Assembly: GCA_019186985.1 (NCBI GenBank)
Contig: JABARQ010000016.1
Coordinates: 1-64,000, forward strand
Direction of reading: 5' to 3'
From: Prosthecobacter sp.
GTDB taxonomy: Bacteria > Verrucomicrobiota > Verrucomicrobiia > Verrucomicrobiales > Verrucomicrobiaceae
DNA: 64,000 nucleotides
Notes under the pieces: generated by a model
Seen by the model: only the letters and a program-made list of their open reading frames with translations
Database searches by the model: none
What the model was told of the DNA's origin: nothing
Shown here: positions 1 to 64,000 of the stretch, piece by piece
How positions within the stretch are numbered: position 1 is the first letter of the stretch
Layout: every line of letters begins with the position of its first letter
Made by a program: the position numbers and the translations under genes

Positions 1-102
1 CCGCCTCGCGGCGACGCAGTTACTTCAAGTTCTCACCTGGAACACGGTTCCAGATGGCCGAGGTCTTCCACCCCGGAGGATCGTGACGCTTCACAGCGCA
101 CT

Positions 103-218
103 AGCCATCTCGCTCCGCGAGATGAGCGAGAGGCTTTCGCCAACAGGCAGGACGTCGGGGGTTCGTCAACGCTTGAGCAGGCCGGACGCCAGGCTCATCT
201 CGACGGAGCGAGATGGCT
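103..218. repeat. 25/26-bp inverted repeat with 65-bp loop
   Basis: The left arm at 103-127 and the right arm at 193-218 are reverse complements except for one extra base in the right arm. Such a long arm is unlikely by chance. No transposase is encoded between the arms, so it could be a small non-autonomous element, a strong RNA hairpin, or a folded recombination site. Confidence 0.6.
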
Positions 219-462
219 GCTTTGCTGGCGCATTCCCCCTCCTTCCTCGTCGATCCGGCGGTTCTCGCTCGCCAAGCCTCGCTTCACCTCCGGCTTATTT
301 CTGACATGCCTCCGGCATGCGCTCACGGGCGACCAAACCACCGGTGCCGCCCAATCAGCAAAGCCGGGCCGTGGCTGAAATTGCACCTTCGCGCATTGGG
401 CCATTCCTGGGTCATTGGCGCTCGGGCATGGGTCAATTCTGCCTTCCCTTCGCAGGCTGGAG

Positions 463-495
463 GCAGCCACCGTGACCTTCGGAACGGTTTGCTGC
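463..495 (-). repeat. Hairpin just downstream of the 505-816 gene
   Basis: Two nested arm pairs are visible: GCAGC at 463-467 with GCTGC at 491-495, and ACCGT at 469-473 with ACGGT at 484-488. On the minus strand the hairpin begins about 10 bases after the TAA stop at 505-507, and the stop codon lies in a TAAC context. This recalls the attC recombination sites at the ends of integron cassettes, but the second core site (GTTRRRY) is not clear. There is no U-tract, so it is not a canonical terminator. Confidence 0.4.
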
Positions 496-504
496 AACGC
501 ATGG

Positions 505-816
505 TTAGTCGTTGCGGCTGTTGTCCTTTGAGGTGTGTGGCTGCCGGGCCGTCGTGCGTGTGAAGATAAACAACGCATACGAGACGCCGGCAAGAAATAG
601 AAGCCAATAGAACCAGTGGCATGAGATAACAGCGATCCAACCGGCCAAAAGACCTACAAACGCTGAAAGTGGTATCGAAAGTAAAATGGCCCAACGCCGC
701 ATCCTGAACATGCCAACGGCGAGGCAGATGCAACACAGTCCGAGAGGGGTGCAGATGAAGGCGAGATGGTTGCGATAAGACGTGAATCCGAAAGTCCAGC
801 TCCACGCCATCGCCAA
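505..816 (-). CDS. Small hypothetical membrane protein
   Basis: A 103-residue protein with about three hydrophobic segments (roughly residues 15-35, 42-62 and 65-85) and a polar C-terminal tail rich in T, R and N. No family is recognised. It starts 6 bases after the stop of the 823-1269 gene on the same strand, so the two are probably cotranscribed. The stop codon sits at the edge of a hairpin. The role is unknown. The frame is supported by its membrane-protein composition and tight spacing, not by homology. Confidence 0.5.
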   Translation of the reverse strand: MAMAWSWTFGFTSYRNHLAFICTPLGLCCICLAVGMFRMRRWAILLSIPLSAFVGLLAGWIAVISCHWFYWLLFLAGVSYALFIFTRTTARQPHTSKDNSRND

Positions 817-822
817 GGATGA

Positions 823-1269
823 CTAGCTCCAGTATGTTCGAATGCAGATGGTTCCTCGGACTGGGTGGTGTATCAGCTCAGCAAACACTGCCCCACCTCC
901 GGCGGGTATCTCAAACGTGACACTGCCATCTGGCGACTCTGCCCTCGCCGTCTTCGGATCAGCAATGCCAGGACAACTGCGAACCCACGCCGCAATAGCC
1001 GTGGAGTCACCAAAGAAGGAAACCCGAAATTCGCGAGTGAACATGCCGCCTCCGGCAACGATGGTGAAGTTCTGGGCCTCAACCGGAAAGGGGCTCAATC
1101 TCGCCCACTCGATTATGGCTGTCCGTGCACTCTTTTCGGTGAAGTGAGGGTAACCAGGAGGGCCGAACGTGATGTCGAGGCCATAGATCAAGGCCAGCGT
1201 GCCAACGACAGTCAGCGCAACGCCAGCGATAACACCTCCGATAAACGAGCGCATGCTTCCGTGCTCCAT
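823..1269 (-). CDS. Hypothetical membrane-anchored protein
   Basis: A 148-residue protein with a glycine- and alanine-rich hydrophobic segment at about residues 8-30, then a soluble domain of about 115 residues. The single N-terminal segment suggests an inner-membrane anchor with the rest periplasmic. No known domain is recognised. A second possible start is the Met at residue 6. It precedes the 505-816 gene by 6 bases and probably forms a two-gene unit with it. Confidence 0.55.
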   Translation of the reverse strand: MEHGSMRSFIGGVIAGVALTVVGTLALIYGLDITFGPPGYPHFTEKSARTAIIEWARLSPFPVEAQNFTIVAGGGMFTREFRVSFFGDSTAIAAWVRSCPGIADPKTARAESPDGSVTFEIPAGGGAVFAELIHHPVRGTICIRTYWS

Positions 1270-1394
1270 GGTAGATTCAGATGTTAGACGAGACGTCTCG
1301 GATCAGACGGCGGCAAGCGCAAGACGTTGCTGACACGACTCAGCGGCTTCGAGCCGTTGCCTGCATCCGATTTGTTCGTAATTGCTGATGGCTT

Positions 1395-1718
1395 TCATTG
1401 GGGACGGGTCAGAAAGTAAAATGCCGTTCTCATGACCACGGACGCAACCAAATACCATCCACAAATCTTGAGAGTGGTTCGACGATCGGCACCGCATGAC
1501 CAGCCCACGAGATAGTAAAGTGCAACCAACTGGAACGGAGTGGCTAGCGGTCGCAGTGAATCACCCAAGAGTGATCGGAAAACGAGTCCGGCAATCATCA
1601 CTCCAAAGATGACGACCCAGGTCTCTCGGTAGCTCTGAACTGCTTCCATCGAGCCTGTGAACAAAACGATGAGAAACCAAAGAATGCCGAGATCAAGGAA
1701 TGTGCCGATAGAGGTCAT
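1395..1718 (-). CDS. Small hypothetical membrane protein
   Basis: A 107-residue protein that is mostly hydrophobic, with about three to four transmembrane segments and a short charged end. No family is recognised. It is separated from the 823-1269 gene by about 125 bases containing the 12-base perfect palindrome CGAGACGTCTCG at 1289-1300 and a hairpin-forming stretch. It lies in a run of small minus-strand genes with no shared pathway, typical of accessory DNA. Confidence 0.5.
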   Translation of the reverse strand: MTSIGTFLDLGILWFLIVLFTGSMEAVQSYRETWVVIFGVMIAGLVFRSLLGDSLRPLATPFQLVALYYLVGWSCGADRRTTLKICGWYLVASVVMRTAFYFLTRPQ

Positions 1719-1789
1719 TCAAGGGTGGGATTCGCTTTTGGCCAAACAGGTATATTATCAAAAACATTGTTGTTTTTAGACGCCGTGTA

Positions 1790-2338
1790 TCATTGTTGAG
1801 ATACCCTCCAGCCGTCATCAAAGCGCTGAAAGAGCAATTTCTCATGTGCTCCGACATAAATATACTTAATTAAGTCATTCGCGGAAGAAGGTAACTTGTA
1901 GCGAGTGACAAAACTCACCTCACAGCAGTTCTGATTGATCAATGCAATACCTTTTATTTGCTCGACGCTAACGTGAATCGGTGCGGTTGTTCTTAACCCC
2001 TCATTAGTCCGTTTATGGGAGTCGCTTGCCAAAATAACAGATGGAAGGTCAGTTCCCTGCTTTAAAAGCCCCCCGCTGACTGCTTCAAATTTCTGAGTTG
2101 TTCGCAAATCTCGTGCGAATCCGGGTGGCTTTGCTAAAAGTCCATCCTGCAGTGCCAGCAACTTTCCTTCCCGAGTTAGCTTTAGAGAGGTAATTGGTCT
2201 CTGAGCTAGGTGCTGGTTGATCTGCATAGTCGCTTCCTCTCGCGTCAACGGAGCGTTGGGGTCACGCCCACAACTAGAGCATACGACTGATGCAACAATG
2301 ATCAACTGTAGATGGCTGAAAGCATGTTTGACGTTCAT
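1790..2338 (-). CDS. Putative lipoprotein, unknown function
   Basis: A 182-residue protein. The N-terminus has a hydrophobic signal of about 20 residues ending in VCSSC, and Cys23 is the probable lipidated residue, although the position -3 residue is not the usual Leu. The mature part has no recognised domain. The DNA is clearly less GC-rich than the core genes further right, which suggests recent acquisition. The gene is surrounded by AT-richer spacers of about 70 bases downstream and 140 upstream, so it is probably transcribed alone. Confidence 0.6.
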   Translation of the reverse strand: MNVKHAFSHLQLIIVASVVCSSCGRDPNAPLTREEATMQINQHLAQRPITSLKLTREGKLLALQDGLLAKPPGFARDLRTTQKFEAVSGGLLKQGTDLPSVILASDSHKRTNEGLRTTAPIHVSVEQIKGIALINQNCCEVSFVTRYKLPSSANDLIKYIYVGAHEKLLFQRFDDGWRVSQQ

Positions 2339-2481
2339 GATGGTGGACTATGTTGATTGGGCGAACGATGAGCGCATGCAGAACTTCCAGAGAGGGCGAG
2401 CGTCGATCACGGGGTTGGTGTTGAAATTACGGATAATTATCTAAACAGAGCGGCAGGTAGTGGTTGTCATGACGAGGCTTA

Positions 2482-3354
2482 TTAGCGAAATTGCATTCTT
2501 GGATACGGGCTCGACAGTGTATAATTCTCATCCTTTGCCCAGTTCTCGATGCAGTAATCATAGAACCTATCTGCTGGCTCAAAATGCACAAAACGCCTCA
2601 ACTCAAGACCGATTCGGGTCAATAAAACCTTCCCTGTACTTATCACCCTCTTACCGCTACTCTCCCTGATCTGGAATTCTATGATTTCGCCGGCCACTAC
2701 TATATGAAACGTCTCGGGAAGTCCATGTCTCACAAATCCTAAAAGCCCTCCTAACTGGATCAGCCCGATTGTGTCCATGTAAGAAAGATCAGCCCAAGTC
2801 AGACCATTATTCGCAAGAATCTGATGCGACGTGTCAAAGATGAGGGTAGTTTCTAACGAATTGGCGCTGAACCGACAAAGTCGAGCAAAAATCTCTGCGT
2901 CACTTCTGTCCATAGCCGCAACAAAGTCTACGGTTCTCTTCGAGACGCTGCCTGGCTTATTCGCCTCTCCAGCAAGTAATCGCGCCCACAGAGACTGCAT
3001 CTCCTCATTTGAGACACGTCGGCACTTCGAGAAGAAGTCACTAATCCAATCTTCGTCCATCACGGAAGGATCACTTCCCGCGTCCAAGTTGTGGAGTGCC
3101 TTGGTCGTAATGTCCTCAATATTCTTTTGCTCTCTTGTCTGCTCTACCACAAAGCGGGTAAGGGCGCGGCGCTCAAGGTCGCCAATAGTAATGCGAGACT
3201 CGGCCTCAATCAGCGCAGCGTCAGCCTTTGCCTGCGCCTCCTTACGGATTCTACGCGGCTCATATAGCACACCAATTGCAGAGGATACCTTCTCGATGAG
3301 CACCGTCGCGGGCTTAGAAAGTTCACCAATATTTATGAGGGAGGCGTCGCTCAT
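2482..3354 (-). CDS. DUF2806 domain-containing protein
   Basis: A 290-residue protein. The N-terminal 50 residues (INIGELSKP, then a segment with LYEPRRI) and the middle (DEDWISDFFSKCR, then MQSLWARLLAGE) match my recollection of the DUF2806 family, whose function is unknown. Residues 35-75 are Ala- and Glu-rich and probably form a long helix. There is no signal peptide, so it should be cytoplasmic. Members are typically scattered single genes in variable genome regions. The low-GC setting here fits that, and a defence role is possible but not shown by the sequence. Confidence 0.75.
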   Translation of the reverse strand: MSDASLINIGELSKPATVLIEKVSSAIGVLYEPRRIRKEAQAKADAALIEAESRITIGDLERRALTRFVVEQTREQKNIEDITTKALHNLDAGSDPSVMDEDWISDFFSKCRRVSNEEMQSLWARLLAGEANKPGSVSKRTVDFVAAMDRSDAEIFARLCRFSANSLETTLIFDTSHQILANNGLTWADLSYMDTIGLIQLGGLLGFVRHGLPETFHIVVAGEIIEFQIRESSGKRVISTGKVLLTRIGLELRRFVHFEPADRFYDYCIENWAKDENYTLSSPYPRMQFR

Positions 3355-3473
3355 TTTATTTAGCTACCGTCTAGCTCATCCACGGCGGGGATGAAAGCCA
3401 GAACTCAAACTGGAGCTCTTGTTCGCCTTGTTTGTATGGCGATCGTGCTCATGCGAGTGCCTGTAGAAGCTTA

Positions 3474-3623
3474 ATGCCAATTGGTGTGATTCGCCAAGAT
3501 TTGAAGCGTATCATCAGCCCCCTGAAACACAAGAGACCCACCGATGAAGAGATCCTCTACAAGTTCGTAAAGGCCGCCGGGCTGATCGCGGAAGAAATCA
3601 GCCGAAGCCCGTCACGACCTTGA
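3474..3623 (+). CDS. Short ORF or gene remnant
   Basis: An open frame of 49 residues starting at the ATG at 3474. The frame is open upstream to another ATG at 3432. Its amino-acid composition (many Ile, Lys and Glu, and an amphipathic end) is protein-like. It overlaps the 3' end of the convergent kinase gene by about 26 bases. It may be the surviving C-terminal end of a longer gene broken when the accessory region was inserted. No family is recognised. Confidence 0.25.
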   Translation: MPIGVIRQDLKRIISPLKHKRPTDEEILYKFVKAAGLIAEEISRSPSRP

Positions 3624-4344
3624 GGGCAGACGCTGCATCAGGCCGCCGGTCTCGCTCCACGGATAACAAGCTCTGCAACCAGGTTCTCCAGGCATCGGGA
3701 AGCTCTGCAAAAACCGCCTCCTTCTCCCACGCCGGCGGGTGCAGGTGACTCGTGATCACCTGCGGCACGGTTTCACCTTCATGCACAAACCGGCCTGCCA
3801 GGGCAAAGGCCAGCGTGCAGCCCAGGGCGTAAACATCCGTCCGCCCATCCAGCTCCGCCTTGCCAAACCGTTCGGGAGCCATGCAATGAACGGACCCCGT
3901 CAAAGCACGTTCCGAAGCCTGTGCCACCGGCACGCATTCACCGAAATCAATCAGCTTCCAGCAGTCACCCGTCTTCATGAGGTTTCCCGGCTTCACATCC
4001 AGGTGCAGCAAGCCGGCCTGATGCACGGCCACCAGGGCGCCCAGGACATCGACGGCCAGTCGACGCCACTCCGCCAGGCCAAGCGGCGTAGCATCCTCGA
4101 TTGTGCCTCCCTCCAGCCACTCCAGCGCCAGCCAGCTGCCTTCCTGAGCTACGCCATGCTCCAGCATCCGCACGATCCCTGGATGCTGCAAGGTGGTGAG
4201 CGCCTCCGTCTCACGGGCCGCCGCCTCCGGATCGGTCACCAGCTTCAAGGCCACCAGCCTGCCACTGTCACGATGCCCGGCACGACAAACCCTGCCCCTC
4301 GGGCTTTCGGCGATCTTCTCCAGCATTTCGTAGTCGCTCAGCAC
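3598..4344 (-). CDS. Serine/threonine protein kinase (single domain)
   Basis: A Hanks-type kinase of 248 residues from a GTG start at 4342-4344. An ATG at 4324-4326 is an alternative, and the frame is open to 4473 but would then run into the divergent sulfatase gene. The catalytic Lys34 in VALK, HLD with Asp116, Lys118 and Asn121, DFG at 133-135 and APE at 156-158 are all present, so it should be active. The glycine-rich loop is degenerate, keeping only the last Gly in AESPRG. There is no transmembrane segment or sensor domain, so it is a soluble kinase, unlike the long PknB-type receptors. The substrate is unknown. Confidence 0.85.
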
Positions 4345-4415
4345 GCGCGGATGCTGCCCCGGCCGCAAGCTGGCTGCAAGTCCGCCGGAGGAACGCTCGT
4401 TTCCCGGCACCCGCC

Positions 4416-6044
4416 ATGCGACCGCTCCTCCTGCTCTCCCTTCTCCTGCCCCTTCTGACCGCCTCCGGCGCATCCAGGCCTAACATTCTGTTCTGCTTCG
4501 CCGACGACATGGGCCGCTACGCCAGCATCTACCGGCAGCTCGAGGGCATGGGCACGCTCAACGACATCATCGAGACGCCCAACATCGACCGCATCGCCAG
4601 GGAGGGCGTGCTTTTCAAGAACGCCCACGTCACCGCGCCCTCCTGCACGCCCTGCCGCAGCTCCCTGCTCTCCGGCCAGTACTTCTGGCGCACCGGCCGC
4701 GCCGCGATCCTTCAGGGCGCGAAGTGGGACATGAGCATTCCCTCCTACCCCCTGCTCCTCAAGGACGCGGGCTACCACATCGGCAAGATGTACAAAGTCT
4801 GGTCGCCCGGCAGTCCTGGAGACGCCCCCTACGGCCAGCAGCAGCACGCCTATGAAAAGGCCGGCCGCCGCGTGAACGACTTCTCCGAGCACGTCACCCA
4901 GATGGTCGCCGAAGGCAGGGAGGTCGAAGCCGCGAAAAAGGTGCTTTACGATGAGGTCGCCGCCAACTTCGACGCCTTCCTGGCCGACCGTCAGAAGGAC
5001 CAGCCCTTCTGCTTCTGGTACGGCCCCACCAACGTTCATCGCAAGTGGGTGAAGGGCAGCGGCGCCGCCCTGTGGAAACTCGACCCGGAAAAGCTCAAGG
5101 GCAGGCTGCCGGCCTTCCTTCCCGATGTCCCCGAGGTGCGCGAGGACCTGGCCAGCTACTTCGGTGAAATCATGGCCTTCGACGCCTGCGTCGGCGTGCT
5201 TTTGAAAAAGCTCGAGGCCATCGGCGAGCTCGACAACACCCTCGTCGTCGTCAGCGGCGACCACGGCGCGCCGGGCTTCCCGCACGGCAAGTGCAACCTC
5301 TACGACTTCGGCACGCACGTGACCCTCGCCGCCCGCGGCGCCGGCACCCGCGGCGGCCGTGTGGTGGACGACTTTGTCAACCTCATGGACCTGGCCCCAA
5401 CCTTCCTCGAAGCCGGTGGCGTCAAGCCCCCGGACGTCATGACCGGCCGCAGCATCCTGCCTGTCCTGCGCAGCGAGAAGAGCGGCCAGGTCGATCCCGA
5501 ACGCACCTGGGTCATCACCGGCCGTGAACGCCACGTCGAGTCCGCCCGTGAAGGTTTTCTTCCCTACCCTCAGCGTGCCCTGCGCACCCCCGACTACCTT
5601 TTCATCCTCAACTTCAAGCCCGACCGCACCCCGATGGGCGACCCCGGCCAGCTGGATGCCGACGCCACCACCCTGACCGAAAACACCCACGTTAGCTTTG
5701 CCGACATGGACAGCAGCCCGACCAAGGCCTGGCTCATCGGCGAGCACAACAACCCGCAATGGAAGCAGCACTTCGACTGGGCCTTCGCCAAGCGTCCGCG
5801 CGAAGAGCTGTATGTCATCAGCAAGGATCCGCACGAGGTGAAGAATGTCGCCGAGGACCCCGACTACGCCACCATCCGCGACCAGATGCGTGAGCGGCTC
5901 ATGGCCGAGCTCGCGCGCACCAAGGATCCGCGGCTTGAAAACGACGGCGCCTTCTTTGAAACCGCCCCGATGGCCGGGCCGCTGCCTGACGATGTCGCGA
6001 AGCCGAACCGCGCCAAAAAAGCGGCGGGCAAAAAGAAGAAGTAA
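4416..6044 (+). CDS. Secreted sulfatase
   Basis: Type I sulfatase of 542 residues that would remove sulfate esters from polysaccharides outside the cytoplasm. Residues 1-19 form a signal peptide. The alkaline-phosphatase-like core begins with [13 protein letters not shown], where Asp30 and Asp31 are metal ligands. The signature CTPCR at 77-81 has the Cys converted to formylglycine by a maturation enzyme not seen in this window. A metal-site motif SGDHG lies further along. The tail is lysine-rich. It is transcribed divergently from the kinase with only about 70 bases between starts. Sulfatases of this type are abundant in Verrucomicrobiota and Planctomycetota that degrade sulfated glycans. The substrate cannot be read from sequence. 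Confidence 0.9.
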
Positions 6045-6062
6045 GCACCGCCCTCCGCTGCG

Positions 6063-7499
6063 TCAGACGGAGGCCTTGCATTCCTCGGCCGCGACAACCG
6101 CCTGGCTCGGGGCGTAGCGGGGCCGGCTTTTTTCCTTCTTCAGCCCTCCGACCAGGACCACGCGCACGGTGTCCAGCAGGATCAGCAGGTCGAAGATGAT
6201 GCCTGCGTGCTTGAGGTAATAGAGGTCGTATTCCAGCTTGCAGCGGGCGTCGTCCGTCGAGGCTCCGTAAGGGTAGCAGACCTGCGCCCAGCCGGTGAGG
6301 CCGGGATGAATCATGTGACGCTCCTCATAGAAGGGCAGCGCCTCCGCCAGTGCATCAACGAAGGACGGCTGCTCCGGCCGCGGCCCCACGAAGGACATCT
6401 CACCGCGCAGGATGTTGATGAGCTGCGGGATTTCGTCGATGCGGTAACGGCGCAGGAAGGCTCCCCCGGGGAAGACCCGGCGGTCCTTGACGCCTGTGGA
6501 CCACTGCGGCCCGTCCTTTTCCGCATCAGTGCGCATGCTGCGCAGCTTCAGGATCCAGAACTTCTTGCCGAACCGGCCCACCCGTTCCTGGCGGAAGAAC
6601 ACCGAGCCCTCCGGCGAGAAGAACTTCACCAGCAGCACGCCGAACAAAAGAAACGGTGAAAGCAGGAGCAGCAGCGTCAGGGAGGTGGCCACGTCAAAGG
6701 TCCGCTTCAGCTTGCGGAAGTAGAACGCACGCGGCGAGGATTCCGAATGCAGCAGCCATTGGTTGGAGACCAGGTGCAGCGGCACGTACTGGAGGTATTC
6801 CTCACAGAGGTTGATCAGCGGCGTGCAGTGCATGCCGGAATAGCGGAGCTGGCGCAGCCAGGGGCGCGCGCTCTCATCATCCATCCGTGAATCGCAGAAG
6901 ACGACCCGGTCCAGCCGGTGACGCGTGACCAGCTTGGTGGCATGCTTCAGCCTTCCCAGCAGGTCGCCCGAGGGCGGGGCGCCGCTGACATCAATCCTGC
7001 CGACCACCTCGATGCCATGAGGCTTCAGGTCGCGGAAGCGCTGGTATTCCATCATCTCCTCCGGCGATTCGGCGACGAAGGCCACGCGCACCGGGGCGAA
7101 GTGATGCTTGTGAAACAGCAGCATGTGATGCAGCATCAGCATTGGCAGGGCGATGCCTGTGCCGATGGCCATGAAGCCGCGGCCGATGCGCGAACCAAAG
7201 TCAACATAGCCAACCAGGGTCGTCAGCACAAAGGCCACTGCAAAGGCCGCAAGCAGCAGAAAGGCATGGGCGATGAAACGTGACCGGCCTCTCGACTCCA
7301 CCGAATAGAGACCCAGGATGTAGGCGGTGATGACCAGCCCCACCGTGCCCACGATGGATGGCGCGGCAAATTCCTGAGTCTTCCAAAAACCTTCAAAGCG
7401 CAGGTAATTGGCCAGGGCAAAGGCCCCCAGGAAGATGAACGCATCCCTGCCGGCGCGGCGGGCGACGGAAAACCAATGAGCTTGGCTGAGGGAATTCAC
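6063..7499 (-). CDS. Exopolysaccharide polyprenyl glycosylphosphotransferase
   Basis: A 478-residue membrane enzyme of the WbaP/CpsE type, which transfers a sugar-1-phosphate from a nucleotide sugar to undecaprenyl phosphate as the first step of a polysaccharide repeat unit. About four or five transmembrane helices fill residues 1-120, then a CoA-binding-like domain at about 130-250. The bacterial sugar transferase domain follows from about 265, with KRTFDVATS, a membrane helix, FRQERVGR, KLRSMR, DEIPQL and SFVGPRPE. It is the last gene of a minus-strand cluster with the glycosyltransferase and the FAD oxidoreductase. The donor sugar is not predictable. Confidence 0.92.
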   Translation of the reverse strand: MNSLSQAHWFSVARRAGRDAFIFLGAFALANYLRFEGFWKTQEFAAPSIVGTVGLVITAYILGLYSVESRGRSRFIAHAFLLLAAFAVAFVLTTLVGYVDFGSRIGRGFMAIGTGIALPMLMLHHMLLFHKHHFAPVRVAFVAESPEEMMEYQRFRDLKPHGIEVVGRIDVSGAPPSGDLLGRLKHATKLVTRHRLDRVVFCDSRMDDESARPWLRQLRYSGMHCTPLINLCEEYLQYVPLHLVSNQWLLHSESSPRAFYFRKLKRTFDVATSLTLLLLLSPFLLFGVLLVKFFSPEGSVFFRQERVGRFGKKFWILKLRSMRTDAEKDGPQWSTGVKDRRVFPGGAFLRRYRIDEIPQLINILRGEMSFVGPRPEQPSFVDALAEALPFYEERHMIHPGLTGWAQVCYPYGASTDDARCKLEYDLYYLKHAGIIFDLLILLDTVRVVLVGGLKKEKSRPRYAPSQAVVAAEECKASV

Positions 7500-7575
7500 G
7501 GGCGGAACTTCGGGAGAGGGTTCACCAATCGTGTCACGAGACGTATAACTTGGCGCAAAAGCTTTTGATGCTCAA

Positions 7576-8769
7576 TCATTTAATCTCCTCTTCACCCCGT
7601 CTGCCGGCTTCGTCACACCATTTCCAATAGGAACCGGCGCAAACCTGCCACTCGAATTTCTGTCCATAAAGGTTCAAGGTCGCTTCATCGCCGAGCTGCA
7701 GGAGAGTGCTGCACAAAACATTCGCATAATCCTCAGGCTCCCGCCCTGGCACCAGGGTGGATTCTCCCAGGGGTGATGGCCGCAGGATCTCGCCTATGCC
7801 CCCGACATCCGTCGTCACCAGCGGTCTCCCTGAAGCCAGGGCTTCCAGCAGCACGTTCGGCACACCTTCATTATGGCTCGAAAGGCACACCGCATCACAG
7901 GCCCTCATGTAGTCGGACACCTCCTGCGGATTGCGTCGGCCAGCCCAGATCAGCCCGTCCTCCTTCAAACCGGACCGCCGGGCAAGGTCGCCCAGTTCCT
8001 GCTGAAGCGGCCCGCTGCCGATCATCACCAGGCGCAGGCGTTCCTGGAGCCTGCCAGCAGCAAGCGCCGTTGCCTGCACCAGCAGGTCCAGCCCTTTGAC
8101 CGGCAGGAAATTGCCCACAAACAACAGCAGCCTGCCATCCGTCGGAAGGTTCAGAGCCTGGCGGGCGGCCTGCTTGTCCCCCGGCTTGAAAACCTGGGTG
8201 TCCACCCCGTTGTAGACCGTGTGGACAAAGCCGCCGTCGGCTCCTGCGCGAATCAGCCGTCCTCGCAGGTCCTCACTGCGGGTGATGACGGTCGCACGAC
8301 GTGCCAGCCGCAGGATCGCCCTGCGCCGCATGGGCATGTCGAGATAACGATGCACGTCCGATCCCTGGGCCACGGAGACCATCGGAATCCCATCCAGCGC
8401 CTCCACCCGCGCCACTCCGGAGGCGTCCGGAAACAGCCAGGGCACCAGCAGCCTGTCCGGCTTCCAGCCCTTGGGCAGCCGCTTCAGCGCCCGGGCGGCA
8501 GCGAGGGCAAACAAGCGGTCGTTCATGCCGCCAAACTTTGGCAGATAAGGCGCCCAGCCATACAGGGGGGAGAAGATCTCATCGCCCGGCCTGGGTTTCA
8601 GCCCGCATGCACGGTTCGTCCAACCCCCATGTCCAGGCCGCAGGCAGATCACCCGGATGTCCGCATCGGGCCGCTGCGCGCGCATCGCATGCAGCAGCGT
8701 CACATTGTCCAGGCCTCGCCAGGGCTGGGTGGTGTCGGGAAAAAGGTTGGAAAGGAAGAGCAGTCGCAT
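7576..8769 (-). CDS. Glycosyltransferase, GT4 type
   Basis: A 397-residue GT-B glycosyltransferase starting with MRLLFLSNLFPDT. The frame is open to 9048, but the upstream part overlaps the oxidoreductase gene and reads as its shadow. The C-terminal half carries the donor-binding signature SSHNEGVPNVLLEALASG, with the EX7E glutamates, and GRRNPQEV before it. There is no signal peptide, so it acts on the cytoplasmic face of the membrane. It starts 13 bases after the oxidoreductase stop and ends 76 bases before the sugar transferase start, consistent with one polysaccharide operon. Confidence 0.9.
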   Translation of the reverse strand: MRLLFLSNLFPDTTQPWRGLDNVTLLHAMRAQRPDADIRVICLRPGHGGWTNRACGLKPRPGDEIFSPLYGWAPYLPKFGGMNDRLFALAAARALKRLPKGWKPDRLLVPWLFPDASGVARVEALDGIPMVSVAQGSDVHRYLDMPMRRRAILRLARRATVITRSEDLRGRLIRAGADGGFVHTVYNGVDTQVFKPGDKQAARQALNLPTDGRLLLFVGNFLPVKGLDLLVQATALAAGRLQERLRLVMIGSGPLQQELGDLARRSGLKEDGLIWAGRRNPQEVSDYMRACDAVCLSSHNEGVPNVLLEALASGRPLVTTDVGGIGEILRPSPLGESTLVPGREPEDYANVLCSTLLQLGDEATLNLYGQKFEWQVCAGSYWKWCDEAGRRGEEEIK

Positions 8770-8782
8770 CCGAAAGGAAAAA

Positions 8783-9994
8783 TCAGGTTCTCGCGGCATG
8801 ACCGGACGCCATGCGCCCCGCCGCCTCACCCGTGGCCATGCAGGTGCCCATGACCCGCAGCGAGGCCAGGGCTTCATGATCGGCGGAAAGGCAGCGCCCG
8901 GCAAAGTACAATCCCGGCAGCCTGGCATTGCGAAGACATCCCGCCGGTATGCCGGCCGGCCTGGGTTCGTCAAAAAAGCGGAACTTCGGCCCCCGTGCAT
9001 TTTCACGCTTTTCCATCGGCCAGCCCGCCAGGGCGGCTTCGTCTTCAAACCGGGTGCAGGCAGCCAGTTGGTCCCCCGTCACAAAGACATCCCCCCGATA
9101 ACGGGCCGTTTCACGAATCCCGGCCTGGGTGGGAAACACCGGCGGCGGGCTGCCGGCAAAGTCCGCATGATGCTTCCGCAGATACCGCCATAGGCCAAGG
9201 GCCGCACGCCTGCCCTCGGCCTCGGCTTCGGCACGCTTCTGCGGGTCAAAGGGATCCCAGCCAGCACCTCCAGCTTCGAGATCGATCGTCAGGAACATTT
9301 CCCCAGCGAACGGCGAATCCCGAAACTGCGCAGCCATGGCCGCTTCCGGCAGGTCCCCGGCCTTGATGCCCTTGACGATCATCGCCCCGGTCTGCAGCCG
9401 CCAGCCATCCTCATGACTGCCGGTGATTCCATTCAACTGACACACATAGGCCGGACGATAAAGCCGCCCAGGCTCGGCCTGAATCCAGAATTCTTTTCCC
9501 AGCCACCTCGCCCCCGTGGCATCCCCCGAACAGTCCACCATGGCCCTGGCGCGACAGGTCTTCAGCACCCCCCTGGAGACAAAATCGACCTCCCAGCCGC
9601 CCTCCACCTGCCTCAGGCCGATCCATTCCGTCCCGCTCAGCCGGGTCAGGCTTTTCTCCGCCGCACAGGCCTCGTCAGCCACCAGGGCGAAAACCCCCGG
9701 ATGCTGTCGCAGGACGTACACCCGCCCCATCAGGTCCGGCTGAATCTGGCCGGTGCGTTCCATCATGGTCTGCCCGATCTCCCTTGGAATTCCAGGATTC
9801 AGCCACTCCCAGGGGCGGCTGACATCCGGGTGAAACAAACCGCAAAAGGTGTGAACCAGGGCGTTCACCCCCATGCCGCCCAGCTTCGTCTCACGTTCCA
9901 GCAGCAGCGTCCGTGCTCCAAGACGGGCAGCCGACAGGGCGGCCGACAGCCCTGCGCTCCCACCACCTGCGATGATCACATCCCACGACTGCAT
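8783..9994 (-). CDS. FAD-dependent oxidoreductase
   Basis: A 403-residue flavoprotein starting at MQSWDVIIAGGG (Met at 9992-9994). The frame stays open to 10123, but the dinucleotide fold begins right after this Met. The FAD-binding motif IAGGGSAGLSAA and the following acidic LLERE mark the Rossmann fold. Later parts (MVDCSGDATGARWLG, then YFAGRC near the end) match the FAD-dependent oxidoreductase family often found in this phylum. Its substrate is unknown. Being first in a gene line with two polysaccharide enzymes, it may oxidise or reduce a sugar or lipid intermediate, but this is only inferred from position. Confidence 0.85.
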   Translation of the reverse strand: MQSWDVIIAGGGSAGLSAALSAARLGARTLLLERETKLGGMGVNALVHTFCGLFHPDVSRPWEWLNPGIPREIGQTMMERTGQIQPDLMGRVYVLRQHPGVFALVADEACAAEKSLTRLSGTEWIGLRQVEGGWEVDFVSRGVLKTCRARAMVDCSGDATGARWLGKEFWIQAEPGRLYRPAYVCQLNGITGSHEDGWRLQTGAMIVKGIKAGDLPEAAMAAQFRDSPFAGEMFLTIDLEAGGAGWDPFDPQKRAEAEAEGRRAALGLWRYLRKHHADFAGSPPPVFPTQAGIRETARYRGDVFVTGDQLAACTRFEDEAALAGWPMEKRENARGPKFRFFDEPRPAGIPAGCLRNARLPGLYFAGRCLSADHEALASLRVMGTCMATGEAAGRMASGHAART

Positions 9995-10200
9995 TGAATA
10001 AACGGCTTTTTCAAGGTGCCTGCGATAAGTCCAAGTCAGGCAAGAGGCAAGCCTGCGCTCAGTGACGAAAGGGTCTTCTGTCGACTCTCTTACTGTGCTC
10101 AAGGCAATGACTGTTGGCACCAATATATTGGCAAAAACAATAATTTTAACAATTTTAATTTACTTATGCTAATATTTATGGAAATTTAGAATACCGTGCT
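9995..10200. promoter_or_regulatory. AT-rich divergent intergenic region with palindrome
   Basis: This 206-base spacer separates the divergent oxidoreductase and He_PIG genes. Its right half is strikingly AT-rich compared with the genes around it and contains the perfect 12-base palindrome CCAATATATTGG at 10120-10131. It should contain promoters for both directions, but no well-spaced -35/-10 pair stands out. Confidence 0.4.
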
Positions 10201-11658
10201 ATGAACTCTCGCTTTCGACTCATCCGCTTTGGCTTCCTTGGCCTGGCCTTCCTCCTTCTGCTGGCAGGCACCAGCCAGAGTCGTGCTGCCACCTCCCCCG
10301 TGGCCCCTGTGCTGCTGCCCTTCACCCCGGACACCAACGGTGTGGTCAGCGGTGAGATCAGCTACCAGCTTGAATACACCGGCACCGTCACCCGCTTCAG
10401 CCAGGGCGGCCTGCCTCGCGGCTTGAACCTGGACACCAAAACCGGGGCCATCACCGGAAGACCCGAAGTCGCAGGCACCTACACCATTCACTTCACCGCC
10501 TACAATGGCACCGCCAAGAGCAACACCCTCAGCCTCGAATGGACCGTCGAGCCCCTGCCCGAGGGCACCGTCGGCACTTACCATGCCCTGCTGGACCGCC
10601 ATTCCTGGTACAACGGCGGCTACGGCGGCAGCCTGAAGCTGACGGTCGCCTCGACCGGCCGGTACACAGGCGTCATCACCCGCGGAGTCCACCGCAACAC
10701 CATCACCGGCAGGCTCGACACCGTGCCCGGAGGCCTGGTGAATCCGGCCGGCGGCTTTGAAATTCCAAGGCGCTCCCCCTACGATCCCCTGGAGGTCGCC
10801 TTCACCCTGCCCATCGGCTCCGCCAGCATCATCGGCACGCTTCAGGAACCCGGCGGCGATGTCATCCAGCTCGCCGGCTATCGCGCCAGCACATCCACTC
10901 CGACCTTCGCAGGAGCCCAGTGGAACAGCTCGCTGGAAATCTCCAACTCCCTCCTGGGCGACGACACCTATCCGCAGGGCGCCGGATGGGCCGTGCAGAA
11001 GTTCACCAAAACAGGCATCGGCTACTGGACCCTGCGTCTCGCCGACGGCACCAGCAGCACCTTCAGCACCGCCCTTGGCAGTTCCGGCCAGGTGGGCGTG
11101 CATCTCATGCTCTACAACAATGCCGGCTCCCTCCAGGGCTACCAGGTCTTTGACCCAAACAGCGGCCTCACCGCAGGCAGCCTCGGCTGGATCAAGTCCG
11201 CCTTTGCCTCCCGCAGCTATGCCGCCGGATTCCCCCTGCACTACCTCACGGCCACCGGCGCACGTTACACGCCACCAACAGCAGGCAGCATGATCTTTGG
11301 CATCACGCCCGGCACCAGCAACGTCCGCCTCGTCTTCTCCGAAGCCGGCCTCGGCTCGCCCTACACCCAGCTTTTCAGCCTGGGCACTGGCAACCGCGTC
11401 ACCATCCCCACCGGGACCTCGGCCAACCCCTACGGCATCCGGTTCTCCATCAACTTCTCCACCGGCCTCATCACCGGCACCGGCACGGCCATGGACTATG
11501 TGGAGAACCAGCCGCAGAACTCCCGTTCCGGCAGCTTCAGCGCCCTGCTCATCCCCGGGCGTGAACAGGCCGTGGGACACTTCCTCCTGCCCACCAGCCG
11601 CAGCAGCACCTCCGCCATCCTCTCAGGCAGCGTGATCGGCGAAGAGGTGAACAACTGA
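10201..11658 (+). CDS. Secreted putative-Ig (He_PIG) protein
   Basis: A 485-residue secreted protein of unknown function. Residues 1-30 are a signal peptide. Residues about 38-115 form a putative Ig domain of the He_PIG type, with the hallmark LPRGLNLDTKTGAITGRP. Residues about 116-485 are a beta-rich module that recurs at the C-terminus of the giant protein at the right edge of the window, with YPQGAGW, RLADGTSS and GHFLLPTS as matching points. The gene stands alone, between an AT-rich promoter region and a probable terminator. A role in adhesion or surface structure is possible but unproven. Confidence 0.8.
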   Translation: MNSRFRLIRFGFLGLAFLLLLAGTSQSRAATSPVAPVLLPFTPDTNGVVSGEISYQLEYTGTVTRFSQGGLPRGLNLDTKTGAITGRPEVAGTYTIHFTAYNGTAKSNTLSLEWTVEPLPEGTVGTYHALLDRHSWYNGGYGGSLKLTVASTGRYTGVITRGVHRNTITGRLDTVPGGLVNPAGGFEIPRRSPYDPLEVAFTLPIGSASIIGTLQEPGGDVIQLAGYRASTSTPTFAGAQWNSSLEISNSLLGDDTYPQGAGWAVQKFTKTGIGYWTLRLADGTSSTFSTALGSSGQVGVHLMLYNNAGSLQGYQVFDPNSGLTAGSLGWIKSAFASRSYAAGFPLHYLTATGARYTPPTAGSMIFGITPGTSNVRLVFSEAGLGSPYTQLFSLGTGNRVTIPTGTSANPYGIRFSINFSTGLITGTGTAMDYVENQPQNSRSGSFSALLIPGREQAVGHFLLPTSRSSTSAILSGSVIGEEVNN

Positions 11659-11670
11659 CCGGCCACAAGG

Positions 11671-11700
11671 CGCTCGTCCGACTGGAACGGGGCGTTTTTT
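11671..11700 (+). terminator. Probable intrinsic terminator of the He_PIG gene
   Basis: An imperfect GC-rich stem (roughly CGCTCGTCC with GGAACGGGGCG) is followed by six T residues at 11695-11700. It lies just after the stop at 11658. Confidence 0.5.
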
Positions 11701-11739
11701 CGGCAAAAAATCGCCGTGCTTCAGCCTTCGCGGGAAGAT

Positions 11740-13440
11740 ATGGGTGACGCGACCACCACCCGCATGAAGCCTCCCCGCCCCGGCCTGCGCCCGATCCTCG
11801 TCCGCCTCTGGCGGCTGGGATTGCTGGCCGCCGCGGTCCTGGTCATCCGCGACGCCGTGCAGACCCGTGAAAACCTGGCCGCCGCCAGGGCCCTCGCCCC
11901 GGAGAGGCTGCGAGATTTTTTTCCCGCCATTCATTCCCTGGGCTCCGCCAGCCCGTCCAATGGCTGGCGTGCCGCCCTGGACGCCTCGGGTCAAACTCTT
12001 GGTTATGCCACCACCACACGTCCCGGGTCGGAGAAGATCATCGGCTACTCAGGACCCAGCCACAGCCTGCTCGCCTTCGACCTCAGAGGTGCCCTCAAGG
12101 GCCTGCGGCTGCTGAAAAGCCACGACACCACCGAGCATGTCGCCGAGGTGGTGGCGGACCGGAAGTTCTTCACCCAGTTCCAGAACCTGAAGCCCGGCGA
12201 AGGCCTGAAACAGCCGCTGCACATCGTCACCGGCGCCACCCTGACCAGCACCGCCATCGCCCAGGGCGTGCTCGAAAAGCTCGGCCAGGCAGCCTCCTCC
12301 TCGCTGCGTTTCCCCGATGAAATCACCCTCGCCGAAGTCGAGCGCCTGGAGCCCGATGCCGACAAGCTGACGCCTTCCAGCCTGCATCGCGGCGGCCTGG
12401 ACGTGCTCGACGCCGCCGGCCGCAGGATCGGCATCGCCGTCCGCACCTCGCCGGTCAGCGACACCATCGTCGGCTACAAGGGGCCGACCGACACGCTCAT
12501 GCTGCTCAGCGCCGACGGCACCACGCTGAAAAAAATCGCCCTGCGCAAGAGCTACGACACGAAGCGCTACGTGGCCTACGTCACCGGCGACAGCTACTTC
12601 CTCAACCTCTTCAACAACAGCACCCTGGAGAGAATGGCCGGAATCGACTTCAAGGAGGCCGGAGTGGAGGGCGTCTCCGGTGCCACTGAAACCAGCTGGT
12701 CCGTCGCGGAAGGACTGAAGCAGCGCGCCCGGAGCCTGCTTGCCGACCAGCCCGCCGGATGGCTGCGGCAGGTCCGCTGGCGCTGGCAGGATGCCGGTCA
12801 TCTGCTCGTTCTTGCCTCCGCCTTCCTCATGGCCTTCACCCGCCTGCGTGGTCGTCCCTGGCTGCGCCATGCCCACCATGCCTTCCTTGTCATCTACGGC
12901 GGCTTCATCGTCGGCGAACTGCTCTCCCAGGGCCTGCTCGTCGGCTGGGCCGCCCATGGCACGCCGTGGAAAAGCGCGCCCGGCCTGCTGCTGCTCGGCG
13001 TCGTGGCCCTGCTCGCGCCTGTCTTCACCAGCCGCCAGCTTTACTGCCACCACCTCTGCCCGCACGGCGCTCTTCAGCAGATCCTCGCACGCCGCCTGCC
13101 GGGCCGCTGGAACCTGCCGCCCCATGTCGAAGCCTGGCTGCAGCGCCTGCCCTTCGCCCTGCTCATTCTCGTCCTCGCCGCTGTCGTCCTGGAACTCAGC
13201 GTGGATCTCAACGCCCTCGAAGCCTTCGACGCCTACCAGTTCCGCATTGCCGGCCCGGCCAGCCTCGCCATCGCCCTCATCGGCCTCGCGGCCTCCCTCT
13301 TCCAGCCGCTTGCCTACTGCAAGTATGGCTGCCCGACCGGCGCCCTCTTCAAGCTGCTGCGCTTCACCGGCGACGCCGACCGCCTCGGCACCCGGGACTG
13401 GCTCGCCGCAGCACTGCTCGCCGCAGCCGCCCTGGCCTAG
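11740..13440 (+). CDS. NosR/RnfG-like FMN-binding membrane protein
   Basis: About 566 residues from the ATG at 11740. A GTG at 11716 and an ATG at 11764 are alternatives. A signal anchor is followed by two FMN-binding domains. Each has a flavinylation motif: TGATLTS in the first and SGATETS in the second, where the Thr would carry FMN attached by ApbE. The C-terminal half has about five membrane helices and two CX3CP clusters, CHHLCPHG and CKYGCPTG, of the NosR polyferredoxin type. The protein ends soon after the second cluster and lacks the extra ferredoxin end of full NosR. It probably passes electrons across the membrane to a periplasmic acceptor. No nos genes are nearby. Confidence 0.85.
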   Translation: MGDATTTRMKPPRPGLRPILVRLWRLGLLAAAVLVIRDAVQTRENLAAARALAPERLRDFFPAIHSLGSASPSNGWRAALDASGQTLGYATTTRPGSEKIIGYSGPSHSLLAFDLRGALKGLRLLKSHDTTEHVAEVVADRKFFTQFQNLKPGEGLKQPLHIVTGATLTSTAIAQGVLEKLGQAASSSLRFPDEITLAEVERLEPDADKLTPSSLHRGGLDVLDAAGRRIGIAVRTSPVSDTIVGYKGPTDTLMLLSADGTTLKKIALRKSYDTKRYVAYVTGDSYFLNLFNNSTLERMAGIDFKEAGVEGVSGATETSWSVAEGLKQRARSLLADQPAGWLRQVRWRWQDAGHLLVLASAFLMAFTRLRGRPWLRHAHHAFLVIYGGFIVGELLSQGLLVGWAAHGTPWKSAPGLLLLGVVALLAPVFTSRQLYCHHLCPHGALQQILARRLPGRWNLPPHVEAWLQRLPFALLILVLAAVVLELSVDLNALEAFDAYQFRIAGPASLAIALIGLAASLFQPLAYCKYGCPTGALFKLLRFTGDADRLGTRDWLAAALLAAAALA

Positions 13441-13764
13441 GCCTTTTCTCATGGACTGCTGGGTGGCCTGATCCCGTTTCTCAGAATGCCGATTGAGGTT
13501 GCTCGAGGATTTGTCGCTGGGGCAGGCTCTTGGCATGGACTGCGGCAGCCTGCTGGCGTGCACTACCCTGGACTTTCGAGGGCATGGCAGGTCTGCGCCC
13601 CGGTGGTTCGCAGGCTGGGAGGGGGAACGGAGTCTTGCGCCATCGCAGCAGGGCTGCGGGTTTAAAGCGGCAGCAGGCTTCCGCAGTCCAAAGCGGCTGT
13701 CGCCGCCGGGCCTCTGAGGTGAACGTCCAGCGGGACCCGATGGTTCACACTCGCTGGGCGCGTT
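13441..13764. other. Gene-free stretch with palindromic repeat element
   Basis: No supported gene lies in these 324 bases between the stops of the converging FMN-binding and nucleotidyltransferase genes. The open frames here have low-complexity composition. The main content is the inverted-repeat element at 13536-13690. Confidence 0.55.
13536..13690. repeat. 155-bp element with 20-bp terminal inverted repeats
   Basis: The left arm TGGACTGCGGCAGCCTGCTG at 13536-13555 and the right arm at 13671-13690 are reverse complements with one mismatch. The interior of about 115 bases encodes nothing. The form is that of a miniature inverted-repeat or large REP-like element in an intergenic region between convergent genes. 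I recall similar sequence in other Verrucomicrobiota genomes, but this cannot be verified here. Confidence 0.6.
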
Positions 13765-14691
13765 TCACAAATCGGCGTCCGTGTGGGCTCCCGACGCCGT
13801 GATGCCGCGGCGCACGATGCAGCGCTTCAGGCCCGCGCCTGCAGCGACACGCGCCCCGGGCCAGATCACGCAGTCCTCCAGTTCCGCATCCGCCTCCACC
13901 ACCGCGCCCTCGCCGATGACGTTCAGCCCCTTCAGCAGCGCCGATTCGGAAACCTGCGCCTGCTCATGCACCGCCGCCGGAGCCCGGCCATCGGCTGCCA
14001 GGGCCTGATGCGCCTCCAGGTAGGCCTGGCGGCTGCCCAGGTCCCACCAGTCGCCCTCATCCAGCACCACGGCCCCGATGCGCCCGCCCTGCTGGATGGC
14101 CTTTAAAAAAACCGGGATCACCGACTCCACCTTCCCAGGCGTCAGATGCGCGTGAAAGGCCGGGCTGCAGACATAAATGCCCGTGAAAAGATGCGTGCCC
14201 ATGTTGCCCGTGCCCAGCATGCCACGGATGTCGGTCACGCAGCGCGAGGCGGCGTCATAGCCGATGTGCAGCGCCGGTCCGTGGCTGCGCAGGGCCAGGG
14301 TCACCAGGTTGCCGCGGTCACGATGTTCCTTCAGCAGAGGCTCCAGCGGCAGAGTGGTCAGGATGTCGCCGTTGTAGACGATGAAGGGTTCATCCCCGAG
14401 CAGGTCGCGCACGTTCGCAATGCCTCCGGCGGTCTCCAGCCGCACCGGCTGCTCCTCACGAAAACGCACCGGTCGGCCGCGATAAAGCCCCTCTGGAAAA
14501 GCGCGCCCGTATTCCTGCGGCAGATGATGCGTGTTCACCACAAACCGCTCCACACCCGCGTCCAGCAGATGATCAAACGCATAGGTGATCAGAGGTTTGT
14601 GGAAGACGGGGATGAGAGGCTTCGGCAGTTGCTCGGTCAGCGGCCGCAGCCGCTCGCCCAACCCCGCGCCAAGAACAAAGGCTTGATGCAC
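13765..14691 (-). CDS. Sugar-1-phosphate nucleotidyltransferase
   Basis: A 308-residue enzyme that makes a nucleotide sugar from a sugar-1-phosphate and an NTP. The N-terminus has the pyrophosphorylase signature GAGLGERLRPLT followed by LPKPLIPV. YNGDILTTLP supplies a metal-binding Asp, and DEGDWWDLGS is typical of the MurU/mannose-1-phosphate guanylyltransferase group. Residues about 235-308 look like a short left-handed beta-helix (hexapeptide-like VIGEGAVVEADAELED). MurU proteins usually lack such an extension, so the sugar could be MurNAc-1-P, mannose-1-P or glucose-1-P. It could feed the polysaccharide pathways in the window or peptidoglycan recycling. Confidence 0.88.
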   Translation of the reverse strand: MHQAFVLGAGLGERLRPLTEQLPKPLIPVFHKPLITYAFDHLLDAGVERFVVNTHHLPQEYGRAFPEGLYRGRPVRFREEQPVRLETAGGIANVRDLLGDEPFIVYNGDILTTLPLEPLLKEHRDRGNLVTLALRSHGPALHIGYDAASRCVTDIRGMLGTGNMGTHLFTGIYVCSPAFHAHLTPGKVESVIPVFLKAIQQGGRIGAVVLDEGDWWDLGSRQAYLEAHQALAADGRAPAAVHEQAQVSESALLKGLNVIGEGAVVEADAELEDCVIWPGARVAAGAGLKRCIVRRGITASGAHTDADL

Positions 14692-14768
14692 CCCAGCGCT
14701 TTAACCGGTCCAACCCGTGGCGCAAGTCCCGCCGCTCTCCGATTCCTGCACTCAGCGAGAAAATCAGA

Positions 14769-16808
14769 ATGATTCCACTCAAGCCCCGTTTTTATTCCTC
14801 CTCCATGTTCCTGCGTTACCTCCCTCTTTTTCTCGCCCCTGTCGTCCTCGCCGACGGCCCCAAGGACAACCTCGCCGACAACGTCCGTCCGATCCCGCCT
14901 CCCGGTGTCGCCGTTCCCGAAGCCGATGCCAAGACGCTCCAGCAGGGCCTGGCCGAGCTGCGCGCCGCCATCGATTCCGCCGCCAAGGCCCAGGCGAAAA
15001 ACCCGCTGCTCCCCGACCTGCTGCCCGACATTGAAATCTATCACAAGGCCGTGGACTGGGCCCTGAAGTACAACGAGGTCCACAAGCTCGCCGAACTGAA
15101 GGCTGCTCAGGAAATCCTCGCCGAAGGCAGGCAGCGAGCCGACCAGCTCAAGAACGGCCAGCATCCCTGGACCACCCAGAAGGGCCTCGTCGTGCGCGGC
15201 TATCGCTCGAAGATCGACGGCTCCGTCCAGCCCTACGGCATGGTGATCCAGGAAAGCTACAGCGGCGCCCCCTCCCGCCTCGACGCCTGGTGCCACGGCC
15301 GTGGCGAAACCCTCAGCGAACTCGCCTTCATCGACCAGCGCCGCAAGCAGACCGGCCAGATCGCCCCTGCCAACGCCCTCGTTCTTCACCCCTACGGCCG
15401 CTACTGCTGCGCCAACAAGTTCGCCGGCGAGGTGGACCTGCTTGAAGCCCTCGACCACGCGAAGAAGTTCTACGCCATCGACGAGGACCGCACCATTGTC
15501 CGCGGCTTCAGCATGGGCGGCGCCGCCGCCTGGCAGTTCGCCGTCAACTACGCTGAAAAATGGTGCGCCGCCAACCCGGGCGCCGGGTTCGCCGAGACCC
15601 CTGAGTTCCTCAATGTCTTTCAAAGCGAGGACGTCAGCAAAATCCCCGTCTACGAGAAGACGCTCTGGCATTGGTACAACGCCACCGACAGCGCCCTCAA
15701 CCTCTTCCAGGTGCCCACCGTCGCCTACAGCGGCGAGATCGACAAACAGAAGCAGGCCGCCGACATCATGGAGAAATACCTGCGCATGGAGGACATCGAG
15801 CTAACCCACATCATCGGCCCGCAGACCGCCCACAAGATTCATCCGGACTCGCTGGTCGAGGTCGAAAAACGCCTCGCCGACATCGCCGCCGTCGGCCGTG
15901 ACCGCAGCCCGCGCGAAATCCACTTCGCCACCTGGTTCCTGCGCTACAACAAGATGCATTGGATCACCGTGGACGAGATGGAAAAGCAGTGGGAGCGCAC
16001 CCGCGTCCACGCCGAAATCACCGGCGATGCCGAAGTGACGGTCAAGACCCAGAATGTCGCCGCACTCACCCTCGACATGCCCGCCGGCCACTGCCCGCTC
16101 AGCATTCGTGAGAAGCCCATGGTGAAGATCGACGGCGCCACCCTCCAGGTGGCACGCCCGAAGACGGATCGCTCCTGGCTCGTCCATCTCCGCCGCAGCG
16201 GCGGCAAATGGCAGCAGAGCACCTCCGCTCACGAAGAAGGCCGCCTGGTCAAGCAGCACGGCCTCTCCGGCCCCATCGACGACGCCTTCATGGACAGCTT
16301 CCTGTTCGTGAAGCCCACAGGCGCCGCGCTGAACGAAAAGCTTGGCGCGTGGATCAAGGCCGAGATGGAGCGCGCCTCCTTTGAATGGCGACGCCAGTTC
16401 CGCGGCGACGCCCCGGCCAAGGACGACAAGGCCGTCACCGACGCCGACATCGCCGCGAACAACCTCGTGCTCTGGGGCGATCCAAAGAGCAACGCCGTGC
16501 TGGCCCGCGTCATCGCCAAACTGCCTGTGCAGTGGGCCGACGGCAAGCTCACCGCCAACGGCAAGACCTACGACGCCTCCACCCACGCGCCCGTGCTGGT
16601 TTATCCAAACCCGCTGAATCCGAAACGCTACGTCGTGATCAACAGCAGCTTCACCTACCGCGAATACGACTACCTCAACAACGCCCGCCAGGTCGCCAAG
16701 CTGCCCGACTGGGCCGTCGTGGACATCAGCCAGCCCAGGACCAGCCGTGCCCCTGGCGGCATCGCCGACGCCGGTTTCTTCGACGAAGCCTGGCAGTGGC
16801 GGAAGTAA
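14769..16808 (+). CDS. Secreted alpha/beta hydrolase (prolyl oligopeptidase-like)
   Basis: A 679-residue exported hydrolase. A signal peptide is present, and an internal Met at 14805 gives a more typical signal (MFLRYLPLFLAPVVLA). The hydrolase core lies at about residues 140-400. The nucleophile is Ser248 in GFSMGG, an Asp is in YSGEIDKQ, and the likely His is in the TAHKIH segment. A helical region precedes the core and a beta-rich domain of about 250 residues follows it. Homologues in this phylum are annotated as prolyl-oligopeptidase-family peptidases or esterases; the substrate is unknown. It is divergent from the nucleotidyltransferase gene and followed by a strong terminator. Confidence 0.8.
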   Translation: MIPLKPRFYSSSMFLRYLPLFLAPVVLADGPKDNLADNVRPIPPPGVAVPEADAKTLQQGLAELRAAIDSAAKAQAKNPLLPDLLPDIEIYHKAVDWALKYNEVHKLAELKAAQEILAEGRQRADQLKNGQHPWTTQKGLVVRGYRSKIDGSVQPYGMVIQESYSGAPSRLDAWCHGRGETLSELAFIDQRRKQTGQIAPANALVLHPYGRYCCANKFAGEVDLLEALDHAKKFYAIDEDRTIVRGFSMGGAAAWQFAVNYAEKWCAANPGAGFAETPEFLNVFQSEDVSKIPVYEKTLWHWYNATDSALNLFQVPTVAYSGEIDKQKQAADIMEKYLRMEDIELTHIIGPQTAHKIHPDSLVEVEKRLADIAAVGRDRSPREIHFATWFLRYNKMHWITVDEMEKQWERTRVHAEITGDAEVTVKTQNVAALTLDMPAGHCPLSIREKPMVKIDGATLQVARPKTDRSWLVHLRRSGGKWQQSTSAHEEGRLVKQHGLSGPIDDAFMDSFLFVKPTGAALNEKLGAWIKAEMERASFEWRRQFRGDAPAKDDKAVTDADIAANNLVLWGDPKSNAVLARVIAKLPVQWADGKLTANGKTYDASTHAPVLVYPNPLNPKRYVVINSSFTYREYDYLNNARQVAKLPDWAVVDISQPRTSRAPGGIADAGFFDEAWQWRK

Positions 16809-16865
16809 GGCTGCATACCCCTGGAAACGCCGCCAGGCTGCGGCGGGTACGATGGATTGCAAAAT

Positions 16866-16906
16866 CGCGGGAGGTTGTCTCAAACGAGATGACCTCCCGC
16901 GTTTTT
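16866..16906 (+). terminator. Intrinsic terminator
   Basis: CGCGGGAGGT and ACCTCCCGCG form a perfect 10-bp stem with further pairing (TCTC/GAGA) inside the loop, followed by five T at 16902-16906. It ends transcription of the alpha/beta hydrolase gene, whose stop is about 60 bases upstream. Confidence 0.88.
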
Positions 16907-17108
16907 CATGGCGATCATCGCGCCGGAAAAGCCCCCCGCTGCCACCATCACCCAGCAGTTTTCACAAGATCAGATCCCTGCGATTGCAATCCGCCATGAA
17001 TAATTGCTTCGAATTAAAAAATAGGATACAGAAACATCTCCTTCAATGCCGTGATCAGACACAAAATCGACATGAAACGGCACAGGTCTCAATCGTTGTT
17101 CTGGAGTC
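16907..17108 (+). other. Leader region of the DUF1549/DUF1553 gene
   Basis: This spacer between the terminator and the next start codon becomes AT-rich after about 16990. It presumably contains the promoter of the two-gene unit that follows. No clear operator or RNA structure was seen. Confidence 0.35.
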
Positions 17109-19271
17109 ATGCGAATCTTATTCCAACTCCTGGTAGCCGGCTCTGCACTGGCAGCCAACCTGCCCTCAGATCATGCCAAGCGCATGGAACGCGGGCTGAG
17201 GCTCTTCGATGACGAGGTGGCGTCGACCCTGAAACAGCACTGCCTCAAATGCCATGGTGGAGAGAAGGTGAAGAGCGACTTCGACCTGACGACGCGCGAG
17301 GATCTTCTGCGCGGCGGTTCACACGGCGCCGCCGTGGTGCCGTTTGATTCCAAAGGCAGCCTGATCATGGCCCTGGTCCGCCATGAAAAGGAGTCGAACA
17401 TGCCCGACGGAAGCCCGAAGCTGCCCGAGGCCGTGATCGCAAAACTGGCCGCCTGGATCGACGACGGCGCACCTTATTCATCCCCGCTGATCGCCGGAAA
17501 AAAACCCAAGAAGGATCCCGGTGTCGTCACCGAGGAAGACCGGCAGTGGTGGGCCTTTCAACCCCTGAAAAAGGTGCAGGCAAAAAGCATCGACGAGCTG
17601 TTGTTGAAGAATGCGAAAGGCATGACCTTCGCACCACCGGCGGAGAAGTCCGTGCTGGTGCGCAGGCTGTACCTGGACCTCACCGGCCTGCCTCCGCCCG
17701 TAGATGCAGACGCGATGGAGCTGCCCGCCCTCGTCGACCGGCTGCTCGCCTCGCCGCAGCATGGCGAGCGCTGGGCCCGCCACTGGCTGGATGTGGCACG
17801 CTATGCGGAAAGCACCGGCTTTGAGCAGGACTATGACCGGCCCTTCGCCTTTCATTATCGCGACTTCGTCATCCGCGCGCTCAACGAGGACATGCCCTAT
17901 GACCAGTTTGTGAAGTGGCAGCTCGCCGGGGATGAATACGAGCCGAAGAACCCGCAGGCCCTGGCGGCCACCGGCTTCCTCGGCGCGGGCGTCTTCCCCT
18001 CCCAGATCACCGCCAACGAAGTCGAGCGCACACGCTACGACGCCATGGACGACATGCTCAGCACGACGGGCAACGCCATGCTCGGCCTCACCATCGGCTG
18101 CGCCCGCTGCCACGACAACAAGTACGACCCGATCCCGACCGCAGACTATTACGCCATGCTCAGCACCTTCACGACGACGACGCGCATGAACGTGGACATT
18201 CATCGTGACGGCAGGGTGACCTCCGCCGTGACAACGATGGATGCGAAGAAGAACACGCCCGTGGTGAAGGACGCCACGCGCATGATGATCTGCGCGGAAG
18301 GCTACGACCCCATTGTCATGCACACCCAGGGCGGGCCGTTCTTTGACAAGACCTTCCTTTTGAAGCGCGGCAGCACGGACATGAAGGACCGCGAGGCCAC
18401 GCAGGGTTTCCTTCAGGTGCTCTCCAGACCCCAGGACTTCAAGCGCTGGCAGTGGCGGCCGCCGGAGGGCTCGAAGTCAAGCGGCAGACGCCGCACGCTC
18501 TCCCACTGGATCACAGACGTGGACCACGGGGCCGGCGCGCTGCTCGCCCGGGTGATCGTCAACCGGCTGTGGCAGCATCACTTCGGCACCGGCCTCGTGC
18601 CCACTCCAAACGACTTTGGCAAAACCGGCACGCCCTGCACGCAGCCCGAGCTGCTCGACTGGCTTGCCGGACGGCTCATCGACGGCGGCTGGAAGCTCAA
18701 GCCCATCCACCGCCTCATCCTCAACAGCCGCGCCTGGCAGCAGAGCAGCGCCCGCGATGCGGCAAAGGAGGCGGCGGATCCTGCCAACGGGCTGTTCATG
18801 CGCTTTGTCCCCTGCCGCCTGGAGGCGGAGGCGATCCGCGACTCCATGCTGGCCGTCAGCGGCAGGCTTGATGAAACCCTGTTCGGTCCGGGCACCCGCG
18901 ACGAAAACAGCCGGCGGCGCAGCATCTACTTCAACATCAAGCGCAGCCAGCTCATCGGCAGCCTCGTCGCCTTTGACCTTCCCGAACCCCTCGTCAGCCA
19001 GGGCGCACGCCCCACGACCACCGTCGCCCCCCAGGCGCTGATCCTGATGAACAGCCCGCAGGCCCGGTCCTGGGCGGAAGGCCTGGCCGCAAGGCTGCAA
19101 GCCGCCGGTGACGGCCAGGGGCAGATCACCCTGGCTTACCAACTTTGCTTTCACCGCAACCCCTCGGCGGCGGAGCTGGACGCCGGGCTCGCCTTCCTGA
19201 AATCCGGGGCCTCGCCCGCAGACTACTGCCAGGTGCTGCTCAGCCTGAATGAATTCGTCTACGTCAACTGA
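17109..19271 (+). CDS. DUF1549/DUF1553 cytochrome-like protein
   Basis: A 720-residue exported protein of the planctomycete/verrucomicrobial PSCyt1-PSD1 family. The signal peptide is at residues 1-16. A haem c site CLKCH at residues 45-49 lies in the cytochrome-like domain, DUF1549 is at about 150-350 (with HWLDVARYAEST and CARCHDNKYDPI), and DUF1553 is at about 450-710 (with NRLWQHHFGTGLV and LRPTTTVAPQ-like elements near the end). CARCH is a possible second haem site. The length is near the short end for the family. It is followed after 6 bases by the DUF1501 gene, the standard pairing. The biochemical role is not established; oxidation of glycans has been proposed for such pairs. Confidence 0.92.
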   Translation: MRILFQLLVAGSALAANLPSDHAKRMERGLRLFDDEVASTLKQHCLKCHGGEKVKSDFDLTTREDLLRGGSHGAAVVPFDSKGSLIMALVRHEKESNMPDGSPKLPEAVIAKLAAWIDDGAPYSSPLIAGKKPKKDPGVVTEEDRQWWAFQPLKKVQAKSIDELLLKNAKGMTFAPPAEKSVLVRRLYLDLTGLPPPVDADAMELPALVDRLLASPQHGERWARHWLDVARYAESTGFEQDYDRPFAFHYRDFVIRALNEDMPYDQFVKWQLAGDEYEPKNPQALAATGFLGAGVFPSQITANEVERTRYDAMDDMLSTTGNAMLGLTIGCARCHDNKYDPIPTADYYAMLSTFTTTTRMNVDIHRDGRVTSAVTTMDAKKNTPVVKDATRMMICAEGYDPIVMHTQGGPFFDKTFLLKRGSTDMKDREATQGFLQVLSRPQDFKRWQWRPPEGSKSSGRRRTLSHWITDVDHGAGALLARVIVNRLWQHHFGTGLVPTPNDFGKTGTPCTQPELLDWLAGRLIDGGWKLKPIHRLILNSRAWQQSSARDAAKEAADPANGLFMRFVPCRLEAEAIRDSMLAVSGRLDETLFGPGTRDENSRRRSIYFNIKRSQLIGSLVAFDLPEPLVSQGARPTTTVAPQALILMNSPQARSWAEGLAARLQAAGDGQGQITLAYQLCFHRNPSAAELDAGLAFLKSGASPADYCQVLLSLNEFVYVN

Positions 19272-19277
19272 CCCGCC

Positions 19278-20693
19278 ATGCACCCTCCCACCCTTTCCCG
19301 TCGTGAAATGCTCGCCCGTACGGGCGGCGGATTTGGCATGCTCGCCCTTGCCTCCATGCTCGAAGCCGCCCAGAACCCCTTTGCCCCCAGGGCGCCGATG
19401 CAGGTCGGCGGCAGGGCGAAGTCCATCATCTGGATCTTCACCAACGGCGGGCCTTCCCAGGTGGACACCTGGGACTACAAGCCGGAATTGGCCAGGCGCG
19501 ACGGCCAGACGCTCGAGGGCTTTGACCCCAAGACGGGCTTCTTCCCAGGCTCCGTCGGCGGTCTGATGAAGTCGCCCTTCGGCTTCAGGCAATATGGTCA
19601 GAGCGGCACCTGGTGCAGCGACCTCTTCCCGAAGACCTCGATGCACGTGGACAAGATGTGCTTCATCCACAGCTGCTGGACGGGCTCGAACAACCACTCC
19701 CCAGCCCTGTTCATGATGAACACGGGCGCCACCCGCATGGGCTATCCCTGCGTCGGCTCCTGGGTGACCTACGGCCTTGGCGGTGAAAGCGACTCGCTGC
19801 CCAGCTTCGTCGTGATGAGCGACCCGCTGAACCGCGGCCTGCCCAAGGGCAGCGCGGCCAACTGGGGCGCGGGCTTTCTGCCAAGCGTCTTCCAGGGCAC
19901 CTGGCTGAAGCCCAGCGGCGCACCGATCGACAACCTCGCGGTGCCTGCATCACTGACACCACAGCGCCAGCGCGCCCAGCTCGACCTCATGGCGCGCCTG
20001 AACCGCCAGGCGCTCGCAGGATCAGCCGTCGAGAGCGAGCTCAACGCCCGCATTGAAAGCTTTGAACTTGCCTACCGCATGCAGACCGCCGCACCCGAGG
20101 CCTTTGCCATCAAGGACGAGCCCGAGCACATCCGGAAGCTCTATGGCGTGGACGAAAAGCATTGCGGCCACTTCGCCACCCAGTGCCTCACCGCCAGACG
20201 CATGGTCGAGCGCGGCGTGCGCTTCATCCAGATCTACAGCGGCGGCATGGAGAACCAGCAGAGCTGGGACGGCCATCGCGACATCCTCGGCAATCACAGC
20301 GGCTTCGCGGCGGAGAGCGACCAGCCTGTTGCCGCGCTAATCAGCGACCTTGAGCAGCGCGGCCTGCTGGACCAGACCCTCGTCATCTGGGGAGGCGAGT
20401 TCGGCCGCCTGCCCATCGCGCAAAAGGGCGCCCAGCCCGGACGCGACCACAACCCGCATGCCTTCACGATTTGGATGTGCGGTGGCGGCGTCAGAGGCGG
20501 CCATCATCATGGCGAGTCTGATGAGATCGGCTTCAAGGCCGTCCTCGACCGCGTCAGCGTGCACGACCTGCATGCGACGATCCTCGCCGCCGCCGGCCTC
20601 GATCACGAGCGCCTCACCTTCAAGTTCCAGGGCCTCGACCAGCGCCTCACCGGCGTGGAAAACCCAAAGGTCGTGAAGCAGGTGTTTGCGTGA
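19278..20693 (+). CDS. DUF1501 domain protein
   Basis: A 471-residue protein with an arginine-pair leader, SRREMLARTGGGFGMLAL, typical of Tat export. The rest matches DUF1501: IIWIFTNGGPSQVDTWDYKP near residue 50, HSCWTGSNNHSPA, VIWGGEFGRLP and GRDHNPHAF. The fold is related to alkaline phosphatase/sulfatase, and the Asp and His residues in these motifs resemble metal ligands. It is cotranscribed with the DUF1549/DUF1553 gene and the two products probably act together in the periplasm. No reaction is established for the family. Confidence 0.92.
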   Translation: MHPPTLSRREMLARTGGGFGMLALASMLEAAQNPFAPRAPMQVGGRAKSIIWIFTNGGPSQVDTWDYKPELARRDGQTLEGFDPKTGFFPGSVGGLMKSPFGFRQYGQSGTWCSDLFPKTSMHVDKMCFIHSCWTGSNNHSPALFMMNTGATRMGYPCVGSWVTYGLGGESDSLPSFVVMSDPLNRGLPKGSAANWGAGFLPSVFQGTWLKPSGAPIDNLAVPASLTPQRQRAQLDLMARLNRQALAGSAVESELNARIESFELAYRMQTAAPEAFAIKDEPEHIRKLYGVDEKHCGHFATQCLTARRMVERGVRFIQIYSGGMENQQSWDGHRDILGNHSGFAAESDQPVAALISDLEQRGLLDQTLVIWGGEFGRLPIAQKGAQPGRDHNPHAFTIWMCGGGVRGGHHHGESDEIGFKAVLDRVSVHDLHATILAAAGLDHERLTFKFQGLDQRLTGVENPKVVKQVFA

Positions 20694-20829
20694 GGTCCCG
20701 GGGCCTGGATGACCCGGAGCCGTCCTGACGGACAGGACACGCCGCCAACCAAATGTCTTTCCAGCAGCAGCCGGCCCGGCTATCCAGGCGGAGGAATCAT
20801 GAAGCCGGCCGTCGCCACCCACTGAAGCC

Positions 20830-22437
20830 ATGAAACATCTCCTCCCGCTCGCCTGCCTCATCCTTGGACCGCAGGTCGTTGCCGGCGACCTCGTCGCTGT
20901 CGACCCCGCCCTGCGCAGCCGGGCCGTCAAGGAGAGCACGATGCCCGTGCGCGAGGGTGTGCCTACCTGGAACCAGAACGCGGTGCAGTTTCAGTTTGCG
21001 CCCTCCTTTGACTTCAAGGCCGTTCCTGGAGCGAGAAGCTATCGTTTCAGCATTCAGCCCGCGAAAGGCGAGCCGCTCGTTTTCATCGCTGCATCACCCG
21101 CCGCCTCGCTCGCGCCGGTCTGGGCGAGACTGGGCACTGGAAAAGCCACGCTCACTGTGTGCGGCATCAACGCGCAGGGCCACGAGACTGGCGAGGCGAT
21201 GACGCGCAGCTTTCATCGGGCTGCGGTGATTCCGAAGTCCTATCCAGCGCCTGCGATGCCATGGAATGAAAGCGCCCGCACCGCGCTCGATGCCCTGGTG
21301 CATTCGCCGGATTTGAAGTGCTGGTTCACCACCGGCCTTCCGGAGGAGAGGTTCCATCTCTACCGCTACCCCTCAAAAATCATCGGTGCAGCCGCCGCCG
21401 CGCTGGCCATCCATGCCTCGCAAACACCCACGCCTGTGGATGCCGCAGAGGCCTTACAGGCATCGCGAAGGGCGGCGGACTGCCTTTTGGGGATGTGCTT
21501 CGATGCGGAAAGCGCCTGGGCCTTCCATCCGCCGACCTATCACCCCACGATGTTCGCAGAACGAATGAAGGGCCACATGAACCCTGCGAACTACATGACA
21601 AACTGCGGCGCTGAGGGCGGCGGCTGTTTTCTCGATGTCCATGCGGCCACGAAGGACGAAAAATATCTCCACGCCGCCGTGCGCATCGCCGAGACCTATG
21701 CCAAACAGCAGCGCGAGGACGGAAGCTGGCTGCTCTTTGTCACTCCGCGCGATGGAAAGCCGGTCACGGACAACGTGCTCATTCCCACACTTGTGATTGA
21801 GTTCCTCGAGCGGCTGGCGCTGGTCACGAAGGAGCATCGCTTTGATCCGGTGCGCGACAGGGCCGTCGCCTGGATGATGCAGAACCCCGTGCGCACCTGG
21901 AACTGGCAGGGGCAGTTTGAGGACGTGCAGCCGCAGCCGCCGTATGAAAACCTCACGAAGCACGAGGCCGGCGATTTTGCCATCCACCTGCTCGAAACCG
22001 CCGCCCAGGATGAGATGAAGCGCCGGCTCGCCCTCGATTTGGTCCGCTACGCCGAGGACCAGTTCGTCATCTGGTCGCAACCGCCCGCCGACACGCCCAA
22101 CAAACAAAACGACGACGGCACCGCCGCCGCCCGCACGAGGCGCTGGATGCTTCCCTGCGTGCTGGAGCAATACCGCTGCTGGGCCCCCGTCTGCGCCAGC
22201 AGTGCGAAGCTCATCCGCATGTATCTCGCGGCGTATCACGCGACCCAGGACCCGCTTCACCTCGAAAAGGCCAGGGCCCTCGCTTCCACGCTCACCCTTG
22301 CCCAGTCCAACCCCAGGGCCCCGGGCCGCTACCAGACCTGGCTCATGCAAAGTCCCGGCCCCATGTGGTTCAACTGCGAACTCATGGCCGTGCGCGCGAT
22401 GAAGGAGCTTTCAGAAGCGGACAAGGCGGCCCGCTAA
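20830..22437 (+). CDS. Secreted alpha-helical toroid protein, carbohydrate-enzyme-like
   Basis: A 535-residue exported protein with a signal peptide at residues 1-18. Residues about 40-130 look like a fibronectin-type beta domain (ARSYRFSIQP). Residues about 140-520 are alpha-helical with repeated aromatic-rich motifs such as FHPPTYHP, NWQGQFEDV and YENLTKHEAGDF, the look of (alpha/alpha) toroids found in polysaccharide lyases and glycoside hydrolases. No exact family is recognised. Neighbouring secreted genes suggest glycan degradation. It starts about 135 bases after the DUF1501 gene and may be transcribed with it. Confidence 0.7.
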   Translation: MKHLLPLACLILGPQVVAGDLVAVDPALRSRAVKESTMPVREGVPTWNQNAVQFQFAPSFDFKAVPGARSYRFSIQPAKGEPLVFIAASPAASLAPVWARLGTGKATLTVCGINAQGHETGEAMTRSFHRAAVIPKSYPAPAMPWNESARTALDALVHSPDLKCWFTTGLPEERFHLYRYPSKIIGAAAAALAIHASQTPTPVDAAEALQASRRAADCLLGMCFDAESAWAFHPPTYHPTMFAERMKGHMNPANYMTNCGAEGGGCFLDVHAATKDEKYLHAAVRIAETYAKQQREDGSWLLFVTPRDGKPVTDNVLIPTLVIEFLERLALVTKEHRFDPVRDRAVAWMMQNPVRTWNWQGQFEDVQPQPPYENLTKHEAGDFAIHLLETAAQDEMKRRLALDLVRYAEDQFVIWSQPPADTPNKQNDDGTAAARTRRWMLPCVLEQYRCWAPVCASSAKLIRMYLAAYHATQDPLHLEKARALASTLTLAQSNPRAPGRYQTWLMQSPGPMWFNCELMAVRAMKELSEADKAAR

Positions 22438-22539
22438 ACACAGTCCGTGCCATCAATTGCCCCCGCCTGCATCCCTGCAAATTCCACAGGGCCTACGAAT
22501 CACTCATCATGGTGCCCGCCACAATGGCCTTGTTTATTT

Positions 22540-22977
22540 TTACTTAACGTGACCAGCATTGTCCAAATCTCCTGGCGGGACCGCTTGCTCCGCCGCCTTC
22601 CTCCTGTTCTCAATCTCTTTCATCATCGCATGAGCCGACTCCCGCATTTGATGCGTCAGATAGACTGACAATATGAACAAGACGACAGGGAAGGTCACCC
22701 CGACAATGCCCTTCCATAACAACATTTTGAAGCCAAATTTTCGAATTCCTGCAAGCGCCATGACCCCTGCGGGGACAGCTGAGAAGATAACAAGCGCCGG
22801 AAGATAGCCCAACATCACCCCTGCTTCGTGCGGAACCCCGCTCCGCATGCCGGATATCAACAACTGTAGAAAAAATGAACCGATGATTGCTGCAATCGCA
22901 TAATTTCCAGCCTTGTGGAATGGCGAAGAGAACTGGGGAGGGAGTGAAGGAGGCTGCATCTTGTCGAAGTAAACCAA
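22540..22977 (-). CDS. Hypothetical membrane protein
   Basis: A 145-residue protein with about three transmembrane helices (roughly residues 25-45, 55-77 and 86-110) and a charged C-terminal tail that may be a short coiled coil. A second possible start is the Met at residue 7. No family is recognised. It lies between plus-strand genes and stands alone. Its DNA is less GC-rich than that of the flanking secreted-protein genes. Confidence 0.55.
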   Translation of the reverse strand: MVYFDKMQPPSLPPQFSSPFHKAGNYAIAAIIGSFFLQLLISGMRSGVPHEAGVMLGYLPALVIFSAVPAGVMALAGIRKFGFKMLLWKGIVGVTFPVVLFILSVYLTHQMRESAHAMMKEIENRRKAAEQAVPPGDLDNAGHVK

Positions 22978-23093
22978 CGATTAAGTAAAGGAACCCTTTG
23001 GGGGGCTTTGACTCATCAAAATTGAGATGACAGTATTAAAAGGGCCGGGTTTAGGCAATCGCAGGGGTTCCTCAACGTTCAAGTCATCCCACC

Positions 23094-23843
23094 ATGAAAA
23101 TCGCCCTGCTCCTGCTCACCACCATCTGCCTTGCCGTGAAGGCCGAGAATCCCGCCACGCTCATGACCACGCGTGGCAGGCTGCTTGCCAGCGAAGACTT
23201 CACCACGGCACCCGCGCCATTCACGGGCAAGCCGCTTGGCTTTGCGAGCGGGTTCACCGGCTGGCGCTACAACAGCTCCGCCACGGGCGGCAAAGGCGGA
23301 CGCTGGGAGATCGCGAATGGGGAGTTTCGCGGCATTGAGACACCGGGAGCGAATCATCCGGCGACGGCTTCGTTTGGCATCAGTTATCAGGACGTGATCA
23401 TTCAGTGCGAGGTGCGTCTGAACGACGTGCCGGACGAAGGCAGGAAATATCGCTCGCTCTTCGTGAAGGCCACGGACGCCAGAGATTATGTCATCTCGCT
23501 CAGCCTCGGCCAGGGCGGGCTGTTCCTGACACCGTATGACGCGGACAAGATCAATCCCGCCACGAAGCAGCGCGAGAAAGTCGCCACGGTGAAGCTCTTG
23601 AAGCCGGTCAAGCTCAATGAGTGGCACACCGTCGTGCTTGAAATCAGAGGCGATGAAGTCGTCGGCACGCTGGATGGACAGAGCATCACGCTGAGCAATC
23701 CTCTCATCGGCACCGCGAAGCACAGCATCATGCTCGGCGCGGGCACCGAGGCGAGCTTTCGCAAGCTGCGCGTGTGGGAGGCGCTGCCGAATGCGGCGTG
23801 GGAGACGAACAAGGCGAAACTCAACGCTTCCGCGAAGCCATGA
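23094..23843 (+). CDS. Secreted DUF1080-like (concanavalin-fold) protein
   Basis: A 249-residue exported protein with a signal peptide at residues 1-17. The body is beta-rich, with GGRWEIANGEFRG, FGISYQDVIIQCEVRL and LKPVKLNEWHTVVLEI, the pattern of the DUF1080 / 3-keto-disaccharide hydrolase-like concanavalin fold common in this phylum. No catalytic site can be assigned, so binding or hydrolysis of sugars are both possible. Its stop codon overlaps the ATG of a tiny downstream peptide gene. Confidence 0.75.
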   Translation: MKIALLLLTTICLAVKAENPATLMTTRGRLLASEDFTTAPAPFTGKPLGFASGFTGWRYNSSATGGKGGRWEIANGEFRGIETPGANHPATASFGISYQDVIIQCEVRLNDVPDEGRKYRSLFVKATDARDYVISLSLGQGGLFLTPYDADKINPATKQREKVATVKLLKPVKLNEWHTVVLEIRGDEVVGTLDGQSITLSNPLIGTAKHSIMLGAGTEASFRKLRVWEALPNAAWETNKAKLNASAKP

Positions 23844-23923
23844 AGCTCAAATACCTGCTGATCAGCATCACTACGGTGCTCCTTGGCACGCTAGCGATGT
23901 TGCTCGCTGGGCACTTTGAATGA
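23840..23923 (+). CDS. 27-residue single-helix membrane peptide
   Basis: An ATG at 23840 overlaps the stop of the DUF1080-like gene as ATGA and opens a frame of 27 codons ending in TGA at 23921-23923. The product is MKLKYLLIS followed by a continuous hydrophobic stretch and the end AGHFE, which is one transmembrane helix with a positive N-terminus. The overlap suggests translational coupling. It could equally be a chance frame, or a truncated signal peptide left at the junction with the accessory insert that begins 12 bases later. Confidence 0.4.
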   Translation: MKLKYLLISITTVLLGTLAMLLAGHFE

Positions 23924-23935
23924 TTCCGAGTTGGA

Positions 23936-26900
23936 CTACATCTCATCGTCGTCACTCTCGATCAACTGACGATCCTTGCGGCGGCGGGCTTCGAGCATGG
24001 ACCGGCACTCGGAGAGCAGGTTGCTGTAGAATTTCGCTAGGCTGGAATGATGAGCGTGATCTCTGACCAATTTTTCGACCTTTGCAATGACGGGCATTTC
24101 GCCCTCATCTGGTTCTGGATGACGTTTCCCACGCCGACGAAGCCCGCTTGTTGAGCCAACTTTGCAGCTCACGACGGACATCAAGTCTTTGCGAGACCTC
24201 TCTGTGTGCTCTGGAAATTTCGAATCAATCTGAGCAAGTAGAGCCTCAAGCAAAGTCGGATGCCGAAGAACGAGGACGGGCGAGTCGCCGATCACGGCGT
24301 CGTGAAATAGCCAGAGCTCATTAAGTGAGTTGATTTCTGCAATCCAGGACCCAACAAGGATCGGATACTTTGCGCCCGCAGCATCCAACATCCAACGAGT
24401 GAGCTGGCGTAATTTCCAATGGTAGCCTCCAGATTCAAAGATGCGTCGGCTGTCGCCATCTGCGGCTTTCGCTCGCATGATCGCGATCAGTTCGTCGCGC
24501 AGTTCAGTGAACTTTTCCTCAAACGACGGATGCTTGGCAAAAGGGGCCAGTGAGACATGATCACCATAGGCCGGGAACGCCTCGTAGGCGGATTGATCCA
24601 GCGGATCTTGTCGGGCACGGTCGCGGCTGAACGCAATCCGCTGGCGGTAAAATTCAAAAACTTCCAGCGGGTTGCTTTCGATCAGATGATTGAGATGGTG
24701 CTGCTCCATCGCTGAGTGAATCCGCGGAACAGGGACGAGCCGCACCAGCGCCAAAGAGACGAGGTTTCCGGGCAACGGTGAGGAGCCTTTCTGCTCCACA
24801 CGAGCCAGGAGTGCCAGCAAAGGTTCCGTGATATCATTTGCGAATGGGTTTGCCAAAACACCCACCAGCAGGTCGGTGAAAAAGGAGTCAGCCGCAGATG
24901 GAAGCAGTGACGCCTGCCTAAGCATGGACCTCACGACCTGGGGTTGTGAGGTCCGGGCCAGCTCCATCAGGAGCTCTTTGCCCACCTCTGGAAGGCGCTG
25001 ATGCCTCCGCCACGATAGCAGCAGCCAAGACGCTTCTTCCTGTAGTATCATCCTGGGTGATTGCGCAGCCGCTTTCACGAGGTCGATGCGTATGGCGCTC
25101 CCCGCTGGACAAAGGCCATCCACGAGTGCTCCGAAGGCACGCTGGGCTTCAATACATGGTGAAGTGATGATCTCTTGTGCGAGCGCTTCTGCCAGACCTG
25201 GATCATGCCTAGCCAATGGCAGAAAAATCGTTCTCAGAGTAGGGCTGAATCCAAGTGCAGCAGCTTGTTGAATGAACCCGGCCAGGAAATCGTGGAGTGG
25301 ACCGGCATTCGGAAACCGCTCTGCCAGTTCGGCGGCAACGCGAATGCATAGCTGTTCCCAAAAATCGCAGCTTTGCTGCCAAGAGCGCCCTTCCAGCCTC
25401 AGCACCGCATCACGCTTGTGGGAAGTCGTGATCTCAGATTCCCCAGTTGAACAAGTAGCGCGAACCAGGCGCAGCTCGAAAGTGTCGCTCAATAAATCGA
25501 ACAGCTGCCAGACCTCCTCCCGCAGAAGATTGGTGGGTTCATAGCAGATGTGCCACCACAGTTCATGCCAGATGGTCCAGTGGATGAAGGCTGAGGTGTG
25601 CCGTCGGGCGATGGCAGCAATGCGCTCCAGGGCTTCACGACGTTGAGGCAGCCACTTCTGCTGCAGCTTCCGATCATCCTTCAAACCTGGGACGTTGATC
25701 ATTCTGACGGCTTCACCGAGGACGCTGAGTGCGTTAATCGCCAGGCCAGGGTGTCCGCATTTGGCAAGTGAGGCTGCCAAAGACAGCACTCGACCGCGAA
25801 GTGACAGGACTTTGTCGGCATCGATGGCGATCTGCTCAATACTGAGCACACCCGACTCTGAATCATACCGATTGTCCTCGACGCTGTGCTTGAGAAACGG
25901 CGACAGCAGTGTCGAAAACCACCAAACAGGAGTTTTCAGGCGTTCGACGACTTCAGGTTTGGTGAACTGGTTCTCCATCCAGGCTAGAGCATGTTCATTG
26001 ACGGCGGGTGATTTGCGTAACTCCAAGGCCGAGACCTCCACGATGGCAGAGAGCGGATGATCCTGATTGCTATGCATCCAGCGTTTGGGCTGATCGCAGC
26101 CGATGGACCAAAGCCGATCAAAACAGGCGTGCATGTGCTCGAGGTGATGAAGGGCGACCTCTTTGAGCAATGGCGTCAATGCATCGACCACGTCTTCGTA
26201 GTCGTCGCGGGCTGGCCACAGGAAGCCGCTCTCGTTCTTCGCACCGCTACTGGTCAGTTCGCGGGCTAAATCGACGATCTCGAGAGTTTGCTCTGGCAGA
26301 TACACTCCGAATCGCGACCAATGGCCGAGCATCTGACGGCGCCGATGAAAGCTCGCTCGTTCGAACTGTGCCTTCCACGATACCAGCAGTGGTTTGACCA
26401 CGGACTGATGTTGCCCTTCCGTTTCGCATCGAGCCCGCCATTCAGCTTCCGCGAGATTCGGCAGGCAACGAGCAAGAGCTTCATCTTGCAAGTTCTCCGG
26501 CACGCTGGCGAGATAGTCTGCGGCAAAGCCTTGGTCTCGATGGGATTTGTCAAAGGTCCGCTCAAACAGGAGATAGTCGGAAAGCAGGTCTGGAGACACC
26601 CGATAGCCCTCCCGACCCTCGGCGAGCAGCCCGGCGTGTTTGAGCTTCTCCAGCCAGGCTCGCACCTCGGAGGGCTTGGCATCGGTGCCAGAGTCCTGAA
26701 CCAACAGATCAAACCATGGCCCCTCGCGGGGAACGGGCCCGGCCAGGGCCACGTGGTCAAGAATCTGATCGATGCGCTGGCGGTCGGCGATCAGGCCTAG
26801 CCGGGCGACCCCTTCATCAATGAGACGGACGAATACCTCCTGCTCAAAGTCTCTGTTGGAGGCGAGGTGCGTTCCTGTGGGACGTCGCTGCCGGATAAGT

Positions 26901-28063
26901 TCACAGGCGACGATAACGATGAGCAGGCAGCCCCGGGCCTTTGCCACTATGTCCGATGCAAGAGAGCGGAAATCATTCCCGAGCAGTGATTCGGCAATGC
27001 TTTTGATCTCTTTGGGTGTCAGCCGCTTGAGCGGGGCCATCTCTTGAATGCGTGGTGCAGGCACACCGGCACCTGAAGCGGAGCCACGCACGATCGCCAT
27101 GCCTTGCGGGCGAGTTGCGAGGATGACCTTGGCCTTGCCAGATCGCAGCACCATCCGAAGCAAGGGCTCCAACTCACGCCGGTGAGCATCATCGACGATG
27201 ATGACGGGCCTGCCTTCGAGTGCTTGCAAATCCTCCTCCCTGACCTGCACTCCAATGTCTTCAAAGAACCTGATGCTCCAGTTCCTCCGCTGTGCCGGTG
27301 TCAGTGATTGACTGAATGCTTTTAGGAGGCGGCTTTTGCCAGCGCCACCTGCGCCTGGCAAGATGAGCAATCGCTTCTCGTCGTTCCGTAAGAACTCGTG
27401 AAGTTCTGCCAGTTCAGCCTGCCTGCCCACCACGTCAGCCTTGTGATGGAAAAGACTCCCGCTTTCCATCTGCCGTGAAAAGAAAGCCCCACTCGCCTGA
27501 AGAGGTCCGCTGCCTGGAAGTCCGAGAATCTCCTCCGCCCAATGCGCACCAAAGTAGGTATTCAGCAAGCGGGCTGCCTCGTCCCGATTTGGCAATGCAC
27601 GCACACGCGCGGTGATCTCACCACGACTCCACACTTGCCAGCCTGGATGAGATCGGCCTTCGTCCACTGCTGCGGCAGCTAAATCGCATGTCACCAGAAG
27701 GAAATGGAACTGCGCCGGAAACTTCTCGTGCGCCAGCTTGATGGCATCTGTTGTCTGGCTGGCTGACCATCTGGCGCGATGCTTGCACTGGAACCCCCAC
27801 GTCTCCTCTTGGGTGCTCCCGTCCACTTGCCTCACTTGCACCTCAGCTCGGATATCGATGCCGTTTTGGGCATCCCCGGAGGTTTCATAGCGCCAAGCGT
27901 TCGTAATCCTGCCTTCAAGCTTGCTGCCGACTCGGCTGATCTCGATCACTGGATGCAGGCGCAAAAAATCAGCAAAAAAGCCCTCGAAGTCCCCATACCC
28001 AAAACTTGGGTCCTGGAAAGGAAGTAGCCTTTTTTTCTGAGAAATGGGACCGATTTTCTTCAT
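23936..28063 (-). CDS. Mrr-like nuclease-STAND NTPase, putative anti-phage protein (Avs-like)
   Basis: A 1375-residue protein. Residues about 15-180 resemble an Mrr-type PD-(D/E)XK endonuclease, with Glu27, Asp70 in GIDI and Gln92-Cys93-Lys94 in FQCKH. Residues about 205-440 are a STAND/AAA-type P-loop NTPase, with Walker A GAGGAGKS at 237-244, Walker B VIIVDD at 287-292 and sensor-like ILATRP at 314-319. The remaining 900 residues are predominantly helical, with HEAT/TPR-like texture, as expected for a ligand sensor. This order (nuclease, STAND NTPase, helical sensor) is that of antiviral STAND (Avs) proteins. The DNA is less GC-rich than flanking core genes. It is divergent from an AAA/DUF4143 gene 41 bases away. 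Function is inferred from architecture. Confidence 0.75.
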   Translation of the reverse strand: MKKIGPISQKKRLLPFQDPSFGYGDFEGFFADFLRLHPVIEISRVGSKLEGRITNAWRYETSGDAQNGIDIRAEVQVRQVDGSTQEETWGFQCKHRARWSASQTTDAIKLAHEKFPAQFHFLLVTCDLAAAAVDEGRSHPGWQVWSRGEITARVRALPNRDEAARLLNTYFGAHWAEEILGLPGSGPLQASGAFFSRQMESGSLFHHKADVVGRQAELAELHEFLRNDEKRLLILPGAGGAGKSRLLKAFSQSLTPAQRRNWSIRFFEDIGVQVREEDLQALEGRPVIIVDDAHRRELEPLLRMVLRSGKAKVILATRPQGMAIVRGSASGAGVPAPRIQEMAPLKRLTPKEIKSIAESLLGNDFRSLASDIVAKARGCLLIVIVACELIRQRRPTGTHLASNRDFEQEVFVRLIDEGVARLGLIADRQRIDQILDHVALAGPVPREGPWFDLLVQDSGTDAKPSEVRAWLEKLKHAGLLAEGREGYRVSPDLLSDYLLFERTFDKSHRDQGFAADYLASVPENLQDEALARCLPNLAEAEWRARCETEGQHQSVVKPLLVSWKAQFERASFHRRRQMLGHWSRFGVYLPEQTLEIVDLARELTSSGAKNESGFLWPARDDYEDVVDALTPLLKEVALHHLEHMHACFDRLWSIGCDQPKRWMHSNQDHPLSAIVEVSALELRKSPAVNEHALAWMENQFTKPEVVERLKTPVWWFSTLLSPFLKHSVEDNRYDSESGVLSIEQIAIDADKVLSLRGRVLSLAASLAKCGHPGLAINALSVLGEAVRMINVPGLKDDRKLQQKWLPQRREALERIAAIARRHTSAFIHWTIWHELWWHICYEPTNLLREEVWQLFDLLSDTFELRLVRATCSTGESEITTSHKRDAVLRLEGRSWQQSCDFWEQLCIRVAAELAERFPNAGPLHDFLAGFIQQAAALGFSPTLRTIFLPLARHDPGLAEALAQEIITSPCIEAQRAFGALVDGLCPAGSAIRIDLVKAAAQSPRMILQEEASWLLLSWRRHQRLPEVGKELLMELARTSQPQVVRSMLRQASLLPSAADSFFTDLLVGVLANPFANDITEPLLALLARVEQKGSSPLPGNLVSLALVRLVPVPRIHSAMEQHHLNHLIESNPLEVFEFYRQRIAFSRDRARQDPLDQSAYEAFPAYGDHVSLAPFAKHPSFEEKFTELRDELIAIMRAKAADGDSRRIFESGGYHWKLRQLTRWMLDAAGAKYPILVGSWIAEINSLNELWLFHDAVIGDSPVLVLRHPTLLEALLAQIDSKFPEHTERSRKDLMSVVSCKVGSTSGLRRRGKRHPEPDEGEMPVIAKVEKLVRDHAHHSSLAKFYSNLLSECRSMLEARRRKDRQLIESDDDEM

Positions 28064-28104
28064 CTGGCTTGAAAATTGATACCAAAGGGATCATATTTCA
28101 AGTC

Positions 28105-29304
28105 ATGAGTTATCCGATAGTCCCTCGCTCTCGCCTCCGCAATCTGATCGAAGAGTCCGCGTGCCAATGGCCTGTGACTCTGCTGCTCGGCCCCCGGCAA
28201 TGCGGGAAATCACACCTGTCCCGGCAGCTTGGTGTCAGCCCCGGCCAGTATTTTGACCTCGAAGACATGGTGGATGAGGCACGCCTTCGACTGAACCCTC
28301 AAGCAGTTCTGGCAGAGATGCGTGGTCTGGTTGTGATCGACGAAGCTCAACGTATGCCGGAGCTGATGCCCGTGCTTCGAGTGTTGGCGGACAGGTCCCT
28401 GAGTCCTGCGCGATTTGTGCTCACAGGCAGCGTCGCGCCGCCTTTGAGACAAACGGCTGGCGAATCACTCGCTGGCCGCATGAATACCATCGAGATGAGT
28501 GGCTTTACTTTGGATGAATTGGAAGCTCAGAATGTATCCCGGCTGTGGCTGCGAGGCGGGCTACCACCAGCCTATCTCGCAGAAACAGATGATTTCTCCG
28601 CCAAGTGGCGGCGGCAGTATATCCGACATGTGCTGGACGCGGATTTGAATCAGTTGGTCGACACCAAGCTGGACACCTCCCAGCTCCAGCGCATGGCACG
28701 TGCGCTGGCACACTACAACGGGCAGGTATGGAACGAGTCCGAGGTGGCGCAAGTCGTTGGGACCACCCCGCGGACCATTCGCCGCTACATGGACATGTTT
28801 TGGCGGCTGTTTCATGTGAGGCGGCTGGAGCCGCTGCATGTCAATGTCACCAAGCGACTGCGTAAAGCGCCGAAATTGCTTTTCAGGGACTGTGGAATCG
28901 CTCACGCGTTGCTCGGCATCGACACCCTGGCAACGCTCCAGTCTCACCCCCGTATGGGAGCGTCGTGGGAAGCTTTTGTTGTCGATCAACTCATCCGCCT
29001 GCTCGGTGTGCCCGAGGATCGCTGCACCCATTACGCGGTTCATTCCGGTGCAGAAATGGACCTCGTCATCGAAGCGCCGGACGGCCTCGTATGTTTTGAG
29101 ATCAAATACGCGCCACCGTCTATCACGCAGTCGATGCGTGCGGTCATCGCTGATCTAAAACCAGCGGCCGTCTATGCACTTTACATGGGCGACAAAGACT
29201 ACCCTCTAGGAACTGAGGACGATAATATCCGTGCTGTGGGAGTTCAGCAGCTGCCTCAGTTCGTCGAAATGTGGCGTGAGAAACACAGGCTTCACGCGGC
29301 ATGA
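28105..29304 (+). CDS. AAA ATPase with DUF4143 domain
   Basis: A 399-residue protein starting at MSYPIVPRSR; the frame is open to 28006 but that part overlaps the divergent gene. The AAA_14 domain has Walker A GPRQCGKS at residues 29-36, Walker B VVIDEAQR with Asp79 and Glu80, and LTGSVAP as sensor. The DUF4143 C-terminal domain has a winged-helix region (VAQVVGTTPRTIRRYM) and a nuclease-like end with EMDLVIE and CFEIKYA. These ATPases are common accessory genes of unclear function. Divergence from the STAND gene with a 41-base shared spacer suggests joint acquisition, but a functional link is not shown. Confidence 0.85.
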   Translation: MSYPIVPRSRLRNLIEESACQWPVTLLLGPRQCGKSHLSRQLGVSPGQYFDLEDMVDEARLRLNPQAVLAEMRGLVVIDEAQRMPELMPVLRVLADRSLSPARFVLTGSVAPPLRQTAGESLAGRMNTIEMSGFTLDELEAQNVSRLWLRGGLPPAYLAETDDFSAKWRRQYIRHVLDADLNQLVDTKLDTSQLQRMARALAHYNGQVWNESEVAQVVGTTPRTIRRYMDMFWRLFHVRRLEPLHVNVTKRLRKAPKLLFRDCGIAHALLGIDTLATLQSHPRMGASWEAFVVDQLIRLLGVPEDRCTHYAVHSGAEMDLVIEAPDGLVCFEIKYAPPSITQSMRAVIADLKPAAVYALYMGDKDYPLGTEDDNIRAVGVQQLPQFVEMWREKHRLHAA

Positions 29305-29455
29305 CCAGCAGTCGCGTACTCCTGTCTTCAGACTGAGCAGATTCAAAATCCAAGAGGCGCTTCAGCGTCCGGTTGATCCAAACGGCGAACTGCCAAAGGA
29401 GCTGCACGAGTCTGAAAACACCTTCGCGCCGTGATTCTCGATCACTTTTTCATCA

Positions 29456-30679
29456 TCATCGCCCGGGCTTGCTCCGAACATCGGGCACCTTGCTGAAATC
29501 AAATCCCTGCACGGCCTCGGCGGCAAGGGTGGAGAGGCGATGATGCAGCTTCGACACGGCGGACCGCGTGTCCTTGCCGCCGGGGACATAGCGATTGCAC
29601 AGGAAGACGATGAAGGTCTTTGAGAACGGGTCGATCCAGAGCATCTGCCCGGTCCAGCCGGTGTGTCCGTAGCTGCCGACGGGAAACAGGGCCCCGCGGG
29701 CGAGCGAGTAGTCGTGCGGCGGCGTGCGGTAGGGCGTGTCAATGTCCCAGCCGAGCGCTCGCTTCACGGGCAGGTTCCTCGCATCAGGCGATCGAAGGTC
29801 AGGCGGACTCTGCACACGCGTCATGAGCTCAATCGTCTCCGGCTTGAAAATGCGAACGCCATCGAGCTCGCCGCCGTTGAGCATCATGCGGGCGAAACGC
29901 GCGAGGTCGCCCGTGGTCGTGAAGAGCGAGGCATGACCGCTCACGCCGCCCATCTCACGCGCCACGGCGTCATCCACCCTGCCGCGCTGCGGCGCGGTGG
30001 TCGGCGCCACGCGTTTCAGCACCTCGCCGGAGGGCCGGAAGAGCGTGTCGCGCATTTTGAGCGGCTGAAAGATCTCGGCGGTGCAGAACACATCGAAGGA
30101 TCGTCCGCTCGCGCGCTCGATCGCCATGCCGAGCACCATGCTGCCCACGCTGCTGTAGGAAAACGCGCTTCCCGGCTCAAACAGCGGCTTCTCACGACAC
30201 GCCTGCGCATAAGCCTCCGCGGGCGAGCGGCTGAAGGGCGGCCTGGTGCCGTTCAGGTTCACCTGAAGGCCGGACGTGTGCAGCAGCAGATGCTTGAGGG
30301 TGATCTTCTCCCGGCCCCCGCCGGTGAACTCCGGCAAAAACCTCGACACCGGATCATCCAGACGCATCAGGCCGCGCTCCACACACAGCATCGCCGCGCT
30401 GGCTGTGGCGACGGCCTTGGTGACCGAGGCCGCGTCGAAAACCGTGTCCTCCGTCATCGCTTCGACCGCCGGCCGCAGCGCCCGATTCCCATACGCCCGG
30501 TGATGCGAAACCCCGCTCCGCTCCACCCACAGCGCCGCGCCCGCAATCATGCCATCCTGGATCGCCCGGATGATCTCCGCATCCATCGCCGCGAGCCTGC
30601 CGGCCTTCCAAGGAGCATCATCAGCCCTTGCCGCGAAGGTCATCATCACGAAGGCGGACAGGAGGAGGCGTTTCATCAT
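29456..30679 (-). CDS. Exported serine hydrolase, class C beta-lactamase family
   Basis: A 407-residue exported protein with a signal peptide at residues 1-19. All three motifs of the serine beta-lactamase/penicillin-binding fold are present: SVTK at 85-88 with nucleophile Ser85 and Lys88, YSS at 175-177, and HTG in SYGHTGW. HTSGLQVN is also typical. The family includes D-amino peptidases, esterases and cell-wall-modifying enzymes; true beta-lactamase activity is uncommon in such environmental homologues. It faces an island gene on its 3' side (about 150 bases) and appears to be a single transcription unit. Confidence 0.88.
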   Translation of the reverse strand: MMKRLLLSAFVMMTFAARADDAPWKAGRLAAMDAEIIRAIQDGMIAGAALWVERSGVSHHRAYGNRALRPAVEAMTEDTVFDAASVTKAVATASAAMLCVERGLMRLDDPVSRFLPEFTGGGREKITLKHLLLHTSGLQVNLNGTRPPFSRSPAEAYAQACREKPLFEPGSAFSYSSVGSMVLGMAIERASGRSFDVFCTAEIFQPLKMRDTLFRPSGEVLKRVAPTTAPQRGRVDDAVAREMGGVSGHASLFTTTGDLARFARMMLNGGELDGVRIFKPETIELMTRVQSPPDLRSPDARNLPVKRALGWDIDTPYRTPPHDYSLARGALFPVGSYGHTGWTGQMLWIDPFSKTFIVFLCNRYVPGGKDTRSAVSKLHHRLSTLAAEAVQGFDFSKVPDVRSKPGR

Positions 30680-30797
30680 GCTTGAGACTACTGAGAGTCT
30701 GTCCTGCCTTTATCAAGCATGCCCGAGCTGGCGAAAGACGACGGACGGCACCCCCTGCCGCATGACCGCACTCCGGCGCCATCTCGGCACACCGCAG

Positions 30798-30962
30798 ATG
30801 AAAACCCTCATCACCGAGATCAATCTCGCTCAAGTCACGCCAGTCGCGCCCTTCCCCTTTGTGGAGGACGTTCACACCGCTCGGTTTACCATTCGAGATG
30901 ACCTTGCGGACGGCTTTCCGCGCACCCAATCCGCCGCCGTGGAGTTCAACGTGACGCCATGA
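30798..30962 (+). CDS. Possible 54-residue peptide coupled to the SGNH-like gene
   Basis: A frame from the ATG at 30798 ends with TGA overlapping the ATG at 30959 of the next gene (ATGA). The sequence MKTLITEINL...VEFNVTP has a balanced, beta-like composition and resembles the C-terminal end of a larger protein. The frame is open further upstream but that part is the shadow of the hydrolase gene. It may be a small coupled gene or a gene remnant. No family or good ribosome-binding site is visible. Confidence 0.3.
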   Translation: MKTLITEINLAQVTPVAPFPFVEDVHTARFTIRDDLADGFPRTQSAAVEFNVTP

Positions 30963-32185
30963 AGACCATCCTTCTGAAAGCCCTGGCGGTTCTCGCCGCC
31001 GCCACCTTGTCAGGCCAGCCGGCAGAAGCGCCCGTGGATTTCAACCGGGCGCGCCGGCTGATGGAAAAGCAGCAGGGCGGCGGCGCGCTCAGCCCTGAGG
31101 AGGACGCCTGCCTGAAACGCGCCAGGGTGGAACACGAGGCACAGCGGCAAGGCCAGGATGGCATCGACTGGCGGAAGGCGCAGGAGCTGTTCCAGCGCGA
31201 GCAGCGGGGAGAGAAGCTGAGCGAGCCCGACCAAAAATACCTGGATCATGCCAAGGAGGCGCGTCGCCGTGGCGGAAACGCTGCAGGCGGACGGGGAGCC
31301 CAGGGGGGCCGGCGCAGGGCCCCCGATTCGTTGAAGCCGCTCACCGACATGACCGCCGAGGACCGCTATGAGGACGAGGACGGCGGGCTGTATGGCAAGG
31401 GCAGCAATGAACCTCCGGAGGCCCTGCAGGAGGCCGCCGCTGAAGCGCTGAAGCAGGTCCAGCCCCTTGATGCTGAAGGACGTCCGTCCGACAGCGGCAG
31501 GGTGGTGCTGGTCTCCATCAGCATGTCGAACGCCACCCAGGAGTTCTCCGTTTTCAAGGGCATCGCGGACCAGGACCCGCGCAAGTCTGACAGGCTGACC
31601 CTTGTGGACTGCGCCCAGGGCGGGCAGACGATGGCGGCCTGGGCCCAGCCACAGGGCCGGCCCTGGCCGGAGGCGATGAGCCGTCTTCAAAAGGCCGGTG
31701 TCACAGCGCAGCAGGTGCAGGTGGCCTGGGTGAAGCTCGCCAATGCCGGGCCTTCAGGCTCCAAGGCCGGTCATCTGTCGATCCTCGAGTCCGACACGGC
31801 CAGGGTGCTGCATCTTTTGAAGCAGCGGTTTCCCAACCTGCGCATCGCCTACCTCGGCAGCCGCATCTACGCCGGTCATGCCAGCACGGGGCTGAATCCC
31901 GAGCCCTATGCCTATGAGGGCGCCTTTGCCGTCCGGCATCTCATTCTGAGGCAGATGGCGGGCGATGCCGACCTCACGCCGGACAAGTCGCCCCTGCTGC
32001 TGTGGGGCCCCTACCTTTGGGCCGAGGGTGAAAAGGGACGCAGGTTCGACGACCTGAAATGGCTCAAGGAGGACTTTGCCGCCGACGGCACGCATCCGTC
32101 CGGAAGCGGCCGGGAGAAGGTCGCCAGACAGCTTCTGGAGTTCTTCGCGGCCAGTCCGTACGCGAAAAGCTGGTTCGTCCGCTGA
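30959..32185 (+). CDS. Secreted SGNH-like protein with N-terminal repeat region
   Basis: A 408-residue exported protein, with a signal peptide at residues 1-21. Residues about 25-100 contain two related helical segments with LSPEEDACLKRA and LSEPDQKYLDHA, followed by a glycine- and arginine-rich linker. The C-terminal domain resembles an SGNH hydrolase: ISMSNATQEF near residue 180 takes the place of the usual GDS block with a possible nucleophile Ser, and DGTHPSGSG near residue 380 gives the Asp/His block. LVDCAQGGQT is in the oxyanion-loop position. It is possibly an esterase acting on surface glycans. Catalysis is unproven because the first block is unusual. Confidence 0.65.
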   Translation: MKTILLKALAVLAAATLSGQPAEAPVDFNRARRLMEKQQGGGALSPEEDACLKRARVEHEAQRQGQDGIDWRKAQELFQREQRGEKLSEPDQKYLDHAKEARRRGGNAAGGRGAQGGRRRAPDSLKPLTDMTAEDRYEDEDGGLYGKGSNEPPEALQEAAAEALKQVQPLDAEGRPSDSGRVVLVSISMSNATQEFSVFKGIADQDPRKSDRLTLVDCAQGGQTMAAWAQPQGRPWPEAMSRLQKAGVTAQQVQVAWVKLANAGPSGSKAGHLSILESDTARVLHLLKQRFPNLRIAYLGSRIYAGHASTGLNPEPYAYEGAFAVRHLILRQMAGDADLTPDKSPLLLWGPYLWAEGEKGRRFDDLKWLKEDFAADGTHPSGSGREKVARQLLEFFAASPYAKSWFVR

Positions 32186-32212
32186 AGGCGGCACGCCGCA
32201 CTCCGCCCTAAC

Positions 32213-32241
32213 CAAAAACAAGGCAGGCCCTGCGGCCTGCC
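32213..32241 (-). terminator. Intrinsic terminator of xylA
   Basis: A perfect 8-bp stem, GGCAGGCC at 32222-32229 with GGCCTGCC at 32234-32241, has a four-base loop. Read on the minus strand it is followed by TTGTTTTTGG. It lies just after the xylose isomerase stop codon at 32277. Confidence 0.85.
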
Positions 32242-32276
32242 CTGCGTGAGGTGCGCTGATCCTGCGATGCCCGGGG

Positions 32277-33587
32277 TCAGATGAACTCGTTGATGAGGTT
32301 CTCCAGCATCTCCTGACGGCCGGAGGCGATGAGCGGCTCGCCGTTTTCCAGGGTGTAGGCCTCCAGCTCCTCGAAGCTGGTGCTGCGGGATTCGATCTTC
32401 GCGCCGATGCCGGTGTCGAAGGTGGAGTAGCGCTGCCTGCGGAAGGCCTCCCAGCGGCCGTCCTCAAGAACGGCGGCGGCGGTCTTCAGGCCGCGGGCGA
32501 AGGCGTCCATGCCGCCGATGTGGGCGTGGAAGAGGTCCACGGGCTCGAAGGACTCGCGGCGCACCTTGGCGTCGAAGTTGAGGCCGCCGGTGGTGAAGCC
32601 GCCGGTTTTCAGCAGCGTCAGCATCATCTGCGTGGTCAGGTAGATGTCGGTCGGGAACTGGTCGGTGTCCCAGCCGATGAGCTCGTCGCCGGTGTTGGCA
32701 TCGACGGAGCCCAGCGCCCCGGCGGCGGCGGCGACCTCCATTTCATGCCACATGCTATGGCCGGCGAGGGTGGCGTGGTTGGTCTCCAGGTTGAGCTTGA
32801 AGTGCTCCATGAGGCCGTGCTCGCGCAGGAAGTTCAGGCAGGCGGCGGCGTCGCTGTCGTACTGGTGGGTGGAGGGCTCGCGCGGCTTCGGCTCGATGTA
32901 GAAGGGGCCCTTGAAGCCGATCTTCTTCTTATAATCGACCGCCATGTGCAGGAAGGCGGCGAGGTGGTCGACCTCGCGCTTGATGTTGGTGTTCCAGAGG
33001 CTGGCGTAGCCTTCGCGTCCGCCCCAGAAGGTGTAGCCCTCGCCGCCGAGGCGGTGGGTGACCTCGAGGGCCTTCTTCACCTGCGCGGCGGCGTAGGCGA
33101 AGACGCTGGCGTTGGGGCTGGTGGCGGCGCCCTGGTTGTAGCGGGGATGGACGAAGAGGCAGGCGGTGCCCCAGAGCAGCTTCTTGCCGGTGGCCTTCTG
33201 GGCCTTCTCCAGCTCGTCGGCGACGGCGTCGAGGTTCCTGTTGCTCTCGGCGAGGGTGCGGCCTTCGGGGGCGACGTCGCGGTCATGGAAGCAGTAGTAG
33301 TCCACGCCGAGCTTGTCCATGAACTCAAAGCAGGCCCAGACGCGGCGCTGGGCGTTGGGGATGCTGTCGGTGCCGTCGTCCCAGGGGCGCTGGGCGGTGC
33401 CGACGCCGAACGGATCGGCGAGGCTGTTGCGCATGGCATGCCAGTAGGCCACGCTGAAGCGGAAGTGGTCCTTCATGGTCCTGCCGGCCACGACCTCGTC
33501 GGCCTTGTAGTGCTTGAAGGCGAGGGGGTTTTTGGACTTCGGACCCTCGTACTGGATCTTCGGGATGTCGGGGAAGGCTTCGTTCAT
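32277..33587 (-). CDS. xylA: Xylose isomerase
   Basis: A 436-residue xylose isomerase, which converts D-xylose to D-xylulose (and glucose to fructose) in the cytoplasm using divalent metal ions. The family signatures are present: [13 protein letters not shown] with the catalytic His, [19 protein letters not shown] with metal-binding Glu, [18 protein letters not shown] and the metal-binding Asp in [18 protein letters not shown]. The length fits the class II enzymes of about 440 residues. No xylulokinase or xylose transporter gene lies next to it, so it appears to be a single gene with its own terminator. Confidence 0.97.
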
Positions 33588-33868
33588 GGATTTGGTTAGT
33601 AGGGACGGTCATGAGACGCGGGCGGGCCGGAGCGTCAAGCCGCATCCCAGGGGCGGGTTCGGACGAAAAGCGGGCGGAATCAGACACCGCCACCCGTCCC
33701 GCAAATAAAAGCGCCCCGGCGGGACCCAACCAAAATCCCGCCGGGGCTTAAGTGACCGGGCTGTCCCCAACCATGAAGTGACAGTCCAGCTCGTTGTAGT
33801 GAAGCTTGCGCTTCGGCAGGAGGAATAAGCAGGTTGCAGGCCAACCTTGGGGGTGAAAATCGACGATT
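33588..33868. other. Spacer between xylA and thrH with a terminator
   Basis: No gene is seen. The spacer holds the thrH-side terminator at 33703-33747 and should include the xylA promoter. Confidence 0.45.
33703..33747 (-). terminator. Intrinsic terminator
   Basis: GCCCCGGCGGGA at 33713-33724 pairs perfectly with TCCCGCCGGGGC at 33736-33747. On the minus strand a T-rich run (CTTTTATTTG) follows the stem. It lies about 120 bases beyond the thrH stop and would end the thrH and upstream polysaccharide operon transcript before the xylA promoter. Confidence 0.8.
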
Positions 33869-34483
33869 TCAGCCCAGTTCGGCCTTCATCGCGTTCAGCA
33901 GATCCGGATAGGCGTCAAAACCTGCAAACTGGGGAAACTGGGCGCGGATGGATTCGGGGGCGTGGAAGAAGAAGCCGCGGTCGGCCTCGCCAAGCATCGT
34001 GGTGTCGTTGAAGGAATCCCCGGCGGCGATGACCTTGTAGTTCAGCGCCCTGAAGGCGGCGACGGCCTTCTGCTTCTGGTTGGGCTGGCGCAGCGTGTAA
34101 TGGGTGATGCGCCCGGAGGCGTCCACCTGAAGCTTGTGGCAGAAGATGGTCGGCCAGCCGAGCTGGCGCATGAGGGGCTGGGCAAACTCCTCAAAGGTGT
34201 CGCTCAGGATGATGACCTGGGTGAGACTGCGCAGTTCATCGAGGAAGGCCCGGGCGCCTTCCAGGGGGGAGAGCGTGCCAATGACCTCCTGGATGTCGGC
34301 CAGCTTCAGCCCATGCTGGTCAAGAATGGCCAGACGCCCGAGCATGAGCTTGTCATAATCAGGTTCATCACGCGTGGTGCGGCGCAGTTCGGCGATGCCG
34401 GTCTTTTCGGCAAAGGCGATCCAGATTTCAGGAACGAGGACGCCTTCGAGGTCGAGGGTGACGAGGGTTTGCTGCTTGGACAT
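33869..34483 (-). CDS. thrH: Phosphoserine phosphatase/homoserine phosphotransferase ThrH
   Basis: A 204-residue HAD-family enzyme starting MSKQQTLVTLDLEG. The HAD motif is DLEGVLVPE with nucleophile Asp11, typical of ThrH instead of the DXDXT of SerB. LSDTFEEFA supplies the second motif and GDSFNDTTML the metal-binding Asp pair. ThrH dephosphorylates phosphoserine and can transfer the phosphate to homoserine, linking serine and threonine synthesis. It is 41 bases downstream of the APC permease gene on the same strand and may share its transcript. Confidence 0.9.
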   Translation of the reverse strand: MSKQQTLVTLDLEGVLVPEIWIAFAEKTGIAELRRTTRDEPDYDKLMLGRLAILDQHGLKLADIQEVIGTLSPLEGARAFLDELRSLTQVIILSDTFEEFAQPLMRQLGWPTIFCHKLQVDASGRITHYTLRQPNQKQKAVAAFRALNYKVIAAGDSFNDTTMLGEADRGFFFHAPESIRAQFPQFAGFDAYPDLLNAMKAELG

Positions 34484-34524
34484 GCTCCCCGCTCCTAGCG
34501 TGGAGGAGCGGCGCTTGCAAATGC

Positions 34525-35880
34525 TCAGGCATCCTGCGGAACGGCTTTCCCATCCGCGCCGCCTTCCCCGCCCCGGTGCGAGAGACGCCACAGCAGCAGG
34601 CCGACCAGGATGGTGCCGAGCCCGGCGAGCGACTCGCGGGTGTGCTCCTTCATCTGATAGGCCATCATCCAGGCGCTGATGAGGAGGAAGATCACGGGTG
34701 TCACCGGGTAGCCCCAGCAGCGCACCGGACGCGGCAGGTCCGGGCAGGTGCGGCGCAGGCGGATCAGGCCGTAAACCGTCAGAAAGGAACAGAGCTGGAT
34801 GCTGAACTGCACATAGGTCAGCACCCGTTCAAAGCTGGCCGTCAGGATCAGGGTGATGACGATGCAGAGCTGGGCGAACAGCGCCGCCACCGGCACGCCG
34901 CGCGCATCGCAGGCCGCCAGCGGCGCCAGAATGCGATGATCCTGCCCGAGCACCATCGTCACCCGCGGGCCCACCCAGGTCATGGCGCTGATGCTGGAGA
35001 CGAGGCCGATGCAGATCAGGCCGGACATGATGCGCCCGCCAGTTCTGCCAAAGATATGGTCGGCCGCCGCATGAGCCACGTCCACCTTGCCCGCGAGCTC
35101 GCTCATGGGAGCCACATGCAGGAAAACGGCGTTCAGGGCCACATACAGGCCGCTGACGATCAGCGTGCCGAGGGCGATGGCCAGGGGAACGTTGCGCTGC
35201 GGATGGCGGACTTCATCGACGATGTAGGTGGCGGCGTTCCAGCCCGCGTAGGCATACATGACAAACACCAGGCTGATGGCAAACGGCGGGCTGGTGATCA
35301 GCTTCCAGTCACCTGGGGCGGGCAGGAAGCTCACCGGCTGCGGATCGGCCGCCGTGAAACCGGCTCCGATGAAGACCAGGATGAGCAGCACCTTCATCCA
35401 GGTCGCCACGTTTTGAAACCGGGCCCCGACATGAATGCCGCCCACATGGATGAGCGTGACCAGCCAGACGACCGTCAGCGATGCCACCACGGCGGAGACC
35501 TGGGGAAAAACTCCGGTGAGATATTTGCCCAGGGCCATCGCCGCCAGCGCGATGGGGGCGGCAAAACCGGCCGTGGCGGAAAGCCAGCCCGAGACGAAGC
35601 CAACACTGGGATGGAAGGACTTGCTGAGAAAGTGGTACTCACCTCCCGAACGCGGCATGGCGGCGGCCAGCTCCCCATAGGCAAGGGCGCCGCAGAAGGC
35701 GCAGATGCCGCCCAGGGCCCAGAGGACCAGGATGGCAAAGCCGGAGGGCAGCGGCCCCACCTGGAAGCCCAGGCTGGTGAAGATGCCCGTGCCCACCATG
35801 TTGGCAATGACGATGGCTGTGGCGGTGACCGGCGAGATGCCACGAACCGCCAGGGGCGGGGATTTTTCAGGGGAGTTCAT
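34525..35880 (-). CDS. APC-family amino acid permease
   Basis: A 451-residue transporter starting MNSPEKSPPLAVRG. It has about 12 transmembrane helices; the first carries ANMVGTGIFTSLGF, the signature of the amino acid-polyamine-organocation superfamily, and GGEYHFLSKSFHPSVGF is typical of the second and third helices. It probably takes up or exchanges an amino acid across the inner membrane; the substrate is unknown. Its ATG overlaps the stop of the upstream O-antigen ligase-like gene by four bases (ATGA), so it is translated from the same mRNA as the polysaccharide genes. Confidence 0.88.
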   Translation of the reverse strand: MNSPEKSPPLAVRGISPVTATAIVIANMVGTGIFTSLGFQVGPLPSGFAILVLWALGGICAFCGALAYGELAAAMPRSGGEYHFLSKSFHPSVGFVSGWLSATAGFAAPIALAAMALGKYLTGVFPQVSAVVASLTVVWLVTLIHVGGIHVGARFQNVATWMKVLLILVFIGAGFTAADPQPVSFLPAPGDWKLITSPPFAISLVFVMYAYAGWNAATYIVDEVRHPQRNVPLAIALGTLIVSGLYVALNAVFLHVAPMSELAGKVDVAHAAADHIFGRTGGRIMSGLICIGLVSSISAMTWVGPRVTMVLGQDHRILAPLAACDARGVPVAALFAQLCIVITLILTASFERVLTYVQFSIQLCSFLTVYGLIRLRRTCPDLPRPVRCWGYPVTPVIFLLISAWMMAYQMKEHTRESLAGLGTILVGLLLWRLSHRGGEGGADGKAVPQDA

Positions 35881-38363
35881 GAAGAGGATAATGCCACCGC
35901 TTCCACCAGGGGACGGAACAGCTCCCATGCGGCGCGCCAGTCGTCCATGTCGCTGAGCACGGAGGCCAGTTCACGCTGCACAAAGGAGGGCGCGTTCGGC
36001 AGGCGCAGGACCTGTTCCAGTGTCCGCCTGGCAGATGGCAGGTCGCCTGCGGAACGCTGTGCGTAATAAAGCTCGACCCCGATCAAGGGATCGTTCGGCT
36101 GCATGACCTGCTGGCGCTCCAGCCTTGGCACGTCCGAGCTGAGGGCCGTGGCCGAGCGGGCGGGCAGCGGCAGATGTTTGGCCGCGAGCTTGCAGGCCTC
36201 TTCATGGCGTCCCTGCTGCGCCAGGTTCAATGTCACATAGCTCCAGCCTGCATCCATCAGGTGCGGGTGCCTGCCGATGAAGTCCACCAGCTTCTCCTTG
36301 TCACCCTTGAACCACCATTGGTTGACGACGGCACGGCGCAGGACGGGGGCCAGGTCCTCCATGCCCCCATGCTGGGCGAGGAAGTCGTCCAGGCAGGAAT
36401 TCCACAGCGGGCCCGGATCAGCCAGCATCTGCAGGAAGGTCACCTGCAGGGCGGCACGGTCGGCGATTTTCCACAGCATGGGCATGACCTCCGGGTAGGG
36501 ACGGGCGTCGATCACGATCTCCTGGTAGCGGGCCTGGGCGTTTGGATGGGTGACCGGATACCGCCTCATGCCCTCCGCCCAGGGAATCATGGCTGCGGGC
36601 GGATCATAGAGAAGCCAGAGCCTGCCTTCGGCAAAGCAGACCGGACCGTAGTGAGGCTCGACGGAGCGGACGCGGCCGAAGTCCTGCAGGGCGCCGCCCT
36701 TGTCCTGATGCATGGTCAGGTGAAGCTGGGCGCGCAGGTAGTAGTTGCGGTAGTCGAGCGGTGAAAGCTCGACCGCCCGGCTGATCAGGCGCATCGCCTC
36801 CGAATGCCGGCCGCGCGACACCTCAAAGACCGCCCGGTCATGCACCACCTTGGACTGCGAGGACAGCCCGGCATCCACCCCCCCAAAGACCATGGCCAGC
36901 CACAGGCCACCCCAGGCGGTGATCAGGATCCCCAGAACCCTGAATGCCAGCCGCAGGCCCGCGGAAGCCGGCTCACCCGCATGCCGGGGCCTCGGAGCCT
37001 GGGCGACGACGAGGGCGAAGAGCATGAAATAACCCAGGCTGTGCAACGGCACGTCAATGACCGCATGGAACAAGGCCAGGAAGGCCGCAATCGCGAACGC
37101 GCGGCGGATCCGGCGGGCCGACCTGCCTTCCCGGCTGCCGTGGCCCTTCTGGCCGCCACGATGTCCGCCCAGCCAGGGGCCGCTGACAAGGCAGAGCCAG
37201 CCCACGAACACCAGGCAGGGCAGCACACACAAGAGCCCTCCTTCAAACAGCAGCCACAGCACATCGCTCTCCGGGTGGATGGTGCGGGCGTCCGGGTAGG
37301 GCTCCTTGCAGACCTGGGGAAAGACAAAGTCGAAGTTACCCAGGCCGCGTCCGGTCCAAAGGAATCCCTGGGCGGCGTTCCAGGTCTGCTCCGCGAGCCA
37401 GACGCGCAGGTCCGAGGACAGCACCTCGCTCACCGACCCCGCCCGCAGCTTTTCACTCACCCTGCCACCGGCGACCATCGTCACCGACATCACGCAGATC
37501 ACCACCGCCAGCATGACGACCGCCTTGCGTGGGCCGCCGTTGCGCATGGCCACCATCGCCAGCCAGAGGTTGAAGCCGCCGATGAACAGGAACAGGCCGG
37601 CACGCGAGGAGTTCACGAGAATGCAGGAGAGCAGCACGAAGAAGCCGGCCCCGAAGACCAGCACCCAGCGTGAACCATGCCGGAAGGCGTCGAGTGCGGC
37701 GGCGGCGCAGAGCACGCAGGACCAGGCGAAGAGGCTGGAACTGTGGTTCTGGTTGGAAAACGGACCGAAGGCGCCTCCCGTCAGGGGTGACTTGCCCAGC
37801 CCGCGGGGCCACCAGGACACCTTCAGCCAGCCGTTGATTTCAAGCAGCGACAGCACGGCCATCACCAGAACCGCAAGCACCACCACCCGCAGCACCAGCC
37901 TGCGGCCGCCCTCGCTGAAATTCTGCCCCAGGCAGGCGGCCAGCCACAGCACACCGGACACCATCAGAAGGCAGGATTCCAGCGTGCCATGCCAGTCCGG
38001 ACTGAAGGCCGTGCCAAGTTGAACGCCCCATTCCCCGGCCAGGTTTGTCCGCCATGCCTCCATGCCGCCCAGCCATCCCGCCGGCAGCAGGCCGATGCAT
38101 CCAAACACCGTCAGCGCCAGCAAGGCCCCAAGAGGAATCCGGCGCAGAGAGCAGACTGGCGGCGCAAGAACCAGGACAAGCCCCATCACCACCAGGGCCA
38201 TGCCGCGTGACCAGGGCAGCCTTCCCGCCCCCAGCATGACCACCAGGACCGCCGCCAGGGAATAAAGAAGCGCCCGATGCCGCCCCTGCCTCCCCGAAGA
38301 CAGGGTCAGGGGAGCAAGGTCGGGGGGGGCTGCGGTTTCCTGGGGGTCAGTTTGCGGAGACAT
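35877..38363 (-). CDS. O-antigen ligase/polymerase-like membrane protein with TPR tail
   Basis: An 828-residue protein starting MSPQTDPQETA at 38363. The residues before it overlap the upstream gene, and the frame extends to 38393. About 12 transmembrane helices fill residues 30-490. The Wzy_C/O-antigen ligase part contains SNQNHSSSLFAW, VNSSRAGLFLF and the loop EPYPDARTIHPESDVLWLLFEGG. Residues about 520-820 are soluble and helical with TPR-like repeats (LDYRNYYLRAQLHL). It would polymerise repeat units or ligate glycan outside the membrane. It lies between the WecA-like and permease genes, overlapping both. Confidence 0.87.
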   Translation of the reverse strand: MSPQTDPQETAAPPDLAPLTLSSGRQGRHRALLYSLAAVLVVMLGAGRLPWSRGMALVVMGLVLVLAPPVCSLRRIPLGALLALTVFGCIGLLPAGWLGGMEAWRTNLAGEWGVQLGTAFSPDWHGTLESCLLMVSGVLWLAACLGQNFSEGGRRLVLRVVVLAVLVMAVLSLLEINGWLKVSWWPRGLGKSPLTGGAFGPFSNQNHSSSLFAWSCVLCAAAALDAFRHGSRWVLVFGAGFFVLLSCILVNSSRAGLFLFIGGFNLWLAMVAMRNGGPRKAVVMLAVVICVMSVTMVAGGRVSEKLRAGSVSEVLSSDLRVWLAEQTWNAAQGFLWTGRGLGNFDFVFPQVCKEPYPDARTIHPESDVLWLLFEGGLLCVLPCLVFVGWLCLVSGPWLGGHRGGQKGHGSREGRSARRIRRAFAIAAFLALFHAVIDVPLHSLGYFMLFALVVAQAPRPRHAGEPASAGLRLAFRVLGILITAWGGLWLAMVFGGVDAGLSSQSKVVHDRAVFEVSRGRHSEAMRLISRAVELSPLDYRNYYLRAQLHLTMHQDKGGALQDFGRVRSVEPHYGPVCFAEGRLWLLYDPPAAMIPWAEGMRRYPVTHPNAQARYQEIVIDARPYPEVMPMLWKIADRAALQVTFLQMLADPGPLWNSCLDDFLAQHGGMEDLAPVLRRAVVNQWWFKGDKEKLVDFIGRHPHLMDAGWSYVTLNLAQQGRHEEACKLAAKHLPLPARSATALSSDVPRLERQQVMQPNDPLIGVELYYAQRSAGDLPSARRTLEQVLRLPNAPSFVQRELASVLSDMDDWRAAWELFRPLVEAVALSSS

Positions 38364-39858
38364 GACTCTCGAGGGGGCTGCTTGCCCGGGCATCCGAATT
38401 CAGGTTCCCGGCATCGGCCTGGGTGACGGGAAGGAGAAACTCAGGGAGAGCCCCCCACCGTTCCAGACAACGTTCAAAGAGTGTCGCAAAGGCATCCGCC
38501 CGGATGAACCACTCCGTCCGCAGCAGCTCGTCGGACGGGCAATGCAGCGTGATCATCACCGCAGCCCCCACGGGGATCTGGATGTCCTGCGTCGCCTCGG
38601 AGGCCTTCTCCTTGAAGCCGATCCACTGGAAGCGGCTTTTCAGCAGGGCCTCAAACTCGGCCAGCGACCCGCAGCGTTCGATGTCGAACTCCAGGGCAAA
38701 GGCATGGGCGCGGATGTGCTCGAGCCTGCGCCGGCGGTCCAGCGCCGAGCGCACCTGCTCACGCAGGCGCGTCCAGCTTTTCACATAACCCAGGTAACGC
38801 GCCGCGCCGACGGCCAGGAGAAACAGCACCGCACCGGCCACCGGCAGGGCCACCCCCTTGGTCAGCAGGATGCTGATTCCCACCAGGCTCAGCACCAGGC
38901 AGACCGAATACATCGCCACCAGGGCCCGGCCCTTGCTGTAGCCCAGCAGGATCAGTCGATGATGGATGTGCTCCGCATCCGCGCTGAAGATGGGCACGCC
39001 GCGGATCGCCCGGCGCAGGATGGCGAACAGCGTGTCCAGGATCGGCACGCCCAGGGCGATGATGATCACCAGGAGCGCGGCGATCACCGAACCCTTCTGG
39101 GCGCCCTTGAGCGAGACCGCCGCAATGAAGAACCCCAGCAGGTAGGCGCCGCCGTCCCCCAGGAAGATCTTCGCCGGCGGCAGGTTGAAAAACAAAAAGC
39201 CCGTCAATGCACCGCCCATCAGCACGGACAGCAGCATCACATCGGGATTGCCGCCGATGTAGCCGACGGAGGCCAGCGTCAGCGACAGGAACAGCCCGAA
39301 GCCTCCGGCCAGCCCGTCCATGCCGTCAATGAGATTGATGATGTTCGGGATGGCCACCAGCCAGAAGACCGTCAGAGGCAGGCTCCACCAGCCCAGCGTC
39401 AGGCCACCCTCGCCAAAGGGATTGCTCAGCACGTCGATGGACAAACCCAGGCCGTAGAGAAGAAGCGCCACCAGCACCTGCCCGACAAGCTTCACCCTCG
39501 CCCCCAGCGGCTTCAGGTCATCAAAGAAGCCCACGGCGAAGATCAGGGAGCAGCAGAGCAGGATGGGCAGCAAGCCCTGCACGGACAGCCGGCCGAGCAG
39601 CACCAGCACCAGCGAACCCAGCATCAGCGCCATGAAGATCGGTGCGCCGCCCAGGCGTGGCACGGGCTTTTCATGCTGCTTCCGCCGCCCGTCCGGGGCG
39701 TCCATGCCCGCCTTCACCGGCGGCTTGCGGATCACCGCCAGGGTGCCGGCCAGGCTCACCAGCGCAGCCAGCGCAAAGCAGGCCGCCACCTCCGTCATGC
39801 CGGGCATGGACGGCCCGCTCACCCCCTGGATGGATTCAATGATGGAAGGGTCGGTCAT
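38347..39858 (-). CDS. Undecaprenyl-phosphate sugar-1-phosphate transferase (WecA/MraY family)
   Basis: A 503-residue membrane enzyme that would start a polysaccharide by moving HexNAc-1-phosphate from a UDP-sugar to undecaprenyl phosphate. The WecA signatures are GFFDDLKPLG, NLIDGMDGLAGG, KIFLGDGGAYLLGF and EHIHHRLI. About 11 helices span residues 20-350. An extra cytosolic domain of about 130 residues follows (about 370-490), which ordinary WecA proteins of about 350 residues lack. It overlaps the upstream glycosyltransferase by four bases (ATGA) and the downstream polymerase by 17. Confidence 0.92.
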   Translation of the reverse strand: MTDPSIIESIQGVSGPSMPGMTEVAACFALAALVSLAGTLAVIRKPPVKAGMDAPDGRRKQHEKPVPRLGGAPIFMALMLGSLVLVLLGRLSVQGLLPILLCCSLIFAVGFFDDLKPLGARVKLVGQVLVALLLYGLGLSIDVLSNPFGEGGLTLGWWSLPLTVFWLVAIPNIINLIDGMDGLAGGFGLFLSLTLASVGYIGGNPDVMLLSVLMGGALTGFLFFNLPPAKIFLGDGGAYLLGFFIAAVSLKGAQKGSVIAALLVIIIALGVPILDTLFAILRRAIRGVPIFSADAEHIHHRLILLGYSKGRALVAMYSVCLVLSLVGISILLTKGVALPVAGAVLFLLAVGAARYLGYVKSWTRLREQVRSALDRRRRLEHIRAHAFALEFDIERCGSLAEFEALLKSRFQWIGFKEKASEATQDIQIPVGAAVMITLHCPSDELLRTEWFIRADAFATLFERCLERWGALPEFLLPVTQADAGNLNSDARASSPLESHVSAN

Positions 39859-41177
39859 GGGCTGGCGGGGGAGTCGGAATGAAACCGGGATCGCGCCCCC
39901 CCGGCCGCAGCAATCACGTCGATCAACCTTGGACGCAAGCGGCTCTGTGAGAACTCCTTGGCCAGCTCGCGGCTTTCAGCGGAGGGCGGCAGCGCCCCGG
40001 TCTTCGCCGCCTCCTCAAGCACCCGGACAAGGCCTGCCACATCCCCATGACGGGCGATCCTTGCGTAACGCCGGTCGGCCAGCCGGGCCGCCAGGTCCGT
40101 CAGATGACATTCCTCCGGCCCGATCCCCAGGAACGGCAGGCCCAGCGCGAGGATGTTGTAGACCTTGCAGGGATGCACCATGCCCACAAAAGGGGCTCCC
40201 ATCACCACCAGGTGCAGGTCCGCCGAGGACAGTGATGCCGAAAGCTCCTCCTTCGGCTGGTAGGGCAGGCAGGTGATGTTCTTCAGGCCATGCCGCTCCG
40301 CGAAGGCATGCACCCTGCCATGCTCGCTGCCGCCGCCGACGAACAAAAAGTGCAGAAGCGGATGCGCCGAAAGCTCCAGCGCTGCGGCAAGCACCGTGTC
40401 GAGCGGATGACAGGGGCTGTGATTGCCCGAATACATCACCACAAACCTGCCGCCCAGCCCGTGCCGGGCCCGGAAGGCCTCACGCCCGGAGGAATCCCAG
40501 GCCACCGCATCATCATGGGACCAGGGCGCGTCCACATGGATCGCCTCCTCCGTCACCCCCTTCTCCCGGAGCCGTGCGGCCATGAAGCGGTCCAGCGCCA
40601 CGATCCGCGCCGCCTGACCGAAGGTCCATTTTTGCAGGACGGTCATCACACGTTCGGGCAGCCCGCCCGCCTTCAGCCAGCCCGCCGCCACGGCCTCGTC
40701 AGGGTTCAGGTCCATCACCCAGGGAACCACCGCCCCTCCTTTGATCAGGGCCATCACCTGGCCCAGGGAGGAAATCAGCGGCGGTGAGGTCAGGCAGACC
40801 GTCACATCAAAACGCGGCAGCCTCAGCAGGATCCAGGTGGCGTTGATCCAGAAGATCGCAAAATCCACGAACCGCCGCCACCGCGCCTTCTTGCCCAGCC
40901 CAGGCGTCCAGATGCGATGAATCTGAATCCCCCGCCAGTTTTCGCTGGAGGGAAAACGCCGCCCCGGATTGTCATAACCGCGGCTCGAAGCCACCGCCAC
41001 CACCTCATGCCCCGCCTCCACCAGCCCCAGCGCCAGATCGGCCAGGTGCTGGGACGTCGAAACATGATCCGGATGAAAGCACTGGTTCAGCAGCAGCACC
41101 CTCAACCGCCGTCCCGAACGACCGGCACTGTCCTTCCCTCCTGCATGGGTGGAAGTCATGGCACGGTCTGAAGGCAT
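39855..41177 (-). CDS. WbuB-like glycosyltransferase (GT4)
   Basis: A 440-residue GT-B glycosyltransferase. A Met at 41159 is an alternative start. The N-terminal fold begins RVLLLNQCFHPDHVSTSQH, close to WbuB and related GT4 enzymes that transfer a sugar in O-antigen synthesis. The second half has VVMYSGNHSPCHPLDT and LPYQPKEELSASLSSADLHL, typical of the donor domain. There is no signal peptide. It is the first gene of the second polysaccharide operon, divergent from tgt, and its stop overlaps the start of the WecA-like gene by four bases. Confidence 0.9.
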   Translation of the reverse strand: MPSDRAMTSTHAGGKDSAGRSGRRLRVLLLNQCFHPDHVSTSQHLADLALGLVEAGHEVVAVASSRGYDNPGRRFPSSENWRGIQIHRIWTPGLGKKARWRRFVDFAIFWINATWILLRLPRFDVTVCLTSPPLISSLGQVMALIKGGAVVPWVMDLNPDEAVAAGWLKAGGLPERVMTVLQKWTFGQAARIVALDRFMAARLREKGVTEEAIHVDAPWSHDDAVAWDSSGREAFRARHGLGGRFVVMYSGNHSPCHPLDTVLAAALELSAHPLLHFLFVGGGSEHGRVHAFAERHGLKNITCLPYQPKEELSASLSSADLHLVVMGAPFVGMVHPCKVYNILALGLPFLGIGPEECHLTDLAARLADRRYARIARHGDVAGLVRVLEEAAKTGALPPSAESRELAKEFSQSRLRPRLIDVIAAAGGARSRFHSDSPASP

Positions 41178-41363
41178 GCGGAAACAGGGGGGGTAGTCGC
41201 GGGAAAAGAAGCGGAATCATCCAAAAAACCTCCCGCCAAGGCAAGCCGTGAATCCATTCCTGCACCCAAACCTCCGGTTTTACACCCGCGTTCCTGCTTT
41301 GACACCCCCGGGCAGAGCCTCCACACTCCGCGCCCCCTGGGCCGCCCGCCCTGTCTGAGCCTG

Positions 41364-42521
41364 ATGTTTGACCTCCTCACCACCGACCCCTCCTCCGCCG
41401 CACGCCGCGGCCGGTTGCGCACACCGCATGGAGTGATCGAAACCCCGGTCTTCATGCCCGTCGGCACACAGGGAACCGTCAAGGCCGTGCATCCCGACGA
41501 ACTGCGTGCCCTCAGCTCCCAGATCATCCTCGGCAACACCTACCACCTCTGGGTGCGGCCCGGAACGGACATCATCCGCGAGGCCGGCGGGCTGCACCAG
41601 TTCATGAACTGGGACCGCCCCATCCTCACCGACAGCGGCGGCTTCCAGGTCTTCTCCCTCGCCAAGCTGCGCAAGATCAAGGAGGAGGGCTGCTACTTCC
41701 AGAACCACGTCGACGGCACCCCGATGTTCCTCGGCCCCGAGACCGCCATGGAAATCCAGGCCGTGCTCGGCAGCGACATCGCCATGCTGTTCGACGAGTG
41801 CACCCCCTACCCATGCACTCATGACGAGGCGAAAAGGAGCATGGAGCTCACCCTGCGCTGGGCCAGGCGCTGCCGGGACTGGGTGAACGAGCACCAGCCC
41901 GACGCCGGAGCCTTCGGCCGCGACCCCGGCTTCACCCGCCAGCTGCACTTCCCTATTGTACAAGGCAGCGTCTTCCAGGATCTCCGCCAGCACTGCGCCA
42001 GGGAGCTGGTCGCCATGGACTTCCCCGGCCACGCCGTCGGCGGCCTCAGCGTCGGCGAACCTGAGGAGGACATGATGCGCATCGCCGAGTGGACCTGCCC
42101 GCTGCTTCCGGAAAACAAGCCGCGCTATGCCATGGGCCTCGGCACCCCGCCCCAGCTGGTCGAACTCATCGCCCGGGGCATCGACATGTTTGACTGCGTC
42201 CTGCCCACCCGGCTGGCCCGCAATGGCACCGCCTTCACCCATGAAGGCATGATGAACCTCCGGAACGCCAGATATGCCCGCGACTTCCGGCCGATCGCCG
42301 AAGACACCCACCCCCTCTGCCAGGGCTTTTCCCGAGCGTATCTGAGGCATTTGATCAATACCCAGGAGGTGCTGGGATTGAGGTTGATTTCCCTGCATAA
42401 TCTGCATTTCTACGCCTCCCTCACGTCCAGGGCACGGTTGGCCATCGAGCAAGGTTGCTTCTCCGAATTCAGGGCGGAGGTCATCGCCCGCTACCAGACA
42501 CGTTCCGATTCTTCCGACTAA
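41364..42521 (+). CDS. tgt: tRNA-guanine transglycosylase
   Basis: A 385-residue enzyme that exchanges guanine-34 for preQ1 in GUN-anticodon tRNAs during queuosine synthesis. The catalytic sites are clear: DSGGFQ with Asp90, and DMFDCVLPTR with the presumed nucleophile Asp277. The family zinc site, CXCXXC plus His, is altered here. Only Cys319 of the three Cys remains; the other two positions are Asp314 and His316, with His345 kept. The ORF is full length, so this is not obviously an inactive copy. It leads the classical tgt-yajC-secDF gene order, with yajC starting 3 bases after its stop. Confidence 0.95.
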   Translation: MFDLLTTDPSSAARRGRLRTPHGVIETPVFMPVGTQGTVKAVHPDELRALSSQIILGNTYHLWVRPGTDIIREAGGLHQFMNWDRPILTDSGGFQVFSLAKLRKIKEEGCYFQNHVDGTPMFLGPETAMEIQAVLGSDIAMLFDECTPYPCTHDEAKRSMELTLRWARRCRDWVNEHQPDAGAFGRDPGFTRQLHFPIVQGSVFQDLRQHCARELVAMDFPGHAVGGLSVGEPEEDMMRIAEWTCPLLPENKPRYAMGLGTPPQLVELIARGIDMFDCVLPTRLARNGTAFTHEGMMNLRNARYARDFRPIAEDTHPLCQGFSRAYLRHLINTQEVLGLRLISLHNLHFYASLTSRARLAIEQGCFSEFRAEVIARYQTRSDSSD

Positions 42522-42523
42522 CC

Positions 42524-42865
42524 ATGCCTTCCACCCCCCCGCTTTTCCTCGCCCAGGCCGCCGGCCAGGCCGCATCCAGCCCCCTCGGCAACCCGATGAT
42601 CATGATGGTGCTGATGTTCGTCATCATGTACTTCGTCCTCATCCGCCCGCAGCGCCAGCGCCAGAAGGAGCACGAAAAGCTCATCGCCAACGTGAAGGTC
42701 GGAGACCACGTCGTCATGAACGGTGGTGAGCACGGCATCATCACCAGCACCAAGGAACGCACCGTCATGGTCAAGCTCGCCGACAACGTGAAGGTTGAAT
42801 ACGAGCGCAGCTCCATCGCCAGCGTCAGCCGGAAGAGCGACGTCGTCGAAGCCACCACCGCCTGA
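42524..42865 (+). CDS. yajC: Sec translocase accessory subunit YajC
   Basis: A 113-residue protein starting MPSTPPLFLAQ at 42524. One transmembrane helix lies at about residues 28-46 (MIMMVLMFVIMYFVLI), followed by the basic motif RPQRQRQKEHE and a small cytosolic beta domain with VGDHVVMNGGEHGII. YajC binds SecDF at the SecYEG translocon. It lies between tgt and secDF, which is the usual bacterial order. The longer open frame starting at 42455 overlaps tgt and is not used. Confidence 0.96.
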   Translation: MPSTPPLFLAQAAGQAASSPLGNPMIMMVLMFVIMYFVLIRPQRQRQKEHEKLIANVKVGDHVVMNGGEHGIITSTKERTVMVKLADNVKVEYERSSIASVSRKSDVVEATTA

Positions 42866-42941
42866 CCTGGACGCGGCCCTCTGCAAGGCCGCAAGCCCAA
42901 CCCCGCCAACGCTGCCCCAAGCACCTTTCCCCAACTCATCC

Positions 42942-45341
42942 ATGAACGCCTACGTCACCTTCTTCGTCGGAACCGCCATCCTGCTGCTGCTGCTGTTTTA
43001 CATCGGCACCGTCGTTCACAAAACCAAGCGCTGGGTGGGCTCCTCCCTCATCATGCTGATGACGCTTTTCGCGGTGCTCACCGTCAAGAACATCGGCATC
43101 CCCCTCGGCATCGACCTCAAGGGCGGCAGTGAGTTCGTCGTCCGGCTGAAGGAGTCCACCGACAAGGACGGCAAGACCCAGTCCGTCACCTCGGCCGACG
43201 TCCAGCAGGCCATCAACATCCTGGAAAAACGCCTGAACCCGAACGGCGAAAAGGATCTCGCCATGCAGCCCCAGGGCGCCGACCGCATCCTCATCCAGAT
43301 GCCCGGCGTCAAGCCTGAGGACTTCGCCGACGTCCGCACCAAGATCCAGCAGGTCGCCAAGCTGGAGTTCCGCATCGTCCACCAGGACAGCAGCTCCAAG
43401 ATCGCCGAGATCAACAGCGGCGGCCTGACCGAGCCAGGCTGGCAGAAGATGAGCTACAAGAAGCAGAAGGACGAGCAGGGCAACGACCTGCCTGACCGCG
43501 GCGCCGAACTCGTCCGCAACCGCGCTGACATGGAAGGTGACGGCGTCAGCGACGCCTTCGCGACGATGGACGCCGAAGGCTGGAAGGTGTTCCTCAACCT
43601 CAACGGCGACGGCTCCAGGAAGTTCGACGAGATCGCCTCCGTCAACAAGGGCCGCCAGCTCGCCATCATCGTCGACGGAGAAATCATCTCCGCCCCCGTG
43701 CTTCAGACCGACCACTTCGGCGGCACCGCCGTGATCTCCGGCAACTTCACCCGCGAGTCCTCCGTGCAGCTCGCCACCCTGCTGAAGAACCCGCTGAAAA
43801 ACCCGATGACCATCGAGTCGGAGAACGCAGTCTCCGCCTCCTACGGCCAGTCCTCGATCGACCAGGGCAAATGGATCTGCGTCGCCGGCCTGGTGATGAC
43901 CACCGTGTTCATGCTCTTCATCTACCGCCTCGCCGGCCTCATCGCCATCGTCGGCCTGGTCATCAACCTCGCCATCCTCTTCGGCGGCATGTCGCTCTTC
44001 CAGTTCGTGCTCACCATGCCCGGCATCGCCGGCATCGTGCTCACCATCGGCATGGCGGTCGACGCCAACGTCCTCATCTATGAGCGTCTGCGTGAGGAAA
44101 TGGAGGCCGGCAAGACCCTGACCGGCGCCCTCGAGGCCGCCTACGACAAGGCCTTCTCCGCCATCGCCGACTCCAACATCACCACCATCATCGCGGCGCT
44201 CATCCTCTTCGCCATCTCCGGCGGCCTGGTCCGCGGCTTCGCCGTCACCCTGATGATCGGCCTTGTCTCCTCCCTCATCGGCGCCCTCATCGTCACCCGC
44301 GTCATCTTCATGTGGGTGATCGACAAGGGCCTGCTCACCGGCCTGAAGACCACCAAGATCATCCCCGACAAGGTCTTCGACATCCTTTCCAAGGCCCCGG
44401 CCTTCATCATCGCCTCCCTCGTCGTCACCGCCATCTCCTTCGGCACCATGGCCTTCAAGGGCAAGGAAAGCTTCGGCATCGACTTCCGCGGCGGCTCCCT
44501 CCTCCATGCCGAGCTGGCCGAAGGCAAGAAGCTCACGGACGCCCAGATCGAAGACGTGCTCAAAGGGCTGAAGCTCGCCGACGGCAAGCCCATCGGCAGC
44601 TTCTACATCCAGCGCAAAAACACCGCGACCGGCGGCGAGGTCATCGCCATCCGCGGCGAACAGGCCGCAGGCGCCGTCATCGAAGGGGCGGTCAACAGCA
44701 AGTTCAAGGACAGCATCAAGGGCAGCAGCCTCGAAACCGTCGGTGCGCTGATCGGCTCGGAATCCGCCAAGACCTCCGTCATCGCCATGGGGGTCGCCCT
44801 CGTCTTCATCTTCCTCTACCTCCTGATCCGCTACGAATTCGCCTTCGCCCTTGGCGCTGTCATCGCCCTCTTCCATGACGTGCTCATGGTTCCGGGCCTG
44901 TGCGTGCTCTTCGGCCAGGAAATGAGCCTCATCCACGTCGGCGCCCTGCTCACCATCGCCGGCTACTCCATCAACGACACCATCGTCGTCTTTGACCGCA
45001 TCCGCGAAACGATCAAGCGCGGCGGCTCCGGCAGCACCCGCGACCTGATGAACGAGGCCATCTGCAAGACCCTTAGCCGCACCCTCCTCACCGGCCCCAC
45101 CGCCCTCGCCCCCATGGTGATCCTGCTGTTCATGGGCAATCCGGCCATGACCGAATTCGCCCTGCCGATCACCATCGGTGTGCTCCTCGGCACCTACTCC
45201 TCCATCTTCATCGCCAGCCCGCTTGTGCTCTGGTATGCGAAAAAGACCGGTGTCAGCCTCAAGCGCAAAGTGCTCGAAAGCCACGAGGCCGCCCTCAAGG
45301 CCGAGGCCGCCGTGGCCGCCGCCAAGGCCAGCAACGCCTGA
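42942..45341 (+). CDS. secDF: Protein translocase subunit SecDF (fused)
   Basis: A 799-residue fusion of SecD and SecF, starting MNAYVTFFVGTA at 42942; frame upstream to 42795 overlaps yajC. It has about 12 transmembrane helices. The SecD half has IDLKGGSEFVVRL and GMAVDANVLIYERLREE; the SecF half has GIDFRGGS, HDVLMVPG and GYSINDTIVVFDRIRE. The protein uses the proton motive force to help pull exported proteins across the membrane. Here SecD and SecF are one chain, as in several phyla. It is the last gene of the tgt-yajC-secDF unit and is followed by a strong terminator. Confidence 0.96.
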   Translation: MNAYVTFFVGTAILLLLLFYIGTVVHKTKRWVGSSLIMLMTLFAVLTVKNIGIPLGIDLKGGSEFVVRLKESTDKDGKTQSVTSADVQQAINILEKRLNPNGEKDLAMQPQGADRILIQMPGVKPEDFADVRTKIQQVAKLEFRIVHQDSSSKIAEINSGGLTEPGWQKMSYKKQKDEQGNDLPDRGAELVRNRADMEGDGVSDAFATMDAEGWKVFLNLNGDGSRKFDEIASVNKGRQLAIIVDGEIISAPVLQTDHFGGTAVISGNFTRESSVQLATLLKNPLKNPMTIESENAVSASYGQSSIDQGKWICVAGLVMTTVFMLFIYRLAGLIAIVGLVINLAILFGGMSLFQFVLTMPGIAGIVLTIGMAVDANVLIYERLREEMEAGKTLTGALEAAYDKAFSAIADSNITTIIAALILFAISGGLVRGFAVTLMIGLVSSLIGALIVTRVIFMWVIDKGLLTGLKTTKIIPDKVFDILSKAPAFIIASLVVTAISFGTMAFKGKESFGIDFRGGSLLHAELAEGKKLTDAQIEDVLKGLKLADGKPIGSFYIQRKNTATGGEVIAIRGEQAAGAVIEGAVNSKFKDSIKGSSLETVGALIGSESAKTSVIAMGVALVFIFLYLLIRYEFAFALGAVIALFHDVLMVPGLCVLFGQEMSLIHVGALLTIAGYSINDTIVVFDRIRETIKRGGSGSTRDLMNEAICKTLSRTLLTGPTALAPMVILLFMGNPAMTEFALPITIGVLLGTYSSIFIASPLVLWYAKKTGVSLKRKVLESHEAALKAEAAVAAAKASNA

Positions 45342-45364
45342 TTTTGAAGCACTTCCACCCCATC

Positions 45365-45392
45365 AAAGCCCCGCCGCGTGCGGGGCTTTTTT
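45365..45392 (+). terminator. Intrinsic terminator of the tgt-yajC-secDF unit
   Basis: AAAGCCCCGC at 45365-45374 pairs with GCGGGGCTTT at 45380-45389 around a five-base loop, and the T-run continues to 45392. It begins 24 bases after the secDF stop. Confidence 0.92.
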
Positions 45393-45519
45393 GTGTCCCC
45401 CCTTCAGAAAGAGGTGATCCTCCCTCTTTGCATCCTCAGGAGCCCCCTTGGAATTTATCCATAAACTATAAAAATCATAATGCAGACTATTAACTTCGCC
45501 TTATCTTTGCTCTGCCCGA

Positions 45520-47187
45520 ATGTCCCTCCAGCTCCGCCGATCCTCCATCACCCTGGCGCTCCTCGTCATCACGCCCGTCGCGTTGCTGGCCTGGCTGGGA
45601 ACCTATTTGATCCGTGACGCAGCACGCAGCACCGACAACGCCCGCGGGGCCATTCTTGCCGAACGCTTGTTCGTTGCCGAAAGCCAGCTCTTGCATGACC
45701 TCAGGCAGTTCACGGATCACCTGGACGTGCTTGGAGCCAGTCCGGGGATGGGGTTGGAAACCGCAGGCAGGGAAATCGCCAGACACCCCTGGGTGGCCGA
45801 AGTCTGGTTAAGCCCTCCCGATGGCAGCACCACGGTTCTGGAGGACAAAAAAACTGTCATTCCCACCCAGGATGCCCAGGCCTCGGTTCGATCCTCCGCC
45901 CTTCGTGAACTGCTCAATGCCAGCGGCATCAACGCTCCCTTTGCCTCCATCAGCCCCCAGCCCTTTGCACTCCTCGGCAGCCCCCCGGAGTCCAGCGGTT
46001 CGCAACTCCGCAAGGCTGTCTGGCAGACCGCCGTCAAATCCATCCACTATCACCTGGACTCCCATGGCACGGAGCCCGGATTCGCCAGCGGCTGGCATGT
46101 CACGGACGGCGACTTCATCTACTGGCGGCAGACATCGGGAGGCCTTCTATGCGCCCGGATGGACGGGCAGCAGCTGGGCAAGGCGCTGTTTGACCGCCTT
46201 CCCATCCCCGGCATGAGCAACTATCCAGGAAGGCTCACCCTGACCACCCTCACAGGAATCCCCCTTCACAACTGGGGACGTTCGGAACCGGGTTCGGACG
46301 ATGTTGCCGTGGCCTCGAAAACCTGTGCCGCCCCCCTGACCCAGTGGAGGCTCGCCTACACCCCCGCCTTCAGCGAATTTCCCAAGCCCTACCTCTTCCC
46401 CATCCTCCTCGGCGTCGGCTCCGGCTGCCTTCTTGTCGGTGCCCTGGCCTGGACCTTCTTCCGTGAAAACGACCGTGAAATCCGCGTGGCCCAGCAGCGC
46501 GTCAGCTTTGTGAACCAGATCTCCCACGAACTGAAGACCCCGCTGACCAACATCCGGCTCTACACGGAAATGGCCGCCCACCGGGTCGAGGAATCCGGGG
46601 ACATGATCGGCAAGCGCCATCTCGGCGTCGTCGAGGCCGAGGTCGCCCGCCTTGACCGCCTGATCCAGAACGTCCTCAACTATGCCCGCCAGCAGCGCGA
46701 CAAGCTGACCATCCAGCCGCGCCCCATCTCCCTGGATCATGTCGTCGGCCGCGCCGTGGATCACTGGCGCCTCCTCCTGGAACGCAAGGGCTTCGAACTC
46801 CACACCCGCCTCCTCGGCCCGAACGAGATGACCGCCGACCCGGACGCCATCGAGCAGATCCTCGGCAACCTGATCTCCAACGTCGACAAGTACGCCGGCT
46901 ATGGAAAGTGGATCTCCATCCAGACCGAGCATCTTCCGGAAAAAGGCACCGCCCGCATCATCGTCGAAGACCACGGCCCCGGCATCCCGACCAACAAGCG
47001 GCGCACCGTCTTCGAACCTTTTGAGAGGCTGCGCTCCGACCTCAACGAAGGCGTCAGCGGCACCGGCATCGGCCTGACCATCTCGCGTGAGCTGGCCGAC
47101 CTCCATGGCGGCAGCCTTGAAGTCTGCCCGAACTACAAGAACGGCGCCCGCTTCATCCTCACCCTCCCCCTGCAACCCAAGTCCTGA
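45520..47187 (+). CDS. Membrane sensor histidine kinase
   Basis: A 555-residue two-component sensor. An N-terminal transmembrane helix is at about 10-31 and a second at about 292-314, enclosing a periplasmic sensor domain of about 260 residues with no recognised family. The dimerisation domain has the phosphorylated His336 in ISHELKTPL, and the ATPase domain has DHGPGIP, FEPFERL and GTGIGLTISREL. The response-regulator gene starts about 25 bases after its stop, so the two are a pair. The signal it senses is unknown. It has its own AT-rich upstream spacer after the secDF terminator. Confidence 0.93.
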   Translation: MSLQLRRSSITLALLVITPVALLAWLGTYLIRDAARSTDNARGAILAERLFVAESQLLHDLRQFTDHLDVLGASPGMGLETAGREIARHPWVAEVWLSPPDGSTTVLEDKKTVIPTQDAQASVRSSALRELLNASGINAPFASISPQPFALLGSPPESSGSQLRKAVWQTAVKSIHYHLDSHGTEPGFASGWHVTDGDFIYWRQTSGGLLCARMDGQQLGKALFDRLPIPGMSNYPGRLTLTTLTGIPLHNWGRSEPGSDDVAVASKTCAAPLTQWRLAYTPAFSEFPKPYLFPILLGVGSGCLLVGALAWTFFRENDREIRVAQQRVSFVNQISHELKTPLTNIRLYTEMAAHRVEESGDMIGKRHLGVVEAEVARLDRLIQNVLNYARQQRDKLTIQPRPISLDHVVGRAVDHWRLLLERKGFELHTRLLGPNEMTADPDAIEQILGNLISNVDKYAGYGKWISIQTEHLPEKGTARIIVEDHGPGIPTNKRRTVFEPFERLRSDLNEGVSGTGIGLTISRELADLHGGSLEVCPNYKNGARFILTLPLQPKS

Positions 47188-47212
47188 ACCCTCGTCCCCA
47201 CGCCCCGCCGCC

Positions 47213-47896
47213 ATGAAAATCCTCATCGCCGAAGACGACGAACACACCCGCGAAGCCCTGCGTGAGGTGCTCAGCATGGAGGGCTACGAAGTCGTCACCG
47301 CCAGCGACGGCCTGCAGGCCGTTGACTTCTTCCGCGCCACCACCCCCGACTTCGTCTGCCTGGACGTCATGATGCCCGGCCAGAACGGCTACGAGGCCTG
47401 CAAGCAGATCCGCCGCATCAACGAGCAGGTCCCCATCCTCTTCCTCACCGCCAAGGCCGAGGAGATCGACGCCGTGCTGGGCCTGGAGCTTGGCGCCGAC
47501 GACTACATGACCAAGCCCTTCGGCGTGAAGGAGATCATCGCCCGCATCCGCGCCATCACCCGCCGCACCGCCGCGCGCAGCGCCCAGAAGCCCGGGGACG
47601 ACCAGTTCATCATGGACGACCTGCGCATCGTTCCCTCCGAGCTGCGCGCCTACCGCGGCACCGCCGACATCCAGCTCAGCCCCCGCGACCTCAAGGTGCT
47701 CCGCCTGCTTTATGACAAGCGCGGCAAGGTGGTCGACCGCAACCAGCTCGCGGACGAAGTCTGGGGCATGGACTACTTCCCGGAAAGCAGGGCGCTCGAC
47801 CAGCACATCTCCCAGCTCAGGAAGCGGATCGAAAAGGATCCCGCCAATCCCCGGGTCATCCGCACCGTGCACGGCGCTGGTTACAGATTTGAGTAG
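47213..47896 (+). CDS. OmpR/PhoB-family response regulator
   Basis: A 227-residue regulator starting MKILIAEDDEHT at 47213. The receiver domain has the acidic pair in EDDE, phospho-acceptor Asp51 in CLDVMMPG, Thr79/Lys81 region in FLTAKAEE and Lys101 in DDYMTKPFG. The C-terminal winged helix has LSPRDLKVLRLLY, VDRNQLADEVWG, DQHISQLRKRIE and TVHGAGYRF. It is paired with the histidine kinase just upstream. The genes it controls cannot be inferred. Confidence 0.95.
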   Translation: MKILIAEDDEHTREALREVLSMEGYEVVTASDGLQAVDFFRATTPDFVCLDVMMPGQNGYEACKQIRRINEQVPILFLTAKAEEIDAVLGLELGADDYMTKPFGVKEIIARIRAITRRTAARSAQKPGDDQFIMDDLRIVPSELRAYRGTADIQLSPRDLKVLRLLYDKRGKVVDRNQLADEVWGMDYFPESRALDQHISQLRKRIEKDPANPRVIRTVHGAGYRFE

Positions 47897-48019
47897 GCCG
47901 TCCATCCTGGTCCGGTCCCTGCTCAAACGCACAGGCCCCGTGATGGTTTTTGACCTTGCCACCCCCCGTGGAGACGCTAGGCTCGCCGCCGGTTCCCCCC
48001 GCAAATCCACCCTCCCTAC

Positions 48020-48610
48020 ATGGACAAACGCAAATCGCCCGCCAAGAAAGCCGCCGCCCCCAAGCCAGCCCCCAAACCGAGCGCCGCAGCCTCTTCTTCG
48101 TCGAATTTTGACCTCGCTCACATCCGCGAAATCGTCAGCCTCATGGCTGAAAACGACCTGACCCTCTTCCACTTCGAGAAGCAGGGCTCCAAGCTTGAAC
48201 TCCGCCGCGGCTCCGACTTCGAGGCCGCCAAGGAGCTTCTCAAGCACCTGCCCGCCCAGGCCGCCGCTCCCATGGCCATCGCCGCCCCCGCCGCCCACGT
48301 CGCAGCCGCACCCTCCGCCGCTCCAGCAGCAGCCGCCGCCCCGGCTCCTGCGTCAGCCACCGCCGGTCCGGCCGGCCCCACCATCAACAGCCCGATGGTC
48401 GGCACCTTCTACCGCTCCTCCGCCCCCGGCGAAAAATCCTTCGCCAACATCGGTGACTCCGTCGATGAAAACACCACCGTCTGCATCATCGAGGCCATGA
48501 AGGTCATGAACGAGATCAAGGCCGAGATGCGCGGCACCATCGCCCGCATCCTCGTCGAGGACGGCAAGCCCGTCCAATACGGCCAGCCGCTCTTCGAACT
48601 GAAAGCCTGA
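48020..48610 (+). CDS. accB: Acetyl-CoA carboxylase biotin carboxyl carrier protein
   Basis: A 196-residue protein. A lysine- and alanine-rich N-terminus is followed by the BCCP N-terminal helical region, then a long Ala/Pro linker at about 78-118, and the biotinyl domain from about 119. The biotin is attached to Lys161 in EAMKVMNE; the usual motif is AMKMMN, so the second Met is Val. The protein carries carboxybiotin between biotin carboxylase and carboxyltransferase for fatty acid synthesis. accC starts about 100 bases later on the same strand. Confidence 0.95.
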
Positions 48611-48707
48611 TCCGCCCTGCCACGCCCGCCCTGCCTGCAATCCGCCAGGCAGGCCGCAGCCCGGCATGCCACAAACCTTCGATCCCTTCCCTTCGCCCTC
48701 CGCCTCC

Positions 48708-50069
<1,362 letters not shown>

Positions 50070-50120
50070 GCGCAGGCCAAAGGCTGTGCGGCCGTCCCTT
50101 GATGGCAAGCACAGCCATGC

Positions 50121-50840
50121 TTAGTTCCCGCCGGTCGCCGCCACGTCGAGGCTGAAGAACATCATGTGCTGCCACGGCAGGCCGTCGAACTCGCGGACCA
50201 GCTTCAGGCCGTTGGCGTTCATCTCCCTGGTGATCTGCGCCTTGCTCATCTTGTGCTCGGGCTTGATCGGCACGCTGTCGTCCTCGGCCCGGAACTCCAC
50301 CAGCACGATCTGGCCGCCGGGCTTCAGCGCCTTCTTCATGCCCGTGAGCATGGCCTCGGGATGGGAGAACTCGTGATACACGTCCACGAGCAGGATGAGG
50401 TCGCAGGACTTTGGCGGCAGCTTCGGGTCGTCGACCTCGCCGATGATGGGCTCGATGTTGGTGATGGCCTTTTCGGCGATGCGCTCATTGAGCATCACGA
50501 TCATCTCAGGCTGCACGTCCACGGCATAAACTTTGCCGGTGCCGCCGACGGCCTCGGCCATGGGCAGGGTGTGGTAGCCGTTGCCGCTGCCCATGTCACA
50601 GACGCTCATGCCCGTTTTCAGGCGGAGTTCCTCGCGCATCCGGGATGTCGCCTCCTCTCGCTCGCGCTTGTTGCGGATGAGCCAGGCCGCCCCCTGCCAG
50701 TGCATGGTCTGGGCGATGACGCGGCCCTGGTATTCGCCCGGGACCGGGTCCGCTGCCTTTGGCTTTGCAGGAGACTCCTGCGCCTGGACGGAAGACAGAA
50801 GCAGCAGGCCGGGCAGCAGGAGCGGAAGGGAGCGGAGCAT
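50121..50840 (-). CDS. SAM-dependent methyltransferase with signal peptide
   Basis: A 239-residue class I methyltransferase. The first 20 residues (MLRSLPLLLPGLLLLSS, then VQAQ) form a clear signal peptide, so the enzyme appears to be exported, which is strange because SAM is cytoplasmic. The SAM-binding motif is CDMGSGNGYHT, followed by AVDVQPEM and LLVDVYHE, then LKPGGQIVLVEFR. Similar exported methyltransferases are annotated in this phylum, but a function is not known. The gene is convergent with accC and upstream of it lies pyrH on the same strand. Confidence 0.82.
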   Translation of the reverse strand: MLRSLPLLLPGLLLLSSVQAQESPAKPKAADPVPGEYQGRVIAQTMHWQGAAWLIRNKREREEATSRMREELRLKTGMSVCDMGSGNGYHTLPMAEAVGGTGKVYAVDVQPEMIVMLNERIAEKAITNIEPIIGEVDDPKLPPKSCDLILLVDVYHEFSHPEAMLTGMKKALKPGGQIVLVEFRAEDDSVPIKPEHKMSKAQITREMNANGLKLVREFDGLPWQHMMFFSLDVAATGGN

Positions 50841-50900
50841 GAGAAGGAGACGTGGATGACGGACCGCTTTTCTCAGGCTCCAGGAGCGGAAAAACCGGGC

Positions 50901-51644
50901 TCAGAGCGAACCCGTTGCGTTGACCACGGTGCCCAGGGGTTCGCCGACAAGCGCGCGACGGATGTTGTCCGGCTCGTTCATGCTGAACACGACGATGGGC
51001 ATGTTGTTCTCCTGGCAGAGGGAGAAGGCGGTGGCGTCCATGACCTTGAGCTGCTTGGTGAGGCAGTCCTGGAAGCTGACGCTTTCAAAACGCTTCGCGT
51101 CCGGATTCTTGTTCGGGTCGCTGTCGTAGATGCCGTCCACCTTGGTGGCCTTGAAGACCACGTCGGCGCCGATCTCGCTCGCGCGCAGGGCGGCGGTGGT
51201 GTCGGTGGAGAAGAAGGGGTTGCCGGTGCCGGCGGCGAAGATCACCACCCGCCCCAGTTCAAGGTGGCGCATGGCGACACGGCGGATGAAGGGTTCGGCG
51301 ACGTTCTTCATCTCAATCGCGCTCTGCACACGGGTTGGCACGTCGATGGCCTCGAGCATCGACTGGAGCGCGAGGGAGTTCATCACCGTGGCCAGCATGC
51401 CCATGTAGTCGGCCGTGGCGCGTTCCATGCCCTTGTTGCTCGCGGAGACGCCGCGCCAGAAGTTGCCGCCGCCGACGACGAGGGCGATCTCAATGCCGGT
51501 CTGATGGGCCGCCTTGATCTGCGCGGCCATGTCCTCGACGATCGGAGGGCTGATGTTGTCGGTGCTGCCGGGTTCCCGGAGGGCCTCACCGCTGAGTTTG
51601 AGAAGAACGCGTCTGAATTTCCTTAAGCCGGTGATTTCGCCCAT
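50901..51644 (-). CDS. pyrH: UMP kinase
   Basis: A 247-residue amino acid kinase-fold enzyme that phosphorylates UMP to UDP. I chose the start [12 protein letters not shown] at 51644; the frame is open to 51818 with other Met codons. The family motifs are [56 protein letters not shown] and [12 protein letters not shown]. It is divergent from the Nudix gene with about 90 bases between starts. frr or tsf, common neighbours of pyrH, are not here. Confidence 0.95.
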
Positions 51645-51735
51645 GTATGGTGTGGATTTGGCCCGTGATACATGAAGGCCGGGGCCTTGCAAAGACATTT
51701 GTGGCGCGGTTGTCACAGGTGTTTCAGGATGGTGC

Positions 51736-52263
51736 ATGGAGCATCCCTTCCAGCATTGTTCAGCCTGCGGCGCCGGCGCCCCCGAACCCCGCAGCGGCCG
51801 TGAGCTTGTCTGCCGCACTTGTGGTTACCGCCACTTTGTCACGCCGATCCCCGCCGCCTGCGTGATCCTGCATGATTCCACTGGCCGCCTGCTCGTGATC
51901 AGGCGCGCCCATGAGCCGGGCCTGGGCAGGCTGGGCGTGCCCGGCGGCGTGATCGAGGGCGGCGAGACGGCGGAGGAGGCCTGCGCACGCGAACTGCGGG
52001 AGGAGACCGGGCTGGTCGTGGCGGCGGAGGAGTTCCGCTACTTCACCTCGCTGCCCAACCAATACCTGTTTCAAGGCTTTGTCTGGCCGACGATCGACCT
52101 GTTCTATTCGGCCCGGGTGGAGTCGTTTGACGCCGCCGTTCCGGACGCCGCCGAGGTGTCGCAATGGATGGCGCTGCCGGCGGACAAGGTGCCGCTGGAG
52201 GACTTCGCCTTCGGCTCCAACGCCGAGGCGGTGCGGCGGTGGCGCATGGGCGTGCCGTTTTGA
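51736..52263 (+). CDS. Nudix hydrolase with zinc ribbon
   Basis: A 175-residue protein. The zinc ribbon uses Cys8, Cys11, Cys26 and Cys29, as in NADH pyrophosphatase NudC relatives. The Nudix box [13 protein letters not shown]...RELREETGL (about residues 71-93) supplies the metal-binding glutamates. It should hydrolyse a nucleoside diphosphate linked to another group; the substrate is not predictable. The SQPWPFP/SQPWPFPxS motif of NudC is absent, so it is not a clear NADH pyrophosphatase. The next gene starts 45 bases later. Confidence 0.9.
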
Positions 52264-52307
52264 AATAGTTCTGGTCAGGCCGTCCGGACTTTGCTCTGGA
52301 TGCGGCC

Positions 52308-53078
52308 ATGTCCTCACCTCTTTTCGACCTTTCCGGCAGGTGCGCCCTCATCACCGGCGGCAGCCGCGGCCTTGGCAAGGCGATGGCCCGCGGCTTTGCC
52401 GAGGCTGGCGCCGATGTGTTCATCTCCAGCCGCAGCGCCGAGGAGCTTCAGGCCGCGGCGGCGGAAATCCGCGATGGCCTGGGCGTGCGGGTCGAGTGGA
52501 TGGTGGCCGACATGGCCGACCGCGCCCAGGTGAAGGCGCTGGCCGCCGAGGCGGAGAAGCGCCTTGGGAAGGTCGACATCCTGGTGAACAACGCCGGCAT
52601 CAACAACCCGCAGGCGATCGATGAGATCACCGACGAAGTCTGGGACCGGAACGTCGAGGTGGACCTCACCAGCGTCATGGGCCTGACCCGGGCCGTCGTG
52701 CCCGGCATGAAGGCCCGGAAATGGGGGAGGATCATCCACATCTCCAGCGTCCTGGGCGTCGGCGGCCGGCTGAAGCGCAACGTCTACTGCGCCTGCAAGG
52801 CGGCGTTGATCGGCCTGGCACGCGCCAGCGCCCTGGACCTCGGCCCCTTCGGCATCACGGTGAACTGCCTCTGCCCCGGGCCGTTCCTGACCGACATGCC
52901 CGGCAAGCTGCTGAGCGACGCCGAGAAGCAGCACTTCGCCGACCGCACGGCCGTGAAGCGCTGGGCCGCCCCCCGGGAGCTGGCCGGCCCGGCCCTGATG
53001 CTGGCCAGCGAGGCGGGCAGCTACATCACCGGCGAGGCCCTGGTCGTGGACGGCGGCGCAGCGGTGAACACACTTTAA
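52308..53078 (+). CDS. Short-chain dehydrogenase/reductase
   Basis: A 256-residue Rossmann-fold oxidoreductase. The cofactor site is TGGSRGLGKAMA and the NNAGIN motif lies after LGKVDILV. The catalytic Ser is in HISSVLGVG and the catalytic Tyr-x3-Lys is YCACK. The C-terminal SYITGEALVVDGG is typical of the gluconate-5-dehydrogenase/3-oxoacyl-ACP reductase group. Arg after the cofactor loop (ISSRS) suggests NADP. Substrate unknown. It could share a transcript with the Nudix gene. Confidence 0.9.
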   Translation: MSSPLFDLSGRCALITGGSRGLGKAMARGFAEAGADVFISSRSAEELQAAAAEIRDGLGVRVEWMVADMADRAQVKALAAEAEKRLGKVDILVNNAGINNPQAIDEITDEVWDRNVEVDLTSVMGLTRAVVPGMKARKWGRIIHISSVLGVGGRLKRNVYCACKAALIGLARASALDLGPFGITVNCLCPGPFLTDMPGKLLSDAEKQHFADRTAVKRWAAPRELAGPALMLASEAGSYITGEALVVDGGAAVNTL

Positions 53079-53284
53079 GTTGGGAACCGCACGCGGGGGC
53101 AGGCGGCGGCCGCATCCGCCTTCGCCGGAGCCCGCCCTGCTGCGAAAGATGCCTCCCGGGGCCTGCGTTTCCCCTCTCCCCCGCAGCGCCCAAGTTTTCG
53201 TGATTTCTGTCATGCCGACAAAGGCGTTGAACTGGCTCCGGCTGCATGGACGGTGCGGGGTCCCGTCCACCCAACACATCCCCC

Positions 53285-55588
53285 ATGGAACCCCTCCTTT
53301 TCAAGCGCAGCGCCACCCTGGCGGCGGCTGCCCTCCTCTCCTCCGCCACGCTGGCTTCAGCCAATGACTGGACCAACTGGCGCGGCCCGCTTCAGAACGG
53401 CGTCAGCCTGGAGCACTACACGAATGCCGGAAAACTTTCCGACACCCCCGCCTGGACCTACGCCGCGCGCGGCCGGGGAGCGCCAGTGGTCGTTGACGGC
53501 AAGGTCGTGCTCTGGGGTTACAAGGGCGAGACCACCGACCTCATCGAGCTGCTGACGGTGCTGGACGCCAAGACCGGCAAGAAGCTCTGGGAGGTCGAGA
53601 TTTCCGACTACCTGAGCGACTCCATCTACAACCGCTACTCCATCGGCGCGCCGACGGTCGATCCGGAAACGAAGCGCATCTACCTGGTCAGCAACGCCGG
53701 TGTGTTCGTCTGCTACGAACTGGACGGCACCAAGGTTTTTGAGCTGCCGCTGATGGAGAACCTGGGCCGCATGACCTTCCCGAACAGCCGCGTCGGCAGC
53801 CCGGTGATCGAGGGCGACCTGGTGATCATCCACTTCATCTTCTCCAACTGGGGCGCCGACGGTCCTGCCGCCGACCGCGTGTACGGCTTTGACAAGAAGA
53901 CCGGCGAGCTGGTCTGGTGGAGCCTGCCCGGCGTCAGCCCGCCCGTAGACTCCTCCTTCTCCACGCCGGTCCTGGAAACACGCGACAACAAGCGCGTGAT
54001 GTATTTCACCACCGGCTGCGGCAACCTCGTGTGCGTCAACGCACGCAGCGGCAGGCCCTACTGGAAGATGCCGCTCTGCAAAAACGGCATGAACCCCAGC
54101 GTGGTCATCCACAAGGACAAGATCATCACCATCCACGGCGATGAAAACGTCGACACCTCCGAGAAGGGACGCATGACTGCGGTGAAGATCCCCGAGACAC
54201 TCGTTCCGCCGCCGCCCCCCGGCCTGGAGGCTGCCACTCTGCCGCCCGGCAACGAAGCCTGGCGGAACCCGATCTGCGCCACCAGCAGCTCCCCAGTCCT
54301 CGTGGGTGACGTGGTCTACCAGCTCACCGACGGCGGCGAGCTCTATGCCATTGACGCCAACAACGGCAGGGAGCTGTGGAAGAAGAAGCTCAGCAACGCC
54401 AACCTGCACTCCTCCCCTCTCTATGTGGACGGCCTGCTCTACTGCCCGATGATGGAGGGCAAGCTGGTCGTCGTGAAGCCCGGCGCCACCGACGCGGAGA
54501 TCGTCCAGGAGATCAAGCTCGACGGCGGTGTCGCCGCCCAGTGCCTCGGCGCTCCCGTCGTGTGTGACGGCGTGCTGTATGTCACCACCACCGAGAAGTT
54601 CTACGCCTTCCCGATCCCGAACGACGGCATCAAGGTGGACCCCGCCCCTGTGCCGGTGATTCCCGCCGCCGGCAAGGCGGCCGCTCTTCAGATCATCCCC
54701 GCCGAAGTCGTCATCATGCGCGGCGGCAGGCAGTCCTTCCGCATCCGCAGCGTCGACGCCAACGGCCTCGTCGTCAGCGACAAGGTTGAGGGCGTGAAGT
54801 GGGAGTCCTTCATCCCGCCCACCGCAAAGGTGAAGGCGACCATGGACGCCAGCTTCAACGAGGCCGGCGAGCTCGTCGTGGCCCCTGACGCCAAGGTCAG
54901 CGCCGGCGCCTTCAAGGCCACCGCCCCGGACGGCACCTTCGGCACGATCCGCGGCCGCGCCCTCAAGGGCCTGCCAATCACGGAGGACTTCGAGGCCTAC
55001 CAGCTCACCGAGGAGTTCCCCGCCGATGCGCAGAACCCGGCCTACAAGTTCGCCTATCCGCCGCTCCCCTGGATCGGCGCCCGCTTCAAGTTCCAGGTCA
55101 TGGAGAAGGACGGCAGCAAGGTCTTCGGCAAGAGCTTTGACCGCCTCCTGTTCCAGCGCGGCACGGTGTTCGTCGCCCCGTCCAACCTCAGCAACTACAC
55201 CATGCAGGCCGACGTCATGACCGACGGCAGCGCCCGCTCGAAGGCCGACATCGGCCTCATCAACCAGCGCTACCTCATCTGCCTGCGCGGCAACGCCAAC
55301 AAGCTGGAGATCAGTTCCAACCTGGAGCGACTGGCCCAGACCGGCGCCTTCAAAGTCAGCGCCAACACCTGGTACACCCTGAAGACACGGGTTGATGTGA
55401 ACGCCGATGGATCTGGCGTGGTGCGCGGCAAGATCTGGCCGAAGGGCCAGCCCGAGCCGGAGGCCTGGACCGTCGAAGCGAAAGTCGCCAAGGCCCACAC
55501 CCAGGGCAGCCCGGGCATCTTCGGGTTCACCCCGATGAACCAAAAGCGTGTCTATCTCGACAACCTGAGCATCACCGAGAACAAGTAA
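53285..55588 (+). CDS. Exported PQQ-like beta-propeller protein
   Basis: A 767-residue exported protein starting MEPLLFKRSATLA at 53285, with a signal peptide to about residue 27. It begins with the family hallmark DWTNWRGPLQNGVS (WRG-P). Repeated blades of the PQQ-like/WD-like type follow, such as VLDAKTGKKLWE, GFDKKTGELVWW and AIDANNGRELWKK, to about residue 450. The rest is an Ig-like region (VVIMRGGRQSFRIRS) and a concanavalin-like C-terminal domain. Probably a periplasmic or surface scaffold; PQQ-binding residues were not confirmed. It is adjacent to a second propeller gene, 25 bases downstream. Confidence 0.85.
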   Translation: MEPLLFKRSATLAAAALLSSATLASANDWTNWRGPLQNGVSLEHYTNAGKLSDTPAWTYAARGRGAPVVVDGKVVLWGYKGETTDLIELLTVLDAKTGKKLWEVEISDYLSDSIYNRYSIGAPTVDPETKRIYLVSNAGVFVCYELDGTKVFELPLMENLGRMTFPNSRVGSPVIEGDLVIIHFIFSNWGADGPAADRVYGFDKKTGELVWWSLPGVSPPVDSSFSTPVLETRDNKRVMYFTTGCGNLVCVNARSGRPYWKMPLCKNGMNPSVVIHKDKIITIHGDENVDTSEKGRMTAVKIPETLVPPPPPGLEAATLPPGNEAWRNPICATSSSPVLVGDVVYQLTDGGELYAIDANNGRELWKKKLSNANLHSSPLYVDGLLYCPMMEGKLVVVKPGATDAEIVQEIKLDGGVAAQCLGAPVVCDGVLYVTTTEKFYAFPIPNDGIKVDPAPVPVIPAAGKAAALQIIPAEVVIMRGGRQSFRIRSVDANGLVVSDKVEGVKWESFIPPTAKVKATMDASFNEAGELVVAPDAKVSAGAFKATAPDGTFGTIRGRALKGLPITEDFEAYQLTEEFPADAQNPAYKFAYPPLPWIGARFKFQVMEKDGSKVFGKSFDRLLFQRGTVFVAPSNLSNYTMQADVMTDGSARSKADIGLINQRYLICLRGNANKLEISSNLERLAQTGAFKVSANTWYTLKTRVDVNADGSGVVRGKIWPKGQPEPEAWTVEAKVAKAHTQGSPGIFGFTPMNQKRVYLDNLSITENK

Positions 55589-55613
55589 CCCCTTCAAACG
55601 CCCCCTTCTCCAA

Positions 55614-57239
55614 ATGAAGCCCCAAGCCACCGCCCTGCTCGCGCTTCTCAGCGCCACCGCCCTCCACGCCGCCGACCTCGCCGAATGGGGGGGCGGTCCG
55701 AACCGTAACATGGTGTCCCCGGAAAAGGGGCTGCCGCTCGACATCGACCCCGGCAAAAAGTACGGCCCCAAGGCGGCGCCGAAGATCGCAGGCCGCCTGC
55801 GCCCGAACGCCGAGGAGGCCAACAAGGGCCCCGGAGCCGAGGACATCGACATGAGCACCACCAAGAACTGCCTCTGGGTGGCCAAGCTCGGCTCGCAGAC
55901 CTACGGCACGCCCATCATCGCCAGCGGCCAGGTCTACGTCGGCACCAACAACGAATCCCCGCGCAACAGCAAGCACATCGGCGACCGCGGCATCGTCATG
56001 GTCTTTGACGAATACACCGGCGAGTTCAAATGGCAGCTCGTCTCCCCCAAGATGGGCTCCGGCAAGGTGAACGACTGGGAGTATCTCGGCGTCTGCGCCA
56101 GCCCGACCATCGTCGGTGACAGGGCCTATGTTCCTGGCAACCGCTGCCAGATCATCTGCATGGACGTCAACGGCATGTCCAACGGCAACCAGGGCATGCA
56201 GGAGGAGGCCCAGTTCATGGCCGCCCTCGACAAGGACGGCAAGCCCCAGCCGGTTGAACCGGGCAAGACCGACGCCGACATCCTCTGGGTCTATGACATG
56301 TACAAGGAGCTGGGCGTTTTCCAGCACAACGCCACCGCCGGCTACCCCCTGGTGGTCGACGGCAAGGTCTTCGTGCCCACCTGCAACGGCGTCGACTGGA
56401 CGCACACCAACATCCCCGCCCCCCAGGCTCCCAGCTTCATCATGCTGAACGCCGAGGACGGCACCCTGATGGGCGAGATGGACCACGTCGCCTCCGAGCG
56501 CGTGCTGCACTGCTCCTGGTCCAGCCCCACGCTTGCCCTCATCGAAGGCAAGAAGCAGGTCATCTTCGGCGCGGGCGACGGCTGGGTCTATTCCATGTCC
56601 TCCGAAACCGAGAAGAAGGACGACTTCGACATCCTCAAGGAGTTCTGGCGCTATGATGCGAACCCGCCCGAATACCGGAAGAACAGCGCCGGCGAGCCCA
56701 TCAAGTATGTCGAGTACGACGGCCCCAGCGAGATCATCGGCACGGTTGTCGAGCATGACGGCCTGGTCTACGTCAACATCGGCCAGGATCCCGAGCACGG
56801 CGAAGGCGTCGGCTGCCTGAGCTGCATCGACCCGAAGATGACGGGCGACATCACCGGCAAGGCCGTGTGGACCTTCAAGGGCATCGAGCGCTCCATCTCC
56901 ACCCCGGCGGTGAAGGACGGCCTCGTCTACACCGCCGACTACACCGGCCGCGTGTTCTGCCTCGACGCCAAGACCGGCAAGGAATACTGGAAGTTCGACA
57001 CCAAGGGCCACATCTGGGCCAGCCCGCTGGTCGCCGACGGCAAGGTCTGGATCGGCAACGAGGAGGGCGAACTCTTCATCCTGGCCGAAGGCAGGGAGCT
57101 GAAGGAGATCAAGACCATCGAGTTCCCCTCGCCGCTGCTGAGCAGCGTCGTCGCCGCGAACGGCTGCCTCTACATCACCACCCACACGCACCTCTACTGC
57201 TTCAAGGAAGGCGCCAAGGCGGCGGCAGGTGCGGAGTGA
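55614..57239 (+). CDS. Exported PQQ-like beta-propeller protein
   Basis: A 541-residue exported protein with a signal peptide at residues 1-19. The mature start DLAEWGGGPNRNMVS corresponds to the W-G-P-N element of the family. The blades have VMVFDEYTGEFKWQL, MLNAEDGTLMGEM, CIDPKMTGDITGKAVWTF and CLDAKTGKEYWKF. It lacks the C-terminal domains of its neighbour at 53285. The two are cotranscribed and end in a strong terminator, which suggests they work together on the outer side of the membrane. Confidence 0.87.
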   Translation: MKPQATALLALLSATALHAADLAEWGGGPNRNMVSPEKGLPLDIDPGKKYGPKAAPKIAGRLRPNAEEANKGPGAEDIDMSTTKNCLWVAKLGSQTYGTPIIASGQVYVGTNNESPRNSKHIGDRGIVMVFDEYTGEFKWQLVSPKMGSGKVNDWEYLGVCASPTIVGDRAYVPGNRCQIICMDVNGMSNGNQGMQEEAQFMAALDKDGKPQPVEPGKTDADILWVYDMYKELGVFQHNATAGYPLVVDGKVFVPTCNGVDWTHTNIPAPQAPSFIMLNAEDGTLMGEMDHVASERVLHCSWSSPTLALIEGKKQVIFGAGDGWVYSMSSETEKKDDFDILKEFWRYDANPPEYRKNSAGEPIKYVEYDGPSEIIGTVVEHDGLVYVNIGQDPEHGEGVGCLSCIDPKMTGDITGKAVWTFKGIERSISTPAVKDGLVYTADYTGRVFCLDAKTGKEYWKFDTKGHIWASPLVADGKVWIGNEEGELFILAEGRELKEIKTIEFPSPLLSSVVAANGCLYITTHTHLYCFKEGAKAAAGAE

Positions 57240-57269
57240 TTTTTGGTTAGGTCAGGCCCGGCCTTTTCA

Positions 57270-57309
57270 GCGGCCCCCGTCTTCACAGGAGGACGGGGGC
57301 CGCCTTTTT
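57270..57309 (+). terminator. Intrinsic terminator of the propeller operon
   Basis: GCGGCCCCCGTC at 57270-57281 pairs perfectly with GACGGGGGCCGC at 57292-57303, followed by CTTTTT. It lies 30 bases after the second propeller gene. Confidence 0.93.
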
Positions 57310-57374
57310 CCATGGATGCGCCGGGACATGCCGGCGTTTGCTTTTGCCGGACGGCATGACAGGATCGCAGGATC

Positions 57375-58466
57375 ATGAAGTGGTCGTTCAAACTTGGCAC
57401 GGTGGCGGGCACCGAGGTGCGTGTTCATGTCACCTTTTTCATCCTGCTGGCGTTCGTGGCGCTGCAGGGAATGAGCGGCGGACAGGGAACGGCCGGAGCG
57501 CTGGACGCCGTGCTGTTTGTGACCGCCGCCTTTGTGTGCGTGCTGCTGCATGAGTTCGGGCATGTCACCGCCGCACGGGGCTTCGGCATTCGTACGCCTG
57601 ACATCACCCTGCTGCCGATCGGCGGCGTGGCCAGGCTGGAAAGAATGCCCGAAAAGCCCGCCCAGGAACTGGTGGTGGCCCTCTGCGGCCCGCTGGTGAA
57701 CGTGGTCATCGCCGCAGGGCTCTCGCTGTTCCTCGGCCTTGGCATCGCCTGGAACCCGGAGCTCTTTGAAGCCGGCGGACACTTCTGGGAGAAGCTCATG
57801 ATCTGGAACCTGATGATGGTCGCCTTCAACCTGGTGCCGGCCTTTCCCATGGACGGCGGACGCGTGCTGCGCGCACTGCTGGGCCTGGTGGTGGACTATG
57901 AGCGTGCCACGCGCTGGGCGGCCGCCCTGGGGCAGACCATCGCGGTGACGGCAGGCCTGCTGATGCTGCTTTCCGGCCAGGCAAGCCCGGTGCTGCTGCT
58001 GATCGCCTTCTTTGTGTTCATGGCGGCGGGACAGGAGGCGGCGATGGTCTCCCAGCGCCAGATGTTCCATGGCCTGCGGGTTCAGGACGCCATGATCACG
58101 GACTTCAGGGCGGTGGCGCCCGACGCCCTGCTGCGCGACGTGGTGGCCCTGCTGCTTTCAGGAACCCAGCACGACTTCCCCGTGCTGGGCCCGCATGGCG
58201 ACCTGCTTGGCATCATCACCCGTCAGCGACTCGTCGGCGCGCTCTCCGAGCATGGGCCGGTTCATCCCGTCGGCGGTGTCCTGGAACCCCTGGACGTCCA
58301 GGTGCCGCCGCGCATGGACCTGGTCGAGGCCCTGGGTGTGCTTGACGCCGCCACACGCCCGACGCTGCCGGTGATTGATCCGCTCACCGGCCGTTGCATC
58401 GGCCTGCTCAACGCCGAAAACGTCGGCGAGCTGCTGATGGTGCGCACCGCCTTGAAACGGGCCTGA
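57375..58466 (+). CDS. Site-2 protease (M50) with CBS domains
   Basis: A 363-residue intramembrane metalloprotease. Zinc is bound by His59 and His63 in HEFGH with catalytic Glu60, and by Asp160 in FPMDGGR. About six transmembrane helices span residues 13-220. Two CBS domains follow (about 228-350), in the segments VQDAMITDFRAVAP and VIDPLTGRCIGLL. CBS-linked site-2 proteases are thought to cleave membrane-bound regulators and to sense adenine nucleotides. No anti-sigma factor or other substrate gene is next to it. Confidence 0.92.
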   Translation: MKWSFKLGTVAGTEVRVHVTFFILLAFVALQGMSGGQGTAGALDAVLFVTAAFVCVLLHEFGHVTAARGFGIRTPDITLLPIGGVARLERMPEKPAQELVVALCGPLVNVVIAAGLSLFLGLGIAWNPELFEAGGHFWEKLMIWNLMMVAFNLVPAFPMDGGRVLRALLGLVVDYERATRWAAALGQTIAVTAGLLMLLSGQASPVLLLIAFFVFMAAGQEAAMVSQRQMFHGLRVQDAMITDFRAVAPDALLRDVVALLLSGTQHDFPVLGPHGDLLGIITRQRLVGALSEHGPVHPVGGVLEPLDVQVPPRMDLVEALGVLDAATRPTLPVIDPLTGRCIGLLNAENVGELLMVRTALKRA

Positions 58467-58496
58467 GACATTGCCACGCCCCGCCAGGGCCGGTCA

Positions 58497-59615
58497 TCAT
58501 TCATCGACCGGCTCCGCCACGGCCGCCGCCCTGGGCACGGAGCGCAGGGCCGTGCCGACGATCAGCGAGGACACGCCGGGCCTCCATTGATAGCCGACGC
58601 CGAAGGGCAGGTCGCCGGCCTTGTCACGCCCGAAGGCGGCATGCAGGTCCGGCTGGTCGTGCTTTTCAAACAATTTGATAGGCCCCGGATAGCTGCCGTA
58701 AAGGCCCATGGACCATTCGTCCTGCCTGAAGAAGCGCCAGGGAATGCCGCTGTCGTCCTGCATGACGTTGCGAGTGCCTGCCAGGAGGAAGTCGCGTGCG
58801 GAGGAGAATTCATCCAGGTGCATCAGGTAGGAGGCTGCCTTCACCAGCGCGTTGCCCTGGCCCAGGCCGCGGCAGAACGCCATGAAGCCCGGGTTGTCCT
58901 TGATGCCCCAGTTCGAAAGGTCGGAGGTGAAGTAGTAGAGTGTCTGGGCGCCTCCGGCGGTGCCTGTGAAGGTCACGCGCACGCCGGGAGTCCTCGACTT
59001 GCCGGAGGTGAACTGGCCGGCGTCGTCCAGCTTTACGAACTCCACGCCCTGAATGCGGCAGCCCGCCCTGGCCAGGAACACCATCATCACCGGCAGCGTG
59101 CCGCTGAGCTGGGTGGCGCTCAGGTCGTTCTTCATGTCGGCGGTGATGAAGAAGCTGTAGCTGAGGATCGCGTTGAGGGACTTGCGCAGGTTGGCCAGGG
59201 CGGCGGCGCGCTTTTCGGAGGACAGGCTGGCGACGTCCGGGTTTTCCCCGACGGGCTCGCGGCCGCACAGGACGTAGGTCCTTGCGTTCGGATAAAAGGC
59301 GTGGGCATACAGCATGTCAGGCCCGCTGAAGAGGTAGAACAGCGGGCTGGGATCCGCGTGGATGTAGCCGAGGGTGGCCGGCATCCACGCACGGATCGGC
59401 CCCAGCTGGCGCTCCTCCACATCCACCCAGGCCCTTTGGAATTCGGCGGCGTGCCGCTGCCAGGATTCCTCACGCGCCAGGGGTTCCAGGGGGCTGCCAT
59501 CCACGTTCAGCCCTGCCAGGAAGCGGGCCTGGTCGTCGGCACCGGCGGCCTGCAACCTAGGGGCCGGAAGTCCAAGGGTCAGGCTGACGACGGCCGGGAG
59601 GAGGAGCAATTTCAT
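58497..59615 (-). CDS. Hypothetical secreted protein
   Basis: A 372-residue exported protein with a signal peptide at about residues 1-23. The body has no family I recognise. Aromatic-rich segments such as PSPLFYLFSGPDMLYAHAFYP and, later, SYSFFITADMKND give it the look of a globular enzyme or binding protein. The C-terminal segment ends VAEPVDE. It is convergent with the site-2 protease gene and divergent from the peroxiredoxin gene with about 150 bases between starts. No role is inferred. Confidence 0.7.
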   Translation of the reverse strand: MKLLLLPAVVSLTLGLPAPRLQAAGADDQARFLAGLNVDGSPLEPLAREESWQRHAAEFQRAWVDVEERQLGPIRAWMPATLGYIHADPSPLFYLFSGPDMLYAHAFYPNARTYVLCGREPVGENPDVASLSSEKRAAALANLRKSLNAILSYSFFITADMKNDLSATQLSGTLPVMMVFLARAGCRIQGVEFVKLDDAGQFTSGKSRTPGVRVTFTGTAGGAQTLYYFTSDLSNWGIKDNPGFMAFCRGLGQGNALVKAASYLMHLDEFSSARDFLLAGTRNVMQDDSGIPWRFFRQDEWSMGLYGSYPGPIKLFEKHDQPDLHAAFGRDKAGDLPFGVGYQWRPGVSSLIVGTALRSVPRAAAVAEPVDE

Positions 59616-59766
59616 GCGGAGGCGACCTTCATACGAGAACCCGGCCGCCGATCAATCCAGAACATTCGGGCGTCCAAATCCCCTGCCAGAACGAACCTGC
59701 CTTCGGCGTTTGGCGTCTTCCCTGATCTGCGTTTCAGGGGCCGGAACCCTTCCAACAAACACACAC

Positions 59767-60291
59767 ATGAAACACACCATGCGAATCCTCACCGCCCTCT
59801 TTGCGGGTCTCTTTGCCAACGCCCATGCCGGCGAAGGTGAAAAAGTCAGCTATCCCGCACCGGAGGTGAGCGGCGTCAACCAGGACGGCGCCACCGTGAA
59901 CTTCGCCGACGTCTACAAGAAGGGCCCGACGGTGGTCTTCTTCTACCCGAAGGCCGACACGCCGGGCTGCACCAAGCAGGCCTGCTCCCTGCGCGACGCC
60001 TTTGCCGAACTGAGCAAGGAGGGCGTGCAGGTGCTCGGCGTCTCCTTCGACAAGCCCGAGGCCCAGAAGGGCTTCAAGGACAAGTTCAGCCTGCCCTATG
60101 ACCTGATCGCCGATCCGGAGGGAAAAATCGTCGCCGCCTTCAAGGTCGAGAAGATGCTCAAGGGCATCCTCTCCCTGGCCAAGCGCAGCTGCTTCCTGGT
60201 GAAGGACGGCAAGGTGGTCTGGCAGGACTACCAGGCCAGCACCGACCAGCAGGCGGCCGACATCAAGCGCGTTCTGGCCGGCTTGAAATGA
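59767..60291 (+). CDS. Exported peroxiredoxin (BCP/PrxQ type)
   Basis: A 174-residue thiol peroxidase. A hydrophobic N-terminus to about residue 21 is a signal peptide (a second Met lies at residue 5), so it acts outside the cytoplasm. The mature fold has the peroxidatic Cys68 in TPGCTKQAC, with the resolving Cys73 five residues on, as in PrxQ. VVFFYPKADT and LVKDGKVVWQDY are typical. It reduces hydroperoxides using thioredoxin-like partners. The gene ends 9 bases before the stop of the convergent repeat protein gene. Confidence 0.9.
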   Translation: MKHTMRILTALFAGLFANAHAGEGEKVSYPAPEVSGVNQDGATVNFADVYKKGPTVVFFYPKADTPGCTKQACSLRDAFAELSKEGVQVLGVSFDKPEAQKGFKDKFSLPYDLIADPEGKIVAAFKVEKMLKGILSLAKRSCFLVKDGKVVWQDYQASTDQQAADIKRVLAGLK

Positions 60292-60300
60292 ACCTCAGGC

Positions 60301-63300
60301 TCACGGACCATCCTTGAGAACCACGCGCCCGGAGAGCCTGGGTGCGTTTGTCTGGCTGGATGTCGGGAACAGGAAGAAGCCCCGTGCCTCCATGACACCC
60401 ATTTCTTGAGAGAGCTGAGCCTGCCAGGTGGTCTTGCGCGGCGGTGTCGTCTGCAGGGTGAACTCTCCGGCCACCGCGCCCGTCTTGACATCAAACTTGG
60501 TGATCTTGACGAGGTTGGGATTGACGGTGCTGTCCTTGGAAACGACCGCCGTGTTGGTGGTTCCTGTGGCGCTGGGATTGGCGATGCTGACGGAAACATC
60601 AAACTCCATCGCTTCATCATCCAGCCCCCCGGCCCTGAATTCGAGCAGGGCGTTGTCCGGCCCGGTGCCGCTGCCGAGGATGATGTCACCTGGCGCGGGC
60701 GCACCATAACCGCCTCCTTCCACACTGAGCGGGAGCGGGCCGATCCCGCCCCGGTAGACGGCATCCTTGGAAGTCGCCCCCTGGGGCGGCTTGAACCATT
60801 GCAGGTCACCGCTGACGTCATTGTCCGCCGGGACGGCCCCGGTGGACACATTCAGGACGCCTGCCAGCGACCCTCCGGCGGAATACAGGGACTGATAGAC
60901 CAGGATGTCCCCGCCCTGGCTGACAAAGGTGCCGGTGGTGAAGGTGCTGCCGTCCGCAAGCCGTCCACCGACACTGAGGCCGCCATTGGCTTCAGCCACG
61001 GTGAAGGAGCCGAAGCCGCTGCCCTGCGGCAGGACGGTGTCTGCATCCTGCTGCAGGATGCTGAAGGTGTGCAGGCCCTTGAAATCCGAGGCCTTGTCAT
61101 CCTTGGTCCATGGATTGCGCCAGAGGGTCGCGGTGGTCTGTTCGACACCCTGCACGACCTCCCCTGCGGCTGAGCTGCCAGATCCGCTGAAGGTCAGGTT
61201 CAGCGCCTGCGGAGGCCGGTTTTTGGCGGTTAGCGGAATGGTGCAGAGCGGATTGTCCGGGCTGCTGACGTCGGCGTTGAGGCTTGTGGTGAAGGTCTGC
61301 GTGCTGGTGCCGGTGATGATTTTTCCGGTGACCGACCCGGTGCCCGCCACCGTCAGCTCCAGGCGCGAACCCAGGTTGTTGTTGATGAGCGGGTGAGGGC
61401 TCACCAGGCCATGGAAGACACCGGCGATGCCAGGCGGCAGCTCGTCCACCGGAATGTCGAACTCCAGGACATCATCCGCCGCACCGGCGGCATTCTTCGC
61501 GCTGATCTGCACCGTGTAAGTCCTGCCACCTTTGAGCGGCTTGCCGCTGATCAGACCGGTGCTGCCATTGATGGTTAGGCCGGGCGGAAGGTTCTTGACG
61601 GAGAAGGTCACCGGCAGGTTGACGACCGGGATCAGCAGCTGGTAGCTGCCGCTGACAATGGCGGGCTCGATCATGGCCGGCACGGAGATGGAGGGCTTCA
61701 GGACCCCCGCCTGGGTGACGGTGTGCTGCCTGCCCCCGATCTTCACGACGGCGGTGCGTGGCTTCAAAGAGGTGTTGGGCAGCACGGTCAGCGTGACGGT
61801 GCCGTCCCCCGTGCCCGTCGCAGGTTCCGCGCTGATCCAAGGCGGCGTCACCACCGACCAGAGGCCGTCGGAGCTCACCTCGACATCATAACCGCCCCCC
61901 TTCGAGACCAGGTCATCCTTCTCGTTGAGGTCGAGCATGAGCGTTCCCGGTTCGACGGTCGCGGTCCCTTCGGTCACGCCGCCAAAGCCGTCCTTGATGT
62001 TGTAGAAGAAGGTCACCGGCTGGGTGAAGGAAGCGGGCGTCGTCACCACGAGATGACCGCCGTTGTTCTTGAACTTGAGGCCGGGCGCAAGGGGTTTCAC
62101 GGAAGTGATGGTCAGGATGTCGCCGTCGGGATCATCATCGTTGCCGAGCACGTCCAGCACGACGGTGCTCTCCGGCAGGACGGTGAAGCTGTCGTCCTCG
62201 GTGACCGGCGGCCGGTTGGCCGTGGTGAAGGACAGGGGGGCGCTCCCGGCCGTGCCCTGCACGCTGGCGGCCCTGACCCGGTAATGATACTTCGTGTGCG
62301 GCGCAAGGCCGGTGAGAAGCACGCTCACAGGCTTTGCCCCCGTGTCGCTGACTTCGCCCGGATCGGCGGCCAGGGTGGTTCCAAAGGCCGTCGTGGTTCC
62401 ATAGTCAAAAAAGACATCCCGGGGGAACCCCCTGGCATCCACAGTGCCCTGAAGCGCGGCCTCCTCATGGTTGATGCCCGTGGCAGGGAGGGCTTTGACG
62501 AGCGGCGGCAGGGGGGTGCCGAGAATGCCAAACACGCGGAAGTTGTCCGCATAGATGTCGTGCGCGGCGGTCACCTGCGTCATTTCGGAATAACCGGCGA
62601 TGAAGACACTGAACTTGCCGCTGCCCTTCATGCCCCAGCCCTCGGTGGCGGGACGAAAGGTCTTGATGACCGTCCAGGAATAACCATTCAGGGGACCGTC
62701 CGGATCAAAGGCGGCGGTCAGGGTCCCGGCGGCGGCATCCCAGGCGACACGCACCGCAGCATGGCTGGAAGCCGCCGGCGAATATGTTTCCGTGCCGTCG
62801 TCGTTGACATCAACGTTGCCCAGGAAATGAAAACGCTGGGGCTCGCCTGGATTCCGGAAGTTCTCCAGGGTGGCGGAGAACGTGTCCAGCGGGTCGGCGC
62901 CGTTCAGCACCAGGACGCCCATGCCGGCGGCCGTGTGGCCGTTGGCGAGCGGCATCCATGGCACATGCACATCGGCCTGGACCATCCAGCTGGCGGCAAA
63001 GGGGGCCGCCACCAGCCAGGGCCAGGCCATGACATCATCCTCAGCCGTGCCGGAACTGGTGAAACGCAGCACGCCGTCCGCCTGGGTGAGCTGGCCGCTG
63101 CCCCGCTTCACATCCTTGCCCCAGATGAGCGTGTTCTTGGAAACGCCCGAAAAATCATCCTGCCCTGAGGGAACTCCCGTCAATCCCGAAGGCTGTGCGC
63201 TTGCGGCCTCGAAGTTGTCGGCAAAGGCATCCCCTGAGGCCACCACGATTCCCGACGCTTCACCGACCACCGAGATGTCGAATCGTGAAGCCTCGTCCAG

Positions 63301-64000
63301 GCCCCAGTCCGCACCGGCAGGCCCCAGGTCCAGGCTTCCGAACTCCGTCCAGACATGCCCGCCGACGATGCCGTTTTCATCATGATGAAAACGCAGGATC
63401 CTTGTCCCCGGGTCATAGGTGATGCGCAGCGAACCTGCCTGGCTGGCGGTGCCAAAGGTCCCGGAGGCGCCCATGGGCGCCTCATCCTGCCACCGGAACC
63501 GTCGGCCCTGGGTGCCGCCGACATTGCCGGTTTCAAGCCACACCGTGGTGCTGAAGGCTTCATGCTCCACCTGCAGCCCGATGCCGGCACCGTCGCCGTC
63601 CATCGGCGCGGACAAGGCCCCCAGACTGACGTCAAGGACCGCCTCCCAGGCTTCGGCCGCGCTCCCGCTGTTGAAGGACCAGGGCCTCATGGCGGAACCG
63701 CCCATCGCATCACCGGAAGTGAACTCCAGCCTGCCGTTTTTCTCATCAAACAGCCCGCCTCCCTCGACCTCGTCCTGCCCCCAGCGCGATTCGTCCTTGA
63801 GGTTGTCGTTGTAATTGTCCCCGCCTGCAAGGTTGGACGGGACATGTTCCGTGACCTGGAAGTTGTCCGCATGCAGGTTTCTGGCAGCCGCCACGACCGT
63901 GGTTTCGGAATAGCCGCCGACCAGGATCTGAAAGGTGTCACCGCTGCTCATGCCCCAGCCTTCCACCCCGGGCCTGAACGAATGGATGGCCGTCCAGGAG
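60301..64000 (-). CDS. Giant secreted multidomain repeat protein, 5' end beyond window
   Basis: The frame is open to the right edge and codes for at least 1233 residues; the true start is missing. In transcription order the visible part has tandem concanavalin-like repeats (ends marked by ADNF), a fibronectin-III-like domain (FDYGTTTAFG), a cadherin-like region with VLGNDDDPDGD, a BACON-like domain (WSVVTPPWIS), an He_PIG domain (LPPGLTINGSTGLISG), then a C-terminal module of about 380 residues shared with the protein at 10201-11658. Such domains bind carbohydrate or mediate adhesion. It is surely exported, but no signal peptide is seen as the start is absent. It may be a surface adhesin. Confidence 0.85.
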   Translation of the reverse strand, partial: SWTAIHSFRPGVEGWGMSSGDTFQILVGGYSETTVVAAARNLHADNFQVTEHVPSNLAGGDNYNDNLKDESRWGQDEVEGGGLFDEKNGRLEFTSGDAMGGSAMRPWSFNSGSAAEAWEAVLDVSLGALSAPMDGDGAGIGLQVEHEAFSTTVWLETGNVGGTQGRRFRWQDEAPMGASGTFGTASQAGSLRITYDPGTRILRFHHDENGIVGGHVWTEFGSLDLGPAGADWGLDEASRFDISVVGEASGIVVASGDAFADNFEAASAQPSGLTGVPSGQDDFSGVSKNTLIWGKDVKRGSGQLTQADGVLRFTSSGTAEDDVMAWPWLVAAPFAASWMVQADVHVPWMPLANGHTAAGMGVLVLNGADPLDTFSATLENFRNPGEPQRFHFLGNVDVNDDGTETYSPAASSHAAVRVAWDAAAGTLTAAFDPDGPLNGYSWTVIKTFRPATEGWGMKGSGKFSVFIAGYSEMTQVTAAHDIYADNFRVFGILGTPLPPLVKALPATGINHEEAALQGTVDARGFPRDVFFDYGTTTAFGTTLAADPGEVSDTGAKPVSVLLTGLAPHTKYHYRVRAASVQGTAGSAPLSFTTANRPPVTEDDSFTVLPESTVVLDVLGNDDDPDGDILTITSVKPLAPGLKFKNNGGHLVVTTPASFTQPVTFFYNIKDGFGGVTEGTATVEPGTLMLDLNEKDDLVSKGGGYDVEVSSDGLWSVVTPPWISAEPATGTGDGTVTLTVLPNTSLKPRTAVVKIGGRQHTVTQAGVLKPSISVPAMIEPAIVSGSYQLLIPVVNLPVTFSVKNLPPGLTINGSTGLISGKPLKGGRTYTVQISAKNAAGAADDVLEFDIPVDELPPGIAGVFHGLVSPHPLINNNLGSRLELTVAGTGSVTGKIITGTSTQTFTTSLNADVSSPDNPLCTIPLTAKNRPPQALNLTFSGSGSSAAGEVVQGVEQTTATLWRNPWTKDDKASDFKGLHTFSILQQDADTVLPQGSGFGSFTVAEANGGLSVGGRLADGSTFTTGTFVSQGGDILVYQSLYSAGGSLAGVLNVSTGAVPADNDVSGDLQWFKPPQGATSKDAVYRGGIGPLPLSVEGGGYGAPAPGDIILGSGTGPDNALLEFRAGGLDDEAMEFDVSVSIANPSATGTTNTAVVSKDSTVNPNLVKITKFDVKTGAVAGEFTLQTTPPRKTTWQAQLSQEMGVMEARGFFLFPTSSQTNAPRLSGRVVLKDGP
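62520..64000 (-). repeat. Tandem concanavalin-like repeats in the giant protein gene
   Basis: Units of roughly 190 to 220 codons each end in a variant of the segment WGM...GYSE...ADNF. One unit lies at about 62520-63180, the next at about 63210-63840, and a third is cut by the window edge. TFRPATEGWGMKG near 62640 matches FRPGVEGWGMSS near 63970 closely, the clearest sign of duplication. Confidence 0.65.

Follow-up and report, generated by a model that had tools for sequence, protein, structure and literature searches.

Avs proteins place an N-terminal effector, a central STAND NTPase and a C-terminal repeat sensor in a single chain, and Avs4 (AVAST type 4) carries an Mrr-like nuclease. The nucleases of Avs1-Avs4 cut phage and host genomes upon sensing phage packaging proteins, and the NTPase of Avs5 (SIR2-STAND) is of the nSTAND3 type (PMC12931631). 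Within the window, the whole 64,000-nucleotide stretch of Prosthecobacter DNA that we analysed, a large gene with this tripartite layout stands head-to-head with a gene for an AAA_14-DUF4143 ATPase (Table 1). The pair is probably a horizontally moving anti-phage (or anti-mobile-element) module, made up of an Avs/NLR-like receptor and a dedicated DUF4143 regulator.

Table 1 Features of the two-gene cassette, in window coordinates.
Feature	Position	Strand	Remarks
Avs-like STAND nuclease gene	23936..28063	minus	1375 aa; one chain with all three parts (effector, NTPase switch, sensor)
Mrr-like PD-(D/E)XK nuclease effector, residues 1-185	27509..28063	minus	E27, D70, Q92-C93-K94
STAND NTPase and winged-helix region, residues 190-545	26429..27496	minus	K243, D291-D292, R318; R488, P491, D496
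HEAT-like alpha-solenoid, predicted sensor, residues 546-1375	23939..26428	minus	helical model; least conserved part
35-bp palindrome CTTGAAAATTGATACCAAAGGGATCATATTTCAAG, candidate shared operator	28068..28102		fills the 41-bp gap between the start codons at 28063 and 28105
AAA_14 + DUF4143 ATPase gene, divergent partner	28105..29304	plus	399 aa from the conserved ATG; PADLOC candidate PDC-S01
Inserted or replaced DNA	23847..29360		exactly two genes, no mobility gene; flanks match congener G399
Remnant of lyase-like gene, about its last 20 codons	29374..29434	plus	alignment to L046 from 12892 onwards; gene replaced by the cassette

The large gene is one uninterrupted frame without a stop codon. 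The 1375-residue protein proposed in an earlier note on this DNA therefore stands, as do the residues and motifs picked out there: E27, D70, Q92-C93-K94, GAGGAGKS (K243) and VIIVDD (D291-D292). In order, the chain comprises an Mrr-like PD-(D/E)XK nuclease, a STAND NTPase with a winged helix, and an alpha-solenoid of ~830 residues. A model of residues 8-545 (pLDDT 84), which includes the nuclease head, gives an N-terminal core in the order alpha-beta-beta-beta-alpha-beta, and the E...D...(Q/E)xK signature is present. We read conservation from a 30-row alignment of relatives, in which E27, D70, Q92 and K94 occur in all rows with an Mrr domain, the exception being R for K94 in one cyanobacterial row. 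Searching the protein itself with Mrr_cat gave no match at E <= 1; Mrr_cat or Mrr_cat_2 exceeds its cutoff in several of the aligned relatives. The predicted core order and the invariant catalytic residues thus uphold the PD-(D/E)XK fold on which the earlier antiviral reading depended.

The NTPase region combines a P-loop, an hhhhDD Walker B motif, a sensor arginine, and helical and winged-helix domains, the set that defines STAND NTPases. K243, D291, D292 and R318 are conserved in all rows that span them, and Pfam nSTAND_NTPase5 matches residues 220-319 (E 4e-8) with 33.7 bits, just below the cutoff of 34. In a model of residues 190-1375 (pLDDT 79), nearly everything after about residue 500 is helix, in keeping with the long helical C-terminal region described earlier. 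Structural matches to this solenoid are HEAT solenoids, for example exportin and CAND1, and HEAT Pfam matches were found in relatives. Identity to the closest relative, L094, declines from 70% in the nuclease to 38% at the C-terminal end.

Structural searches linked the protein to known immune receptors. For the N-terminal half, the top Foldseek match was phage-portal-bound Avs4 (8dgf; E 1.6e-9, 503 columns, 14% identity). Structural neighbours in VIA included NLRC4 (Z 16.3), Apaf-1 (Z 16.0), NOD2 (Z 15.3) and, at rank 20, EfAvs5 (Z 14.3). The VIA list for the core model is dominated by the NTPase domain, says little about the sensor and does not thereby exclude Avs proteins missing from it. 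By sequence, a PADLOC scan gave no Avs match at E <= 1, and a search of PDB chains returned P-loop noise and no Avs. The tripartite chain and the Avs4 match bear out the proposed Avs domain logic, and the sequence searches agree with the view that the protein is none of the numbered types, Avs1-Avs5. Because its likeness to Avs4 is structural and not one of sequence membership, we did not file it under any of them.

Like Avs4, the protein is a single chain that runs from effector through STAND NTPase to a helical C-terminal sensor, but this sensor best matches HEAT-type solenoids and it comes with a divergent DUF4143 partner. The solenoid is nearer to HEAT proteins than to any known Avs sensor, which we counted against the proposed module. 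Avs5 follows the same tripartite logic, and one relative of the window protein, from an archaeon, likewise has a SIR2 effector; the family, however, matches nSTAND_NTPase5 where Avs5 has nSTAND3. Animal and plant NLRs and Apaf-1 share the NTPase and winged-helix fold, whereas the window protein has a nuclease in place of death-fold or other adaptors and a HEAT-like sensor in place of LRR or WD40 repeats.

The two genes travel together as a compact cassette. Both flanks match the congener G399, which has a 439-aa lyase-like gene at the corresponding place. G+C content is 55-59% across the region versus 62-66% in the surroundings, so the less GC-rich DNA remarked on in the earlier note is real. 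To speak of an island setting, as that note did, is too loose: ordinary host genes surround a foreign segment that consists of a 5.5-kb two-gene cassette. The window neighbourhood held no further known defence gene among those scanned, and the insertion site has no tRNA. The pair transfers as an exact unit of ~5.2-5.5 kb without a mobility gene: L007 (133-5349) and L008 (8702-13918) match at 87.5% over exactly both genes with unrelated flanks, and L010 shows the same two-gene-only match. Overlooked in the earlier reading were the divergent DUF4143 partner, co-mobile with the receptor gene, and the palindrome common to both genes.

The partner carries AAA_14 (E 7e-21) followed by DUF4143 (E 8e-34) and is a clear member of PDC-S01 (E 1e-79 in PADLOC), a candidate defence family for which we know of no function and whose S presumably denotes single-gene candidates. 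Here, by contrast, it is coupled with a STAND nuclease in much of the phylum. A longer frame of the partner gene begins with TTG at 28006, and the protein is 44-47% identical to partners from full-length pairs. One Thermus DUF4143 gene near a CRISPR array was among the genes changed with plasmid DNA present (PMC4406477). WYL-domain regulators of defence islands are DNA-binding proteins encoded beside a defence gene (PMC9122601), a role that we predict for the DUF4143 protein too. It is not a WYL protein, however, but joins an AAA_14 ATPase to a nuclease-like C-terminal domain.

Allowing 0-2 mismatches, the only match to the 35-bp palindrome in the 5.9-Mb genome is the site between the start codons, and a promoter-like TTGAAA-17-CATATT lies within it. 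The palindrome is conserved: across 11 pairs, symmetric complementarity is 0.68 versus 0.19-0.28 for slid partners, a value reached by 0 of 2,000 shuffles. An Rfam scan found no element, and we set aside the idea of an element end because the site is inside the cassette and not at its edges. Start palindromes at p <= 0.05 occur in 24 of 49 DUF4143 genes (6 loci duplicated) versus 16 of 276 control genes. Similar palindromes also stand at the starts of lone DUF4143 relatives, and we therefore infer that DUF4143 is a regulator that binds the palindrome. A universal DUF4143 palindrome was rejected, as archaeal and several other members have none. The palindrome might be bound by some other protein; many distant DUF4143 genes are without one.

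Alternatively, DUF4143 could be a second effector or co-sensor and not a regulator, its C-terminal PD-(D/E)XK-kind GAE-x-D...E-x-K motif cutting DNA or RNA upon activation of the receptor. Such a role is favoured by our first alignment of three partners, all of which share E350, D352, E365 and K367 (counted along the 432-aa frame) as well as both Walker motifs. Even so, we regard it as unlikely: lone DUF4143 genes are widespread, occurring in 84 of 384 class genomes, and the palindromes of the same kind at their starts fit self-regulation better. The effector and regulator roles are not mutually exclusive.

Relatives of the large protein were obtained through an alignment-based genome scan; a pattern-only genome scan with the single protein returned zero, and none turned up in the phage records and viral contigs searched. 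The family is present in 6 of 384 genomes of the class and 5 of 48 congeners, and its bearers are dispersed across the genus tree. This patchy spread is not the vertical conservation that the earlier note had set against an antiviral role. Several relatives adjoin known defence genes, which include Gabija GajA/GajB, PD-Lambda-4, type I and IIG restriction-modification, an HNH/SAVED-like effector with Cas5, and AbiEii with a PD-T4-6-like kinase. On the common core, the N-terminal domain may be Mrr, HTH_3 plus Mrr, DUF4062, SIR2_2 or one unknown domain, with DUF4062 and SIR2 found in archaeal relatives; L016 and L017 have NTPases 79-88% identical and unrelated N-termini. Relatives in Bacteria and Archaea thus retain switch and sensor and exchange effectors, which is the Avs/NLR pattern.

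Effector exchange bears on whether the protein could be a type IV restriction-like enzyme, with an NTPase and solenoid that read modified or foreign DNA for Mrr to cut, as in McrBC or Mrr, and no protein ligand. The Mrr-like effector would suit such an enzyme, HEAT-type solenoids are able to bind DNA, and one plasmid relative carries a restriction endonuclease annotation. We nonetheless find this improbable, since the archaeal SIR2 or DUF4062 on the same core is unsuited to a DNA-cutting restriction enzyme, and the NTPase is STAND-type, nearest to NLRs and Avs and not to McrB.

The receptor gene and the AAA_14-DUF4143 gene are head-to-head in 12 of 15 verrucomicrobial loci, and their trees are largely congruent: the pair is co-inherited. 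The arrangement is absent from the other three loci, the closest relative (56% identity) among them, and relatives outside Verrucomicrobiota have no DUF4143 gene nearby. DUF4143 is therefore not essential to the receptor, and we rejected it as an obligate partner. The same distribution weighs on a toxin-antitoxin-like pair, in which the STAND nuclease would be a toxin that DUF4143 neutralises directly while repressing the operon, in the service of cassette maintenance or a stress response. Divergent genes, a common palindrome and joint transfer are all features of such pairs, but the putative toxin does not always occur with its antitoxin, and neither its size nor its three-part receptor layout resembles that of known antitoxin-controlled nucleases; we hold out little hope for this explanation. 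A STAND transcription regulator of the MalT kind, or a housekeeping protein that takes no part in conflict, suggested by HTH_3 at the N-terminus of some relatives, is very hard to reconcile with the intact nuclease residues, effector exchange, patchy and mobile distribution, and defence neighbours. Upstream of HTH-fused proteobacterial relatives, an inverted repeat is clear in L024 only (p 0.003) and not significant in L004, L020 and L022.

Most likely, then, the cassette encodes an Avs-like abortive-infection nuclease governed by a dedicated regulator. At rest, the STAND NTPase would be closed. Binding of an invader protein, presumably a phage ligand, to the C-terminal alpha-solenoid would open the NTPase, and ATP would drive oligomerisation of the receptor. 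The clustered N-terminal Mrr-type nucleases would then cut DNA, and the infected cell would die or the invader be destroyed, an outcome by which the cassette may protect against phages. The divergent DUF4143 ATPase would bind the intergenic palindrome, keeping both genes at a low level, and may additionally gate the nuclease.

Tentatively, AAA_14-DUF4143 ATPases could regulate their own genes in an ATP-dependent manner, by recognising palindromes that lie at the start codons of those genes and differ from lineage to lineage. One lineage in Verrucomicrobiota might have become fixed in the role of dedicated switch for an NLR-like suicide nuclease, with one palindrome common to both genes; proteobacterial relatives might instead have fused a DNA-binding HTH to the receptor. 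If the two-gene module is what we propose, it would add an Avs/NLR-like receptor family that occurs in several bacterial phyla and archaea, escapes the defence models tested, and combines a single conserved switch and sensor with at least four kinds of effector. It would also give DUF4143 ATPases, which previously had a defence-candidate label only, a specific function as regulators whose target palindromes can be found in the sequence of their own genes. How suicidal receptors are kept silent is a practical question, and this cassette would offer a compact case of it.

The family of the window's Avs-like STAND nuclease (the receptor) shares a hallmark of Avs and NLR receptors, in which effectors are swapped on a fixed switch. 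Relatives came from GTDB genomes, scanned with a profile, and from plasmids, searched at the protein level; they belong to Verrucomicrobiota, Cyanobacteriota, Chloroflexota, Pseudomonadota, Actinomycetota, Acidobacteriota and methanogen-related archaea. Their cores can be aligned over ~1100 residues and their N-termini are unlike, comprising an Mrr nuclease, HTH_3 plus Mrr, DUF4062 (ANME-1), SIR2 (Methanosarcina) and one of an unrecognised kind. Between loci L016 and L017, the NTPase is 79-88% identical and N-terminal similarity is absent. This exchange on a fixed switch is the best evidence we have for calling the N-terminal domain an effector. Four archaeal loci (L013, L015, L016 and L017) carry DUF4062, SIR2 or the unrecognised effector on a closely related switch. 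In a cyanobacterial plasmid gene (L006 7974-9545), the same Mrr-type N-terminal domain, sharing 36% identity with that of the receptor, is fused to another kind of C-terminal part that lacks the STAND core.

The earlier note had proposed an antiviral protein built from an Mrr-like nuclease, a P-loop NTPase and a long helical sensor, and the motifs it named are present in the receptor and kept across a 30-row alignment of relatives. NTPase residues K243, D291, D292 and R318 are invariant in all covering rows, as are nuclease residues E27, D70, Q92 and K94 in all Mrr-domain rows bar one, cyanobacterial, with R at K94. In Pfam, the receptor's NTPase matches nSTAND_NTPase5 slightly below cutoff (E 4e-8); the receptor itself does not reach Mrr_cat, which is reached by relatives alignable to it through the catalytic residues. 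Model scans of PADLOC, NCBIfam and Pfam gave no name for the full protein. The receptor and its closest relative, L094, are 56% identical overall; identity declines along the chain, from 70% over the nuclease to 38% at the C-terminus, which would fit a sensor under pressure to diversify. At L094 (4569-12373), this relative is flanked by genes for a PD-T4-6-like Ser/Thr kinase and AbiEii, with no DUF4143 gene adjoining.

In a predicted structure of receptor residues 8-545 (pLDDT 84), the first 120 residues follow the helix-strand-strand-strand-helix-strand order of PD-(D/E)XK nucleases. The top Foldseek match among solved structures was Avs4 bound to phage portal (8dgf; E 1.6e-9, 503 alignment columns, 14% identity). 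A second comparison, VIA, was led by NLRC4 (Z 16.3), Apaf-1 (16.0), NLRP9 and NOD2 (15.3), with EfAvs5 at 14.3, all over model residues 153-538, which hold the NTPase and the winged helix. A model of residues 190-1375 (pLDDT 79) runs on into a long helical solenoid matching HEAT proteins, among them exportin and CAND1; HEAT models also match receptor relatives in Pfam.

Features of the receptor cassette in the window
Feature	Position	Strand	Remarks
Receptor frame, 1375 aa	28063-23936	minus	stop-free reading frame
Palindrome CTTGAAAATTGATACCAAAGGGATCATATTTCAAG	28068-28102		between both start codons
AAA_14-DUF4143 ATPase gene	28105-29304		divergent, directly upstream of receptor gene; clear member of PADLOC candidate family PDC-S01
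Cassette edges	about 23846 and 29361		both genes inside; from comparison with congener G399

Head-to-head pairing with the DUF4143 gene (the partner) was found at 12 of 15 verrucomicrobial loci (the window, L009 (=L002), L019 (=L003), L007, L008, L010, L011, L018, L081, L082, L083 and L095) and at 6/6 receptor loci of the class sample. At L096, a different DUF4143 gene lies tail-to-tail with the receptor gene; L094 and L097 have none adjacent, with one ~3 kb off in L097. Outside the phylum, the partner model matched at 0/15 receptor loci in the DNA examined around each. In a tree of DUF4143 proteins, 11 of the 12 partners cluster with one lone gene (support 96/87), and the branching within this cluster largely mirrors the receptor tree; the L083 partner lies just outside on a long branch. 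Lone DUF4143 relatives are common (84/384 genomes contain a match), and the window's own genome has only two strong DUF4143 matches. At L004, a 406-aa gene (18742-19962; product MNTIFWSWQSD...) begins 6 bp past the Rhizobium relative's stop and is possibly a different partner in Proteobacteria.

The two start codons lie 41 bp apart, and no other site in the 5.9 Mb genome matches the palindrome between them with 0-2 mismatches. Symmetric complementarity was 0.68 in 11 pairs with readable sequence versus 0.19-0.28 with the pairing positions slid, and 0/2000 shuffles attained it, in 35-base windows set by hand from a CTTG anchor and the centre, which somewhat favours symmetry. The lone-gene set, anchored on CTTG alone, gave the same outcome (0.61, 0/2000). 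Base pair 5 stays paired, as A/T in the window, as C/G in L082 and as T/A in L009, so the arms change together. Upstream regions beat 95% of their own shuffles for 24/49 DUF4143 genes (both paired and lone genes, with six loci entering twice) versus 16/276 control genes. Because lone DUF4143 genes also have such a site, its binder is likely DUF4143 rather than the receptor. Start palindromes occur only in the subfamily that resembles the partner and in some others, and archaeal members mostly go without. Our first survey (L051-L126) placed a palindrome, often ~35 bp long, on or close to the start codon in about half of the DUF4143 genes examined, its sequence differing by subfamily (e.g. L103/L104 TTGAGGAATCTAAACTGC...AGTTTAGATTCCTCAA, L079, L102, L113). 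Upstream of 9704 in L024, a long inverted repeat, CGCACACATTTTATGAGTT...AACTCATTTAATGTGTGCG, abuts the start of an HTH-fused acetobacterial relative (p 0.003); L004 and L020 have similar, weaker halves.

L007 133-5349 and L008 8702-13918 match at 87.5% over exactly both genes between unrelated flanks, as does L010. In G399, the genes that flank the cassette in the window surround a 439-aa gene, lyase-like in our reading of its sequence, of which only ~20 final codons remain in the window. We found no integrase or transposase inside the insert and no tRNA within the window. The receptor gene occurs in 6/384 genomes of the class and 5/48 of the genus, whose members occupy three separate places on the receptor tree. 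Among neighbours scanned, picked as promising-looking and listed as instances rather than enrichment, other members adjoin complete Gabija (GajA and GajB), PD-Lambda-4, type I and type IIG restriction-modification, an HNH/SAVED-like effector with Cas5, TniQ, MobA relaxase, AbiEii and a PD-T4-6-like kinase; those in the window are ordinary host genes. A SIR2 and TPR-repeat protein (L081 11077-13632), like the SIR2 modules of Argonaute-associated systems in PADLOC, adjoins the G462 cassette. Another low-G+C stretch, at 49-55%, covers window positions 1-4000 and holds genes for a DUF2806 protein (2482-3354) and a small protein kinase (3598-4473).

The components are of known kinds; in the open-access journal papers searched, of which one names DUF4143, we found no description of their combination, and an earlier one is possible. 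DUF4143 most likely represses both genes through the palindrome, and its intact GAE-x-D...E-x-K motif, seen in sequence alignment, may indicate a second-nuclease role. We infer that the receptor works like Avs proteins: its solenoid would bind an invader protein, ATP-driven assembly would follow, and the nuclease domains thus clustered would cut DNA, leading to cell death or clearance.
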